From: Aigarchaeota archaeon
GTDB lineage: Archaea; Thermoproteota; Nitrososphaeria_A; Caldarchaeales; Wolframiiraptoraceae
DNA length: 55,045 nt
Assembly (NCBI GenBank): GCA_025058515.1
Contig: JANXDW010000014.1
Location: 1-55,045 of the forward strand
Direction: 5' to 3'
In this document: positions 1-55,045 of the stretch, piece by piece
How the letters are laid out: each line of letters begins with the position of its first letter
Position numbering within the stretch: the stretch's first letter is position 1
Made by a program: the position numbers and the translations under genes
Notes under the pieces: generated by a model
Seen by the model: only the letters and a program-made list of their open reading frames with translations
Told to the model about the DNA's origin: nothing
The model's database searches: none

Positions 1-475
1 TACACATTTCTCTAAATCTTGGAAAATCAAGTAAACCTCTCGGGTAGACGACTCCACCACCCGGTAGCGCATAGTGGTGGAAATATGAGGCCACTTTCAG
101 ACCTAAAAGCTTTGCAAACAAAGCCAGCCAATCATTATGCCAGCCAACTCCAGGATTATAAACAATATGTGGCTTATGTATAGACATTATCTTCAGAAAA
201 GCTATCAGAAGTTTTACCAAGTATTTATAGAACTCCAGTCTAAGAGGTTTACCAAAACCTTGCTCAACGCAATACGTGATCTTGTGTTTAAAAACTGGGG
301 GATAAGATGAGAGACCAATAGTTAAGGTCTGCTTATTCAGATACTCTAAAATTCTTTGATGAAGCTGAAGACCTCCTAAGATCGTTGTAGAGTCTATCTC
401 CGGTTTCTCTCTCCAAAGAACATCTAAGACCAAGACTTTCAAATCTTCAAGATTATTATCGGAAATTCCTCTCAT
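1..475 (-). CDS. Glycosyltransferase, GT4-like N-terminal part (runs off the window)
   Basis: An open frame runs from an ATG at 475 to the left edge without a stop, giving about 158 residues (start MRGISDNNLEDLK). It reads like the N-terminal Rossmann half of a GT-B glycosyltransferase: a strand LKVLVLDVLW, a later HKPHIVYNPGVGWHNDWLALFA segment and a hydrophobic LLGLKVASYFHH strand, as in family 4 sugar transferases that scan for the donor sugar. The UDP-sugar-binding C-terminal half lies outside the window, so the family call is an inference. It is divergent from the GT2 gene at 546 and near a flippase gene, which fits a surface polysaccharide or N-glycan locus. Confidence 0.55.
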   Translation of the reverse strand, partial: MRGISDNNLEDLKVLVLDVLWREKPEIDSTTILGGLQLHQRILEYLNKQTLTIGLSSYPPVFKHKITYCVEQGFGKPLRLEFYKYLVKLLIAFLKIMSIHKPHIVYNPGVGWHNDWLALFAKLLGLKVASYFHHYALPGGGVVYPRGLLDFPRFREMC

Positions 476-545
476 ACTCTTATGAGATACTGTTAAGAAT
501 ACTAAATAAATATTAAAATTAATGTTATAAATTTATAAACGTGAC

Positions 546-1505
546 TTGAAGATATCATTCGTAACCTTAACAAAAAATTCGGGAAGAACTATCGATAAAT
601 GTTTAATGGCAGTCAATGAGTTAACAGAACTTCTTAATGTAGAAGTAATAATAGTTGACGGAGGCTCTACAGATGATACACTAAAAGTGGTTGAAGAATA
701 TTGTCGAAGAGGTATGAACATAAAAATATTATATGATCATGGCAGAGGGTTAGGATATGCAAGAGATATTGGTTGGCGAGCATCTTCTGGTGAATACATA
801 ATCATGTTGGACAGTGATGTAATCGTGAACAAGGAATTCATACTTGAGGCTATAAAAGTTTTAGAAAATGATGAAAAGCTCGGAGCCGTTTCTGCAAAGT
901 TAAAGCCAATTTCACTAGATCGGGGATGGTTCGGGAAATTCCAAGAAAAAAATCTTGCAATATACTTACATCATCAAGATCCCCCATATCCTGCTAGGGC
1001 AATCGCACTACACACTGCCTGCACCATCTTCAAGAGGAAAGTCCTAGAGATGGTTGGCGGATTTGATGAATTCTTCAATATAGCAAAGGAAGACAGTGAT
1101 ATTAGCTATAGAATTAGAAAAGCAGGATATAATCTAGCCTATTTGAATCACTATGTTTTGCATTTGGAAAGAGCAAGAATAATCAAAACTAATTTTAGGT
1201 ATGGAAGAAGTTACGTATTGATCTCGAAAAAGCATCCAGATATGGAGAATCTATGGAGATTGAAAAACATAGTGTTATCTTTAAGTATAGTATTTCCACT
1301 ACTACAACCATTAATATATCTGCATTATTTACGTAGATATATGAGGATACCCGAACTCAATATAGAGGAGAAAGTTACTCTCCCATTAATAGAAGTGTTA
1401 AGGCAAGATCTCAGAACGCTTGGGATGCTTTACCAATTAGTCTTAGACAAATTACAAACACGCTTTAAAAGCGAAATCGCCTGCACCAGTATTTTTCTCG
1501 CATAA
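546..1505 (+). CDS. Family 2 glycosyltransferase
   Basis: A 319-residue GT-A glycosyltransferase. It opens with KISFVTLTKNSGRTIDKCL, the usual nucleotide-binding start of GT2 enzymes, followed by VEVIIVDGGSTDDT and the metal-binding DSD in IIMLDSDVIVNKEF (about residues 81-83). A later GGFDEFFNIAKEDSD segment matches the acceptor/ED motif region. The C-terminal 100 residues are hydrophobic or amphipathic and probably touch the membrane. The start is TTG at 546; the codon set leaves no better start because the GT2 fold begins at once. The last 76 bases overlap the convergent flippase gene. It probably transfers a nucleotide-activated sugar to a lipid-linked glycan; the acceptor is unknown. Confidence 0.85.
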   Translation: MKISFVTLTKNSGRTIDKCLMAVNELTELLNVEVIIVDGGSTDDTLKVVEEYCRRGMNIKILYDHGRGLGYARDIGWRASSGEYIIMLDSDVIVNKEFILEAIKVLENDEKLGAVSAKLKPISLDRGWFGKFQEKNLAIYLHHQDPPYPARAIALHTACTIFKRKVLEMVGGFDEFFNIAKEDSDISYRIRKAGYNLAYLNHYVLHLERARIIKTNFRYGRSYVLISKKHPDMENLWRLKNIVLSLSIVFPLLQPLIYLHYLRRYMRIPELNIEEKVTLPLIEVLRQDLRTLGMLYQLVLDKLQTRFKSEIACTSIFLA

Positions 1506-2962
1506 TCATCTATCAGAAGAGTTACTATGAAATAAAAACAGCCACCTATAATTGTTAGTGAAGCTATTCGAGATAATACTCCCACAATCCCTGTCGTAAA
1601 ATTAGTATAGAAAATACCTTTTAAACAATAAACTAACAAAATCATAAAAAGTGAAGATAAAAGATAATGTAAAATGTTTCTTATTGGGAGCCTGAAGCGT
1701 AAACCTATTTCCTTCACCATTCTGACCTTATATAATGTGAATGGTAAACCTGTAAAGGATGCTAAACTCCAGTAGAACGTGGTTTGATATATATCCCCTG
1801 TAAACAAAACTAAAGTGGTACCTACAGCTGTTAGATAAGTTATTGCTGAAATATGATTTATAGTTATAAGTTTGAATATCCTACTCATTAAATATTCCTT
1901 GATGACTACTTCATCCTTCATGTCGATGGTCTCGCTACCTCTTAAAACAGGTTCAGTTACAGAATTTATCAACCCTATAAAAGATGCTACTGATAAAACT
2001 ATTCCAGCCATGTAAGCATCGACATAACCTTTTCCAAATACTCCTAATATCAAATCCATCAAAATAATATTGCCAAATGTTATCGGAATAGATACGAAAT
2101 ACATTAACTTTAAAGATTCTTCTATATCTTTTTCCCAATCTTTACTATTGGATGTTCTCAGACTCCTTGGATAAAGAGAGAGAGTCAGAGAAGAGGCATA
2201 TCTCGGGAAGGATCCCGCTATACCCGCCACATTCTTAACACCGATTAGAGCATCTGTCGTTGAAATTATTCTAGCCATTAAAACATCTAGCCCACCTATG
2301 ACCCCTGAGAATAATTCATAAACCGGTAACCATGAAAGCTTAAACCATTTTCTTAGTAAATTATAATCGGTAGATTTATTTTTCACATATTCACGGAATG
2401 CAATTAGAAGATAGATTACTTGGACAAATTGAGCTAATATCACAGAAACTATGGCACCTGTCAAGCCCATATAGAATATCCTTACGAGAAAACATGCTAA
2501 TACGACCTTTAGCGTTTCAAAAACCATACTTGAGATACCTACATGGATCGGGGAAATTCCTATTGCTATACTAGTCAATGATCCGAGAATGATATATGTC
2601 AACGCCTGTGGTGCAGCTAGTAATAATATGACAAGTGGTTGTGAAAACGATATGTTTGCAATAAGGGCCACTAACATGTAAAATAGTAATCCTATGAAAG
2701 ACAGAATTAGACTGAAGATCAATCCGCTTTTTGGTGCTTGTTTGAACCCTCGTGCAACATATCTCACAATCCAGAAGGAAACTAAGCTCGAGAGAGGAAC
2801 TGCTGTATAAGCTATATATTGTGATACCATTGTCCAGAGTCCGAAATCAGAAATCGTTAAGCTTCGTGTAACTATAACCGTAAATGCAAGTCCAGTAAAA
2901 AGACTGTAAATATTAGAAGCAAAAAACACTGCTCCTGGAAGCTTTAATCGCAAAGACGACAT
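1430..2962 (-). CDS. Polysaccharide flippase (Wzx/MOP superfamily)
   Basis: A 510-residue polytopic membrane protein with about 12-14 hydrophobic helices. It starts with LPGAVFFASNIYSLFTGLAFTVIVTRSL, followed by the DFGLWTMVSQ motif typical of Wzx/RfbX polysaccharide exporters. Such proteins flip lipid-linked oligosaccharides to the outer face of the membrane. The neighbouring glycosyltransferases support this role. Its 3' end overlaps the convergent GT2 gene by 76 bases, an unusually long coding overlap. The substrate could be an N-glycan precursor or an exopolysaccharide unit; the sequence does not decide. Confidence 0.85.
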   Translation of the reverse strand: MSSLRLKLPGAVFFASNIYSLFTGLAFTVIVTRSLTISDFGLWTMVSQYIAYTAVPLSSLVSFWIVRYVARGFKQAPKSGLIFSLILSFIGLLFYMLVALIANISFSQPLVILLLAAPQALTYIILGSLTSIAIGISPIHVGISSMVFETLKVVLACFLVRIFYMGLTGAIVSVILAQFVQVIYLLIAFREYVKNKSTDYNLLRKWFKLSWLPVYELFSGVIGGLDVLMARIISTTDALIGVKNVAGIAGSFPRYASSLTLSLYPRSLRTSNSKDWEKDIEESLKLMYFVSIPITFGNIILMDLILGVFGKGYVDAYMAGIVLSVASFIGLINSVTEPVLRGSETIDMKDEVVIKEYLMSRIFKLITINHISAITYLTAVGTTLVLFTGDIYQTTFYWSLASFTGLPFTLYKVRMVKEIGLRFRLPIRNILHYLLSSLFMILLVYCLKGIFYTNFTTGIVGVLSRIASLTIIGGCFYFIVTLLIDDYARKILVQAISLLKRVCNLSKTNW

Positions 2963-3254
2963 CTTTCCATTATTCGAGTTATAAAGTAGTATATTAATAA
3001 TTATGTTGATTATTACAAGTTAGTTCACTAAGCATATTCTCAATTACACTTTTCAAACTTATTGAATTAAAAATATACTGTATCAATTTTCAGAATAATC
3101 TTGATAGACGAAAAGATTATTTATTCTCGATTCAAAAGCAAGTCATCAAGCTTTAACTGAAAGGATATTTCTAGGCTAATATTTATGTAGTCTCCTAAGA
3201 TTTCCGAGAAGATTTTTATGCGGAAACTATTTCAAAGAGTATTACAAGGATTTA

Positions 3255-4337
3255 TTGAAGATGGTTAAGAGGGTGTTGATAGTCTTAATTCTATCGGTTC
3301 TACTCATCTTTAGCTCACCCGTTTATTCTGAAGAACAACAGCCTGGAGGAGATTTCGCGAGTGCTATTCCACTAGATCTCTCTACAGGGTCTGCTTCAGT
3401 CAATGGTTCGCTTATCAAGCCTTTTGAAGATAATCATTACTATATGATTACTGGATTGAGTAGTGGTGTTCAAGTTATTGTTTATGGAACATTGAAAGGT
3501 ATAGAGCCTGGTTTAACAACTGTATCATTGTATTCTTCTATTGGTGCTAGGCTTGCTGGGAAAGACCAATTGATCGGTAAGGATGTTAGAAGGAGAGTAG
3601 AGTTAAAGTATCTACTAGCTTACGATCCCCGTGATCCCGAGCCTGTCCTATATATTAGAGTTGGGAAGAGTACTGGAGCATTAAACTATAGTTTAGAGAT
3701 CGTTACAAATAAGTTCTTCGATGCTGGTATGGGTAGAGATGCTGGAGGAGATATGCAGAACGCTATCCCCGCTCCTACGATATCTAGAGATGCTCTAACA
3801 GTCTTTAAAGGATACCTATCTGAAGAAGAGTATGGAAACGATTACTCAGACTTCTATAAACTTACCGTAAACCTACAGCCTAAGGATGAGATATACATCG
3901 AGATCGACCCGAACCCTCAACTCATGATCTGGGCTTCACTCCTCACTCTAGACGGTTTCTCTTTAAGACACAATAAATCTGAGAATAAAGGTGACATCAT
4001 CACATTGAGGGTTAGAGGCGATTGGAAGCCTGGAGTAAATACTTTCTATCTCAGGGTTGAGAATCTAGGAGGCTCTGGTGGTGGAGGAGAATATATTGTC
4101 AATATACGGATACTTAGTCCAGTGAAAGAGAATGCGACTACGACTACTCCAAGTGAACCTCAACCATGGCCTATTCTAAGCCAAGAGACTATTAGGAACA
4201 TAATTATCGGTATCGCTGTAGTAGTTGTCGCTGTAGCAGTGATAGTTCTCGTTATTAGAAGGAGGAGGAGAGTAGTACGTGTAGAAGAAGAGGAGTGGGG
4301 TGGCTGGGGTGGTGAAGAGATATGGGAAGAAAGATGA
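3255..4337 (+). CDS. Surface protein with two PPC-like beta domains and C-terminal membrane anchor
   Basis: About 360 residues. The N-terminus has a signal peptide (KMVKRVLIVLILSVLLIFSS, cleavage near SPVYSEE). Two repeated units follow. Each opens with GGDFASAIPL or GGDMQNAIPA and then a soluble beta-rich stretch with NGSL...DNHYYMITGL or KGYL...DYSDFYKLTV, the pattern of bacterial pre-peptidase C-terminal (PPC) domains. A linker rich in Thr and Pro leads to a single membrane helix (IIIGIAVVVVAVAVIVLVI), then RRRRR and an acidic/Gly/Trp tail (WGGWGGEEIWEER) on the inside. It is probably a cell-surface binding or adhesion protein; no catalytic motif is seen. The start is TTG 3255 or ATG 3261. 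Confidence 0.7.
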   Translation: MKMVKRVLIVLILSVLLIFSSPVYSEEQQPGGDFASAIPLDLSTGSASVNGSLIKPFEDNHYYMITGLSSGVQVIVYGTLKGIEPGLTTVSLYSSIGARLAGKDQLIGKDVRRRVELKYLLAYDPRDPEPVLYIRVGKSTGALNYSLEIVTNKFFDAGMGRDAGGDMQNAIPAPTISRDALTVFKGYLSEEEYGNDYSDFYKLTVNLQPKDEIYIEIDPNPQLMIWASLLTLDGFSLRHNKSENKGDIITLRVRGDWKPGVNTFYLRVENLGGSGGGGEYIVNIRILSPVKENATTTTPSEPQPWPILSQETIRNIIIGIAVVVVAVAVIVLVIRRRRRVVRVEEEEWGGWGGEEIWEER

Positions 4338-4428
4338 TAGAAAACTTTCGATGACTGTTTATCAAGCCATACTCCTTAGATGATTAGCTATTATCCTTAA
4401 AGCTATCCGATTATCAATAATTTTTAGA

Positions 4429-4860
4429 ATGGTTGGAGGATTTAGATTTCTAGAACATATTGGAGATGTATATGTAGAGGCTTTTGGAGAAAGTTTAGAA
4501 GAAGCTTTCGCTCAAGCTGCTCTAGCTCTATACAATACTATCTCTTCTACAGATAATGTAAGATGTAGAATTACGAAGAGTATTGAGTTATCTGGAGAAG
4601 ACCTTGAAGCTCTTCTAGTAGAATGGCTTCAAAACTTGATAGCTATATTCGATATAGAGAATTTCATCGCTAAAGTTGTTGATGTTAAATCTATTGAGAA
4701 GGTTTACGATGGATATATTTTGAGAGCTCAACTATGTGGTGAAGAATTTAATCCAGAGTATCATAGGATTGGGGTACACGTTAAAGCTGCAACATACTGG
4801 AGGATGGAGATAATAACGAAAGATAGAGAAGTTGTTATTAGATTCCTCCTAGATATTTAA
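4429..4860 (+). CDS. Archease (tRNA ligase RtcB cofactor)
   Basis: A 143-residue protein with the archease pattern: FRFLEHIGDVYVEAFG at the N-terminus (the DHTADV-like metal site is here EHIGDV), SLEEAFAQAALALYNTI, a central LEALLVEWLQNLI helix, and the C-terminal HRIGVHVKAATYWRMEI segment ending in RFLLDI. Archease activates the RNA ligase RtcB in tRNA splicing and RNA repair. RtcB is not in this window, but an intron-bearing tRNA and RtcA are. It ends 3 bases from the stop of the convergent methyltransferase gene. The first motif residue is E where D is common, a conservative change. Confidence 0.9.
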   Translation: MVGGFRFLEHIGDVYVEAFGESLEEAFAQAALALYNTISSTDNVRCRITKSIELSGEDLEALLVEWLQNLIAIFDIENFIAKVVDVKSIEKVYDGYILRAQLCGEEFNPEYHRIGVHVKAATYWRMEIITKDREVVIRFLLDI

Positions 4861-4863
4861 GGT

Positions 4864-5721
4864 TCATGGAGGTGCGAGTAAGTTGAAGATCGCCAACGTG
4901 TACATTACTGCTTCTTCTGTTCTAATAGTTCTCACTCCTTGATTTGGAAGAGTATTTAATATGTAGTCGAAGTTCTTCTCTAAGTTTATTCTTTGAAGCT
5001 GGGCTATCTCATATAGACCTCTCTTAGCTGCTCCAAAAGCTATACATACTCTACCTACGTTCTTCATACTCTCTTCTAGATCTCTCAATACATTCCTAAT
5101 ATCTAACCCTAACCTAGATGTAGCTATCTTCAACTCATAGTCATCTACAATCTCATCAAGCCTCTCAGAGACTATAGCAGTCTTAAACCCTGAGTATACT
5201 CTAGATCTTCTCTTAGAGTATATCTTGAACTTCTTCTTCGCATCTGGCTGTACTCTCACTATTACTCGAGACCCTTTTCTAAGTCTTTTACCTATTCTAA
5301 TCTTCTTCTCTAATCCAGCTTCTATCAATGAGTCTTTATTGGATAGTATTACTAGACCCTCTCTGTAATGTTCTACATCAAGGGTTGGCTTCTCAGGATG
5401 GGTAGGGATATTTAATGGAGGTAGTATTCCAGCGTATTTTAACTTAGAGGTTAATGGGAAGACCTTCTTTCTAAGATATGGAGCTGTATTCAAGTAATCC
5501 ATTATTAGTTTGATGTATTTAGCTTCTTCTTCTAGTGGACTCTCAGGATCTTCATGGTAGATTATCAATGTCTCCACTCGGCATGTAGCTAGACATCTTG
5601 CGATGAAGCTTAATCTAACAATCTTCTCAACAGGGTGTGATGCTTCAGAAGAGAATGAAGATGGGATGAGTACATCGATCCTCAAGCTTCTTCTCTCAAC
5701 GATCATATCTAGATATCTCAA
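4864..5721 (-). CDS. Putative SPOUT RNA methyltransferase (DUF171/SPOUT1 family)
   Basis: A 285-residue protein of the archaeal DUF171 family, related to eukaryotic SPOUT1/C9orf114. The N-terminus has LRIDVLIPSSFSSEASHPVEK and then RLSFIARCLATCRVETLIIYHEDP. The C-terminus holds the SPOUT knot region with CIAFGAAKRGLYEIAQ and the end-piece VRTIRTEEAVMYTLAIFNLL, which resembles the family's typical RTEEA terminus. An OB-like insert lies at about residues 120-190. In many archaea this gene precedes L3-L4-L23-L2 in the S10 operon. Here it is divergent from L2, which points to rearrangement. The substrate is probably rRNA, but this is not established by the sequence. Confidence 0.8.
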   Translation of the reverse strand: MRYLDMIVERRSLRIDVLIPSSFSSEASHPVEKIVRLSFIARCLATCRVETLIIYHEDPESPLEEEAKYIKLIMDYLNTAPYLRKKVFPLTSKLKYAGILPPLNIPTHPEKPTLDVEHYREGLVILSNKDSLIEAGLEKKIRIGKRLRKGSRVIVRVQPDAKKKFKIYSKRRSRVYSGFKTAIVSERLDEIVDDYELKIATSRLGLDIRNVLRDLEESMKNVGRVCIAFGAAKRGLYEIAQLQRINLEKNFDYILNTLPNQGVRTIRTEEAVMYTLAIFNLLAPP

Positions 5722-5935
5722 AGATCTAAATTATATAAAGACTTTAAAATCGTTCGATCTATCCTCTAACGGATCATTCCAATAAGAGATGTAGAAGATG
5801 TTAAGTATCCTCTTTTTGTATGAACGTTCTACCTGTAGATCGGTAACTCGAGTTTAATATAGTCTAAATATTGTTGAAGAATATAGATAACTTAATATTG
5901 AGAAGATGCTTTAGATTCTTGAAGTGAATAGGTAG

Positions 5936-6655
5936 ATGGGGAGGAGGATTAGAGCTCAGAGGATCGGTAGAGGATCACCGACTTTCAGAGGATCTCTAAA
6001 GAGGACTATTAGTCTAGGCTATCCATCTATGCTTATAAGGTCTAGTAAGCTGCTGCTGGGATACGTAAAAGAACTTCATCATGATTCTGGTAGGGGTGCG
6101 CCTGTAGCTGAGATAGCTTTAGAAGATGGTAGAACATTCGCTATGACTGCTGTAGAGGGTTTACATGTTGGACAGATAATTGAGATGGGTATGGAGGCTT
6201 CGATAAAGACTGGGAATATCGTACCATTAGAGAAAGTCCCTGAGGGGACTATGGTCTCGATGGTTGAGTTGAAGCCTGGAGATTGTGGAAAGCTTGTAAG
6301 AGCTGGAGGGACTTATGCTATCGTTATGTCGCAGTTGCCGGGGAGGACCGTCTTATTGATGCCTTCGAAGAAGATGCTTGAGGTTAGCTCTAAGTCTCTA
6401 GCAATTATCGGAGCTGTAGCTGGTGGAGGACTTCATGATAAACCATTTCTTAAAGCTGGGAAGAAACACCATTGGATGAAGGCTAAGCATAGACCTTATC
6501 CAAGAGTTCGAGGGGTAGCGATGGTTCCAGCATTCCACCCATTTGGTGGAACTAGAAAGAAGATTGGAAGACCTGAGACCGTTTCTAGAAATGCTCCACC
6601 TGGAAGGAAGGTTGGATTAATCTCTGCTAAGAGGACTGGTCGTAGGAAGAGGTAA
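5936..6655 (+). CDS. rpl2: Large-subunit ribosomal protein L2
   Basis: A full-length archaeal uL2 of 239 residues. It begins MGRRIRAQRIGRGSPTFRGS, has the RNA-binding OB/SH3-like domain with VAEIALEDGRTFAM and HVGQIIEMG, and ends with the peptidyl-transferase-centre loop GGGLHDKPFLKAGKKHHWMKA, then RGVAMVPAFHPFGG. The histidine needed for subunit association is present in FHPFGG. L2 normally sits between L23 and S19; here it stands alone, with a TrpB2 gene in opposite orientation between it and S19. It is probably transcribed from its own promoter in the 214-base gap before it. Confidence 0.97.
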   Translation: MGRRIRAQRIGRGSPTFRGSLKRTISLGYPSMLIRSSKLLLGYVKELHHDSGRGAPVAEIALEDGRTFAMTAVEGLHVGQIIEMGMEASIKTGNIVPLEKVPEGTMVSMVELKPGDCGKLVRAGGTYAIVMSQLPGRTVLLMPSKKMLEVSSKSLAIIGAVAGGGLHDKPFLKAGKKHHWMKAKHRPYPRVRGVAMVPAFHPFGGTRKKIGRPETVSRNAPPGRKVGLISAKRTGRRKR

Positions 6656-6705
6656 GATAGCTTAAAACTAGATCTATAATATTTTGTAATCTGTTTAGGG
6701 TAAAT

Positions 6706-8001
6706 CTATAGTCTGAGTACTTTACTGTAAGCTTCTAGATCTAGGAATCCATGACCACTCACATTAGCAACTATTACTTTTTCTTCTCCTGCTTCTTTAG
6801 CTTTGAGAGCTTCATCGATCATTGCTCTTATTGCATAAGATGATTCAGGAGCGGGTAGGAACCCCTCTGCTTGTATAAACATTCTAGCTGCTTCAAATAC
6901 TGCTATCTCATCTTTAGGATAAGATACTGCTTCAACTAGACCGAGATTCTTCAATAGACTGATTACCGGTGAGGCCATATGGTATCTAAGCCCTTCAGCC
7001 CATATGCTAGGCATATTGAAGTTATGGGTTAAAGTGTATCCCTTGATCCTAGGTAGTATCTGTGCAGTATCTGGAAAATCGTATTGGTAGACTCCTTTAA
7101 CGAGGTTGGGTGCAGCTTCAGATTGGGCGGCCACGAATCTAATCTTCTTATCTACTTCTCTTCTAAGAGCTTTCCCGATCATAGGTAGTGTGAATCCGCC
7201 GAAGTTGCTTCCACCTCCCAGACACCCGATCATTACATCTGGTACCTCATCTATGATCTCTAACTGTTTTACTACTTCTAAGCCGATGACCGTCTGATGC
7301 ATAAGAACATAATTTAAAACGCTTCCCACAGGGTATGCTGTATCATCATTCTTCAGAGCATCCTCAGCTGCTTCAGAGATAGCTATCCCTAGAGTTCCTC
7401 TATGGTCTGGATCTTGTTTTAAGAGTTTTCTTCCAAACTCTGTTTTATCTGAAGGTGAGGCCAAGACCTCTGCACCATATAGTTTCATAAACATCCTTCT
7501 CTCAACCTTCCATTCATATGCTTCTCTAACCCAATAGATAGTTGATTTCAAGCCCATCAATGATGCAGCATATGCTACCGCTGTACCCCATTGACCAGCA
7601 CCAGTCTCTGTTACTACTCGGCTATAACCTGCGTTTGCAGCATAGTATACTTGTGCGAGCGCTGTATTTACCTTATGGCTTCCTGTAGGAGATAGGTCTT
7701 CACGCTTATAGTATAGACGTGCAGGAGTCTTCAACATCTTCTCTAACCCTACAGCTCTATGTAATGGTCGAGGTCTACCTGCGCGGACGTAGAGTTCTCT
7801 AACTTCTTCAGGTATCTTTATCCATCGGTCACTCAAGGATTCTTGCTTAATGCATTCTGGTACAAGGATGTCTTTTAATCTCTCTATTCTTCCATCTTCA
7901 TTTAATGGTTCTGGAAGCTTCTCAGGTAAGTCGGATAAGATATTATACCAGTATTTAGGTAGTTCATCAACTGGTAGAGAGACTTGGATGACTCTACTCA
8001 T
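6706..8001 (-). CDS. trpB2: Tryptophan synthase beta chain, TrpB2 type
   Basis: A 431-residue PLP enzyme of the TrpB2 subfamily, as shown by its length and the N-terminal extension DELPKYWYNILSDLPEKLPEPLNEDG that classical TrpB1 lacks. The PLP lysine lies in YYKREDLSPTGSHKVNTA, and the phosphate-binding loop is GCLGGGSNFGG. It condenses indole (or possibly another nucleophile) with serine. No trpA or other trp genes are adjacent, and TrpB2 enzymes often act without TrpA, for example in indole salvage. It sits, reversed, between the ribosomal L2 and S19 genes. Confidence 0.92.
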   Translation of the reverse strand: MSRVIQVSLPVDELPKYWYNILSDLPEKLPEPLNEDGRIERLKDILVPECIKQESLSDRWIKIPEEVRELYVRAGRPRPLHRAVGLEKMLKTPARLYYKREDLSPTGSHKVNTALAQVYYAANAGYSRVVTETGAGQWGTAVAYAASLMGLKSTIYWVREAYEWKVERRMFMKLYGAEVLASPSDKTEFGRKLLKQDPDHRGTLGIAISEAAEDALKNDDTAYPVGSVLNYVLMHQTVIGLEVVKQLEIIDEVPDVMIGCLGGGSNFGGFTLPMIGKALRREVDKKIRFVAAQSEAAPNLVKGVYQYDFPDTAQILPRIKGYTLTHNFNMPSIWAEGLRYHMASPVISLLKNLGLVEAVSYPKDEIAVFEAARMFIQAEGFLPAPESSYAIRAMIDEALKAKEAGEEKVIVANVSGHGFLDLEAYSKVLRL

Positions 8002-8200
8002 GGGAAAAATACTACGGAATATATTAATTTACTTTTAAAACATCGATGTATTCAACTATACAGTATGGCATCACGCTGCATCATCAAAGAATGTTTTTCT
8101 AAGTAGTTCATCCTATTTTTATGAATTTTTATATCATTCTTAAAGATATTATGTAGATGAAGTTTATAAGATGTCTTGTAAAACTAGAGAATCGAGCTAT

Positions 8201-8209
8201 CTTTATATC
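8201..8209 (+). promoter_or_regulatory. TATA-like box of rps19
   Basis: The element CTTTATATC is centred 27 bases before the GTG start of S19. That is the spacing expected for an archaeal TATA box with the transcript starting at or next to the start codon, so the mRNA is probably leaderless. No Shine-Dalgarno sequence precedes the GTG. Confidence 0.5.
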
Positions 8210-8231
8210 TTGGTAGAGTAGAGTATAAAGC

Positions 8232-8642
8232 GTGCCTAGAGAATTCACCTATAGAGGATATACACTTGATGAATTACAGCAGATGAGTATGGATCATTTT
8301 ATTAGACTATTACCAAGTAGGCAGAGAAGAAGTTTAGAGAGAGGCTTAACTCCTATGCAGCTTAAGCTACTAGAAAAGGTGAAAGAATATAAGTCTATAA
8401 TGAAGGCGGGTCAGAAGATTACGAAACCATTAAAAACGCATGCAAGAGATATGGTGATCTTACCAGAGATGATAGGTTTAACGATACACGTCTACAACGG
8501 GAAGGAGTATGTTCCAGTAGAGATAAAACCAGAGATGATAGGTCATAGACTAGGTGAGTTCGCACCTTCATGTAAACAAGTAAAACATGGGAGAGCAGGA
8601 GTAGGAGCGACTAGAAGCTCTATGTATGTTCCACTTAAGTAA
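8232..8642 (+). CDS. rps19: Small-subunit ribosomal protein S19
   Basis: A 136-residue archaeal uS19. It begins [34 protein letters not shown] and carries the conserved core with [31 protein letters not shown] and the C-terminal [24 protein letters not shown]. It starts with GTG and is probably leaderless. In most archaea it follows L2 directly and is followed by L22 and S3. Here it is separated from L2 by a reversed trpB2, and no gene follows for 670 bases. Confidence 0.97.
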
Positions 8643-9313
8643 GGTGTAAACCTCTCCTTTAAAAGATCTTTTCAACTAAGGTTATGAATTAATCAAATCA
8701 TAGATCTTCAGTTAGAGTTAAGCTTTAAGATGTGATATCCAATATTTTTGATTACAAGCCTTCATTAGTATATCTCAAAAATTTCCTCTTCCGTTACTCT
8801 CTCCGAAAGCTAATGTAGAAAACATTCTCAAAGACTTTAAGACTCTCATACAGACCGATGAATTAGTTAAATAAAGTTATCTAGATGGTGAAATCTATTA
8901 TACCCATCTTTCAAACAACGCACCAGTTTCAACACACTGTTTTCTGAACAATATGATAGAGGCTTTCTAATCACTTATCTTCTGGAGATCTTTCACAGAT
9001 ATTAATAACTTTAAAACTCATAAATAAGGAATACTTATTTTCCATCTCTCTCTACAAGATCAAAAATTTGTAATCGGCATAGGGTTATGTTAACTTGAAA
9101 TTTGATGCTTTTTAGAAGCTCTCTTAAATATTACTTCAAAAGCTCTTCATATCTTCCACTATTGTATAAAACTCTGTAACTAGAATAATGAATACAATCG
9201 AATTTCATAGATTGTAGTCAATGTTTGGGATGATGGCTCTAGAATCTGCATTATCATGTGGATAGGATAGTAGAGTTTTTTAAAGGATAATAAGTAAGGT
9301 TTTATGAAACATC
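8643..9313. other. Long non-coding stretch between S19 and PEP carboxylase
   Basis: An AT-rich 671-base region without an intact gene. It contains one possible gene relic (8752-8970, listed separately). A T-run (agagtttttt) near 9275 and an AT-rich block just before 9314 could include the PEP carboxylase promoter. I see no tRNA, repeat array or clear hairpin. The L22 gene expected after S19 is absent. Confidence 0.5.
8752..8970 (+). pseudogene. Possible gene relic with one in-frame stop
   Basis: One frame reads 40 codons, then TAA at 8872, then 31 more codons in the same frame to a TAA at 8968. Translation of the two parts (ending ENILKDFKTLIQTDELVK, then SYLDGEIYYTHLSNNAPV) looks like protein, with a helical stretch followed by a strand-turn-strand that would suit the end of a winged-helix domain. 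There is no start codon. In AT-rich DNA a 40-codon open run can arise by chance, so this is only a suggestion. Confidence 0.25.
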
Positions 9314-10894
9314 TTGAAAATGGGCGAGGATAGGCTCATACCTAGGACCATGGCCTCCCAGCATCCAGATAATGCAAATATTCCGAGCTGGGGTATTAGT
9401 GAGGTGATAGCTGGAGAAGATGAAGTATATGAAGCATATTACGATTACGCAGTGCTAGGATGTCAAGAAGTCATGTGGGATGCGGAAGGTAAAGATATAG
9501 ACCCACAGGTCGTAAGGAAACTTCTAAGTAAGTATAGAGACTACTTCAATACTAAGAAACTAGGTGAAGACATCTTCTTAACATTAAGGCTGCCCAATCC
9601 ATCAATAGAAACATCTGAAAAGAAAGTATTCATAGAGACGCTTGAATCTATACCTAAACACAATGATGTCGCTGCCGCTTTCTATGGTGATCCTTCTAAA
9701 GAATATGTATTTGAAGTGATCTTTCCATTTACTAAAACCCATCTTGATATATTGAGAGTTGAAGAAAGTTATAGGAAGGCTGTCGTTCAACCTTTTGATG
9801 AGCGGATAGATTATCAAGGTCTCAAGCTTAAGGAATTCGTTGGAGAAGTACATCCTAGAGAGATCAAAGTAATACCTCTCCTAGAAGATATGGAAAGCCT
9901 CTTAGCATGCGATCAGATAATTTCAAGATACATAGAGATAGCATCACCGAGTTATATGAGAGTCTTTATTGCGAGGTCGGACCCAGCTTTAAACTATGGC
10001 TTTACATCTGCAGTACTACTAGCTAAGCTTTCCCTCTCAAAACTACGTAGAGTTGAAGAACGCTTCGGAATACCGATTTACCCTATAATCGGAGCTGGAA
10101 CTCTTCCTTTCAGAGGTCATAACTCTCCAGATAATATTGAAGGTTTTCTAGAAGAGTATAGAGGAGTCTGGACGGTGACTATCCAGTCAGCTTTCAGATA
10201 TGATCACGAAGAAGAGAAAGTAGTAGAAGCTATAAGGAGATTGAACAACGTGCTTCCAATAGGTAGAGCTGAAGACTTAACAGAGGTGGAAGAACCTATT
10301 CAGCGTATTATTCAGAAGCTTTCATTAAGATATCAAGAATCTTTAGAGTTATGCATAGATGCTGTAAACTATGTGGCTACACTCATCCCTAGTAGGAGAA
10401 GCAGAAAGCTCCACATTGGGTTATATGGGTACTCTAGAAGAGTGGTTGGAAAATCTCTTCCAAGAGCTATACCATTCACTGGAGCCTTCTACTCACTTGG
10501 TATGCCGCCTGAATTTATAGGTCTAAGAGCTTTGAAGAATCTGAGTGAAGAAGAGTTCGATGTATTGATGGAGGCTCATAAGAGGTTTAGGGAAGACTTG
10601 TATCAAGCTGGAAGAAGAGTGGTCTTAGAATCTATCTCGCTCCTCTCAGATTATAGAGAAAAGTTATCGAGAAAACTATCCCTCGAGTTTCTCCAAAGCT
10701 TCATACCATTGTATCTTGAAGATCTTGAAACGGTCTCTAGTATTTTTGGTATCAGGGTAGGCGCCAAAACACTATCTGATAGAAGATATGCTAACATTGT
10801 AGAGAATTTTACAATATCATTAATAGAAGAAGAATATGATAAGGCTAGAGATGAGTTGGTCGAAGCAGCAAAGATGAGGAGAGCGATAGGGTAG
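9314..10894 (+). CDS. ppcA: Phosphoenolpyruvate carboxylase, archaeal type (PpcA)
   Basis: A 526-residue enzyme of the short archaeal PEP carboxylase family, about half the size of the bacterial enzyme. It opens with IPRTMASQHPDNANIPSWG, the archaeal signature, and contains LTLRLPNPSIE, FEVIFPFTKTH, PLLEDMESLL, PIIGAGTLPFRGH (catalytic/PEP-binding region) and the C-terminal IPFTGAFYSLGMPPEFIG. It fixes bicarbonate on PEP to give oxaloacetate, an anaplerotic step that pairs with the malic enzyme at 23.3 kb. The start is TTG 9314 or ATG 9320; neither has a clear Shine-Dalgarno site. Confidence 0.95.
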   Translation: MKMGEDRLIPRTMASQHPDNANIPSWGISEVIAGEDEVYEAYYDYAVLGCQEVMWDAEGKDIDPQVVRKLLSKYRDYFNTKKLGEDIFLTLRLPNPSIETSEKKVFIETLESIPKHNDVAAAFYGDPSKEYVFEVIFPFTKTHLDILRVEESYRKAVVQPFDERIDYQGLKLKEFVGEVHPREIKVIPLLEDMESLLACDQIISRYIEIASPSYMRVFIARSDPALNYGFTSAVLLAKLSLSKLRRVEERFGIPIYPIIGAGTLPFRGHNSPDNIEGFLEEYRGVWTVTIQSAFRYDHEEEKVVEAIRRLNNVLPIGRAEDLTEVEEPIQRIIQKLSLRYQESLELCIDAVNYVATLIPSRRSRKLHIGLYGYSRRVVGKSLPRAIPFTGAFYSLGMPPEFIGLRALKNLSEEEFDVLMEAHKRFREDLYQAGRRVVLESISLLSDYREKLSRKLSLEFLQSFIPLYLEDLETVSSIFGIRVGAKTLSDRRYANIVENFTISLIEEEYDKARDELVEAAKMRRAIG

Positions 10895-11057
10895 AAAACA
10901 TGTTAAAAAGAAGTCATGTGTGAAAGTTTTTAGAACATGCTAGATAGAATTATTCTTAGAATATGCTGTTATAAGTATATGATTGTGTTTCTTAGAGGGT
11001 TCATCAGCTCAGATTGATGTATAAGCAGAGATCATCATCTAACCTAACTTACTGTAA

Positions 11058-11205
11058 GCATGGGCTGTTAAGGTAGGCGATCATGCTGCATGCAGACCAA
11101 ATTAGAGACAGCCGACCCACACCTAAAAACTCGGAGAGAAGGCGACCATAAAGTCGCCGACACTAGGAAGGAGGAGAAGCTTGAAGAACTTCAACTGGCA
11201 CTGAG
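11058..11205. ncRNA. Candidate structured RNA, GC-rich island beside tRNA-Ser
   Basis: This stretch has no open frame on either strand. By hand count it is about 53% GC from 11058 to 11158, well above its surroundings, a common sign of structured RNA in AT-rich thermophiles. Visible pairings are GGCTGT (11063-11068) with ACAGCC (11108-11113), the palindrome CTGCATGCAG, a perfect hairpin GGCGAC-cataaa-GTCGCC (11141-11158), and TTGAAG-aa-CTTCAA near 11181-11194. It lacks the RNase P GAGGAAAGUCC box and SRP helix 8 motifs. An H/ACA-like guide is possible because ACA trinucleotides follow both stems. Strand and ends are uncertain. Confidence 0.4.
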
Positions 11206-11218
11206 TATACAAATGTTA

Positions 11219-11355
11219 CGCCGGGGGTGGGATTTGAACCCACGAGCCCCGTCTCCCCAAATCTAGATCTTTATGGGGCATCGGCTTACTAGTTCTTCTA
11301 ACCATTTATCATGTGATCTCGAGGCCGACCCTTTACCTAGCTAAGGTACCCCGGC
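11219..11355 (-). tRNA. tRNA-Ser(CGA) with an anticodon-loop intron and a probable variable-arm intron
   Basis: Read on the minus strand: acceptor GCCGGGG pairs with CCCCGGC, discriminator G, no encoded CCA. The D-stem is CCTT/AAGG, the anticodon stem TCGGC/GCCGA with loop CTCGAG-A (anticodon CGA, Ser), and the T-arm GTGGG-TTCAAAT-CCCAC. A 31-base intron (11287-11317) interrupts the loop after position 37, the canonical archaeal site. The variable region (11244-11280) is 37 bases, about 20 more than a class II arm needs. GCCCC and GGGGC at its ends can pair, leaving an insert with its own CCCC...GGGG stem, so a second intron is likely. Confidence 0.9.
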
Positions 11356-11407
11356 CCAGATCATCATATTTCTTGGGAATATTTATTCTTAGAAGATGTT
11401 TAAGGAT

Positions 11408-12001
11408 TTATATCTTTGCTATTATCTTATCAGGTTCTGGATAGAGTTGTCCGAAGAACTGTATTAGTAGATATTCTATTGTAGCGGCTACCAAGAGTAG
11501 TAATGCTGTAACTATCAATGATATCAAAACCCATCTATACTCTCTCTTAATCTCTCTCTTAAAGATACTGTATGAAAATATTATGCTCTCAGCGAACGCA
11601 GTCCCGTATGCTAGAAACTCTACTAATCCATAAAATGTTATTATCGCTATTGAGATCAATAGTATAGATGGTATTCCAGTAGAGGTAGCCAGTGCACCCA
11701 TAATCCTTCCTGTTACGTAGATTGCGTATCCTCCAACTATAGGTCCAACAACTGGGATAAATATCAATAATGATACAGTAAAGTTGTTGAGAAATATGTC
11801 TAAGATAGTGAAGTTCTTCTTCAAAATCTCTTCAGCTTGCTTTAGTAAAGAATCTAGCTCTTCACTAGAAAATGGCATCATCGATGAAATATAGAGAACT
11901 GTAAATAGTAGAATTGTTAGTATTACGGTTAAGATTATTCTTTTCTTAATATCTATGATTCCACTCGAGAAAAATCTACTACTTCTCAAGGTAACCATCA
12001 A
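11408..12001 (-). CDS. SpoIIM-like (DUF95) membrane protein
   Basis: A 197-residue membrane protein with about four to five helices. The arrangement (first helix, soluble loop with FSSEELDSLLKQAEEILKKN, a NNFTVSLLIFIPVVGPIVGGYAIYVTGRIMGA segment, then ITFYGLVEFLAYGTAFAESI) matches stage II sporulation protein M family members, in which an N-N pair is followed by a G-rich helix and an H/YG-x-x-E motif. Archaea do not sporulate, and the role of these proteins there is not known. The start overlaps the end of the PGI/PMI gene by 23 bases, so the two are likely co-transcribed. Confidence 0.6.
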   Translation of the reverse strand: MMVTLRSSRFFSSGIIDIKKRIILTVILTILLFTVLYISSMMPFSSEELDSLLKQAEEILKKNFTILDIFLNNFTVSLLIFIPVVGPIVGGYAIYVTGRIMGALATSTGIPSILLISIAIITFYGLVEFLAYGTAFAESIIFSYSIFKREIKREYRWVLISLIVTALLLLVAATIEYLLIQFFGQLYPEPDKIIAKI

Positions 12002-12923
12002 TACTCCTTAATATCTTCTCATTAACTTTATTCTTCTCTTTGAGTTTCGGGATTACTTTCAATACCATTGGATCTGCATCTTTAAGAACTGCTAAATATA
12101 GGCTTATATAATCAACGAGGATAAGCATAGACAATACTTCTTCTATCAAAGTATCTCCATCAACCTTCAATTCAACATATCTTTCATCAAAATATTCTGA
12201 GAGTACTCTATAGATCTCGATAATAGTTTCATTTTCATCCGAGATCCTTGGCACTAACAGTATAGATTCTTCTCTTATTGCTTCTACATCATTATGGAGT
12301 GCTTCGGGAAGCTCAGATAGATGGGCGAATTGCTTAGAGTTCTCATTTAATTGACATTTTAATCTATATCCTATGGGGATAGCTTTACCATAAGCATATA
12401 TTACTGGAACTCTTCCAAATATTTTGGTAGCTGATCTTTTCGCTAAATTATCGGATAATGGAACAGTGTAGTATTGTTTCTCATGAAATCTCTTCACCTT
12501 ATCTATAGAGTATTCTATATTTCTAATCCCTATGTCTAGAGATTTTAATAATCCGAGGATAGCTCCAAGAGTATGTGGAAGAGCATATCTAGGCGGGATG
12601 TTTGGCTCTAGTAATACTATTGGTAGATTCTTCTTCTCAGCTAGCTTCTTTAACCTTCCACCAGAAGTAATTATGAAGATATTCGGATTAGTATCTATAT
12701 TGTTTAATAGCGTTGGAAATAACTCTGCGGTATCTCCAGAATAACTTACAGCGATCGTCAATTTATCTGATGATATCTTTATCGGAGGATAATCTCTATA
12801 AACTGAGATCTTTAAATCTTCGATTAGAGATGAGGTAATATCACCCGCTATAGCAGAACCGCCTATTCCTAGATACACTATTTCTCTACACTTAAACTCT
12901 CTAAATCTTTCCCCAATCTCCAT
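11979..12923 (-). CDS. Bifunctional phosphoglucose/phosphomannose isomerase
   Basis: A 314-residue protein with two SIS domains. The first has YLGIGGSAIAGDI and IAVSYSGDTAELFPTL (sugar-phosphate binding), then ITSGGRLKKLAEKKNLPIVLLE. RYALPHTLGAILGLL is typical of archaeal PGI/PMI, and the C-terminal half holds the catalytic EALHNDVEAI histidine segment. It interconverts glucose-6-P, fructose-6-P and mannose-6-P, feeding glycan synthesis. The ATG at 12923 leaves only 18 residues before the first SIS motif, fewer than in relatives. The frame continues upstream for 38 stop-free codons without any ATG, GTG or TTG, so the true N-terminus is open. Confidence 0.88.
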   Translation of the reverse strand: MEIGERFREFKCREIVYLGIGGSAIAGDITSSLIEDLKISVYRDYPPIKISSDKLTIAVSYSGDTAELFPTLLNNIDTNPNIFIITSGGRLKKLAEKKNLPIVLLEPNIPPRYALPHTLGAILGLLKSLDIGIRNIEYSIDKVKRFHEKQYYTVPLSDNLAKRSATKIFGRVPVIYAYGKAIPIGYRLKCQLNENSKQFAHLSELPEALHNDVEAIREESILLVPRISDENETIIEIYRVLSEYFDERYVELKVDGDTLIEEVLSMLILVDYISLYLAVLKDADPMVLKVIPKLKEKNKVNEKILRSIDGYLEK

Positions 12924-13040
12924 TCCTAGTTTAAGATACTTAGAGAAAGAATCTAAGTATCCTCGATTAATGTTGAAAGCTTTCTGGTAACATTCTCTCG
13001 AATATGTTTCAAGACTATCTAGGATTCTGATGCATCTTCA

Positions 13041-13394
13041 CCCCCCAACTACTCATAGTCCATCTCAAATATAATCGTATAAAATATTTACTGAAGTGTT
13101 TAGAATCTTGAATCTATCTCTGGAAAGTTCTCTCCAAAGTGCTATGTGTTAAGTTGAAAAATTGTTAATAACTTAGAACACTGTAGATATTGATTTAGGT
13201 AAGAGTGGGCTCTCTAAACCTTAGTAAAATATATGTAGTAGAAGGTGAAGACTCTCCAATTCTGAAAAACATTAGTTTTTTATGTGATTAATACTTGAAT
13301 ATATTCTTGTTCTACTTCTATTATATAAGGGCACCTCTATCTTCGGATACCCCTATAATAGATAAAACCTACTAGTTTTAAGAGAGATCTTGAA
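13041..13394. other. Non-coding stretch before the winged-helix gene
   Basis: AT-rich sequence with no gene seen on either strand. It should hold the divergent promoters of the PGI/PMI gene and of the gene at 13395. A TATA-like ATTATATAAG lies near 13320-13329. Its distance to 13395 (about 70 bases) would leave a leader of roughly 40 bases. Confidence 0.4.
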
Positions 13395-13826
13395 ATGAAT
13401 CATCAGAATCTTGAGAAGATTGTAGAAGATTTAAAACATAGGATAGAGATTCTCGAACTAGCTCTCGATACGATCTTGAAGAAGGTCCCAGAAGTGAGGA
13501 TAAGCATCGAGATCCCTAAGATTATCTTGGAGAAGAAGCCTGTATTCGTGAAGATAAAGAGTAGCGAGCTCCATGGACGAATTATTCTACTTGCTCTCGA
13601 TGGTTTTCTAGATAATTGGAGAACTGCAGGCGATATTACTACAGAGCTTGTTAGAAGAGGTTGGGCACCTAGAGATTTTAAAGAAGTGAGACCTGTTTTA
13701 GAACATCTTGTCTCTCTCGGTCTTATAAATAGAGTAAGATCTACAAAGAAGAATAAGGGTAGAAGAGCTAAGTGGTTGTATAAAGCTTCAGAAGATATAG
13801 AACAGAAGGTAGAGCTATTACATTAA
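13395..13826 (+). CDS. Winged-helix DNA-binding protein, unknown family
   Basis: A 143-residue protein I cannot name. Residues 1-30 form a coiled-coil-like helix (LEKIVEDLKHRIEILELALDTILKKV), followed by a beta segment (RISIEIPKIILEKKPVFVKI). Residues 60-125 look like a winged helix: ILLALDGFLDNWRTAGDITTELVRRGWAPRDFKEVRPVLEHLVSLGLINRV, then a basic wing KKNKGRRAKWLYKA. It is probably a small transcription regulator or chromatin-associated protein. The start is ATG 13395. Confidence 0.6.
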   Translation: MNHQNLEKIVEDLKHRIEILELALDTILKKVPEVRISIEIPKIILEKKPVFVKIKSSELHGRIILLALDGFLDNWRTAGDITTELVRRGWAPRDFKEVRPVLEHLVSLGLINRVRSTKKNKGRRAKWLYKASEDIEQKVELLH

Positions 13827-13918
13827 GAATCTGGAAAAGATCTTATCTATAGTTTATATCTCCTATCCTCCACTATAGTGAAATATTATCTTGAAAGTAT
13901 CGTTAAGATTGTTTATCA

Positions 13919-14461
13919 CTATAGCTCATGTGATGATTCTACTTCATAATCTGTTCTAATGATCTGCTTTATCCTTTCTACCCCTTTTATCGACTCAATA
14001 TATTCTACAACAGAGCTTGGAACATATTCTCTCCAGTCTTCATCTTCGATCATCTTCTTTCTAATCAGTGTACCTACTAGCTCATCCCTCCTATAAAGTT
14101 CTATAGGCTTAACTACATATCCTTCATCTTGGAAGAGTATCTGGACAAGTGGATTATTTGAATAAACTATATCAAATCTTGGTGTAAGTGCTTTTACTCT
14201 TGAAACCCATAAAGAATGTTCTCCAATATCTGGGATAGGTACAAAGATCACCTTCTCTAAAGGCATGTTTTCTTCTTTAAGCATTAATCTAATCATCTCT
14301 ATTCTTTCTCCTGCTGTAAAAGGGTTCTTGAGGGTATAGCTGAACTGGGCGCTTCCAATACCTATGATTACTTCATCACATTCTTGAAGTATCTTTTTAA
14401 TTGCTGTTAAGTGACCGATGTGGGGAGGCTGGAATCTACCTATAAACAATCCACGCTTCAA
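13919..14461 (-). CDS. nadM: Nicotinamide-nucleotide adenylyltransferase (NadM)
   Basis: A 180-residue archaeal-type NMN adenylyltransferase. It has the nucleotidyltransferase signature GRFQPPHIGHLTAI at the N-terminus, then IIGIGSAQFSYTLKNPFTAGERIEMI, typical of NadM. GTLIRKKMIEDEDWREYVPSSV stands in the place of the second ATP-binding motif. It joins NMN to AMP to give NAD. It is transcribed towards the left, with RtcA 40 bases upstream on the same strand, so the two may form one operon. Confidence 0.93.
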   Translation of the reverse strand: MKRGLFIGRFQPPHIGHLTAIKKILQECDEVIIGIGSAQFSYTLKNPFTAGERIEMIRLMLKEENMPLEKVIFVPIPDIGEHSLWVSRVKALTPRFDIVYSNNPLVQILFQDEGYVVKPIELYRRDELVGTLIRKKMIEDEDWREYVPSSVVEYIESIKGVERIKQIIRTDYEVESSHEL

Positions 14462-14501
14462 AGACCACCAGCCTAAAAATATTAAACTAGTATATTAGCT
14501 A

Positions 14502-15572
14502 TTAGCTTCTTCTTAACCCTATTCCTTCTATAACTATCTTCGCTGTTCTACCTTCTACTCCATCTACTTCTATTCTACTATTAGTGAATAATCTACATAG
14601 TTCAAGGCTTGTAGATGTATGTTTAGTAAGGTTTGTAACTCTATATTCTGATATACCATCTGCTAAACACGCCCAGATAACTAGCTGATCTCCAAGATGT
14701 TTATCTACTGGTGCTTCTCTCTTAATCTCTTCTAACAATTCTCTAGAAGCTTCTTCAGCAATCCTCTCTGCAGGTACTCCTTTCTCACCTAACTTATCTA
14801 CACCTAGTATCATTCCATCATTCAGCTCAGCGAGTAGGATTATCCCACATCCTGGGTCTATCGAGCATTTTGGATCATTCTGCTGTAAAGCTTCTCTACT
14901 AATCTCTACATCGTATCCTTCTCCTCTAAGTATCTTCTCTGCAGTTGCCGCCATCCTCTCTACAATGTGTCCAGGTAACCTACAGCTATAACTGAGGCCA
15001 TGGATCTTCTTTACACCTTTAAAATCTACTAATCTTATAGGCTTTAATACATCTACGGGTGTTGATTGAGCTCTAACTACTCCTCCACCTCTCGGGTAGA
15101 AACCTCTCTTAACTAAATCTATCTTAAATCTTCCACCCATCTTCTCTATAACTGGTAGTAGTACTTCTTGTAAATATTCTATGGGAGGGGCTAAGGGATT
15201 GTTCGTCCCTCCTCTAAGCTCTATGGAGACTGGGCTAGATGTAAAACACATTGTAGGCATCAGGCTTTGAAGCATCAATGTAGTGCTACCAGCTGTTCCT
15301 GCATCAAATTTGAGAGAACCTCCTTGAAGCCTCTTCATAGGTTTAAAGATTATTTCTAACGAACCTACACTCAATCCAGAGACTTCGGCTGAAGCTAATG
15401 TGGCCACGGCTTTTACAGCGGTGAGATGCTGAGGTCTAAGACCTGGATTATCACGTTTAACTCTAATATTCTTTATCTTGATAGGTTTAAGTAAGACAGC
15501 AGAGAGTGATACAGCATTTCGAAGTATCTGACCTCCACCCTCACCCATAGACCCATCAATCTCTAACAACAT
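14502..15572 (-). CDS. rtcA: RNA 3'-terminal phosphate cyclase (RtcA)
   Basis: About 356 residues from the ATG at 15572 (a GTG at 15584 would add four). It begins LLEIDGSMGEGGGQILRNAVSLSA, the RtcA signature, continues RVKRDNPGLRPQHLTAVKA, AGSTTLMLQSLMP and RGFYPRGGG, and ends with the active-site histidine region PVDKHLGDQLVIWA. The enzyme converts RNA 3'-phosphate ends to 2',3'-cyclic phosphate using ATP, through a His-AMP intermediate. Archease at 4.4 kb is another RNA repair or splicing partner. The gene is on the same strand as nadM. Confidence 0.95.
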   Translation of the reverse strand: MLLEIDGSMGEGGGQILRNAVSLSAVLLKPIKIKNIRVKRDNPGLRPQHLTAVKAVATLASAEVSGLSVGSLEIIFKPMKRLQGGSLKFDAGTAGSTTLMLQSLMPTMCFTSSPVSIELRGGTNNPLAPPIEYLQEVLLPVIEKMGGRFKIDLVKRGFYPRGGGVVRAQSTPVDVLKPIRLVDFKGVKKIHGLSYSCRLPGHIVERMAATAEKILRGEGYDVEISREALQQNDPKCSIDPGCGIILLAELNDGMILGVDKLGEKGVPAERIAEEASRELLEEIKREAPVDKHLGDQLVIWACLADGISEYRVTNLTKHTSTSLELCRLFTNSRIEVDGVEGRTAKIVIEGIGLRRS

Positions 15573-15768
15573 TACTAGATACACTCTCTATATGCTCATT
15601 CTTAAATTAGACTTTAAATATAATTTTTATACAGAAGGGTAGTCCGTTGACATTATCTTACTATACTTGTTTAAACTAGATGATAACTCAATCTTCTAGC
15701 GTATCTTAGAAAGACTTATGGAAGATAGAGATTATATGGATGAATAGAGTTTGTTATCATGAGGTTCT

Positions 15769-16572
15769 ATGTCTAGCCAATCTATAATCGCTCTAATTAC
15801 GGATTATGGGATCAGAGATACTTATGTAGCTCAAGTTAAAGGAGTGATCCTCTCGTATAGAAGAGATGTAGTTATAATAGATGTTACTCATGAAGTTGAA
15901 CCATTCAATGAGGTTGAAGCAGCTTTCTTATTGACAACCTATGTACCTTATATGCCTCCGAAGACGATCCACCTCTGCATAGTAGATCCCAAGGTAGGAG
16001 GTGAGAGGAGACCTATAGTAATCGAGACTAATAGAGGAGATTATTTTATAGGACCAGATACAGGCTTCATGATCCCGGCTGCAGAGATATTGGGTATAGT
16101 CAATGTATACGAGATTGATGAGTCTAAGCTTGGGAGAAGATTTAGTGAGACTTTTCATGGTAGGGATGTCTTTGCGCACATTGTAGGTAAGTTATCTACT
16201 GGAGTTGACTTAGATGAAATTGGAAAGCCTATATCAGATTACAAGCGAGTCGAGATCCCTAAACCAGTCTTTAAAGAAGACATCATAGAGTCTACGGTAT
16301 TACATGTAGATAGGTATGGAAATGTTATTACAAATCTTAAGTTCGGTGAGTTTGAGATAAGCTTTGGAGATATTCTTGAACTACATATTCTCAACGAGGT
16401 TGTAAGATGTCCTCTCGTCCAATATTATAGTAAAGTAGATGAGGGCTCTTTCCTTACAACAGTTGGGGGATCGGGTTATATAGAGGTCTCTATCAATAAG
16501 GGAAACGCTTCACAGAGACTTGGTCTAAAACCAGGGGATAAACTTAGGATCAGATTAATTAAAAATATTTAA
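15769..16572 (+). CDS. S-adenosylmethionine hydroxide adenosyltransferase (SAM hydrolase, DUF62)
   Basis: A 267-residue protein of the DUF62/duf-62 SAM hydrolase family. Key segments are ALITDYGIRDTYVAQVKGVI, IIDVTHEVEPFNEVEAAFLL, CIVDPKVGG, GPDTGFMIPA and the family motif FHGRDVFAH. The C-terminal half is a beta-barrel domain (VLHVDRYGNVITNL). These enzymes split SAM to adenosine and methionine with water as nucleophile and are relatives of fluorinase. The proteasome beta gene follows after 40 bases on the same strand. The physiological reason for SAM hydrolysis in archaea is not known. Confidence 0.9.
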   Translation: MSSQSIIALITDYGIRDTYVAQVKGVILSYRRDVVIIDVTHEVEPFNEVEAAFLLTTYVPYMPPKTIHLCIVDPKVGGERRPIVIETNRGDYFIGPDTGFMIPAAEILGIVNVYEIDESKLGRRFSETFHGRDVFAHIVGKLSTGVDLDEIGKPISDYKRVEIPKPVFKEDIIESTVLHVDRYGNVITNLKFGEFEISFGDILELHILNEVVRCPLVQYYSKVDEGSFLTTVGGSGYIEVSINKGNASQRLGLKPGDKLRIRLIKNI

Positions 16573-16612
16573 GAGTTGGAATGAATAGTGAAGTGTAGAG
16601 TAGGGTGGTTTT

Positions 16613-17218
16613 ATGGCTTTCCAATATCCTTATCCAGGAGCTACTACGGTCGGGTTAAAGAGTAAGGATGCAATAGTTCTCGCATCTGAGAAGAGACTTA
16701 CGTATGGATACTTTGTCGTAAGTAAGACTGTTAGAAAAGTATTCCAAGTTACTCCAAAGATAGGTGTAGCATGTGCAGGCTTCGTTGGAGATATGCAGAA
16801 TCTAGTACGTAGTGCGCAAGCTGAGATAAACTTGTATAGATTTACATATCAGAAGGAGCCTGAAGTAAGGACTGTGGCGAAAATTTTATCAAACTACTTA
16901 TTCAGTAGTAGGTTTTTCCCATATCTTGCTGAGACTATAGTTGGAGGATTCGATGAGACTGGAGGTCACATATTAGTACTCGATCCTCTCGGCTCGATAC
17001 TTGAAGATGATTATGCAGTAGTCGGGTCAGGAGCGGAGATAGCGATAGGAGTTATTGAGCTCTCCTATAAACCTGACTTATCAGAAGATGCACTTAAAGA
17101 CCTTGCGATCAAAGCTATAAAAGCATCTATATCGAGAGATGCAGCAAGTGGGAATGGGATAGACTTCTTACTCATTACAAATAATGGTGTAAAATTAGCA
17201 GAAACAATACAACTTTAA
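16613..17218 (+). CDS. psmB: Proteasome beta subunit
   Basis: A 201-residue 20S core beta subunit with a short pro-piece (MAFQYPYPG) before ATTVGLKSKDAIVLASEKR. Counting from the VG pair, the residues that match E17, R19 and K33 of the Thermoplasma enzyme are present (E26, R28, K42). SRDAASGNGID (D166/S169 region) and the GSG loop are also intact. By the same count the Thr1 position is Ala10, with Thr11 and Thr12 next to it. The subunit may be catalytic through a shifted Thr11 or may be a non-catalytic beta. A helper with a C-terminal VYL tail is encoded at 24.8 kb. Confidence 0.93.
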   Translation: MAFQYPYPGATTVGLKSKDAIVLASEKRLTYGYFVVSKTVRKVFQVTPKIGVACAGFVGDMQNLVRSAQAEINLYRFTYQKEPEVRTVAKILSNYLFSSRFFPYLAETIVGGFDETGGHILVLDPLGSILEDDYAVVGSGAEIAIGVIELSYKPDLSEDALKDLAIKAIKASISRDAASGNGIDFLLITNNGVKLAETIQL

Positions 17219-17341
17219 CATAGTTTAATTCAATTCAAGCTTTTTCTCTTTCAGTTCCACAGTTCAACTATAGCTTATAATCTTATTGTTACTTCTTATA
17301 AATTTTACAATCAATTTTGTACATTATCGAGTATTTGAGGA

Positions 17342-18094
17342 ATGTTTATTAATAACCTTGAAGATTATAACAGTGTCATGAATTTGTTGAGCTTAAAAGA
17401 GAAATTGTTGATATTTCTAGCTCAAAGTGGAACCTATGCAAGAAGTTTAAGTATCTCTACTTCAGCTATTGCTCATCATCTTGGAACTTCTCAACAATCA
17501 GTGTCCAGAATACTTATACAGTTAGAGCAGAATGGGTATATTGAGAAGGTAGTAGTAGGAAAGACTACTTTAATAAGATTAACAGATAAGGGGCTTGATG
17601 AACTTAGAAATCTATATATAGTATTGAAGAATATACTTGAGAAGCCTATGGAGATTATTTTAGAGGGAAGAGTGTTTTCAGGATTAGGTGAAGGCTTCTA
17701 TTACATCAGTCTCCCACAATATTTTGAGCAGATCAAAGAACGGGTAGGCTTCACACCTTATCTTGGAACTCTGAATATACAGCTACTATCTAAAGACTCT
17801 ATAGAAAACCGTATGCTCCTTGAGAAAAATGCAGACATAATTATAAATGGATTCAGTAATGGTCAGAGAACATATGGTAGTGCAAGATGCATCAAGGCAT
17901 TATTCAATGGAGAACAGGAAGCAGCAATAATCTTTGCTGAGAGAACTCATTATGGAAAAGATGTCGTTGAGGTTATTGCTCCAGTTTATCTTCGAGGGAA
18001 GTATAATCTTAGAGATGGTGATAAAGTCTTTGTAAAAGTAATCTTAAAAACATCTTCTCATAATGATAAGGTATTGGCTGCTGAGGTTAAGTAA
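17342..18094 (+). CDS. rbkR: CTP-dependent riboflavin kinase with N-terminal HTH (RbkR type)
   Basis: A 250-residue fusion. Residues 14-90 form a winged helix (LSLKEKLLIFLAQ, AIAHHLGTSQQSVSRILIQLEQNGYI, then a wing TTLIRLTDKG). Residues 100-240 form the archaeal riboflavin kinase domain with ILEGRVFSGLGEGFYYISL, FTPYLGTLNIQL and RTHYGKDVVEVIAPVYLRGKYNLRDGDKV. The kinase makes FMN from riboflavin using CTP. In several archaea this fusion is both enzyme and regulator of riboflavin genes. It overlaps the convergent FAD synthetase gene by 8 bases, so FMN and FAD synthesis are encoded side by side. Confidence 0.92.
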   Translation: MFINNLEDYNSVMNLLSLKEKLLIFLAQSGTYARSLSISTSAIAHHLGTSQQSVSRILIQLEQNGYIEKVVVGKTTLIRLTDKGLDELRNLYIVLKNILEKPMEIILEGRVFSGLGEGFYYISLPQYFEQIKERVGFTPYLGTLNIQLLSKDSIENRMLLEKNADIIINGFSNGQRTYGSARCIKALFNGEQEAAIIFAERTHYGKDVVEVIAPVYLRGKYNLRDGDKVFVKVILKTSSHNDKVLAAEVK

Positions 18095-18548
18095 GATCAT
18101 ATCTTCCTAACATCTTCTTTACCTTATTTATGATATCTGTAGTACTGTTTATATTTCCAATCTTGTAGTGTCTAGCTCTATAGATCTTTATCTTCATCTT
18201 CTTCTTCTCTAGGAATTTTTTAAATTCCTTCATTAAGTCTTCTTGATCGTATCCGAAGACGATGATATCTGGTTTAACCTTTTTTAATACTTTTTCAAAT
18301 GAAAACTTCTTATAACCTACGATGACCTCATCTACTGGTTTAAGATTAGACATTATAAATCTTCTAGATTTCTCGTTGAATAAAGATTCTCTATTCTTTC
18401 TCTTCTTGATAGTTTCATCTGTAGCGAGTACGACCACTAGCTTCGAGTTTTTTCCACCTATCTTCTTAGCTTCCCAGAGCATCTTAATATGACCTGGATG
18501 AATGATATCGAACGCTCCTGAAGTAAGTACTACTTTCTTCTTCCCCAT
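18087..18548 (-). CDS. ribL: FAD synthetase (FMN adenylyltransferase, RibL)
   Basis: A 153-residue nucleotidyltransferase of the archaeal RibL type. The ATP-binding signature SGAFDIIHPGHIKML lies at the start, followed by VVVLATDETIKKRKNRESLF and the C-terminal NSTTDIINKVKKML, the counterpart of the ISST-R motif. It transfers AMP from ATP to FMN. It is encoded tail to tail with the riboflavin kinase. Its product is the cofactor of the two exported FAD enzymes at 28.7-32.6 kb, and FAD is the donor used by ApbE. Confidence 0.92.
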   Translation of the reverse strand: MGKKKVVLTSGAFDIIHPGHIKMLWEAKKIGGKNSKLVVVLATDETIKKRKNRESLFNEKSRRFIMSNLKPVDEVIVGYKKFSFEKVLKKVKPDIIVFGYDQEDLMKEFKKFLEKKKMKIKIYRARHYKIGNINSTTDIINKVKKMLGRYDLT

Positions 18549-18579
18549 CTTTATTTCATCACCATATATTAATCAAATC

Positions 18580-19608
18580 TTAAGGCCATTCAAAATGTAC
18601 CTTTCCAATAATTCGTAAACTATCTAATAATCCTTCTGCATAAGCTATAGATGCTAAAGCATTATATAATTCGCCTGATGACCAGTAAATAGTTGCATCT
18701 TCTAGATAGCTATTGGCCAACTCGATCACTCTCTCAACGTTCTTATCACTATCCTTTATCTCTAAACTCTCTAATACACTCCTAGTCTTTACTATATACT
18801 TGAAGGTTCTATCTTTTTCATATCTAGGAGGTTTATGCTTCTTTACTAATTCTTCTCTAATATTGTGTAATCTAATTAATGCTTCAGCCTCCATGAAATG
18901 TAGTTCTCCTACAATGATCATCATATGTGGTGGTGGAGGATAATCTAATTCTATCAACTCTTTTACAACTCCTGCTTTAATAAATTCTCTATCTGTCCCA
19001 ATACCTGCCAATGCTACTACCAGTGTATCCTCTCGTACAATCCCTCTGCCGAGAGATTCTTCTACATCAAGTAGTTTCTTTAAAGCTCTATCAATTGTTA
19101 GACCTCCTCCAAATGTATCTAGTAGGACTAAGGTATGTAGACCTCTCTCTAGATTTTCTTGGATTACTCTATAAGTCTCTTTAGAATCGCCTTCAGTAGC
19201 TAAAGTCGTAGTCTTTCCAAATCTATATACTTGGAGACCAGCAATACTTGGAGCAGCTGAGTATGCTGAGACGCCATGTATTATCTTGTAGGATACACCT
19301 CTCTTAACAGCTTCAATAACTAGAGAGATATGTGTTGTAGCAATTAATGGATCTCCTTGTACAAGTACTCCGACATTCCTATCTTTAGCTTTATTAATTA
19401 TCTCCAATAAATTATCTTCAAGATCTCTTCTACTCGCCATCACGAGTTTTCCACCAATTTTCTTCTCCAACCATTCTCTCAACTCTTTAGAGATAAATCC
19501 AGTATAACTATCTAGATATACTTCATCGCAGTTCTCGATCTCTTTAACCACTCCAAGAGTAAGGTATTCAAGCGATCCTAAGCCTAATCCAAGTAGGTAA
19601 AGAGTCAT
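18580..19608 (-). CDS. dphB: Diphthine synthase fused to a C-terminal DUF357 domain
   Basis: A 342-residue protein, about 80 longer than usual DphB. Residues 1-250 are the tetrapyrrole-methylase-like diphthine synthase: LYLLGLGLGSLEYLTLG, VLVQGDPLIATTH, IIHGVSAYSAAPSIAGLQVYRFGKTTT and PPPPHMMIIVGELHFMEAEAL. It methylates modified His on elongation factor 2. Residues 268-342 resemble DUF357, a small helical archaeal domain, with VIELANSYLEDATIYWSSGELYNALASIAYAEGLLDSLR. The domain is usually encoded separately. The gene is divergent from the nucleotidyltransferase at 19679. Confidence 0.88.
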   Translation of the reverse strand: MTLYLLGLGLGSLEYLTLGVVKEIENCDEVYLDSYTGFISKELREWLEKKIGGKLVMASRRDLEDNLLEIINKAKDRNVGVLVQGDPLIATTHISLVIEAVKRGVSYKIIHGVSAYSAAPSIAGLQVYRFGKTTTLATEGDSKETYRVIQENLERGLHTLVLLDTFGGGLTIDRALKKLLDVEESLGRGIVREDTLVVALAGIGTDREFIKAGVVKELIELDYPPPPHMMIIVGELHFMEAEALIRLHNIREELVKKHKPPRYEKDRTFKYIVKTRSVLESLEIKDSDKNVERVIELANSYLEDATIYWSSGELYNALASIAYAEGLLDSLRIIGKVHFEWP

Positions 19609-19678
19609 TCTACCTCAGTCTATCTACGCTAAACAATAATTTATAGACTTAAATTCTATACTAGAAGATGATCTATTA

Positions 19679-20728
19679 ATGAAAGCTGTAGTCTTCGCTG
19701 CAGGGCTTGGTAAGAGGCTTAGACCTCTAACATCTACTAGACCTAAACACTTACTACCCGTAGCAGGTAAACCGATGTTGAGAAGAGTACTTGAATCTTT
19801 ACTAGTTAATGATATTGATGAAGTGGGTATTGTTATCTCATATATGCATGATATAGTTATTAGAGAGGTTTCAAGCTATGGTTTAGACATCAAGATCGAG
19901 TGGATATATCAAGAAGAGCCTAGGGGAACTGGTCACGCTCTTCATGTATGTGAAGATTTCTTGAAAGATGAAGAATACTTCCTAATATCTTATGGAGATA
20001 TAACTTTAAACGAGAAGGTGGTAAGAGAACTTCTAAGTTTCTTTAATAGAAATGAATGTGACGGGGTAATCGAGGGAGTCTATGTAGAAGATACATCTAG
20101 ATTTGGTAGAATAATCTTCAGTAATAGTAGATTGGAGAAGATCGAGGAGAAATCAAGAAGTGGACCAGGTATTGTGAACTCTGGATTGTATATTCTTCCA
20201 AGGAAGAGTATTCAGGTTGCATACGAGGTAAAACCTTCTCAAAGAGGTGAATACGAATTGACAGAGGTCTTAAACATTATGGCTTCAAGAAATTACAAAA
20301 TCCTTGTCCATTCATACAGTAACATAGACTGGTGGATAGATATTGGCAACCCGATAGATTACCTAAAAGCAAATATCAGAAAATTTATAGAAGAATTTGG
20401 TGAGAAGATTGTATGCTATTCTGAGATAGATAGCTCCATCAAGATAATACCTCCATCAATGATACTTAAAGATGTTACAATCGGTAGAGATTCAATCGTT
20501 GGACCAAATGCATTCATTATGGAGAACGTCGAGATCGGTTCAAACTCTAGAATAGAGAACTCTATCTTACTTGAAGGATGTAGAATAAGATCAAACTCTA
20601 TTATTAGAAATATGATTATAGGAGAGTATGCGGAAGTTAAAGAGAGATTCAGTATAGAGGGCGGGGAACCGATCTCAATAATTGCTCCCTATTCCGTGGT
20701 CTCCGATGAGATTGATTTAAAGCGATAA
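19679..20728 (+). CDS. Sugar-phosphate nucleotidyltransferase with C-terminal beta-helix (GlmU-like)
   Basis: A 349-residue protein. The N-terminal pyrophosphorylase domain has FAAGLGKRLRPLTSTRPKHLLPVAGKPML, EWIYQEEPRGTGHAL and YGDITLN, followed by EVLNIMA and the sugar-binding IDWWIDIGNPIDYLKAN. From about residue 265 come hexapeptide repeats (SIVGPNAFIMENVEIGSNSRIENSILL), forming a left-handed beta-helix. It is likely to make an NDP-sugar (UDP-GlcNAc or dTDP/UDP-glucose); archaeal relatives can also acetylate. The donor feeds the glycan genes. The last 12 bases overlap the convergent DUF99 gene. Confidence 0.85.
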   Translation: MKAVVFAAGLGKRLRPLTSTRPKHLLPVAGKPMLRRVLESLLVNDIDEVGIVISYMHDIVIREVSSYGLDIKIEWIYQEEPRGTGHALHVCEDFLKDEEYFLISYGDITLNEKVVRELLSFFNRNECDGVIEGVYVEDTSRFGRIIFSNSRLEKIEEKSRSGPGIVNSGLYILPRKSIQVAYEVKPSQRGEYELTEVLNIMASRNYKILVHSYSNIDWWIDIGNPIDYLKANIRKFIEEFGEKIVCYSEIDSSIKIIPPSMILKDVTIGRDSIVGPNAFIMENVEIGSNSRIENSILLEGCRIRSNSIIRNMIIGEYAEVKERFSIEGGEPISIIAPYSVVSDEIDLKR

Positions 20729-21313
20729 CTTGTTACTGGTATATCTATGTTCGAATATTGCATGAGCAATTAATCTCGCTAATCTAAGTGGTTCAGGTAC
20801 TTTCCCAAATAATGTATACTTGTTTACGAGGTGGATAGCTGTTTCTACATCTATCCCGACTACTCTCAAATAGATCTTAAACCCATTCTTATTAATTGCC
20901 TCGATACGTGGACCGTTCTCTTCATATACTCTTATTCTCTCATGCCAATCTTCATGAAAATATTTAGCGAAATAGTCTCTTATACCAGATGATGGGTAGT
21001 ATGTTAAGCAGATTAATGGTAGATTTAATTCTCGGTATATTTTATTTAAGTCTATTACATTGAACCAACTTATAATACATCCATTCAAGATCAATGCAGA
21101 TATATCACTTCTCTCAAGTCTACGATACATCTCTAGGATAGAATCAGTTGCATCCATTCCACCTACCTTACATCTACCTAGAACTACTCCATCAACTATG
21201 AAATCGCTCCTCATTACAACTCCAGCAAGTAATGCATCTTGAGAATATCCTTTCTTAAAACTCTCAGCTATACCCATAACTCTAATAGCTCTCTTCTCTA
21301 AACTCAACCTCAA
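20717..21313 (-). CDS. DUF99 family protein (endonuclease V-like fold)
   Basis: A 198-residue member of DUF99, an archaeal family related in fold to endonuclease V. Typical segments are KRAIRVMGIAESFKKG, LAGVVMRSDFIVDGVVLGRCKVGGMDATDSILEMYRRL, ALILNGCIISWFNVIDLNKIY, LPLICLTYYPSSGI and the C-terminal VPEPLRLARLIAHAI. The family's activity is not firmly known; the fold suggests a nucleic-acid role. Hjc resolvase is encoded 82 bases upstream on the same strand, which fits DNA maintenance. Confidence 0.8.
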   Translation of the reverse strand: MRLSLEKRAIRVMGIAESFKKGYSQDALLAGVVMRSDFIVDGVVLGRCKVGGMDATDSILEMYRRLERSDISALILNGCIISWFNVIDLNKIYRELNLPLICLTYYPSSGIRDYFAKYFHEDWHERIRVYEENGPRIEAINKNGFKIYLRVVGIDVETAIHLVNKYTLFGKVPEPLRLARLIAHAIFEHRYTSNKLSL

Positions 21314-21395
21314 TCAGATAATCCTCCAAATAGATGATCTTAACAAGATTATATATCGTTTATTGGTTGCTGAGCAATGTAGATAGGAAGGTTTC

Positions 21396-21692
21396 CTATA
21401 TGTCTAGCTGAGCCCCTGTCTTCAAATTTATTAATTGAATCTTACGCCAATACTTCTTTCTTAAGGCAATTATCGGTAAGGCTCCTGCAATATCAGCTAA
21501 CTTTATCAATCTAGACTTATCTCTTTCTATAAGTTTAGAACTATATTTACATTCTATTAACAATATCAACCCATTCTTTAAAGCAACCAAGTCTACAGGT
21601 TTACTTCTAGCTGCTCTTACAACGAGCCAGCTCTTCTTCTCTAGTAGATTCTTAACTTGCCACTCAAACCTTCTACCTTTCAAGTAACTCAA
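21396..21692 (-). CDS. hjc: Holliday junction resolvase Hjc
   Basis: About 98 residues. It matches archaeal Hjc: SYLKGRRFEWQVKNLLEKKSW, then the nuclease core VVRAARSKPVDLVALKNGLILLIECKYSSK (E, D and the ExK triad), and IEFKY-like strands after it. It cuts four-way DNA junctions. I start at the TTG at 21692 because GAGGTG (minus strand, 21699-21704) sits six bases upstream. A GTG at 21701 would add MFL but overlaps this ribosome site. It is the likely partner of the DUF99 gene downstream. Confidence 0.88.
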   Translation of the reverse strand: MSYLKGRRFEWQVKNLLEKKSWLVVRAARSKPVDLVALKNGLILLIECKYSSKLIERDKSRLIKLADIAGALPIIALRKKYWRKIQLINLKTGAQLDI

Positions 21693-21698
21693 TAAAAA

Positions 21699-21704
21699 CA
21701 CCTC
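21699..21704 (-). promoter_or_regulatory. Shine-Dalgarno site of hjc
   Basis: GAGGTG on the minus strand, six bases before the TTG at 21692. It decides for the shorter start over the GTG at 21701, which lies inside this site. Confidence 0.5.
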
Positions 21705-21864
21705 AATAGATTTTCGGAGAATTATAGAATAAATCTTTCTGGGAGCTACTCATGGCAATATGTATTGAAAACCTTGTAGGATATCCATCTCAATTTATTG
21801 TTAAGCTAGATATGATGTAGTAATTCTCGCTTAGAGAGATAAATTATCGGTAATTTGGGTGAAA

Positions 21865-23139
21865 TTAATCTTTCTTAAAACTTCTCAATCTATTCAAAAT
21901 CTCTTGAGCTTTATCTAACCTAACTGTCTTTTCTCTAATCATCTCTTCTGCTACGAGGTCTATCTCTGCTCCTACAGCTCCAGCCATTACTGCAATATTC
22001 TTTGCATGAAGTGACATATGCCCTGCTTGTATGCCTTCTGCTGCTAGTGCCCGGAGTGCAGCTAAGTTTTGTACAAGCCCGACTGCTCCAATTACTTCTG
22101 CTAGTTCTTGAGCTGTCTTAACACCTAGGATCTTTAATGAGATTCTAGCTAGCGGATGGGTCTTTGTAGCTCCTCCAACTATTCCTACAGCTATCGGCAT
22201 CTCTAAGACTCCGTAGAGATAACTTCCATCCGTCTCCCATCTACTTAAAGGTCTATACCTTCCATCACGTGCAGCGTAGGCATGTGCTCCTGCTTCTACA
22301 GCTCTCCAATCATTTCCAGTAGCTACTACGACTGCATCTACACCATTCATTATCCCTTTATTATGTGTTGCAGCTCTATACGGGTCAGCATCTGCAAAAG
22401 CCCAAGCCTCCATAATACCTTCTGCAACATCTTTACCTCCAACAGCTTCTACAGGTATCTTCGTCCAAGCTCTTACAAGTCTTTTATCAGCGAGATTAGA
22501 TAGTATCCTTAATCTAAAAGTTCCTCCTGATATAGATGCTAGACGTGGTGCAACTGTTTCGGCCATAGTGTTTACAGCGTTAGCGCCCATAGCATCTCTT
22601 ACATCAACTATTAAATGGACTATCAACATCGTTCCTACAACTGTATCAAGGATCCTAACTTCAAGATCTTTCACTCCTCCTCCAAGCTTCAATAGAACTG
22701 GATCACACTGATTCGCTAACTCCATAATTTCATCTTTCCTTTTCAGTATCTCATTTCTTGCAATACTAGGTTGAGGAACTTTAACCAACTGTATTTGACC
22801 TATCATTACAGGTCCAGTGCTCATAGTATAAACGCCTCCTCCTTCTCTCGTCATTTTTGCTGCATTAGATGCTGCAGCTACAACAGATGGTTCTTCGATA
22901 ACCATAGGAATTAGGTAATCTCTATTATTTATCATGAAGTTGACAGCTATACCTAAGGGTAATTGATATGTTGAGATTACGTTCTCTATCATCCTATTTG
23001 CGGTATCTACATCGAGAGCTCCATACTTCTTTAGTAACTCTACTTCTTCACTACTAAGATTTACAAGTTCTGAGATAATCTTCAACCTCTCTTCTACTGT
23101 TAGCCTATAGAATCCGGGAATCCTAGAGCTCATCCACAC
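21865..23139 (-). CDS. hmgA: HMG-CoA reductase, class II type
   Basis: A 424-residue enzyme of the class II (bacterial-type) HMG-CoA reductases. It begins SRIPGFYRLTVEERL, much like Pseudomonas MvaA, with ENVISTYQLPLGIAVNF, the catalytic Glu in IEEPSVVAAAS, Lys in ATHNKGIMNG, Asp in VATGNDWRAVEAG and His in GHMSLHAKNIA. It makes mevalonate, the precursor of archaeal isoprenoid lipids, from HMG-CoA. Most archaea have the class I form, so this is likely an acquired gene. The start is GTG 23139 or ATG 23133. Confidence 0.93.
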   Translation of the reverse strand: MWMSSRIPGFYRLTVEERLKIISELVNLSSEEVELLKKYGALDVDTANRMIENVISTYQLPLGIAVNFMINNRDYLIPMVIEEPSVVAAASNAAKMTREGGGVYTMSTGPVMIGQIQLVKVPQPSIARNEILKRKDEIMELANQCDPVLLKLGGGVKDLEVRILDTVVGTMLIVHLIVDVRDAMGANAVNTMAETVAPRLASISGGTFRLRILSNLADKRLVRAWTKIPVEAVGGKDVAEGIMEAWAFADADPYRAATHNKGIMNGVDAVVVATGNDWRAVEAGAHAYAARDGRYRPLSRWETDGSYLYGVLEMPIAVGIVGGATKTHPLARISLKILGVKTAQELAEVIGAVGLVQNLAALRALAAEGIQAGHMSLHAKNIAVMAGAVGAEIDLVAEEMIREKTVRLDKAQEILNRLRSFKKD

Positions 23140-23265
23140 CTATCCTACTGTCTCACATAATCTTTACTTTTATCTCTTTCCTTGAATAGATATGTTTCTT
23201 GACGTAGTTACTTAGTAAAAATCTTTAAAAATTACTTAAACCTCTTCTTAATGAGAATGTATTTC

Positions 23266-23270
23266 GGAGG
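23266..23270 (+). promoter_or_regulatory. Shine-Dalgarno site of the malic enzyme
   Basis: GGAGG lies eight bases before the TTG start codon at 23279. It supports that start and shows that this gene has a leader, unlike several neighbours. Confidence 0.5.
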
Positions 23271-23278
23271 TTTAAGTT

Positions 23279-24619
23279 TTGGCTAAAGAAGAATTATTAA
23301 AGAAGGCTCAACTCCCTGCTCAACTCGCTATGAAGTATCATCCATTCTATAAAGGTAAGATTCAAGTTACACTTAAAGCTCCTGTTAGAAGTTATGATGA
23401 TTTTGCTATATGGTATACTCCAGGTGTTGCAGAACCATGTAAAGCTATCAAGAACAATAAGGAACTAGTCTTCGAGCATACTAATAGAGGTAATATGATC
23501 GCTGTTATAAGTGATGGAACAAGAGTATTAGGGTTAGGAGATATTGGACCTGAAGCAGGTCTCCCAGTTATGGAAGGCAAGGCTCTCTTATTCAAGTATC
23601 TTGGAGGTGTTGATGCAGTCCCAATAGTTCTAAACGTTAGAGATGCGGATGAGATAATTAAAGTGGTAAAAGCTCTAGAACCAAGCTTCGGAGGAATAAA
23701 TTTAGAAGATATTGAGAAACCTAAGTGTTTCTATATCTTAGAGAAATTAAGAAAAGAGATGAATATTCCTGTTTGGCATGATGACCAGCAGGGGACGGCC
23801 ACAGTTACTGCAGCAGCTCTTATAAATGCTTTGAAAGTTGTTGGTAAGAAGATTAATGAGGTTATAGTAGCTATGATCGGTGCAGGCGCTGCTAATATAG
23901 CTATCGCAAGATTGATTATCGCAGCTGGAGTAGACCCTGGAAAGATAAGGATGGTTGATAGTAAAGGGATCCTCTATTCAGAGAGAGAAGATGTAGATAA
24001 ACTCCAATTTAGTGATCCATGGAAGTATGAGATGGCCATAAAAACAAATCGCGAGAGAGTTGTTGGAGGTATTCCTGAATCATTGAAAGGAGCGGATGTA
24101 GTTATAGGGATGTCTCAACCTGGACCGGGAGTTATCAAGAAAGAATGGGTTAAAGATATGGCAGATGATAGTATAGTATTTGCATGCGCTAACCCTATTC
24201 CAGAGATATGGCCTTGGGAAGCGAAAGAAGCAGGTGCAAGGATAGTTGCAACAGGTAGATCAGACTTCCCAAACCAAGTTAATAACTCTCTCGGTTTCCC
24301 TGGAATATTTAGAGGTGCATTAGATGTAAGAGCAAAGACAATTACAGATGAGATGTGTCTAGCCGCTGCTACTGAGCTTGCAAAGGTAGCTGAAGAGAAA
24401 GGTCTATCTGAAGAATATATTATACCTACGATGGAGGATTGGGAGGTCTATCCGAGAGAAGCTGTAGCAGTAGGTATGAAGGCAATAGAACAAGGGATAG
24501 CTAGAGTTAAGATGAGTAGAAATGAACTCTATGAGTTAGCTTATACAACTATTAGAAGAGCAAGAGAGATGATCCACTTAATCATGAGAGAAGGGTTTAT
24601 ACCCCCTCCACCAGAATAA
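23279..24619 (+). CDS. Malic enzyme (NAD(P)-dependent)
   Basis: A 446-residue short-type malic enzyme. The N-terminal part has YDDFAIWYTPGVAEPCKAI and VISDGTRVLGLGDIGPEAGLPVMEGKALLFK; catalytic Tyr and Lys lie in these stretches. The metal site is NLEDIEKPKCF and WHDDQQGTATV. The Rossmann domain has IGAGAANIAIARL and FACANPIPEIWPWEAKEAG. It converts malate to pyruvate and CO2 (or the reverse). With PEP carboxylase it could run a PEP-oxaloacetate-malate-pyruvate cycle. A PAC2/Hsp20 unit follows on the same strand after a structured gap. Confidence 0.95.
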   Translation: MAKEELLKKAQLPAQLAMKYHPFYKGKIQVTLKAPVRSYDDFAIWYTPGVAEPCKAIKNNKELVFEHTNRGNMIAVISDGTRVLGLGDIGPEAGLPVMEGKALLFKYLGGVDAVPIVLNVRDADEIIKVVKALEPSFGGINLEDIEKPKCFYILEKLRKEMNIPVWHDDQQGTATVTAAALINALKVVGKKINEVIVAMIGAGAANIAIARLIIAAGVDPGKIRMVDSKGILYSEREDVDKLQFSDPWKYEMAIKTNRERVVGGIPESLKGADVVIGMSQPGPGVIKKEWVKDMADDSIVFACANPIPEIWPWEAKEAGARIVATGRSDFPNQVNNSLGFPGIFRGALDVRAKTITDEMCLAAATELAKVAEEKGLSEEYIIPTMEDWEVYPREAVAVGMKAIEQGIARVKMSRNELYELAYTTIRRAREMIHLIMREGFIPPPPE

Positions 24620-24658
24620 CCGTACAACCCCAACTCCAATTTTAACGTCCGTATCCAC

Positions 24659-24716
24659 GCCTTCCCTAGGCAGAAGCTGATTAGCATCAATGCTAGCATA
24701 TGTAAAACTAGCTTCT
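24659..24716. other. Two adjacent hairpins downstream of the malic enzyme
   Basis: The gap between the malic enzyme and the PAC2 gene holds GCCT-tccct-AGGC (24659-24671), directly followed by a nested structure. AGAAGCT (24672-24678) pairs with AGCTTCT (24710-24716) and encloses TAGCAT-ca-ATGCTA (24682-24695). It could be a processing site, a small RNA or part of a terminator. No T-run follows directly, so a simple terminator is not certain. Confidence 0.35.
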
Positions 24717-24804
24717 TCTCCTACCCAAGCTTTTAAAGACCTTTAACTAGAATAATTTAGAATGTTTAAGTTTATTTTATACTATATACCTCTGAATATT
24801 TAGT

Positions 24805-25569
24805 ATGATGGAGGAGTTAGAAGGTGTTGTAGAGATCGTTGAAGTTGAGCCAACTGAGGGAGAGGGGTTCATAGTAGTAGAAGGTTTTCCAGATGTTGGT
24901 CTCGTAGGAACTATCGCTGCATCATTTCTAGCCGATAGACTCCAGATGAAGGAAGTAGGATATATAGAATCCGATATTTTACCTCCAATAATATCTATTA
25001 GAAATGGTAAAGTCCTTGATCTGATAAGGTTGTATAGAAAGAATAATCTAATCGTAGTGATCTCAGAGATACCTATACCTTTACCTCTTATCAGACCCTT
25101 AAGCCAGAAGATAGTAGATTGGGCCATGTCAAAGAATGCTAAAATGATCATCAGTTTAACGGGGATGCCTGAGCCAGCTCGTCTAGATATAGATACACCT
25201 AGAGTATTCGTTCTCGGAAGCAATAAGAAGATTTCAGAAGATGCATTAAAGATAGAGGGAGTAACAGCTTTTACTGATGGATTTATTGCAGGGGTAAAGG
25301 GAATGATCTTAAGAGAGAGTATTAGGAAAGACTTTAATGCCTTACTTATACTATCTCAAGCACATTTTAATTATCCAGACCCAGGTTCAGCAGCAGAAGT
25401 ATTGAGATATCTATCAAAATTATTATCAATAGATATTGATATTAAACCTTTACTTGAAAGTGCTGAAGAGTTAAAGCTTAGGCTTAGAGACTTGATGAGG
25501 AGGACGAGTCAAGCTATGCAAGATGTTCAGAAATCTCGTGAGCTAGAGCTACCTGCAGTATACTTATAG
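24805..25569 (+). CDS. PAC2-family proteasome assembly chaperone with HbYX tail
   Basis: A 254-residue PAC2 family protein: GFIVVEGFPDVGLVGTIAASFL, YIESDILPPIISIRNG, LIVVISEIPIPLPLIR, MIISLTGMPEPAR and ILSQAHFNYPDPGSAAEVL. A helical C-terminal segment (about residues 210-245) ends in LPAVYL. The last three residues V-Y-L match the hydrophobic-Tyr-any (HbYX) motif by which assembly and activator proteins dock on the 20S core. The archaeal relative PbaA works this way, so a proteasome assembly or gating role is likely. The Hsp20 gene starts 13 bases after the stop. Confidence 0.85.
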   Translation: MMEELEGVVEIVEVEPTEGEGFIVVEGFPDVGLVGTIAASFLADRLQMKEVGYIESDILPPIISIRNGKVLDLIRLYRKNNLIVVISEIPIPLPLIRPLSQKIVDWAMSKNAKMIISLTGMPEPARLDIDTPRVFVLGSNKKISEDALKIEGVTAFTDGFIAGVKGMILRESIRKDFNALLILSQAHFNYPDPGSAAEVLRYLSKLLSIDIDIKPLLESAEELKLRLRDLMRRTSQAMQDVQKSRELELPAVYL

Positions 25570-25582
25570 GAGGTAGAGAGAG

Positions 25583-25996
25583 ATGGCTTATAGAAGATCT
25601 CTCTGGAAGCTCATGCTAGACGAGTTCAAGAGACTTGAACAAGAATTGAGGAATATTGAAGAAGACTTCTATATGAAGATTAAAGGTCTAGAATCTATGA
25701 GAGGATGTATAACTCCTCTTTACAATATATATGAATCTGGAGATGAGCTCATAATAACAGCAGATCTACCTGGAACAAGTAGAGATGAGATAGATTTAAC
25801 GGTTAGTGAAGATTACTTGAAGATTGAGGCACCATGTCGCTCACCAGCTAGAAGAATGAGAGAAGGAAGATATCTATTACATATCAGGCTACCAGTAGAG
25901 ATCGAGCCGGAATCTGTTAAGGCAAGATATAAAGAAGGGGTTTTAGAGATAAACGCTAAAAAGAAGATTAAAGGATTTAAGATCAAGGTAGAGTAA
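25583..25996 (+). CDS. Small heat shock protein (Hsp20/alpha-crystallin)
   Basis: A 137-residue small heat shock protein. The N-terminal part is helical (EFKRLEQELRNIEEDFYMKI). The alpha-crystallin domain covers about residues 45-137: PLYNIYESGDELIITADLPGTSRDEIDLTVSEDYLKIEA, then LLHIRLPVEIEPESVKARYKEGVLEINAKK, with the GVLEI motif. The C-terminal tail lacks a clear I-x-I, although FKIKVE is similar. It is probably co-transcribed with the PAC2 gene, which makes the unit a protein-quality-control pair. Confidence 0.92.
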   Translation: MAYRRSLWKLMLDEFKRLEQELRNIEEDFYMKIKGLESMRGCITPLYNIYESGDELIITADLPGTSRDEIDLTVSEDYLKIEAPCRSPARRMREGRYLLHIRLPVEIEPESVKARYKEGVLEINAKKKIKGFKIKVE

Positions 25997-26058
25997 CTAA
26001 ATTTTGAGAGAGATCGTTCAGTATTCTACTAAGGTTCATTATCTTAGTTTGATTAATC

Positions 26059-27012
26059 TTAGAGATTTAGAAGATTGATTAGAACCTTCCTCCAAGCTTT
26101 AAGAATATTCTCTCTATTATATCCTCCTCCACCTAAAGCTATGAGCCTACCGTTACATCTCTCTTCAGCAATCTTATGTAATCTAGAAGTAGCGTGTTCA
26201 TGTACTCTCTCACTATACATTAGTCCAGTCAAAGGATCTCCTGATAAACCATCTGCTCCTGCTTGAAGTATTATGAACTCTGGATTAAATCTATCTATGA
26301 ATTCTTCAACAGTATTCCAAGCTTCTATGAATTCTTCATCTCCTGCCCCCGGCATTAATGGGATATTAAGTTTTGTTCCTTCTGCTTCACCTCCACCTCT
26401 CTCATATGTAAATCCTGTCCCGGGATAAAGTGTTCTACCATCTTGATGTATATCGACCATTATCAGTTTTTTATCGAAGTAGTAATCGTAGAATACTCCG
26501 TCTCCATGGTGTGCATCAATATCGATGTATAAGACTTGCTTGAGCTTTACTACTTCAAGTAGATATTTTATAGCGACTGAAGCATCGTTGAAGATACAGA
26601 ATCCTGCAGCTCGATCTCTACGTGCGTGATGTAATCCTCCTACAGGGTTAAACCCGTGGTCCACTTCACCTTTCATCATCATCTTAACTAGCTTTAGCGT
26701 CGACCCAACTATATACGATGATGCTTCAAAGCATCCTTTAAATGCAGGAGTATCTCCATAGTCTAGGTAGCCGTAACCTAACTCAGACTTCTTCTTTACA
26801 AAATCAACATACTCAGGATCATGGTATAAGAGAAGTTCTTCTAAACTAGCTAGCTCTAGCTTAACTGTTACCAGATCATTAGGGTAAATCTTTAACAATT
26901 CAGGTAAAACTTCATCATAGAATCTCTTCACTCTATCTGATCTAAATGGGTGAGGCTCTGGAAAAGAGTATAGGAGAGCTTCTTCTCCATAAACTACTCC
27001 AACTCTACACAT
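26059..27012 (-). CDS. Histone deacetylase-like protein (AcuC family)
   Basis: A 317-residue zinc hydrolase of the arginase/deacetylase superfamily, resembling AcuC. It has ALLYSFPEPHPFRSDRVK at the N-terminus, HHARRDRAAGFCIFNDASVAI, and the zinc-binding DIDAHHGDGV. DGLSGDPLTGLMYSERV and GGGGYNRENILKAW follow near the end. It removes acetyl groups from lysines of proteins; in archaea the likely targets are enzymes such as acetyl-CoA synthetase or chromatin proteins. It is divergent from the Lrp regulator at 27186. Confidence 0.92.
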   Translation of the reverse strand: MCRVGVVYGEEALLYSFPEPHPFRSDRVKRFYDEVLPELLKIYPNDLVTVKLELASLEELLLYHDPEYVDFVKKKSELGYGYLDYGDTPAFKGCFEASSYIVGSTLKLVKMMMKGEVDHGFNPVGGLHHARRDRAAGFCIFNDASVAIKYLLEVVKLKQVLYIDIDAHHGDGVFYDYYFDKKLIMVDIHQDGRTLYPGTGFTYERGGGEAEGTKLNIPLMPGAGDEEFIEAWNTVEEFIDRFNPEFIILQAGADGLSGDPLTGLMYSERVHEHATSRLHKIAEERCNGRLIALGGGGYNRENILKAWRKVLINLLNL

Positions 27013-27185
27013 TATCCAAACACGCTAAATAGAAAATTTAAAAATGCATTTATAAATTCTTATCTTTTGATGACCTTCTAAACCGTGTTTCATCCCTGAA
27101 AGCAGTATAATACGTGAAAGCATGTTGGTTATTAATAGTGGGATTGAGTAAACATATATTCCCCTGTACTTATAAATTATATTAG

Positions 27186-27662
27186 ATGAAGCCGACATAC
27201 GATGAGAAAGATTTAGAGATACTAAAGATTCTTCAAGAGAATGGTAGAGCATCGTATTCGGAGATAGCTAAGAAGCTAGGATTAAGTGAGGCCGCAGTGT
27301 ATACTAGAATCCAGAAGCTGATCAAGCAAGGGGTGATAAAAAAGATCCAAGCAATATTAGATTCAGAGAAGCTTGGGCTCAATTTATCGGCTATTATTGC
27401 TGTAAAAGCACAACCTAGTAAGTATGAAAATGTTTTGAGAGAGCTTTCACAGATGTCTGAGATCTCTGAGATCTACGATGTAACTGGAGACTACTATTGC
27501 TTGCTTAAATTGAAAGTATCTAATAGAGAAGCTTTAGCTAAACTACTTGATAAGATCGGTTCTATGGATGGGGTGATAGCTACCGATACGAGAATAGTTT
27601 TAAGAACAATAAAAGAATCGTATACTATATCTCTAGATCATATAATCGGGATGAAATCTTGA
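27186..27662 (+). CDS. Lrp/AsnC family transcription regulator
   Basis: A 158-residue regulator with N-terminal HTH (DEKDLEILKILQENGRASYSEIAKKLGLSEAAVYTRIQKLIKQGVIKKIQA) and C-terminal RAM effector domain (LSAIIAVKAQPSKYENVLRELSQM, IYDVTGDYYCLLKLKV, ATDTRIVLRTIKESYTI). Such proteins sense amino acids and form octamers. A TATA-like CATATATT lies near -30, so the transcript may be leaderless. The nearest targets are its own gene and the divergent deacetylase. Confidence 0.93.
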   Translation: MKPTYDEKDLEILKILQENGRASYSEIAKKLGLSEAAVYTRIQKLIKQGVIKKIQAILDSEKLGLNLSAIIAVKAQPSKYENVLRELSQMSEISEIYDVTGDYYCLLKLKVSNREALAKLLDKIGSMDGVIATDTRIVLRTIKESYTISLDHIIGMKS

Positions 27663-27692
27663 ACTTTTAATTATTTGATCAAGATCCTCCGT

Positions 27693-28499
27693 TTAGATCA
27701 ATCCTTTCTCATAGAGCTGATCGTAAAGCTTCATTAGATTTTCTACAATGTAGTCTGGTTTCTCTTGAGGAGGAATTCTCTCTAAGTCTTCTCTTCTAGT
27801 TGCCCCCGACAAGACTAGAGCTGTATCAGCACCAATATTCTTCCCAGCAACTATATCTGTCTCGACCCTATCACCTACTACGAGCATCTCACTAGTTTTA
27901 GTCTTTAATCTCTCTAACGCTAGATCCATAATTATTCTAGAAGGTTTACCGATAACTATTGGATCTACTTTTACAACCGTTCTTAAAGCTAAAACTATCG
28001 ATCCAGCTCCAGGGTCTAACCCATCTTCTGAAGGAATTGTTGAATCTGTATTCGTTGCAAGAAAACTGGCTCCATTCATTATCGCTCTTGCAGCATATTT
28101 CAACTTTGAATAATTGAAATCTCTATCTAATCCAACTACTACGTACTGCGCTTCTTTCCACTCTTCGATACTCAAGATTTTGTGATCTACTCTTCTACAG
28201 TACTCTATGAAGCCTTTCTCAGTTATCGGTAAGATCTTGCTAGGTCCAGAGATCTTAAGTATGTATAGCGAGGTAGCTTCACCAGATGTTAAGATCTCTT
28301 CTGGAGAAGAATCTATACCCATCTGTTTAAGTTTTAGAGCATAGTCTTCAGAAGTTAATGTAGAATTATTCGTGAGGAACAATATTTTTAACCCTCTTCT
28401 TCTAAAAAGATTTAGAGCTTCTCTAGATCCATTTATCAACCGTCTTCCTACATATACGCAGCCATCAAGATCTAGGATCAAGGCTTTATACTTCTTCAT
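27693..28499 (-). CDS. HAD-superfamily phosphatase, NagD-like
   Basis: A 268-residue HAD hydrolase of subclass IIA. The nucleophile motif is ALILDLDGCVYVGRRLI, motif II is FLTNNST, and motifs III and IV are GKPSRIIMDLAL and MLVVGDRVETDIVAG. A C2 cap lies between about residues 85 and 180. Relatives are p-nitrophenyl phosphatase, phosphoglycolate phosphatase and NagD; the substrate cannot be set from sequence. It ends 31 bases from the convergent Lrp gene. Confidence 0.9.
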   Translation of the reverse strand: MKKYKALILDLDGCVYVGRRLINGSREALNLFRRRGLKILFLTNNSTLTSEDYALKLKQMGIDSSPEEILTSGEATSLYILKISGPSKILPITEKGFIEYCRRVDHKILSIEEWKEAQYVVVGLDRDFNYSKLKYAARAIMNGASFLATNTDSTIPSEDGLDPGAGSIVLALRTVVKVDPIVIGKPSRIIMDLALERLKTKTSEMLVVGDRVETDIVAGKNIGADTALVLSGATRREDLERIPPQEKPDYIVENLMKLYDQLYEKGLI

Positions 28500-28675
28500 A
28501 AAGTCTCCACTATCTCTGTACTCTAAATCTTAAATTTTACTATTATTAAATAATCTCTCAAGAGATCTCAATCAACTTCTAATCCGATACTTGGTTAGTG
28601 TAGACCTTCTTTCAATAAATAAAAGAAAGTGATATGAAGAGTTGAAAAAATAGATAACTTACTTTTTTAATCGTT

Positions 28676-30445
28676 TTAGCCACGTACTGCATTCTTCCCT
28701 GCGAGGTATCCGAAGGTTACAGCTCTACTATGGCTGAGACCTGGGATTACAACAAGGGAATAGTACTGTGCATAGAAACTTCCAGCAGCATTTCCCGCAG
28801 CATATAGTCCTGGGATAGGCTTGCCTTCTTTATCTAGTACTTGTAGTTTATTATTTACTTTTAATCCTCCGCCGACCATGTTCAATAGTACTGCAATAGC
28901 TTGAATAGCGTAGAATGGTGGTTTTTCAACGGGCACCATGTATCTAGATGGTTTACCATAATCTTCATCAACACCTTTCTTACATAACTCATTGTACCTC
29001 TCAACCGTTTTCTTGAAGGTCTCTACAGGTACCTCCATCTTTCTCGCAAGTTCTTCTATTGTATTAGCTGTTACCGCTGCTTTATTCTGTAATGAGCCTT
29101 CGAGAAACTCTCTACCAAGAGCTGGGTCGGTTATTCTTCGATAGCCGCCTCCATGTTTAGTAACTTGTTCTTCCCAAGTAGAATCTAGTACAGCCCAGTA
29201 CATAGCTTTAGGTTGTTGTAGAACTCGATTAATAGCCCACATCCAGGGTAGAGCTTCATTTGTGAAACGCTCTCCTAAGATGTTTACGAATAAGAATGGA
29301 TTGCATATCAGCATGTATCCTTTGCCAGGACCGAAGCCTGCTAGAGAACTTATAGCGAATCCTAAATCACCTCCAGTCATTATGTAGCATAGTGGGCAGT
29401 GCGGTGGTTCATCTAATGCAGCACCTATCCACAATCCCATTAACTGTCCATCCCCAGTATTTGTTGGAGTGATCATTGGGTAGATCACTCTATTAGGCAT
29501 ATCAACTAGTCTTGCAACTTCAGGTGGAGCCCAAAGTTTTAAGAGATCTTTGTTTGATGAATAATCACCTGTACAGAGGATTACTGCTTTATTCGCATTG
29601 AACTTTATGTATCTACCGTTGACATCTTGTGCGATAACTCCTGTAACTCTACCAGCTTTCACTCGGATAAGTTGAACAGCTGTTGTATTGTAATAGAATT
29701 TAGCTCCTTTATCTTTAGCTATCTTCTCCAGTAGTGGTGCAAGCTGAGCTACACCATCAAAATCTGTTTCATCACTAAATTTGTATGTTGGTCTAGGCCA
29801 ATCTTTCCATGCATCTTCAAGATATGTCTTTGGTTTAAGTACTTGAGCTGGGATCCCATTAGCCCGTGCAAGGTCAGCAATAAAATCTGCAATTTTTGAA
29901 GAATTAGCCAACCATAATCTAACAAGAGATTCATCAACCTTATTCCCTGATATTATATCAACCTGTTCTCGGACAGCCTTCTCGTAATCTACAGTGATCC
30001 CTGCTTCTTTAAAGAGCTTGCCAGCTGGTCCAGGATTAATGTGTGCTCCTCTAACATTAGGACCTTTATACTTCTCTATAACGACTGTTACAGCCTTCTC
30101 CTCAGCTGCTGAATATGCAGCCATCAATCCAGCTAGTCCAGCACCTACGATTACAACATCAGCAGTAATTGTTTCAGCTATCTTTTCATCTGGTATTGGC
30201 GGTGGAGGAGTGAGTATCCCAGGCTCAGCTGTAACCGTTGTTGTAGTAGTTGATATTTGAGTTATAGTTGTTGGCTTAGTTAAAGTTGTTGTCTCAGTCT
30301 TTGTCTCAGTAATTTTTATCTCTCTTGGAAATGCTTGACTTCCAATTATTCCACCAACAACTAGTCCTGCGACACCTGCAGCAGTTGCAGACAAGAAAAC
30401 TCTACGAGAAACACTAGCTTTCTTCTCAGAAGCTTCTCCGCTCAT
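28676..30445 (-). CDS. Tat-exported FAD-dependent reductase (fumarate-reductase superfamily), copy A
   Basis: A 589-residue flavoprotein. A canonical Tat signal (SVSRRVFLSATAAGVAGLVVGG) is followed by a Thr-rich spacer and a proline run (LTPPPPIP). The FAD-binding fold starts at about residue 90 with DVVIVGAGLAGLMAAYSA, and the C-terminal FAD segment is PIPGLYAAGNAAGSFYAQYY. The fumarate-specific HG-x-NRLGG segment of flavocytochrome c is replaced by AGSFYAQYYSLVVIPGLSH, so fumarate is not the likely substrate. There is no heme motif and no FMN domain. It carries a CPLC motif near the middle. Electrons probably come from the flavinylated cytochrome encoded at 32723. Confidence 0.85.
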   Translation of the reverse strand: MSGEASEKKASVSRRVFLSATAAGVAGLVVGGIIGSQAFPREIKITETKTETTTLTKPTTITQISTTTTTVTAEPGILTPPPPIPDEKIAETITADVVIVGAGLAGLMAAYSAAEEKAVTVVIEKYKGPNVRGAHINPGPAGKLFKEAGITVDYEKAVREQVDIISGNKVDESLVRLWLANSSKIADFIADLARANGIPAQVLKPKTYLEDAWKDWPRPTYKFSDETDFDGVAQLAPLLEKIAKDKGAKFYYNTTAVQLIRVKAGRVTGVIAQDVNGRYIKFNANKAVILCTGDYSSNKDLLKLWAPPEVARLVDMPNRVIYPMITPTNTGDGQLMGLWIGAALDEPPHCPLCYIMTGGDLGFAISSLAGFGPGKGYMLICNPFLFVNILGERFTNEALPWMWAINRVLQQPKAMYWAVLDSTWEEQVTKHGGGYRRITDPALGREFLEGSLQNKAAVTANTIEELARKMEVPVETFKKTVERYNELCKKGVDEDYGKPSRYMVPVEKPPFYAIQAIAVLLNMVGGGLKVNNKLQVLDKEGKPIPGLYAAGNAAGSFYAQYYSLVVIPGLSHSRAVTFGYLAGKNAVRG

Positions 30446-30818
30446 GTATTTTTATTGTTTCATGTTTAATTTAAGATTTGTGATATATAATGTTCTTATC
30501 TCAAAGGTAAATAATGTAAATACATGTTAAAGATAAGATTTCTTTCTAATAAGGTTGATTCCATACGGGCCCCTTAGAATTAATACAACTTTGAAAATAA
30601 AGACATTATCTATATAATATTTGTTGATAGAATACAAAATAACTTCCACTATATGGTCATCTTATTGATAGTTAATAGAATTGAATTTTTTAGATGATCT
30701 CTAATAACATTTTAGAAAAATTGAGTTGCTTCTCTAACATTAGTGGTGTTGAGAATGTTTATGAAAAATTTTAAACTGATCTAGACGATTACGTATTTAA
30801 AAATGTATGTGGGAAAGT
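30446..30818. other. Spacer between the two FAD-reductase genes
   Basis: A 373-base AT-rich gap with no coding frame. It holds the promoter of copy A: on the minus strand a TATA-like element AAATCTTAAATT (30468-30479) centred about 28 bases before its ATG, plus an upstream ATTATATATC. No terminator hairpin stands out after copy B. Confidence 0.4.
30468..30479 (-). promoter_or_regulatory. TATA-like promoter element of FAD reductase A
   Basis: AAATCTTAAATT on the minus strand, centred 28 bases before the ATG at 30445. The identical 12-mer lies at the same distance before reductase B (32612-32623). This fits a shared leaderless promoter kept after duplication. Confidence 0.45.
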
Positions 30819-32588
30819 TTATGTTACCACTAGTTTCTCTTTTGCAGCGTTTTTCCCTGCTATGTATCCTGTAGTCCATGCCATGCTATGGCTTAGCCCT
30901 GGACATACAAGTGGATAATCAAGTCCGAATCTTCTCCCAACGAGGTTTCCAGTAACGTATAGGCCGGGTATTATTTTTCCATCTTTATCTACGGGTTGTA
31001 AGTTTTCATTTACGATCAGCCCACCCATGGTGACTAAAAATGCTGCTTGTGGAGGATTCCAATTTGCATAGAAAGGCTTCGTATCAACTGGGAATAAATA
31101 ATCAGATCTCTTACCAAAATCTTCATCAACACCTTTCTTACACAATTCATTATATCTTTCAACAGTCTTCTTGAATACTTCAATATCTAATTCTGGCGTA
31201 ACTTTTTTCATCTTCTCAGCAAGTTCTTCAATAGTATTGGCTTCAATTATCTGTCCATTTTCTATCTTCTGCTGAAACTCTTTTAATGTTACTTCATCTG
31301 CTTTCCAGATTCTAAAGAATCCTGGACCTAGATTGTATGTATATTTCGGCCAGTTAGAGTCAAATAAGACCCATATCCCTCCAATTCTCATACATTGTAT
31401 TGGGAATGCTAGAACATTTGAGATGAGGTCTTCGTTAGCAAACCTTTTACCATACTTATTTATCATTAGGAATGGTGCTGTCCCCATTCCATGCCATGCA
31501 TGAACCATTGCACAATGAGGTCTAGGCTCAATTTGTGCACCTATCCAATAAGCCATTAGATGACCGTCACCTGTAGGTGTAGGCATTCCAAAAATGTTCC
31601 TTAAATCTGGGAGCTTAGCAAATTCTTCTGGTAGAAAGTATTCAACCATCGCTCTATTGCCACCATAATCTCCAGTTGAAAGTATTATACTTCTTCTAGC
31701 TTTGAATCTTACATATTTTCCATCTTTTGTTTGAGCTATTACAGCTTTAACTCTACCGTTATCAGGTCTTTCAAGTCTTACTGCTTTTGTCTCATATCTT
31801 ATGTCTACCCCAAGACTTAACGCTCTCTTCTCTAAAATAGAGAGTAAGAGACCTTGATTCGCAGTTGGAGTATCTCCAAATCTATGACATGTTGGATATT
31901 CTATGTATGTTTGTTTTCTATAATCCCACCCAGGTGGAGCTTGGCTAGGAGGCCATTTATCAATCACGAAAGTATATTTATCGGTTCTATCTGGGATGAT
32001 GAGCCAAGCTTTCACTCCTTCTTTTTCACACATATCTATCAGCCAATCCATTACCTTACCAGAATTGTAAGCCCATAATCTGATTATCCTCTCATCAGCT
32101 CTATAACCAGAGATCTCCATTAATTTTTTAATAACTTCTTCAGGATCAATATAGATACCTAGCCGTTTATGTATCTTACTGTTTAAAGCTGTATTGTCAC
32201 CTCCACGTGCAGAGAAAGTAGCTTCCCGTTCAATCAAAACTACGCTTACTCCTTCTTCAGCAGCTGCAACAGCTGCTGCTAATCCTGATGTACCAGCACC
32301 AACTATTACTAGATCGTACTCTAAGGTTTGTGTTATCTGTTCTTCTGGAATAGGTGGTGGAGGGGTTAGGAAGGTTGGCTCAACTGGTACAGTTGTTGTA
32401 ACTGTAGATACTTGAGTTAGAGTAGTAGATTTAACTATAGTCGTTGTTTCAGTCTTTGTCTCGGTTGTTTTAATCTCTCTTGGGAAAGCTTGACTTCCAA
32501 GTATTCCCCCTATAATTAAACCAATTACACCAGAAGAGATAGATGCAACGACACTCCTTCTACTAACCTTACTATCATTTTTTACCAT
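30819..32588 (-). CDS. Tat-exported FAD-dependent reductase, copy B
   Basis: Also 589 residues, a tandem paralogue of the gene at 28676. The Tat signal is SKVSRRSVVASISSGVIGLIIGG, less canonical (SRRSVV) than copy A, followed by the same Thr-rich spacer and LTPPPPIPEE. The FAD fold begins YDLVIVGAGTSGLAAAVAAAEEGVSVVLIER; the C-terminal FAD loop is IPGLYVTGNLVGRRFGLDYPLVCPGLSHSMAWTTGYIAG. Shared words (RYNELCKKGVDED, GSQAFPREIK) show recent common origin, but the substrate-side residues differ, so substrates may differ. The gene is divergent from the cytochrome/FMN protein at 32723. Confidence 0.85.
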   Translation of the reverse strand: MVKNDSKVSRRSVVASISSGVIGLIIGGILGSQAFPREIKTTETKTETTTIVKSTTLTQVSTVTTTVPVEPTFLTPPPPIPEEQITQTLEYDLVIVGAGTSGLAAAVAAAEEGVSVVLIEREATFSARGGDNTALNSKIHKRLGIYIDPEEVIKKLMEISGYRADERIIRLWAYNSGKVMDWLIDMCEKEGVKAWLIIPDRTDKYTFVIDKWPPSQAPPGWDYRKQTYIEYPTCHRFGDTPTANQGLLLSILEKRALSLGVDIRYETKAVRLERPDNGRVKAVIAQTKDGKYVRFKARRSIILSTGDYGGNRAMVEYFLPEEFAKLPDLRNIFGMPTPTGDGHLMAYWIGAQIEPRPHCAMVHAWHGMGTAPFLMINKYGKRFANEDLISNVLAFPIQCMRIGGIWVLFDSNWPKYTYNLGPGFFRIWKADEVTLKEFQQKIENGQIIEANTIEELAEKMKKVTPELDIEVFKKTVERYNELCKKGVDEDFGKRSDYLFPVDTKPFYANWNPPQAAFLVTMGGLIVNENLQPVDKDGKIIPGLYVTGNLVGRRFGLDYPLVCPGLSHSMAWTTGYIAGKNAAKEKLVVT

Positions 32589-32611
32589 GATTTATATCAT
32601 CCAATACATTC

Positions 32612-32623
32612 AATTTAAGATTT
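32612..32623 (-). promoter_or_regulatory. TATA-like promoter element of FAD reductase B
   Basis: The 12-mer AAATCTTAAATT on the minus strand, centred 29 bases before the ATG at 32588, matches the element before copy A base for base, while the flanking sequence differs. Confidence 0.45.
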
Positions 32624-32722
32624 ATGTAAATCAAGTAGATATTTTCTATATTTTATAGTGTTAGGCTGTAAAAATCCTTTATACTTAAAGATGATAAGAC
32701 TTATATTTTAAACCTTTTTACT

Positions 32723-34186
32723 ATGTCTTTGATGTCTGCTAACGATATTATCACTAGATGGAGCATACTTGATAGAATTTCACATTTCATGAATCTACTA
32801 GGTGTGTTGATAGCTATAGTCTCAGGTCTTCCTCAACTAAATCTTATAATTTTCGGCTTTGATCTAGGAGGACAGTTTAGATGGATAACAGATTTTATTG
32901 GTGGAGAAGGAATACGACGGATACTACATCGATATATTGTTACAGGTTTAATAGGATCGGCTTTCACACTCCATGTTCTCAGCTTTGGCTTAAGAAAGCA
33001 AAAGTCTCACATAATCTTTACATGGAAAGACCTGAAAGATCTAATAGCATATTATGAGCATAAATTCTTTAAAAAATCTAAACCATCTCTCGGTTTTCAT
33101 GTACCTGGGGAGAAGCTTCTCTACTGGATTGCATTAGTATGTTTATTTTTGCTAGGTTTAACGGGGATAATGATGTGGATGAGATCAATGTTTATAGAAT
33201 ACAACTTACTTAGACTATTACATAGAATTGCTTTCATCATCTTATCAGTATTTGTCTTATTACATTTTATACTAAACATAGTTTTACCAGAACAACTTAC
33301 AGCTCTAAAAGCAATGTTCATACATGGAAAAGTATCCAGAGAATGGATTAAACAACATCATCCAAAAACCTTTGAAGAAGAACAAGTTATATCAATAAGT
33401 AGGCGTAGAACACTAAAACTATTTCTGTGGATTATCCCTGCAGCAGGGTTATCTTACCTTTTCTCAGAATTGCTACAAAAACCTCAATATAAGATTGGAG
33501 AAATAATAGTGGAGCCAGCAAAAGTTATGGCAGGTAAGCCATTTACAATTTTTGTTGAAGTAACAAATACGGGATATAGAGAAGATGCTTTTTCAATTCA
33601 ACTATTCATAGATGGAGAATTCGTAGCTGAGAGAAAGGTTACTCTATTAGATGGAGAAACAAGGTTACTAAATTTCAAAGCAACCTTAAATGATAAAGGT
33701 CAACATATAATAGAAGTCAATGGAATCTCTAAATTAATCGAAGTAGTAGAGGCACCTCCACCTATTGAGAAAGAGATAGCAGAGAAGTTTAAAAAACTAC
33801 TTGCAGAAGCATATGATTTTATCCCTGTTATAAAGGATGGGAAGATAGCATATTATGAAATATACGATGATGGTGGTATGCTAATAGCATATGGTTTCTA
33901 TGAAAGAGTTTATGCTCCTACTGATAGGCTTACCGTGACAGGGATAATCGACCTAAACTACAAAATTAAGATGATAGATATAGAGAAATTGAAGCCAGAT
34001 ATACATGTTCTTAACGAGAAAATACTTGAGCCTGAATTTGAAAACCAGTTCATAGGGTTGATGATCGAGGAAGTAAAACTATCTCCTGAGGGGAAGATAG
34101 ATGCAGTTTCAGGTGCAACTATATCATCTTCACAGATAGTTGAAACAATTAGGAAAGTCCTCGGAGAGATTCAATCATCTTCATAA
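32723..34186 (+). CDS. Cytochrome b - CARDB-like - FMN-binding fusion protein (flavinylated electron carrier)
   Basis: A 487-residue protein with, in order: a four-helix b-type cytochrome like formate dehydrogenase gamma (residues 1-190; candidate heme ligands H21, H69, H84, H167, H181); a cytoplasmic linker; a twin-arginine segment SRRRTLKLFL (226-235) leading into a fifth helix; a CARDB-like beta domain (260-342); and an FMN-binding domain (350-485). That domain has the flavinylation motif DAVSGATISS, with T466 as the predicted FMN-phosphothreonine. It probably takes electrons from quinol in the membrane and passes them through the heme and FMN to the exported FAD reductases. ApbE, which attaches FMN, is encoded convergently with a 16-base overlap. 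Confidence 0.85.
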   Translation: MSLMSANDIITRWSILDRISHFMNLLGVLIAIVSGLPQLNLIIFGFDLGGQFRWITDFIGGEGIRRILHRYIVTGLIGSAFTLHVLSFGLRKQKSHIIFTWKDLKDLIAYYEHKFFKKSKPSLGFHVPGEKLLYWIALVCLFLLGLTGIMMWMRSMFIEYNLLRLLHRIAFIILSVFVLLHFILNIVLPEQLTALKAMFIHGKVSREWIKQHHPKTFEEEQVISISRRRTLKLFLWIIPAAGLSYLFSELLQKPQYKIGEIIVEPAKVMAGKPFTIFVEVTNTGYREDAFSIQLFIDGEFVAERKVTLLDGETRLLNFKATLNDKGQHIIEVNGISKLIEVVEAPPPIEKEIAEKFKKLLAEAYDFIPVIKDGKIAYYEIYDDGGMLIAYGFYERVYAPTDRLTVTGIIDLNYKIKMIDIEKLKPDIHVLNEKILEPEFENQFIGLMIEEVKLSPEGKIDAVSGATISSSQIVETIRKVLGEIQSSS

Positions 34187-35076
34187 ACTTGAAAATTCTT
34201 AGTCTTTAATATCTCTTTTTCATCTGTAATTATCATTGCTTCTCCTTCTCCTAAATCTTCAATTAACTGAATACCTTCAGCTGGATCCATGGCACATAAA
34301 CCAGTAGCTAGAGCATCTGCTACTAAGGCTTTGTTTGTAATTATAGTTGCACTAACTACTTGGCTACTCGATAACTTCTTTAGACGAGGATTCAAAATAT
34401 GGGGAAAAATTCCTTTACCTATCCTTCGTTCATAACCACCACTTGAGGCAATAGAACAATTAAATATCTTTAATCTAGAGATACTTTTATCTTTCTCAAA
34501 TGGATTTCTGATCGCTATTCTCCAAGATTCTTTATCTGTTCTTCCACCTATAGCTCTTATATCTCCTCCTGCATTTATCAACGCATGGTTGACTCTCTGT
34601 TTTACTAAATACTCTGACACCAAGTCGACCGCATATCCTTTAGCTATACTATTCAAAACTATCTTCATACCTTTCTTTAGAAATTTTATGTTTTCTCCAC
34701 GTATTTCAATAGATGAATAGTCAACTAAATCGAGAATACTACTCAATTCTTCTTCATCTAAATAATCGCTCTTTTTATCAACATACTCTAATAGTGGAAG
34801 TATGGATACATCGTACGCTCCTCTAGTTATTTTGCTAATCCTTATAGCTTCTCTTAAGACAGATATTAACTCCTTGCTTGCAGATTCTAGAAATCCTTGT
34901 TTATTTAATCTACTAACCTCGCTGTTATCATCATATATACTCATGATACTCTCTATGCGTTTAAATTCACTAAATGCTTCATCCATCAATCTTCTAACAT
35001 AATCTATGTTATCATGAATTATGGTTATTGAAACAACTGTGCCCATCAAGAACATAGACTTCTTAATAGTAAACAT
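34171..35076 (-). CDS. apbE: FAD:protein FMN transferase ApbE
   Basis: A 301-residue ApbE. Motifs are FLMGTVVSITI at the N-terminus, NSIAKGYAVDLVSEYL, NAGGDIRAIGG and VADALATGLCAMD near the end. It transfers FMN from FAD to the Thr of the SGAT motif in target proteins, and the target is encoded next door. No signal peptide or lipobox precedes the catalytic domain, and a stop codon lies six codons upstream of the ATG, so this ApbE should act in the cytoplasm. That is unlike the usual exported bacterial form. Confidence 0.93.
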   Translation of the reverse strand: MFTIKKSMFLMGTVVSITIIHDNIDYVRRLMDEAFSEFKRIESIMSIYDDNSEVSRLNKQGFLESASKELISVLREAIRISKITRGAYDVSILPLLEYVDKKSDYLDEEELSSILDLVDYSSIEIRGENIKFLKKGMKIVLNSIAKGYAVDLVSEYLVKQRVNHALINAGGDIRAIGGRTDKESWRIAIRNPFEKDKSISRLKIFNCSIASSGGYERRIGKGIFPHILNPRLKKLSSSQVVSATIITNKALVADALATGLCAMDPAEGIQLIEDLGEGEAMIITDEKEILKTKNFQVYEDD

Positions 35077-35236
35077 ATTATGTAACCGATATTATAAGAA
35101 CAAGTCCAAGGTAAAAAACTTCATCGAGAGATTGAGATTTTTTATCTATAAACTTAGATCTACACCTCTTCATGAGCAATCTTTTTTACTACAAGTTTAA
35201 GCTAAATTTAGAGAGGGAAATTAAGTTTTTAGGAGA

Positions 35237-35578
35237 ATGGTCTTTATGAAGTATAGAGAGAGCAAAGCAGTTAGGAGGTTTATTAGAAAGATAACGGTCG
35301 AGAACCTCTGGATGTATATACTGAGTTTATTGAAGGAAGAACCAATATATGGTTATGAGATAAGAGATAAGATCTTCAAAAAGTTTAACTTTAAACCAGG
35401 TAAGATAACATGTTATGTCGTACTTTATAAGCTTGAGAAAGAAGGTCTCATCTCATCTAAAGAAATATATGAGAAGAGTAAAGGCGCACCTCGAAGATAC
35501 TACGTAATCACTGATAAAGGTTTAAAAGAACTTGAGAAAGCAAAGAAATTCTTAAAAGTGATTTTAAGCTCTATCTAA
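35237..35578 (+). CDS. PadR family transcription regulator
   Basis: A 113-residue winged-helix protein of the PadR type: MYILSLLKEEPIYGYEIRDKIFKKF, then KITCYVVLYKLEKEGLISSKE and the wing GAPRRYYVITDKGLKELEKAKKFL. PadR proteins are repressors that respond to small molecules. It lies upstream of and divergent to apbE, so it is a candidate regulator of the flavin electron-transfer locus. ATG starts exist at 35237 and 35246. Confidence 0.88.
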   Translation: MVFMKYRESKAVRRFIRKITVENLWMYILSLLKEEPIYGYEIRDKIFKKFNFKPGKITCYVVLYKLEKEGLISSKEIYEKSKGAPRRYYVITDKGLKELEKAKKFLKVILSSI

Positions 35579-35646
35579 AATCTCGTACTGAAAAGAGAGT
35601 AGTCTCGTGAGCGATTTCAATAATACTATTTCATGATCATGAAATA

Positions 35647-35654
35647 CTTATATT
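35647..35654 (+). promoter_or_regulatory. TATA-like box of the inositol-phosphate synthase gene
   Basis: CTTATATT is centred 27 bases before the ATG at 35677, which fits a leaderless transcript. No Shine-Dalgarno sequence lies in between. Confidence 0.5.
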
Positions 35655-35676
35655 CCGCCATCTTCATAGATATAGT

Positions 35677-36756
35677 ATGCCGAAAGTAAAGGTTGCTATA
35701 ATAGGTGTAGGCAATTGTGCTTCAGCCCTAGTTCAAGGAGTATATCATTATAGAGACGCAGATGAGGATGCCTTTGTACCAGGTCTAATGCATGTAAGAT
35801 TAGGACCATATCATGTTGGAGATATAGAGTTTGTAGCTGCATTCGATATAGATAAGAATAAGGTTGGTAAAGATCTCTCTGAAGCGATCTTCTCTCCTCC
35901 AAACTGTACATTAAAGTTTGCGGAAGTTCCAAAGCTAGGTGTTGAAGTCTCTCGAGGAATGACTCATGATAGTATTGGTAAATATCTATCACAAGTTATA
36001 GAGAAACATCCTTCACCCACGGTGGATGTTGCAGATGTCTTAAAGAGTAGTGGAGCTGAAGTTGTCGTTAACTTCCTCCCAGTAGGAAGTGAGTCTGCGA
36101 CTAAGTGGTATGTAGAGCAGGTGCTCGAGGCGAGAGCTTCTTTCGTCAACGGTATCCCCGTCTTCATAGCTAGAGAACCTAGGTGGCAAGAGATATTTAC
36201 AAAGAGAGGTGTCCCCATTATTGGAGATGATGTTAAGAGTCAAGTTGGAGCAACAATACTCCATAGATACCTAGTGAAGCTATTCCTAGATAGAGGAGTT
36301 AAGATAGAGAGAACTTATCAATTGAACTTTGGGGGGAATACGGATTTCTTAAACATGCTTGAAAGAGAGAGGCTTACATCTAAGAAGATATCTAAAACAG
36401 ATGCTGTTAGGAGCTTAATACCGTATGAGATATCTAGTGATAATATCCACATAGGGCCAAGCGATTATGTTCCATGGTTAACAGATAGGAAATGGGCTTA
36501 CATTAGGATAGAAGGTTCTGCTTTTGGAGGAGCGCCATTAAGTATAGAAGCAAAGCTAGAGGTGTGGGATAGCCCTAACTCTGCTGGCGTGGTTATAGAT
36601 GCGATCAGATGTGCTAAGATAGGATTAGATAGAGGTGTCTCTGGTCCATTGATAAGTCCTTCAGCATATTTTATGAAGTCTCCACCGATCCAGTACCCAG
36701 ATGAAGTCGCTAGAGAGATGGTTGAAGAATTCATTCAAGGTAAGAGAGAAAGATAA
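35677..36756 (+). CDS. ino1: myo-Inositol-1-phosphate synthase
   Basis: A 359-residue enzyme. NAD binding is shown by [18 protein letters not shown]. The catalytic core has [49 protein letters not shown] and [14 protein letters not shown] later [30 protein letters not shown] supports the fold. It turns glucose-6-P into inositol-1-P, the head group of archaeal ether phospholipids and a precursor of the solute di-myo-inositol phosphate. Glucose-6-P would come from PGI/PMI. Confidence 0.95.
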
Positions 36757-36841
36757 CAACTTCTAGAGTTTAAGAACATATCAAAACCTAACCATTCTAT
36801 TATAACGTAGATTATCTCTTAAAAGAAAAATTCTAGATTTC

Positions 36842-37930
36842 TTAACTATTAGCTTCAAGCATAGAGAGTAGGTCATCCAATCTATTACAGCAGACTTTTT
36901 TCAAGAATGTCTCTAAAGACGATTCTTTCACAGCATCCATAACTTCGTATATACACTTATCATTAAGATTCTCCATAGACTTATAGGCTTCTTCAAAAGA
37001 TACAGCTGGATCTTTAAAACTCGGATATACTCTGTAGAGCTCAATAGATGCAATTACTAGGAATCTTAAGGTTTGTAACCCGATCCCTCTCCATGCTAGT
37101 AATTCTTCAAAGTTTTTAGGTTGTACTTGTGAAAGAGACTGTATGATCGCCCACTTAATCCTAGGAACCTCTAGCTTAACTTCTCCTTCTACATCTTCTA
37201 AATTAGTTAAAGTTATCTGACCACCATTAGAATGAGCTTCATATGTCTTTCTCAATCTCTTAAAATCACATGTTACTAATTCTACACATACTTCTCGAGA
37301 TTCCCTACTCTTTATACTCGTCATGTCTATTACGACCTTCTCTCTCTGAGTCGAGATTATCCCTGTATGAGGTTCCTCTACAAAACTTTTAACTTTAGTA
37401 GATGACCAGTGATATCTTCTTACAAGTCCTTCTAAGCTTCTTATACCCTGCTGGATCACTGTCCATTCTCCATCTTCTGATATTATCATCATGTGGAAGT
37501 ATAGAGGGAAACCATCTTGTATAGCTACATTATCAACTTTAGCGACCATACGGCTTGCATATTTTAGATAATCTAAGATTTCTTGACTAAATGTGAAGAC
37601 TTCTGCAATCTTATCTAGTTCAACAGGAACTCTGTATCCTTCAACACGTTTACCTCCAACGATGGCTAAGCCTATCTCAGGTTTCAAAGTATTCTTAAGT
37701 ATAGTGGCCATAATTGTAGTAGCTCCTCCTTTTAGTTCATCTAAGAACGAGGTTACTGAAAGAGCATCGAAGAATACTGGTGAAGCTAAGTTCCTTAGAA
37801 ATCTCTTAGCACCATATAAGTTGATGTATGATTCTACTACTGCGGTAAGGATCTTCTCAGCTCTCTTAAAATACCATTTAGGTCGAGGAGAGTAATGCAA
37901 CTCAAGTTCTCTCAGACCACTCTTGTACAT
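36842..37930 (-). CDS. DUF763 family protein
   Basis: A 362-residue protein of DUF763. The match includes GLRELELHYSPRPKWYFKRAEKI, GAKRFLRNLASPVFFDALSVTSF, GGATTIMATILKNTLKPEIGLAIVGGKR, and the tail region NFEELLAWRGIGLQTLRFLVIASIELY, which looks like a helix-hairpin-helix nucleic-acid motif. It diverges from the usual family form (DWHSSG is here LDELKGG). Members occur in thermophiles and have no known function; a DNA or RNA role is a guess from the C-terminus. Confidence 0.75.
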   Translation of the reverse strand: MYKSGLRELELHYSPRPKWYFKRAEKILTAVVESYINLYGAKRFLRNLASPVFFDALSVTSFLDELKGGATTIMATILKNTLKPEIGLAIVGGKRVEGYRVPVELDKIAEVFTFSQEILDYLKYASRMVAKVDNVAIQDGFPLYFHMMIISEDGEWTVIQQGIRSLEGLVRRYHWSSTKVKSFVEEPHTGIISTQREKVVIDMTSIKSRESREVCVELVTCDFKRLRKTYEAHSNGGQITLTNLEDVEGEVKLEVPRIKWAIIQSLSQVQPKNFEELLAWRGIGLQTLRFLVIASIELYRVYPSFKDPAVSFEEAYKSMENLNDKCIYEVMDAVKESSLETFLKKVCCNRLDDLLSMLEANS

Positions 37931-38055
37931 CCTCGATCTAATAGATAGAAGGTAGATTAATCTCTTCCTCTTTTAGAAAGTTCGAAAATATACGCAAGTA
38001 CTACCATGCCACATCTAGATATTAACTTAAAGAAAAATAGAGAAAGATCGGTATT

Positions 38056-38259
38056 TTACTTTAAATTTTTTGAGTATTTCTTAGCGATGAGAAGGTATAG
38101 AATTATTCCTAGAGTTATGATAGATGGGAATTGGAAAGCAAAAAATAGGAAAGTTGGTTGGATTATCGGTGTCCCGTATACTTGATATATCGTTAAGAAG
38201 AGAGTTAAAGAAGAAAGTATTATGAAAGAAATAATCCATGATAGTAGTTGTTCATCCAA
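38056..38259 (-). CDS. Small membrane protein, unknown
   Basis: A 67-residue protein with two predicted membrane helices (WIISFIILSSLTLFLTIY and FQFPSIITLGIILYLLIA) and a basic end (KKYSKNLK). I do not recognise it. It starts with ATG two bases after the RpoK stop and is on the same strand, so it is likely the last gene of the thermosome-rpoK transcript. Its short length makes it less certain. Confidence 0.5.
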   Translation of the reverse strand: MDEQLLSWIISFIILSSLTLFLTIYQVYGTPIIQPTFLFFAFQFPSIITLGIILYLLIAKKYSKNLK

Positions 38260-38261
38260 AG

Positions 38262-38534
38262 CTATTCAGCCTTCTGCTCAATTGGTTTAGGTTTAAGCAG
38301 TTCGTTAACAGGAATATCTACATATGTTCCATCAGGCTTCCTTCTACGTATGATTATTGGTAAGACTCCTGCTTCAAGTTCTCTCTTTGCAATGTCTATT
38401 GGAGTATCTCCTGGTTCAACCTTGACTAATGGAAAGGCGCCGAGAGATAATTGGAGCGCTCTTCCCCCTACGATCCTAGCGATCTCGTATTTAGTTAAAG
38501 GTCTCTTATAATATTCGTCTTCAATCTTCTCCAA
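38262..38534 (-). CDS. rpoK: DNA-directed RNA polymerase subunit K
   Basis: A 90-residue Rpb6/omega homologue: [62 protein letters not shown]. The TKYE-AR-GGRA core binds the RNA polymerase A' subunit and helps assembly. The start is TTG at 38534, 14 bases inside the end of the thermosome gene, so translational coupling is likely. The C-terminal tail ([10 protein letters not shown]) is slightly longer than usual. Confidence 0.93.
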
Positions 38535-40167
38535 ACTCAGTTTCTTCCTTCTCTTTCTCTTTTCCTGGCTTCTTCTCCTCGAGCTTAGAAGCTGCTATTA
38601 TATCATCTATCTTCAGTATCATCGAAGCTGCTTCTACCGCTGATTTAATTATCTGCTTCTTCACCAACACAGGCTCTAGAACATCTAGCTTCCACATATC
38701 TTCAATCTTTCCAGCGAAGACGTTGACTCCAGCCCATTTCTGTCCTTCTTTATGTCTTGCCCTCAGGTTCACTATTGTCTCGATAGAGTCGATACCTGAG
38801 CTCTCGGCAAGCTGGCTTGGAACTATCTCTATTGCTTCAGCGAACTTCTCTACAGCGAGCTGTTCCTTTCCTGCAAGTGTTTTAGCGTAGTCTCTTAAGC
38901 CTAATGCTATCTCGATCTCTGGAGCTCCTCCTCCTGCAACTACCTTTCCTTCTACAACTACGTCTTTGACAACATTTAATGCATCCTTGATGGAGCGTTC
39001 AGCTTCATCAACAATCCTCTTTGTTCCACCTCTTATCAAGATTGTGATAGATTTCGGGTTCTCGCATCCTTCGATAAATACCATCTTATCTTCTCCAACC
39101 CTCCTCTCTTCTACTATGTTTGCTTTACCGAGATCTTTCTCTGTTAATTCTTCAATCCTCGTTACAACTCTTCCGCCAGTGGCTTTGGCCAACTTATCCA
39201 TATCGGATTTCTTTATTCTTCTAACAGCCATTATTCCTCTCCTAGCTAAGAAGTGTTGAGCTATATCATCTATGCCTTTCTGGCATAGCACTACGTTCGC
39301 TCCAGTAGCTGCAATCTTATCAACCATCTCCTTCAACATGTCTTCTTCTTGCTTCATGAAAGCCCTCATCTGTTCAGGGCTCTCTATGTTTAGCTTAGCA
39401 TCGAACTCGGTCTTCTCGATCTCTAGAGAAGCGTCTAGTAAAACTATCTTAGCATTACGGACTATCTTAGGCATTCCAGGATGAACTACTTCTTTATCTA
39501 GTACTATTCCTTCAATAAGCGTTGTATCTCTTAGTGAACCTCCTTCTTTCTTCTCAATCTTTATATCATCTAAGTCTACTCTCCATTTGCCTTCTACATG
39601 TTCTGCAACTTTCAAGACTGCTCCTACAGCTATCTCAGCAAGGTAATCTGCTTCTTCACCTACAAGTTTACTGATCATCGCTGTCTTAGCAACCTTCTTT
39701 AATATCTCTCTATCTGTCGGAGATACTGGAACTGCTATATTATCGTAGAGCTCTAATGCTTTAACAGCAGCTTTCTTATAACCTTCTATTATTAAGCTTG
39801 GATGAACTTCCTTCTCAATAAGGTCTTCAGCTTTTGAGAGTAGTTCTCCAGCTAGTACGACGGAGGTCGTAGTGCCATCTCCCACTTCAGCATCTTGTGC
39901 TTTAGCTACTTCTACAAGCATCTTTGCTACAGGATGCTCTACATCCATCTCTTTCAATATAGTTGCACCATCATTTGTTATTACTACGTCTCCGAAGCTA
40001 TCTACAAGCATCTTATCCATGCCTCTCGGTCCGAGAGAAGATCTCATAGTTTCTGCGATTACCTTCGCAACCATTATATTAGATAGTTGAGCATCTCTAC
40101 CTCTTGATCGAGATGTTCCTTCTTTTAAGACTATTACAGGTACTCCTCCTGCAGATGGTGCTGCCAT
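38521..40167 (-). CDS. Thermosome subunit (group II chaperonin)
   Basis: A 548-residue chaperonin. Conserved segments are [35 protein letters not shown], the ATPase motif [19 protein letters not shown], a charged apical domain at about residues 220-370, [20 protein letters not shown], and [34 protein letters not shown], ending in an acidic and Glu-rich tail. It folds proteins in a two-ring complex. A strong Shine-Dalgarno site precedes the start, as expected for an abundant protein. Other subunits are not in the window. Confidence 0.96.
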
Positions 40168-40170
40168 AAA

Positions 40171-40178
40171 ATCACCCC
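40171..40178 (-). promoter_or_regulatory. Strong Shine-Dalgarno site of the thermosome gene
   Basis: GGGGTGAT on the minus strand, three bases before the ATG at 40167, is complementary to the 16S rRNA 3' end. A TATA-like CTTATAACAT lies near 40218-40227, which would leave a leader of about 25-30 bases. Confidence 0.55.
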
Positions 40179-40716
40179 TTTACCCAATACTCTGTAGAAA
40201 ATACTTTTCGAGCCATGTTATAAGCCTTTGTTTATTAAACTTAAATAAACCAATCCATCTTCTCTATTACAAGGTTTAGAATGATCGAAGTATATTGTTG
40301 AGGGTAGCAGAGAAGCATTCTATCTTTATTGATGGTGAAAGTTTACAAATTCTTTTCTCCTACTTATCTAATCAATATTCATGCTCGTGTACTTAAGTAG
40401 GTGACCTCAATGTCTCTGACTACATGAAAAATTCTTAGCACTTAGCTTTGACGACTTCTCTTCTCCTCGGAGGATCATTCTCAACTACTTACTTCAAGAT
40501 TATTTTAGTATTCTTAATTTTAAAAATAGGCCATGTTCTTTATTTCTTTATTCTCTCTAAGCTCAACTACTGTTCTGTAAATTTAGACTTTTAGAATAAC
40601 CTCAAAAATTGAGGACCAGTATTTTGAATGTTCTTATTTTTACTCATTTTTTAATTCAGTATAACCCCTAGCACTAGGAAAGTTTTATGAGTAGGTAGAG
40701 GTAATACTGTTTAATT
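40179..40716. other. Divergent intergenic region between thermosome and ribbon-helix-helix genes
   Basis: About 540 bases with no gene seen. It holds the thermosome promoter and a perfect small inverted repeat CCTCAA-aaa-TTGAGG at 40600-40614, about 117 bases before the ribbon-helix-helix gene. The repeat could be an operator or a small hairpin. No tRNA, CRISPR or longer repeat is visible. Confidence 0.4.
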
Positions 40717-40730
40717 GGAGGGTATAGTTT

Positions 40731-40874
40731 ATGAAGCTTATCTCTGTTAAGATGCCTGAAGCATTGATAGAAGGGATGGATGAGCTTGTAAACAGGGGGG
40801 TTTACCCGAGTAGAAGCTCTCTAATGCGAACAGCTGTAAGAGACTTACTTAAGAAAGAACTTTGGAAACAGTAG
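40731..40874 (+). CDS. Small ribbon-helix-helix (CopG/Arc-like) protein
   Basis: A 47-residue protein. MKLISVKMPEALIEGMDELV is the usual start of a CopG/NikR-type ribbon-helix-helix: a strand, then helix A. PSRSSLMRTAVRDLLKKEL is helix B, including the S-R-S turn. Such dimers bind DNA operators. A good Shine-Dalgarno site (GGAGGG at 40717-40722) lies eight bases before the ATG. It ends 14 bases from the stop of the convergent unknown gene. It could regulate the neighbouring region, where an inverted repeat lies upstream. Confidence 0.85.
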   Translation: MKLISVKMPEALIEGMDELVNRGVYPSRSSLMRTAVRDLLKKELWKQ

Positions 40875-40888
40875 AGGCTTGACCAAAG

Positions 40889-41599
40889 TTACTTCTGACT
40901 ACTCTCAATTAGCGGCATAGAGACTACTGTAACTATTTTACCATAGAAATACTTCATATCAGAGATGTACTGAGTATAAGATACTTCTTCAACGGAATTT
41001 GAAGAGAGGTATCGTATGAATGGGTATTTTGGAGATTCTTTACTCTCTATATAGAAGAAGACTGGTAAAGCATTTGCTTCATAATAATCGAAGAAGGGGA
41101 CTATGATACCTAGAATATGCTTATTGTCTTTAACATAATGCCATAGAGGAGGTGAGACAGATGCATCACTTACCATTACAAGTACTCTCATTAGAGAATT
41201 GAGATCTTTCGCTTTGATCATTAATGGTTTCTCCATTAACTGTCTACGTCTCCTAATCGCTTTAGCTATTAGCTCAGGTTCTTCCTCAGTCTCTACTACT
41301 GGACCATAAAAATATCGTGTATCATCAGAGCTAGTAGTGAAAAATGCTTCTTCTTTACCTAAGCTAGTATATGCAACGTATCCTCTTGGTTCTTCATCTA
41401 GATATGTGTAGGCGAATATAGGTAGATTTCCACGCCAGTATGGTATTGATGAGAGGTGACCGATAATCTTCTTATCACGTATGGGGAAAGCCCAGAAGAG
41501 TGGTTGAACATCTGTTCTAGACATTCCAAGTCTAGCTAAATTTATCAAGTCTACTACTTGTATAGCTATAGGAGGCTTCCTGATATTCTTCATCCTCAC
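40889..41599 (-). CDS. Protein of unknown function, 236 residues
   Basis: I do not recognise this protein. It is soluble and appears to be an internal duplication: residues about 8-105 and 125-230 share the pattern VQPLFWAFPIRDKKIIGHL...LPIFAYTYLDEEPRGYVAYTS...DTRYFYGPVVE and VSPPLWHYVKDNKHILGIIVPFF...LPVFFYIESKESPKYPFIRYLS...DMKYFYGKIVT. The repeated Y-F-Y-G near each end is notable. A basic helix (AIRRRRQLMEKPL) links the halves. No membrane helix or catalytic motif is seen. It is flanked by a ribbon-helix-helix gene and aIF2-beta, with no functional hint. Confidence 0.65.
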   Translation of the reverse strand: MRMKNIRKPPIAIQVVDLINLARLGMSRTDVQPLFWAFPIRDKKIIGHLSSIPYWRGNLPIFAYTYLDEEPRGYVAYTSLGKEEAFFTTSSDDTRYFYGPVVETEEEPELIAKAIRRRRQLMEKPLMIKAKDLNSLMRVLVMVSDASVSPPLWHYVKDNKHILGIIVPFFDYYEANALPVFFYIESKESPKYPFIRYLSSNSVEEVSYTQYISDMKYFYGKIVTVVSMPLIESSQK

Positions 41600-41697
41600 T
41601 CCTAGATAAATTTATTTCATAACAATAATATTAATATTGATCACATTCCTACTTTAATGTTCAATCTATCTTAAAAATTCTCTCAGACATCTAAATG

Positions 41698-42141
41698 TTA
41701 TATCTTTCTCACAGAGCTTTTCGCACCACATATCTCACATAGTATGAATCTGAATCTCTTCTCTGCAATTATCTTCGTATCCAACCCACCGCATACAGGG
41801 CATTTTACAAATTCTTTAACATATAGTTCTAGGAATCTCCTTAACTCTTCATTTGTAATTTTTCCTTGGATCAAGAGCCTCTCTCCTTCTAAGGTTCCAG
41901 CTTTCCCAGATTCTTTAAGGATGAATCTAGCGAGATGTGAAGGCTCTCTATTTAGTGTATCGGCAATATGAGTAAAGTTTGTTATGATAGTTCTCTTTGT
42001 CTCATGAACTATTATAGGATTGACAACTAATACTCGATCACCTATCTTTCCCAGTGTTTGTGGAAGATTGGCCATGACTTGATCTAATAACTTCCTATAT
42101 CCTTCCTTCGTCTTTACTAGTTCTGTCCAAGCTTCTACCAA
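41698..42141 (-). CDS. Translation initiation factor aIF2 beta
   Basis: A 147-residue aIF2 beta. The middle domain contains RVLVVNPIIVHETKRTIITNFTHIADTLNREPSHLARFILKESGKAGTLEGERLLIQG, and the C-terminal zinc ribbon has CPVCGG and CEICGA pairs. Together with alpha and gamma it brings Met-tRNAi to the ribosome. The start is TTG at 42141. It is divergent from SAH hydrolase, which lies 130 bases away. Confidence 0.95.
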   Translation of the reverse strand: MVEAWTELVKTKEGYRKLLDQVMANLPQTLGKIGDRVLVVNPIIVHETKRTIITNFTHIADTLNREPSHLARFILKESGKAGTLEGERLLIQGKITNEELRRFLELYVKEFVKCPVCGGLDTKIIAEKRFRFILCEICGAKSSVRKI

Positions 42142-42271
42142 TACTCAATCTACACCTAGACATTATATGATGAAGCTGAAATTAAACCTTAAGCTGGATA
42201 TTGTTACCGTTTAACTTTGATGGATAATGTTAATGAGTAGCTGAAACCACAATATACTTAAGTGGGTATCT

Positions 42272-43594
42272 GTGGTGACAAAGTCTTATTGGATAAAAGA
42301 TCTAAGTCTTAGCGGTCTAGGTAGGAAGAAGATCTACTGGGCTGAGCAGGAGATGCCTATTCTCACATCTATTAGAGAAAGGTTCTCAGTTGAAAAACCT
42401 TTGAAGAACTTAAAGATCGGTGCATGTCTCCATATTACTAAAGAGACTGCAGTGCTTGTAAGAACACTTCGTGAAGCTGGGGCAGAGGTCTACCTATGTG
42501 CATCTAATCCATTGAGTACTCAAGATGATGTTGCCGCAGCTCTCGTAGATGAGGGCTTCCATGTATTTGGGTGGAGAGGCATGAGCCAGAGAGAATACTA
42601 TGAATGTATTGGTTATGTATTGAGTAGCCAGCCTAACATAACGATAGATGATGGTGCAGACCTGGTCTCATCTATACATAAGCTATACTACAATACGTTA
42701 GCAGATGAGATATCACTCATTAAGAATATTACTGGAGAATTATCTGGTAGAGAGATCTTAAAGAATATCATGGGTGGAAGTGAGGAGACTACTACTGGAG
42801 TATATCGTCTTAAGTCTCTTGCAAGAGAGGGTAAGCTACTCTACCCTATCATTGCGGTGAATGATGCTCTCTCAAAGAGCCTCTTCGATAATCCTATAGG
42901 TACTGGGCAGTCAGCTATAGATGGTGTAATTAGAGCAACCAATACACTGATAGCTGGGAAGGATGTTGTAGTAGTTGGTTTCGGAAGAGTAGGGTCTGGG
43001 ATAGCTAGTAGATGTAGAGGGCTTGGAGCAAGAGTAACTATTGTTGAAGTAGATCCTATAAATGCTTTAAGAGCGGCCATGGATGGTTTTAGAGTAGAGT
43101 CTATGCTTACAGCTTCAAAACATGGAGAGATATTCATAACAGCTACTGGAAATATTAATGTAATCAGAAGAGAACACTTCCAAGTTATGAAAGATGGTGT
43201 AATCTTAGCTAATGCTGGACACTTCGATGTAGAGATATGTAAGAAAGACCTAGAAGAGTTAAGTAAGATGGTTGAGAAGACTAGTGACCATATAACGACT
43301 TATGTTATGGAGGATGGGAGGAGGCTCCACCTACTTGGAGATGGGAGGCTTGTAAACTTAGCCTGCGCTGAAGGACATCCGAGCTCGGTTATGGATATGT
43401 CTTTCAGCCTACAGGCACTTTCAGCTGAATATATCGTTAAAAACTTTAAGAACCTACCTAGAGAAGTAATACCTGTACCTAGAGAGATCGACCTCTTAGT
43501 AGCACGCTTAAAGCTGAAGTCTATGGGTTTAGAATTAGAAGAGATGACTGAAGAGCAGAAGAGATACTTAGAATCATGGTATCTTGGAACTTAG
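42272..43594 (+). CDS. ahcY: S-adenosylhomocysteine hydrolase
   Basis: A 440-residue enzyme. Segments: WAEQEMPILTSIRERF, ACLHITKETAVLVRTL, ASNPLSTQDDVAAAL, IDDGADLVSSIH, SEETTTGVYRL, LFDNPIGTGQSAIDGVIRATN, the NAD motif VVGFGRVGSGIA, and the C-terminal LACAEGHPSSVMDMSF. It splits S-adenosylhomocysteine to adenosine and homocysteine, removing the product of methyltransferases. The start is GTG 42272 or the next GTG 42275. The stop overlaps the prefoldin gene by 4 bases. Confidence 0.95.
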   Translation: MVTKSYWIKDLSLSGLGRKKIYWAEQEMPILTSIRERFSVEKPLKNLKIGACLHITKETAVLVRTLREAGAEVYLCASNPLSTQDDVAAALVDEGFHVFGWRGMSQREYYECIGYVLSSQPNITIDDGADLVSSIHKLYYNTLADEISLIKNITGELSGREILKNIMGGSEETTTGVYRLKSLAREGKLLYPIIAVNDALSKSLFDNPIGTGQSAIDGVIRATNTLIAGKDVVVVGFGRVGSGIASRCRGLGARVTIVEVDPINALRAAMDGFRVESMLTASKHGEIFITATGNINVIRREHFQVMKDGVILANAGHFDVEICKKDLEELSKMVEKTSDHITTYVMEDGRRLHLLGDGRLVNLACAEGHPSSVMDMSFSLQALSAEYIVKNFKNLPREVIPVPREIDLLVARLKLKSMGLELEEMTEEQKRYLESWYLGT

Positions 43595-44046
43595 CCACGT
43601 ATCCCTCTAGCTTCTTTCTCTCTAATCTGAGCAGAGAGAGCTCCAATTATACTCCTTAACTCATTTTCTCTTCTGAGAAATTGTTCAAGTCTCTGTTCAT
43701 ATGATTGGATTAACTGTATTATGTTTGCTTTTCTCTTCTCAATCATCTCTTTACCTTCTTGAATTGTCTTAGTCACTATAACACCAGCCCCTACGCTAAC
43801 CTCTACTTTCTGACCATCTACGACTTCTGCATGTATATAATTTCCACCACCTATGGGCACGAGTATCTTCATAGTTGATGTATTCTTAGATAATTCTTCT
43901 AGAAAGCTTAAGGCTCCTTCATATTCAACAGCAAGTGCTTGTAGTGTAGACAGCCTAGTCCTCGTCTCATTTATCAACTGTTCTAGAAGTTGAAGTTCTG
44001 CGACAGCTCTATTAAGCTGCTCTTCTAAACTCGACAACTCTAACAC
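43591..44046 (-). CDS. pfdA: Prefoldin subunit alpha
   Basis: A 151-residue prefoldin alpha. Two long coiled-coil helices (ELSSLEEQLNRAVAELQLLEQLINETRTRL and the C-terminal IEKRKANIIQLIQSYEQRLEQFLRRENELRSI) flank the beta hairpins ILVPIGGGNYIHAEV and KVEVSVGAGVIVTKT. It delivers unfolded proteins to the thermosome, encoded 3.4 kb away. In many archaea pfdA lies directly before ftsY; here three other genes separate them. Confidence 0.93.
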   Translation of the reverse strand: MLELSSLEEQLNRAVAELQLLEQLINETRTRLSTLQALAVEYEGALSFLEELSKNTSTMKILVPIGGGNYIHAEVVDGQKVEVSVGAGVIVTKTIQEGKEMIEKRKANIIQLIQSYEQRLEQFLRRENELRSIIGALSAQIREKEARGIRG

Positions 44047-44151
44047 CTTCTCTATATCTTTTACAAGTTCCTAAAAGCTTTTAACTTCTACAAAGCCAAG
44101 CTAAAATAATAAAGCTTGTTTTAATTTTATGTTCTTGGAGGGAAAAGTATA

Positions 44152-44499
44152 TTGAAGATTAGAGATGCTCAAAGGATTGTATTAGATTTCGAACATTCGA
44201 GAAGATGGGATATTTTTAGAGAATCTCAGATCTTTACACATCTTATAGAGGAGATCTCAGAGATAGGGAGACACATACTTTCTAGAGAAGGATATAAGGT
44301 TGCAGGTCTTGGACATGAAGTTGCTGAAGGTGATGTTGGAAGAGAGTTCGCACAAGCTTTTACTCTCTTCCTACAGCTTGCTAATAGAATGAATGTAGAC
44401 CTTGAAGAAGCATTTATAAATGAGATAAAGATCATGGAGGAGAGGTTTAACTCTGAGAAGTGGAGAAAGTATTTGGAAAGAGGCGATTTCAAGGTTTAA
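44152..44499 (+). CDS. MazG-like nucleotide pyrophosphohydrolase domain protein
   Basis: A 115-residue all-alpha protein of the MazG/HisE-like type. LIEEISEIGRHIL gives the E-E-x-x-E metal-binding helix (E33, E34, E37). The second helix is DVGREFAQAFTLFLQLANRMNVDLEEAFINEIKIMEERF, where the usual E-x-x-D is E65-x-x-Q68. Such proteins hydrolyse NTPs or dNTPs to NMPs as house cleaning. The Q instead of D could weaken metal binding. The start is TTG 44152 with GGAGGG about 10 bases upstream. It overlaps the convergent dehydrogenase gene by 11 bases. Confidence 0.7.
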   Translation: MKIRDAQRIVLDFEHSRRWDIFRESQIFTHLIEEISEIGRHILSREGYKVAGLGHEVAEGDVGREFAQAFTLFLQLANRMNVDLEEAFINEIKIMEERFNSEKWRKYLERGDFKV

Positions 44500-45505
44500 G
44501 CAATACTCTCCCAAAATGTTTTCTTTCTTTCACAATTCTATGACCTTCCTCAACATTATCTAGTGGAAGAACTGTTGCAATAGGTTTAACCACACCTTTC
44601 TCCAGTAATCTTAAAGCTTCAGCTAGTTCTTTTTTAGTACAAGATATTGAACCATATATGACTATCTCTTTTAAGATCAGCTGTCCAGTCATTAAAGGTA
44701 TAGGCTCTGGTTTAATATTTCCAACTTGAATTATTCTACCTCCCCATTTAACAGATTTTAAGCTCTCTATGAGGGTTAACCCAACACAGTCTAAGACTAA
44801 ATCTACTCCAACTTCTCTTGTATGCTTCTTTACCTCATTCGAGAACAATCCATCTCTCGAGATGATTATATAGTCTGCACCTAGACCATACAATCTATCT
44901 GTATATTCTTCTCTACCTGTAACTGCTATAACTTCTGCACCGTAAGCTTTCGCTAACTGAATAGCATGTACTCCTACCCCTCCACTAGCTCCCGTAATCA
45001 AGACCTTCTCTCCTTCCGTGAGCCCACCCCTAGCCTTCAATGCATGAATAAGCATTCCCACTACACATGCAGAGATAGCTACTGCTTCTGGTGAAATATC
45101 TTCTGAAGTTTTTACTAAGCTTCTGTAATTTGTTTTAAGATACTCAGCGTAAGACCCATCTATATCTTCACCAAACCACAGTCTCTTCCTACAGATGTTT
45201 TCATGACCTTGTGTGCACTCTCTACATGAACCGCATGGAATATAGGTCAAACCTGCAACTCTCTCACCTTTCTTAAATTCTTCTACACCTTCACCTACAT
45301 CAACCACTCTACCACATATTTCATGCCCTATAATTATTGGGATTCTTGTCTTTGGAAAATATCCATCAACGGTTAAGATATCTCTATAGCATATCCCTGT
45401 CATCTCAATCTTTAAGATCACTTCATCTTTTCTAAGCTCCGTTATATCCTTCACTTCTTCAACTTTTAATGGTGAATGGAATTCTCTCAATACTACCGCT
45501 CTCAT
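44489..45505 (-). CDS. Zinc-dependent alcohol dehydrogenase (MDR family)
   Basis: A 338-residue medium-chain dehydrogenase. It has the catalytic zinc site GICYRD (Cys) and GHEICGRVVDVG, the structural zinc cluster CGSCRECTQGHENIC, and the NAD(P)-binding ITGASGGVGVHAIQLAKAYGAEV, with C-terminal LDCVGLTLIESLKSVKWGGRIIQVG. The GASGGVG form of the nucleotide motif resembles acryloyl-CoA reductase-like and quinone oxidoreductase-like members, so the substrate could be an enoyl or acryloyl-CoA rather than an alcohol. It follows the HTH-DUF4443 gene by 13 bases. Confidence 0.85.
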   Translation of the reverse strand: MRAVVLREFHSPLKVEEVKDITELRKDEVILKIEMTGICYRDILTVDGYFPKTRIPIIIGHEICGRVVDVGEGVEEFKKGERVAGLTYIPCGSCRECTQGHENICRKRLWFGEDIDGSYAEYLKTNYRSLVKTSEDISPEAVAISACVVGMLIHALKARGGLTEGEKVLITGASGGVGVHAIQLAKAYGAEVIAVTGREEYTDRLYGLGADYIIISRDGLFSNEVKKHTREVGVDLVLDCVGLTLIESLKSVKWGGRIIQVGNIKPEPIPLMTGQLILKEIVIYGSISCTKKELAEALRLLEKGVVKPIATVLPLDNVEEGHRIVKERKHFGRVLLKP

Positions 45506-45517
45506 AAAAATACTACC

Positions 45518-46132
45518 TCATAGTAATGTTTGAGCAGCAGCTAGAGAACCGTGTCTCGCTTTATTTAAATCGCTTGCACCAACAATTATAATTACATCTC
45601 CTTCTTCAGGTTTGACTTTCTCGATAAGCTTCAAAGCGAACTCCGGTCTCTCATCTGATAGAACGCTTACACTAGGCATGTGTAACTTCCCATCAACATA
45701 AGTCATTATTATAGCTGCTTCTGCATCACCTTTAATCGCTGCATCTCTCTGCTCTAACCCTTTCTTAATAAGATGTGACCGCTTCTTCACTACTACAGTA
45801 AAATTGTATAAGCAATTCCAAGGTATCTCTATATCTAAAGGACCTACTTCTCTCACGATATCAGATATATACTTGTAAATCTTCATCCCCCTAGTTGTTA
45901 GAATACATCCTTTATCAGTTATCTTAACTATTCCAGCCTTTACAAATCTATTTAACATATTTCTAATTACGCCTTCACCTATCCCTAGGCTATGGCTTAG
46001 CTTCTTCCTCCCTATCGGAGCCTCCTTACCTAAGTAGAGAAGTAGGTCAAGCATTTGAGTAGATGTAAATGATGGTGAAGGGCCAGGAGGGCTTTTCACT
46101 AATTCATCTAAAAGTTTTCGGAGACTACTCAA
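45518..46132 (-). CDS. HTH protein with DUF4443 domain
   Basis: A 204-residue archaeal protein. Residues 25-90 are a winged helix (FTSTQMLDLLLYLGKEAPIGRKKLSHSLGIGEGVIRNMLNRFVKAGIVKITDKGCILTTRG). The C-terminal part (about 95-204) matches DUF4443, with LYNFTVVVKKRSHLIKKGLEQRDAAIKGDAEAAIIM and the end GDVIIIVGASDLNKARHGSLAAAQTLL. The domain may bind a small molecule. It is probably a regulator of the dehydrogenase gene that follows on the same strand. Confidence 0.75.
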   Translation of the reverse strand: MSSLRKLLDELVKSPPGPSPSFTSTQMLDLLLYLGKEAPIGRKKLSHSLGIGEGVIRNMLNRFVKAGIVKITDKGCILTTRGMKIYKYISDIVREVGPLDIEIPWNCLYNFTVVVKKRSHLIKKGLEQRDAAIKGDAEAAIIMTYVDGKLHMPSVSVLSDERPEFALKLIEKVKPEEGDVIIIVGASDLNKARHGSLAAAQTLL

Positions 46133-46271
46133 TTCAACTTCATCAAATATCTTTCTTAGAAGTTAATAATATTTTTCTACTTAATTCTATGCTCTCATAA
46201 TCTCGAGAAGGTCTATCTATGAATTCACTTGAACTCTCTGATTACCTAATCAATCTCGCTATATCTAGAAT

Positions 46272-47183
46272 TTATTGCTGGGTTAATAGTCGTTGGAAGT
46301 ACTCTCTATTGAATGGAGCTATATCTTCAAGTCTCTGACCTATTCCAACGAATAGGAGAGGCTTACCTGTTGTATAGCTTATTGAGAGAGCTGCACCACC
46401 TCTAGCATCTGCATCGAGTTTAGCTAAGATAGCATAATCTATGCCTACGTACTCATTGAATCTCTTAGCCTGCTCTACTGCTACGTTACCCATAAGCGCA
46501 TCTCCAACATATATCACTAGATCGGGCTTAACAACTCTCTTAATCTTCTTCATCTCTTCTAGAAGATTTACATCTACCTCTGTTCTTCCAGCAGTATCTA
46601 TCAAGACGAGCGGTATCTTATCTGAGCGAGCGCTCATCACAGCATCTAGAGCGACTGCCGCTGGATCTGCTCCATACTTCTGACTAACAACTCTAATTTT
46701 AATCGATTCTGCTAGCTTTTTTAATTGTTCTATCGCTCCAGCTCTAAAGGTATCAGATGCAGCTATAATCGAGCTATACCCTCTATCTTTAAAAAATTTA
46801 GCAACTTTAACTACTGTAGTAGTTTTTCCTCCACCATTTGGTCCAACAAAAAGGATTACAAAAGGTTCTCCACCTCTCTTCTTCTCTTCTATCATCTCTA
46901 GAATCTTCTCAACCCATCCTTCAAGAGGTAATACTTCTCCAATAATCTTAAACATAATCTCTTTAACTTGACTAGATGGATCCGTAAATCTCTTAAACTT
47001 TAATTTAGATAATTCTTCACTTAATCTCTCACATAGTTTATCTACTACTTCTACTGCTACATCGCTAGAGATAAGCTGTAACTTAAATTCTTCAATAAAT
47101 CTTTCTATCTCCTTCTCTGATAGCTCAGCCATCTTTATTTTTTCTATTACTCCTGAGAAAGCCTTCTTAAGAGTCTCAAGCAT
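46272..47183 (-). CDS. ftsY: Signal recognition particle receptor FtsY
   Basis: A 303-residue FtsY. The N-terminal helical N domain (IERFIEEFKLQLISSDVAVEVVDKLCERL) leads to the GTPase with FVGPNGGGKTTTVVKVAKFF (P-loop), ASDTFRAGAIEQL, VLIDTAGRTEVDVNLLEEM, LAKLDADARGGAALSISYTTGKPLLFVGIGQRLEDIAPF. It docks ribosome-SRP complexes to the membrane. It lacks a long acidic A domain, as usual in archaea. Confidence 0.96.
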   Translation of the reverse strand: MLETLKKAFSGVIEKIKMAELSEKEIERFIEEFKLQLISSDVAVEVVDKLCERLSEELSKLKFKRFTDPSSQVKEIMFKIIGEVLPLEGWVEKILEMIEEKKRGGEPFVILFVGPNGGGKTTTVVKVAKFFKDRGYSSIIAASDTFRAGAIEQLKKLAESIKIRVVSQKYGADPAAVALDAVMSARSDKIPLVLIDTAGRTEVDVNLLEEMKKIKRVVKPDLVIYVGDALMGNVAVEQAKRFNEYVGIDYAILAKLDADARGGAALSISYTTGKPLLFVGIGQRLEDIAPFNREYFQRLLTQQ

Positions 47184-47446
47184 TCTAAATATCTAGTTAG
47201 GAGGTCTAAATTTAAGATTTAAAAATATTCTACATGCGGTTAAGGTCGTTTGAGAATAGAAGGTGATGGATGTTAGCGTTAAGATCTGGAGGTTATTTTA
47301 AAACAATTTCATGGTTAAAGTATATATCTTGATGTGATTAGAACATCTACAAAAAATACTTAATATCTTATTAATAATTAGGAGTTATTTTGCTAATGTA
47401 ATATACTCCTTTACTATCTATATAGTATAATCATTAGGTGGAGATA

Positions 47447-48634
47447 ATGAAGAAATTAATTCTAATAATGATGATAGTATCGATCTTAATTTCACCAGCA
47501 TTATCGATAAGCCTAGTATCCGCTGAAGAACCTCTCTACATTAATTTAATACCCTTATCTGATGAATATAGAAGGCTACCTGTAAAAATTTACTGGATGG
47601 ATTCTACAGAATGTTCAAAAGATTTCAATATTTTAATAAGACAAACGGTAGATACTGTTATACTCCTATTGAGGAAAAGCATATACAGATTCATGGAGGA
47701 GAATGATGGTCTATTTGATGAGCTCGTAAAGCTAAGAATAGAACATGCTGACGATCTTAATGAAGCTCAGGTAGTAATTACTGGTAAACAACTTGAAGAA
47801 GGAATTTTAGGTGAGACTTGGATGTATTTATCTGATGAAAAAACGATCTTAAGATCAAGAGTATACTATGATTGTGATGTTGTTCTAGACCCTTTTATCT
47901 CAGCTTTTAACGTAGTTTTGCATGAGCTTCTACACTCCCTAGGTTTAGGTCATACGAATTTTGATAAAGTAAATGATACAGAGGAAGTCATGTATCATAT
48001 TATACCTAGCAAGCGCTCATCCATATATGTATCAACACTCGATTTATATTTACTTTACATGCTCTGGTTTAAAAATTATAAGTCAAACATCTTCTATCTA
48101 AGTGATCTACCATTACAGTTTAAGGAGGTCAGACCGTACGTAGTCGAGTTCGAAGATTTAAAGAAAGCTTACACAGAACTTCATGAAAAATATGGAGTCC
48201 TAGAGATCAGTATTGATAGATTGAGTGAAGATCTATATAAGTTCAAAACCGATAGTGATATTAAATTTAAAGTGATCATGGAGGATGTGAAAAATGTTGA
48301 GAATGCTATTGAGGATTTGAGCTTAAACATTTCAAGAGTAAAGCAGGATATTTCAGATCTTAGTGTCAAAGTATCTGTTCTAGAAAATATGGAAAATAAT
48401 TTAAGGGAAAACATCAAGAGAATTGAAGAGAATTTTATTCTGCTCGAAGAAAAGGTTCTCGAGATAGATAAGAAGATTGTGGACAATTATATGCAGCTGC
48501 ATGATGAAATTGGGTACCTGGATAATCAGTTGAAGATGTTGCAGATAATTTCGCTGATCATTGTAATCGTTTTCTCAATGATTTTTATAGTTATTTTACT
48601 GCTTGCTAGAAGATGGAGTTATATTAGAGGCTAG
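47447..48634 (+). CDS. Membrane-anchored metzincin-type metalloprotease with coiled coil
   Basis: About 395 residues. A signal peptide (MKKLILIMMIVSILISPALSISLVSA) is followed by a metalloprotease domain with the exact metzincin zinc motif HELLHSLGLGH (residues 159-169) and a downstream Met-turn candidate EEVMYHIIP. The next region, to about residue 345, is a long coiled coil (DSDIKFKVIMEDVKNVENAIEDL...), and the C-terminus is a membrane helix with a basic end. The protease would face outside on a stalk. The start is ATG 47447, preceded by AGGTGGAG; a GTG at 47438 overlaps that site. Substrate unknown. Confidence 0.75.
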   Translation: MKKLILIMMIVSILISPALSISLVSAEEPLYINLIPLSDEYRRLPVKIYWMDSTECSKDFNILIRQTVDTVILLLRKSIYRFMEENDGLFDELVKLRIEHADDLNEAQVVITGKQLEEGILGETWMYLSDEKTILRSRVYYDCDVVLDPFISAFNVVLHELLHSLGLGHTNFDKVNDTEEVMYHIIPSKRSSIYVSTLDLYLLYMLWFKNYKSNIFYLSDLPLQFKEVRPYVVEFEDLKKAYTELHEKYGVLEISIDRLSEDLYKFKTDSDIKFKVIMEDVKNVENAIEDLSLNISRVKQDISDLSVKVSVLENMENNLRENIKRIEENFILLEEKVLEIDKKIVDNYMQLHDEIGYLDNQLKMLQIISLIIVIVFSMIFIVILLLARRWSYIRG

Positions 48635-48776
48635 GCAAGATATAAACCATTGACTTAAAATCTTAAGAATCCATGAATAGGTATCGTTGCATTTGATGTC
48701 TGCCGGTTAGATAGTTGATAGAATAAGAAGATAGTTCATCATAAAATATGAGGAGAGGGTTATGATATATCATATC

Positions 48777-49430
48777 TTATAATTTCTTGGATTCTGCCTC
48801 TAATGCATCAACTAATAGTTTAGCCGCTAGTAAGAGATCTCTAGCATTTAGATAATATCTTACAGAGTAGTTGAAAGATACGTTCGCAGCTGGATGTGAG
48901 TAATCTTCTTTACCTGCTTTCCATAATTGTGTTAGCAGCTGAACTTTCGGTAGAAGATAGAATGAGTAACTTATCCCTCCAAGCTTCTCTCTTCTCCCAC
49001 CAATCCTTTTACAGGCTAACTCGTACTTCTCAGGACTACTACCGAAAGTTCTTAAGATAGGTCTCACAACTACTTTTCTAAACATTTCTAAATATTTTCT
49101 AGAATCTGGAAGTTTTTCAAATGGAACCCAACTTTCAGAAGTTCTACCAGGTGTTGAGTAGGCAAGATATCTTAGAATTACTAGTACTAATTCTTTTGAA
49201 GGAGGTTTCCCAGAGATCAAATCTACGACTTCTCTATTATCTACTTCAACAGAATAAGTCTTATTTAGGAAATTTACAATAAATCTCCTATATCCTTTCT
49301 TTGCACCACCTTTTAAATAAACTACATTACATTTCTTACCTATCTCCTCTCCTTCACATTTAGCTAAATTATTAAAAGCTGTTAAGATCTCTTCATCAAG
49401 TGATGGAGAGTAAATGTTCTTAATGCTCAA
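48777..49430 (-). CDS. DUF3786-like protein
   Basis: A 217-residue soluble protein. The second half fits DUF3786: VLVILRYLAYSTPGRTSESWVPFEKLPDSRKYLEMFRKVVVRPILRTFG, then LGGISYSFYLLPKVQLLTQLWKAGKEDYSHPAANVSFNYSVRYYLNARDLLLAAKLLVDAL. DUF3786 proteins often co-occur with corrinoid or metal-cofactor enzymes in anaerobes, but the role is not known. Four Cys (two near the N-terminus in the form CEGEEIGKKC, one CKRIGG) could bind metal. It is divergent from the CinA-like gene. Confidence 0.6.
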   Translation of the reverse strand: MSIKNIYSPSLDEEILTAFNNLAKCEGEEIGKKCNVVYLKGGAKKGYRRFIVNFLNKTYSVEVDNREVVDLISGKPPSKELVLVILRYLAYSTPGRTSESWVPFEKLPDSRKYLEMFRKVVVRPILRTFGSSPEKYELACKRIGGRREKLGGISYSFYLLPKVQLLTQLWKAGKEDYSHPAANVSFNYSVRYYLNARDLLLAAKLLVDALEAESKKL

Positions 49431-49569
49431 GATTGATTACCTCCTCTTCTATTTGATCTTGATAGTTAAGTAGTATCTAGAATTTTTAACTCTTTCGTGT
49501 ATGCTCCTAAAATGTGTGAAAAAGATTTTAGGATTTTTTACTAGGTTCGCTATTATTTTATTGAGATAT

Positions 49570-50406
49570 ATGTGGAGTAGGTTTAGCGATCTTAAACAGA
49601 CATTGTTTGAGTTGATCACAGTAGGTTATGAGATACTGGATGGAAGAATTCTTAATACGAATTCAAAATGGTTAGCTGAGAAGATAACGAGTATGGGTGG
49701 AAGAGTTACTAGAATGGTTACAGTAGGAGACTCTATCTCAGATATAAGCTCTTCTATTAAAGATGCTCTTAAAAGAGGTGTAGATTGGATTATAACCTCT
49801 GGAGGGCTTGGGCCTACATACGATGACATGACCCTTCAGGGAGTTGCAAAAGCAGTAAATAGAAGATTGGTTTTAAATCGAAAAGCGTACGAGATGGTTC
49901 GAGAGAGATATAGAAAGCTTGCAGAAGAAGGTGTAGTTAAATCTCCTGAATTGACTCCATCTAGACTGAAGATGGCGATGCTTCCAAGAGGTTCTAAACC
50001 TCTACACAATAAAGTTGGCTCAGCTCCAGGCGTCTTACTTAAACATGGAAGAACCTACATAGCTTGCTTACCAGGAGTTCCAGCAGAACTCTACAGTATA
50101 TTTGAAGAAGAATTAGAGCCTATCATAATTAAAACTATCAAGAAGGTGTATAGGGTTGATAGAGTACTCAATATAAAGGGGATTGTAGAATCTAGTCTAG
50201 CTCCTAAGATTGAAGAAATAATAAAGAAGTATCTAGGAATTTATGTTAAATCGCATCCGAAATCAGTAGAAGCTGGAGTATCTAGAATAGAGCTCCAGAT
50301 CTCTGCTATAGCTAATAAGGAAGAACGAGCTTTAAAGAAAGTAGAAGAGATTGAGAAGCTAATTAGAGAGGTCGTAGTAGAGATGGGTGGAGAGGTAGAA
50401 CTCTAA
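49570..50406 (+). CDS. CinA-like molybdopterin-binding (MoaB/Mog-fold) domain protein
   Basis: About 278 residues from ATG 49570. A start at 49501 would add a 23-residue hydrophobic piece not seen in the family. The CinA N-terminal domain shows FELITVGYEILDGRILNTNSKWLAEKI, then VDWIITSGGLGPTYDDMTLQGVAKAVNR, APGVLLKHGRTYIACLPGVPAEL, which bind a nucleotide or pterin phosphate. The amidase domain of bacterial CinA is absent, as in archaeal relatives. It may be an ADP-ribose or NMN-related pyrophosphatase. The exact role is open. Confidence 0.85.
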   Translation: MWSRFSDLKQTLFELITVGYEILDGRILNTNSKWLAEKITSMGGRVTRMVTVGDSISDISSSIKDALKRGVDWIITSGGLGPTYDDMTLQGVAKAVNRRLVLNRKAYEMVRERYRKLAEEGVVKSPELTPSRLKMAMLPRGSKPLHNKVGSAPGVLLKHGRTYIACLPGVPAELYSIFEEELEPIIIKTIKKVYRVDRVLNIKGIVESSLAPKIEEIIKKYLGIYVKSHPKSVEAGVSRIELQISAIANKEERALKKVEEIEKLIREVVVEMGGEVEL

Positions 50407-50500
50407 ACTAAATGATGACTTATCATCTACAACCAAATCTCTTCAAACATATCAGATTTGAAAACATATTTTTATCTCAATTTATCTTACTATGATCTAA

Positions 50501-50887
50501 GTGAAGACCATGGATGTTTATGAGGTTGGCTCGAAGGGTTTTAAGCAGACGATAGTTGTTAGAGATGACTTAAAGATGAGTGTAGGAAAGATTGCAGTCC
50601 AAGTAGCACATGCATCTTTATCTGCTGCTGAAGAATGTAAAAGGACTTATCCTGAGTGGTATGATAGATGGATTAGAGAAGGTCAGAAGAAGGTAGTTCT
50701 AAAAGTTCTAAATGTTCAAGAACTCTATAGGCTTTTTGAGAAAGCACGAGCTTTAGGTCTACCTACCGCGATAGTAAAAGATGCAGGATTAACTGAGTTA
50801 GAGCCTGGTACGACGACTGCTCTAGGAATAGGTCCAGCTCCTGCTGATAAGATAGATAAGGTTACTGGAAGTCTTCCACTACTCTAG
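50501..50887 (+). CDS. pth2: Peptidyl-tRNA hydrolase (Pth2)
   Basis: A 128-residue archaeal/eukaryotic-type enzyme: [99 protein letters not shown]. It frees tRNA from stalled peptidyl-tRNA. The start is GTG 50501 or ATG 50510. The TruD gene follows 55 bases later on the same strand. Confidence 0.96.
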
Positions 50888-50942
50888 ATACATTATACTT
50901 CTATCATACTTATATCTACGATTACTTAACTAGATTTGCTAG

Positions 50943-52322
50943 ATGGATGCCTACAAGCCTATACTTCAATCTCTTAAATCTACAGATATTGAAGAATTCA
51001 TCGGGATATCTAGATATATCTCTTCTACTAGAGGTATTGGAGGCATTATAAAATCTAAACCTGAAGACTTCATGATCTGGGAAGTTCTATCAACTGGAGA
51101 AGATTCTAGGATGGTCTTTGAATCAGATCTATTTAGTAAAAGTGGTTATGGAGAAGAGCTTCTATGTGTAATGAAGAAGGTGAAGCTAGATTCTATCCGA
51201 GCTGTGAGCATACTAGCTAGAACATTAAAAATAAAGAGTGAGGAGATAGGATTATGTGGTATTAAGGATAAGATGAGTATTAGTTGGCAGTATGTTACCA
51301 TACCTGCAAATGCATTAAATCATCTACGAGTTTTAAGGATAAATGAGCTTATCGAGGTTAAACCATTCAGATTCTCTCCCCACAAGTTATCATCACGATC
51401 TTTGTGGAAGAATGTTTTCCAGATAACTATAAGAAATCCTTCCAATAATAGTATCCAGCTTATTGATGAGACCTTAAGAGAGCTAAGAGCTCGTGGAGTC
51501 CCAAATTATTATGGTCATCAACGATTCGGGATTACAAGACCTATCAATCCCATAGTCGGAAAGCTTATTATGGAGGGTAGATTAGAAGAAGCTGTATCGG
51601 CATTCCTCTCAGATTACTCTAATCTAGAGAATAAAGATAATAGAGAAGTAAGAAGAATGTTGAAGGAGACTTGGGATTTAAGATGGGCTTTAGACTCCAT
51701 GCCTAGAAGTCTTGTATATGAGTTGAAGATGATAGAATCGCTACTAAGAGAGCCTAGAGATTACGTAAAGTGTTTAAGAACTCTACCTTTAAGGTTGAGG
51801 AGGTTAATAATCGAGTCTGTAGCTTCCAAGATCTTCAATAAAGCTCTCTCTAAGATAATAGATGAAGGAAGATTCGATGAGCTAGAGGTTGGAGATATTG
51901 TTTTACCAATAGACGCGAACGGTAGGTTTAGACGTAGGAGACCAATAATCGTTACTAATAGGAATATTAAACAAGTCGAGAGGATGGTTAAGGATAAGAA
52001 GATGGTTATAGCCTTACCAGTACCTGGATATCTCTCTCCGATACCTAAAAGCTCTAAGGGTGAAAAACTTCTAGAAGCGATGAAGGAGGAAGATGTAGAT
52101 TTTGAAGATTTCAAGGTTAAGCATCTTCCTGAAGTTTCTTCTAAAGGATCTCTAAGACCTATCTCTATCCCTTTCTGGAGCTTCTCCATAAAATCGGTTG
52201 ATGAGCAATCTATAACAATTGAATTATCTCTTCCACCTAGCTCATATGCAACGATCTTCTTAAGAGAGATAATGAAGCCTGAGAATCCATTAACATATAT
52301 TGGGAGATTGTCAGCTGATTGA
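50943..52322 (+). CDS. truD: tRNA pseudouridine synthase TruD
   Basis: A 459-residue TruD. The catalytic Asp is in GLCGIKDKMSISWQYVTIPA, with RVLRINELIEVKPFRFSPHKLSSRSLWKNVFQITIRNP and YYGHQRFGITRPINPIVGKLI typical of the core. A large insertion (TRUD domain, about residues 200-370) follows. The C-terminal LSLPPSSYATIFLREIMKPE ends the fold. It makes pseudouridine 13 in tRNA. It is co-directional with pth2, an RNA maintenance pair. Confidence 0.95.
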   Translation: MDAYKPILQSLKSTDIEEFIGISRYISSTRGIGGIIKSKPEDFMIWEVLSTGEDSRMVFESDLFSKSGYGEELLCVMKKVKLDSIRAVSILARTLKIKSEEIGLCGIKDKMSISWQYVTIPANALNHLRVLRINELIEVKPFRFSPHKLSSRSLWKNVFQITIRNPSNNSIQLIDETLRELRARGVPNYYGHQRFGITRPINPIVGKLIMEGRLEEAVSAFLSDYSNLENKDNREVRRMLKETWDLRWALDSMPRSLVYELKMIESLLREPRDYVKCLRTLPLRLRRLIIESVASKIFNKALSKIIDEGRFDELEVGDIVLPIDANGRFRRRRPIIVTNRNIKQVERMVKDKKMVIALPVPGYLSPIPKSSKGEKLLEAMKEEDVDFEDFKVKHLPEVSSKGSLRPISIPFWSFSIKSVDEQSITIELSLPPSSYATIFLREIMKPENPLTYIGRLSAD

Positions 52323-52450
52323 ATCTGAGAAAACTTGCTTTTAGGAAAATTTCTATTATGAGAAATCACGTATATTGAAGTATATTTGAGATTTACTCTA
52401 CAAACGATTTATATGTACGTCCTTTATAGTACTTTAAGGATTGAGAGAGA

Positions 52451-53086
52451 TTGTACGTAGAGAGAAGTAGGAATGCTTATCTCACCTGGTCTATAATATC
52501 TATTAATATCGTATTTTTTCTAATAGTTAATCTAAGTCCAGGTTTAATTCTTTATCTTGGAGCGGTCCCTATTTACACTATATTCTTTAAGGAGCCTCAT
52601 AGGTTATTGACATCGATGTTCGTTCATTATGACCCGATCCACCTATTCTTTAATATGTTTGCACTCTTCATATTCGGTCCAGAGATAGAGAGAGTTATAG
52701 GTAAATCGAGATACTTAATTTTATACTTTCTTAGTGGGTTAACAGCTTCCATCTTTCACGCATACTACATATACCTCTTCTTTCCTATAAGAACTCTATT
52801 AACTACTCCAGCTATAGGTGCTTCAGGTGCAATTTATGGAGTCATGGCCGCATATGGAGTACTATTTCCTTTCAGAAGATTAGTAGCATTTGTATTTTTC
52901 CCGATTATGGCTCCAGCACTAGTTGTAATAATCATCTTAGCACTAATCCAGACATTATACGCATTTATCGCACCTTTCTCTCAAGTTGCTTATGCAGCTC
53001 ATGTAGGAGGCTTCATAACTGGCTTAGTCATAACATTAATCTATAGAAAGGGATTGAGGAGGATGCCTATATATTCATATTTTTAA
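52451..53086 (+). CDS. Rhomboid family intramembrane serine protease
   Basis: A 211-residue protein with about six membrane helices. The active site is complete: HLFFNMFALFIFGPEIERVIG (helix 2 H-N region), the serine in GASGAIYGVMA, and the histidine in VAYAAHVGGFITGLV. RLLTSMFVHYDPIHLFFNM is a typical L1/TM2 segment. It cleaves membrane proteins within or near the bilayer. The start is TTG 52451. It ends 74 bases before nuoB, so co-transcription is possible. Confidence 0.9.
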   Translation: MYVERSRNAYLTWSIISINIVFFLIVNLSPGLILYLGAVPIYTIFFKEPHRLLTSMFVHYDPIHLFFNMFALFIFGPEIERVIGKSRYLILYFLSGLTASIFHAYYIYLFFPIRTLLTTPAIGASGAIYGVMAAYGVLFPFRRLVAFVFFPIMAPALVVIIILALIQTLYAFIAPFSQVAYAAHVGGFITGLVITLIYRKGLRRMPIYSYF

Positions 53087-53160
53087 CTTTGTGTTTATGC
53101 TCAGATATGACTAAATTAAAGTAGTATGAAGATATCTGTAAGTTTGGTAGAGGTCGGATT

Positions 53161-53820
53161 ATGGCACTTGACCAATTTAGCTTCTTGAAGAGATTACCTA
53201 AAAAGACAGGGGTATTCGGTTACGTATTAGCAGACTCAGAGAACATAATAAGGACTGTAGTTGAAGAAGTAGTTCCAGAAGAAGAGAGAGAAGAAGCAAT
53301 TAGAGAATACGGTATCGGTAAACCATTAAAGATTGTGAGAAATGGGGAGACCCACTATATTCTTCAAGTAGTTAAGAATAATTTTCTAGTACGTTACTTG
53401 GTTGAATGGGGTAGGATGGCTTCACTATGGCCTACCCATCTAACAACTGCTTGCTGTAGTGTAGAGTTTGGAGCTGTATCTAGTTCAAGATATGATCCTG
53501 AACGTTTCGGCTGGATACCTGCAACGGGTACTCTTAGACAGTCAGATGTACTATTGATAGAAGGTACCGTATGTTCTAAGATGGCTCAGAGGGTTCGGAT
53601 GATCTACGACCAGATGCCTAGCCCAAAGTGGGTTATAGCTATGGGGGCATGCGCTATCTCTGGAGGACTCTACGCAAAAGACTCTTACAATGTTCTTCAA
53701 GGGATAAGCGATATAATCCCTGTTGATGTCTACGTACCTGGATGTCCTCCTAGACCTGAAACATTATTTCAAGGATTACTACTCTTGAGAGATAAGATTC
53801 TAAAATCGAGGTTAGAGTAA
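53161..53820 (+). CDS. nuoB: NADH/ferredoxin-quinone oxidoreductase subunit B
   Basis: A 219-residue NuoB (PSST). It carries the N2 cluster ligands in TACCSVEFGA, EGTVCSKMAQR and the later MGACAISGG and VPGCPPRPE segments. The N-terminal 70 residues (VEEVVPEEEREEAIREYG) are an extension before the canonical VEWGRMASLWPTHL. It passes electrons to the quinone. nuoC follows after one base. No nuoA lies upstream, where a rhomboid gene is found instead. Confidence 0.95.
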   Translation: MALDQFSFLKRLPKKTGVFGYVLADSENIIRTVVEEVVPEEEREEAIREYGIGKPLKIVRNGETHYILQVVKNNFLVRYLVEWGRMASLWPTHLTTACCSVEFGAVSSSRYDPERFGWIPATGTLRQSDVLLIEGTVCSKMAQRVRMIYDQMPSPKWVIAMGACAISGGLYAKDSYNVLQGISDIIPVDVYVPGCPPRPETLFQGLLLLRDKILKSRLE

Positions 53821-53821
53821 G

Positions 53822-54316
53822 ATGACTTGGGAGAAGCTTAAACAAGTTATAGATGATTTAAAAGAGAAGTTTAAGGATAGTATTGAAGGAGAAGTATATG
53901 TTGAGAGAAAGATAGGGAAAGTAATTTTAAGACGTGATTCTCTAATAGAGGTTGCTAGATATCTTCGAGATGTACATGGGTTCGACCAGGTTAAAGGTGT
54001 TACAGGTGTAGACCTTGTGAAATTGAAGGAAGGTGGAGGACCATTCATAGAGGTAATCTATCATCTTGGATCTCTAGATTCACCTGAACTCATCGATACG
54101 ATACTGAACATCTCGGTGAGGTTGGATAGAGAAAACCCTAGGATCAGCTCTCTATATACGGTTTGGCCTAGCGTAGAGTATCATGAGAGAGAAGTATACG
54201 AGATGTTTGGCGTGATCTTTGAAGGTCATCCAAATCTCAAGAGACTATTACTTCCAGAGTACTGGATGGATATACCTCCTCTTAGAAAAGATTACAAGAT
54301 CCCAGGACGTGATTAG
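53822..54316 (+). CDS. nuoC: NADH/ferredoxin-quinone oxidoreductase subunit C
   Basis: A 164-residue NuoC. The C-terminal signature is YHEREVYEMFGVIFEGHPNLKRLLLPEYW followed by PPLRKDYKIPG. The first part is VEVARYLRDVHGFDQVKGVTGVD. It sits in the peripheral arm beside B and D. The next gene, nuoD, starts two bases after the stop, so the genes form an operon. Confidence 0.95.
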   Translation: MTWEKLKQVIDDLKEKFKDSIEGEVYVERKIGKVILRRDSLIEVARYLRDVHGFDQVKGVTGVDLVKLKEGGGPFIEVIYHLGSLDSPELIDTILNISVRLDRENPRISSLYTVWPSVEYHEREVYEMFGVIFEGHPNLKRLLLPEYWMDIPPLRKDYKIPGRD

Positions 54317-54318
54317 CC

Positions 54319-55045
54319 ATGGTGTTAGAAGAGAAGAAGATTGTTGAAGTATTTGATACAGGTGGTCCGAGGCTTACGTTTAGTTATGGTCCTCAACATC
54401 CTGGAACAGGTCATTTTAGAATGATCGTAACTGTTAGTGGTGATACTGTTGTAGACCTTGAGCCTGACCCAGGTTTCGTTCATAGAGGTGAGGAGAAGAT
54501 GGCTGAGTACAAGACTTGGATAACGAACATACCTCATCTCGAGAGACCATCGATACTTGATGCAGTACACATGGTTCTCCCATACTGTATAGCAGTGGAG
54601 AAGTTGATGGAGGTTGATCCTCCTGAGAGAGCTAAATATCTTAGAACTATTGTAGCTGAATTAGATCGTATTGCAAGCCATCTCTACTGGTTCTCACTTT
54701 ACGGTGTCTTCCTAGGTCATACAACCATGTTTCTATGGTGTGTGAGTGATAGAGAGTATATACTGGATATTGCTCAATTGATAACTGGGCAGAGGTTTAC
54801 CCATGCATACCCTGTCCCTGGAGGTGTGAGGAATGATGCTCCGAAACAAGTTCCAAGAGAACTTGTTAAAGAGTTTAAGCTATATTATTCTAGAGTTCTT
54901 GGGAGAGAGCCTAAGCCAGATGAAGTGAGTGAAGATTTTAAGAAGTATGTTTACGCTGTAACAGAGTTGATGGATCTAAGACTTAACCACTATTACCAGA
55001 TGTTCTTTGATAGTGAGATATTTCTAGAGAGGACGAGAGGTATCG
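54319..55045 (+). CDS. nuoD: NADH/ferredoxin-quinone oxidoreductase subunit D (runs off the window)
   Basis: The first 242 residues of NuoD are visible from ATG 54319. The signature GPQHPGTGHFRMIV is followed by DPGFVHRGEEKMAEYKTWITNIPHLERPSILD. RIASHLYWFSLYGVFLGHTTMFLWC and ITGQRFTHAYPVPGGVRNDAP follow, both typical of the 49-kDa subunit that holds the quinone site. The end lies outside the window. It is the third gene of nuoBCD. Confidence 0.95.
   Translation, partial: MVLEEKKIVEVFDTGGPRLTFSYGPQHPGTGHFRMIVTVSGDTVVDLEPDPGFVHRGEEKMAEYKTWITNIPHLERPSILDAVHMVLPYCIAVEKLMEVDPPERAKYLRTIVAELDRIASHLYWFSLYGVFLGHTTMFLWCVSDREYILDIAQLITGQRFTHAYPVPGGVRNDAPKQVPRELVKEFKLYYSRVLGREPKPDEVSEDFKKYVYAVTELMDLRLNHYYQMFFDSEIFLERTRGI

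Follow-up and report, generated by a model that had tools for sequence, protein, structure and literature searches.

The locus described here raises the question of whether four neighboring genes of a hot-spring archaeon encode one flavin-based chain that carries electrons to the outside of the cell, and on which side of the membrane its FMN is attached. Nearly all mapping of flavin-based extracytosolic electron transfer has been done in bacteria, and the screen used for this dropped ApbE and FMN-domain genes without an export signal; the present locus shows what such a screen misses. The host is Candidatus Geocrenenecus (Wolframiiraptoraceae, Caldarchaeales), which agrees with the archaeal origin proposed in the preliminary description. 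The window, meaning the whole stretch of DNA analyzed, comprises 55,045 nucleotides, and all positions refer to it.

The four open reading frames were found at the coordinates given in the preliminary description, and their domains are confirmed by Pfam. Red1 (28676–30445, minus strand) and its paralogue Red2 (30819–32588, minus strand) are separated from CybF (32723–34186, plus strand) by a divergent intergenic region of 134 bases (32589–32722). A divergent CybF/reductase pair also occurs in genomes G104, G064, and G025. The ApbE gene (34171–35076, minus strand) overlaps the CybF gene tail-to-tail by 16 bases, as it does in G. huangii. With this strand order (minus, minus, plus, minus), the four genes do not form a single operon. 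The block has a slightly low GC3 (0.24–0.27 versus 0.27–0.36), and a search at the block for boundary repeats marking a mobile element found none. The PadR gene (35237–35578) was rejected as a member, being found without the block and traveling with an inositol-phosphate synthase gene. The nuoBCD genes (53161–55044) and the riboflavin kinase/FAD synthetase genes (17342–18548), earlier cast as suppliers of quinol and flavin to the locus, are housekeeping genes that lie approximately 18 and 10 kb away, outside the moving unit, and were likewise discarded.

CybF unites three Pfam matches in one protein, Ni_hydr_CYTB (6e-14), CARDB (2.5e-5), and FMN_bind (PF04205, 6e-5, above cut-off). Its N-terminal part is an FdnI-type diheme cytochrome b: in a profile alignment to FdnI (1kqf_C), the four heme ligands of FdnI (H18, H57, H155, and H169) all align with histidines of CybF (H21, H69, H167, and H181), and the four transmembrane helices of this fold are present. 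No match to the MsrQ-like, PepSY-like, or DUF4405 families was found in the Pfam search. A fifth helix is followed by the CARDB spacer domain (residues 260–332; 33500–33718, plus strand) and by an RnfG-like FMN-binding domain (residues 353–485; 33779–34177, plus strand). The latter matches the NCBIfam profile rnfG_Methano with an E value of 1.2e-18 over most of its length, albeit below cut-off; it belongs to the only FMN_bind protein of the host genome, which has no Rnf setting. Within this domain lies D460-AVSGA-T466, which fits the published flavinylation motif D-x-x-[S/T]-G-A-[S/T] (PMC12052999), as the preliminary description had recognized. Hence, T466 is the predicted site of covalent FMN attachment; D, G, A, and T466 of the motif are invariant in five aligned FMN-domain proteins. 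AlphaFold modeled CybF poorly (pLDDT 61.5, pTM 0.40), too poorly for a fold search or to support any contacts among its domains.

The segment SRRRTLK (residues 226–232, conserved) and the weakly hydrophobic TM5 (residues 233–251) together form a predicted Tat-dependent segment (33398–33475, plus strand). Dual Sec-Tat proteins are recognized by a twin arginine directly before the last transmembrane helix, a loop of at least 8 residues, weak hydrophobicity of that helix, and positive charges after it (PMC5449189). In all four CybF proteins, RRR precedes TM5, TM5 is the least hydrophobic helix, the loop measures approximately 40 residues, and two to three basic residues follow TM5; Tat dependence itself is a prediction from these features. 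The host encodes TatC, and a Rieske protein of its genome has a near-identical start, ISRRRHLRWF. The RRR of CybF could also be merely a positive-inside topology signal.

ApbE, the FAD:protein FMN transferase, matches PF02424 over positions 1–265 of 266 (E value 1e-67), and its motifs GGD, PHI..P, and ADALAT align with those of Vibrio cholerae ApbE (6nxi). The domain begins at residue 11, no hydrophobic N terminus is present, and the stop-to-stop frames (306 aa in the window, 302 aa in G104) are too short for a signal. A signal peptide or N-terminal transmembrane helix is absent in 6/6 ApbE-bearing genomes (five proteins plus G033); such a signal is typical of bacterial members and not a requirement of the family. 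A second ApbE was sought in the host genome and not found. In bacteria, the rule is flavinylation outside the cell, and cytosolic ApbE enzymes are known from Klebsiella (PMC12052999). The homologous FMN domain of AUK008 (G194) stands alone as a protein of its own, encoded next to apbE and bearing a classical SRRNFLK Tat signal. From the signal-less ApbE, the RRR before TM5, and the Tat signal of this relative, it follows that the FMN domain of CybF is probably flavinylated in the cytosol and then exported by Tat. The preliminary description had missed both the absence of a signal peptide on ApbE and the twin-arginine motif before the fifth helix, which change the assembly route.

Red1 and Red2 are 47% identical and show the FAD_binding_2 fold (Pfam E values 4e-42 and 1e-43), preceded by the Tat signals SVSRRVFLSA and KVSRRSVVAS, respectively. 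The earlier claim of two Tat-exported reductases of the fumarate-reductase superfamily stands for signal and superfamily; the residues with which fumarate and urocanate reductases bind substrate and donate the proton are lost. Arg402/411, His504/520, and Arg544/560 of Fcc3/UrdA, whose roles were taken from PMC7921117, are replaced in both proteins, and for this reason they were not classed as fumarate or urocanate reductases. Equivalog status as vinyl phenol reductase, the best NCBIfam profile, was also rejected: the score is approximately 180 bits, whereas the cut-off lies at 600. Owing to the missing Arg and His residues, neither the substrate nor even the direction of the reaction is fixed by sequence. 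The structure predicted for Red1 is better than that of CybF (pTM 0.66), and its fold matches include urocanate reductase, Fcc3, and ketosteroid dehydrogenases, a set that does not decide the substrate. The reductases of sister loci (L034:2041–3687 and L035:6273–7874), by contrast, keep the catalytic Arg, His, and Arg in ERRD, HHTMGG, and NRIGGN, which supports a reductive direction of the shared module and suggests the reductase role of Red1 and Red2. That the two proteins are partners of CybF is proposed from gene linkage only.

Three further genomes, those of G. huangii, G. dongiae, and Terraquivivens tengchongensis, have this set linked as well, so the linkage in relatives that the preliminary description called for exists. 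A scan of genome contigs returned four relatives and no others, and says little on the frequency of the CybF fusion in other phyla. The block is gained or lost as a whole, since the genes for HAD and PadR adjoin each other in the congeners G128 and G152, and the same site is without the block in G064. Reductase genes are present in every complete CybF locus, divergent from CybF. Among approximately 398 genomes of the phylum, six have a clear ApbE, and five of these six are the only ones with FMN_bind. Tat-signal reductases of the fumarate-reductase superfamily are found in 5/6 ApbE-positive and 0/16 ApbE-negative genomes of the family (Fisher p 2e-4, a value inflated by the shared ancestry of the genomes). 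Plasmid records yielded only partial, FdnI-like matches to CybF, and archaeal records were absent among the best matches listed in a tblastn search of plasmids with ApbE.

An ApbE, a protein with predicted flavinylation, and a transmembrane carrier are thus linked in one locus, and the single chain of cytochrome/FMN fusion, ApbE, and FAD proteins envisaged earlier is plausible. From these observations of genes, domains, ligands, motif, linkage, and the missing signal on ApbE, we infer an export route, an order of assembly, a direction, a type of substrate, and a quinone as follows. Cytoplasmic ApbE would link FMN through a phosphoester bond to T466 in the C-terminal CybF domain. Sec would insert helices 1–4 of CybF, and Tat would then export the CARDB/FMN domain, already folded and flavinylated, by means of RRR and the weakly hydrophobic helix 5. 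Red1 and Red2, loaded with FAD, would also leave by Tat and may remain tethered through a Thr-rich stalk and an anchor that is not cleaved off. The membrane pool, probably a menaquinone-like quinol, would deliver electrons to CybF near the cytoplasmic side; these would pass over two b hemes and the covalent FMN to the FAD of either Red1 or Red2, and the two enzymes would reduce a small organic acceptor outside the cell. As to quinol as the electron source, proposed earlier, MenA-like, Sdh, and Nuo proteins are encoded; MqnA of the futalosine pathway was not found in the genome and MenD gave no match above cut-off, which makes the source uncertain. For heme supply, the profile of the heme b synthase AhbD gave no match above cut-off in the family. 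As a whole, a self-contained, transferable module for flavin-based extracytoplasmic electron transfer is the reading that we consider reasonably probable. For its more specific part, that in archaea of this lineage a signal-less ApbE loads FMN inside the cell and the finished domain leaves by Tat, with CybF doing so as a dual Sec-Tat membrane protein, in an order opposite to the bacterial rule, with the combination of FdnI-type cytochrome and FMN forming a new class of transmembrane flavin-linked electron-transfer protein, the balance is only slightly favorable.

Besides the lost catalytic residues of Red1 and Red2 and the missing MqnA and MenD, energetics counts against the proposed chain: an FdnI-type cytochrome that moves electrons outward consumes proton-motive force, whereas it conserves energy when running from a substrate to the quinone pool. 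The type of cytochrome in CybF, therefore, would suit a reversed flow, in which Red1 and Red2 are extracytoplasmic dehydrogenases of the ketosteroid or cyclohexanone kind and an oxidized organic substrate feeds FAD, FMN, heme b, and finally the quinone pool, in the manner of FdnGHI with formate. The missing reductase-type Arg/His/Arg and the presence of ketosteroid and cyclohexanone dehydrogenases among the matched folds and sequences point the same way. The best matches of both proteins are nevertheless urocanate reductase, flavocytochrome c3, and vinyl phenol reductase, and the CybF/ApbE pair of G. dongiae and Terraquivivens adjoins reductases with the complete Fcc3/UrdA set, so this reversal appears unlikely. 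A little less likely still is export of the FMN domain by Sec, with flavinylation outside by an ApbE that leaves without its own signal, for instance carried along by a Tat partner, and RRR serving topology only. The bacterial rule favors it, and RRR stands where topology alone predicts positive charges; yet a signal is missing from each of the six ApbE proteins, the genome has no second ApbE, and relatives of the domain use Tat, as the classical signal of the free-standing AUK008 protein indicates.

The remaining two readings question whether the genes belong together. CybF might be a cytochrome for extracellular electron transfer to metals or shuttles, with Red1 and Red2 being neighbors that have their own donor, given that flavinylated systems often serve iron reduction (PMC8238504). 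It is improbable, as the moving block contains no iron-transport gene and the reductases accompany CybF in every complete locus while occurring in none of the ApbE-negative genomes of the family. That parts of the block can decay is seen in G. dongiae, whose second reductase is cut to a 210-residue fragment; that unrelated flavoprotein genes merely came together by chance or are decaying is highly improbable all the same and contradicted by the genome comparison, considering the intact frames with 69–88% identity in G. huangii, the invariant cofactor residues, and the presence or absence of the block as a unit.

The locus makes testable on which side the flavin is attached in a system whose ApbE cannot leave alone. 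If attachment is cytosolic and export is by Tat, cofactor loading follows the logic of Rieske proteins and molybdoenzymes. The locus represents a complete, self-contained set that can be transferred, found in a thermophilic archaeon; its membrane cytochrome is of a type absent from the list of known flavinylation partners. It raises anaerobic respiration as a hypothesis for a family of the Caldarchaeales known mainly for tungsten-dependent fermentation.

Compared with known systems, the locus resembles bacterial flavinylation-based electron transfer as in Listeria FrdA and Shewanella UrdA (Meheust et al. 2021, PMC8238504), sharing ApbE, an FMN-binding domain, an extracytoplasmic fumarate reductase-like enzyme, and a feed from the membrane pool. 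In the best-known cases, however, the reductase itself carries the FMN domain and the donor gene lies at another place, whereas in the present locus the membrane cytochrome carries that domain; PF01292 and b561 are missing from the text of that survey. The MsrQ-like, PepSY-like, and DUF4405 cytochromes (Huang et al. 2024, PMC10979944) are likewise transmembrane b-heme proteins serving flavinylated domains, with CybF differing by its FdnI/Ni_hydr_CYTB (PF01292) type. PceC/RdhC and NosR are membrane electron-transfer proteins with an exocytoplasmic covalent FMN on Thr, as predicted for CybF, but their FMN domain lies between helices 1 and 2 or N-terminally, they have no FdnI-type diheme core, and their maturation depends on ApbE-type proteins, some of which are exported. 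FdnI, the gamma subunit of formate dehydrogenase-N, shares the four-helix core, and CybF has the fifth helix, CARDB, and the FMN domain where FdnI has an Fe-S partner subunit. Archaeal RnfG of Methanosarcina is linked to CybF by the profile match and set apart by its Rnf setting. A parallel for assembly is given by the actinobacterial dual Sec-Tat proteins, namely Rieske, Sco3746, and polyferredoxin (Tooke et al. 2017, PMC5449189), which also have five helices, RR before a weak last helix, and a C-terminal cofactor domain. That paper does not mention FMN or flavin; the cofactor of CybF would be a flavin, and its host is thermophilic and non-euryarchaeal.

The window represents one contig of an archaeal draft genome of 1.47 Mb, the closest named relatives of which are Candidatus Geocrenenecus huangii, Ca. 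G. dongiae, and Ca. Terraquivivens tengchongensis, all from the family Wolframiiraptoraceae of the Caldarchaeales ("Aigarchaeota") (PMC9246946). All four open frames lie where the preliminary description placed them, and its domain assignments are upheld by profile searches: two Tat-signal FAD proteins, Red1 (28676–30445, minus strand) and Red2 (30819–32588, minus strand), the fusion protein CybF (32723–34186, plus strand), and ApbE (34171–35076, minus strand). Lying on opposite strands, cybF and apbE share 16 bases at their 3' ends (34171–34186), an overlap that G. huangii preserves. When the neighborhood was sought in archaeal genomes, the linked set was found in G. huangii in the identical order HAD–Red1–Red2–CybF–ApbE, with the genes past ApbE inverted. 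In two congeners lacking ApbE (G128 and G152), HAD directly adjoins PadR with a gap of about 90 to 175 bases; both are also adjacent at that site in G. dongiae, which has its own block copy on another contig. Exactly four genes come and go as one block, and a search for boundary repeats around it found none.

CybF consists of a Ni_hydr_CYTB/formate dehydrogenase gamma domain (residues 12–199; PF01292, 6e-14; TIGR01583, 8e-21) followed by a fifth helix (233–251), a CARDB domain (260–332), and an FMN_bind domain (353–485) that matches the Methanosarcina RnfG profile across these residues. The resemblance to Escherichia coli FdnI (1kqf_C) includes all four heme positions: His 21, 69, 167, and 181 align with the FdnI heme ligands His 18, 57, 155, and 169. 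The flavinylation motif DAVSGAT466 agrees with the ApbE consensus (PMC12052999), and herein D460, G464, A465, and T466 are invariant across five aligned proteins. Positive charges place loops 91–131 and 188–232 inside; hence, the CARDB/FMN part is predicted to be outside.

Bacterial ApbE is typically exported (PMC12052999), and NosX is Tat-exported (PMC7660919); cytosolic exceptions include a Klebsiella enzyme that modifies a cytosolic reductase (PMC12052999). In contrast, the ApbE of the window has no signal, yet its predicted target domain is external. Its domain starts at residue 11, a sixth ApbE (G033) begins right at the domain, and an N-terminal hydrophobic stretch was seen in none of five proteins inspected. 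The stop-to-stop frames of 306 (window) and 302 residues (G. huangii) leave no space for a signal peptide. The conflict would disappear if FMN were attached to CybF inside the cell and the folded domain exported afterward via Tat, as we infer from sequence. RRR immediately precedes helix 5 in 4/4 CybF proteins (SRRRTLK, TRRRMIK, GRRRVMK, and GRRRAIK), and this helix is the least hydrophobic in each, as in the dual Sec–Tat families (Tooke et al., PMC5449189), two of which likewise have five helices, one with b-heme histidines. AUK008 encodes the homologous FMN domain as a stand-alone protein, which carries a classical Tat signal (SRRNFLK) and adjoins a signal-less ApbE. Of the 22 family genomes, 20 have TatC, the window genome among them; a Rieske protein encoded there starts with MISRRRHLRWF.

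Red1 and Red2 are paralogues, each with a Tat signal and a Thr-rich stalk, and group by sequence and fold with urocanate reductase, flavocytochrome c3, and ketosteroid dehydrogenases. In Fcc3/UrdA, Arg402/411, His504/520, and Arg544/560 bind carboxylate and donate protons (PMC7921117). The equivalents are substituted in both proteins. For the two proposed exported FAD reductases, the Tat signals and the superfamily stand, but a reductase function is less firm than proposed. Both retain a C-terminal signature, Y-x-L...PGLSHS, which a Subdoligranulum plasmid protein shares (35% identity). Beside the CybF/ApbE pair of G. dongiae and Terraquivivens lies a different enzyme with the full Fcc3/UrdA catalytic set; in alignments, it has Trp at the position marking fumarate (His) or urocanate (Tyr) reductases. 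Because different enzymes accompany the same pair, the enzyme slot is exchangeable around a constant core of CybF and ApbE. G. dongiae also contains, between apbE and the intact reductase, a decaying gene for a 210-residue piece of a second fumarate reductase–like protein (L034:1343-1975). Terraquivivens has a second Tat-signal FAD protein, which belongs to a third type (signature NYPGGGS); a protein with a weak PEPCK_ATP match separates it from apbE (L015:15562-17367).

Outward electron flow through an FdnI-type cytochrome spends membrane potential, and the reverse direction, with Red1/Red2 as a dehydrogenase passing electrons to quinone, therefore remains a serious rival. Outward flow is nevertheless favored, since the sister loci have a reductase-type active site. 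As for the proposed quinol supply via nuoBCD, the genes are present at the window end (the NuoD part seen lacks the hydrogenase Cys), but none of the 22 family genomes has MqnA, and MenD gave no match above the cutoff. NuoBCD, together with an Sdh operon and the Rieske protein, argues for a quinone. The SdhABCD-like operon adjoins this Tat-signal Rieske protein on another contig (L080:1039-5113). A MenA-like UbiA prenyltransferase adjoins an AhbD-like radical SAM/SPASM protein (L079:6320-8463, also a different contig), a pair present by coordinates in G128 and G152 too; in this lineage, where neither MqnA nor a MenD match above the cutoff was found, the two genes are candidates for a role in making quinone or heme.

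Clear ApbE occurs in 6/398 genomes of the phylum, all Wolframiiraptoraceae, in addition to six weak matches in other families; FMN_bind occurs in five of the 398, all ApbE-positive. In the sixth, G033, apbE and a reductase truncated by the contig end lie on a 5.5-kb contig, so the cytochrome may be missing from the assembly only. Tat-signal reductases of the superfamily occur in 5/6 ApbE-positive versus 0/16 ApbE-negative family genomes (Fisher p 2e-4, inflated by shared ancestry), the remainder having SdhA-type copies at most. In another family of the order (L098:59-2979 and L099:967-3908), a Tat-signal FAD protein adjoins a gene for a cytochrome b–like membrane protein with an additional N-terminal domain—possibly an FMN-independent counterpart. 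In AUK008 (JAGGRY010000007.1, L016:9373-16721), the neighbors of ApbE and the FMN_bind protein are an HdrB-like CCG protein, two more Fe-S proteins, a tungsten aldehyde oxidoreductase, and a ferredoxin-like protein with a Tat signal. This locus, whose ApbE has lost the PHI..P-motif His, may represent another, distinct flavin-linked membrane system within the family.

Systems of ApbE, FMN, and fumarate reductase–like proteins are already known, with signal-filtered extracytosolic components in 15,095 bacterial and 63 archaeal genomes (PMC8238504). PF01292/b561 is not mentioned in that 2021 survey, and no mention of ApbE was found in two publications on this archaeal group. Compared with the cytochromes so far linked to flavinylation, which are MsrQ-like, PepSY-like, or DUF4405 (PMC10979944), CybF is of the PF01292 type, and the assembly route of the locus is possibly new.
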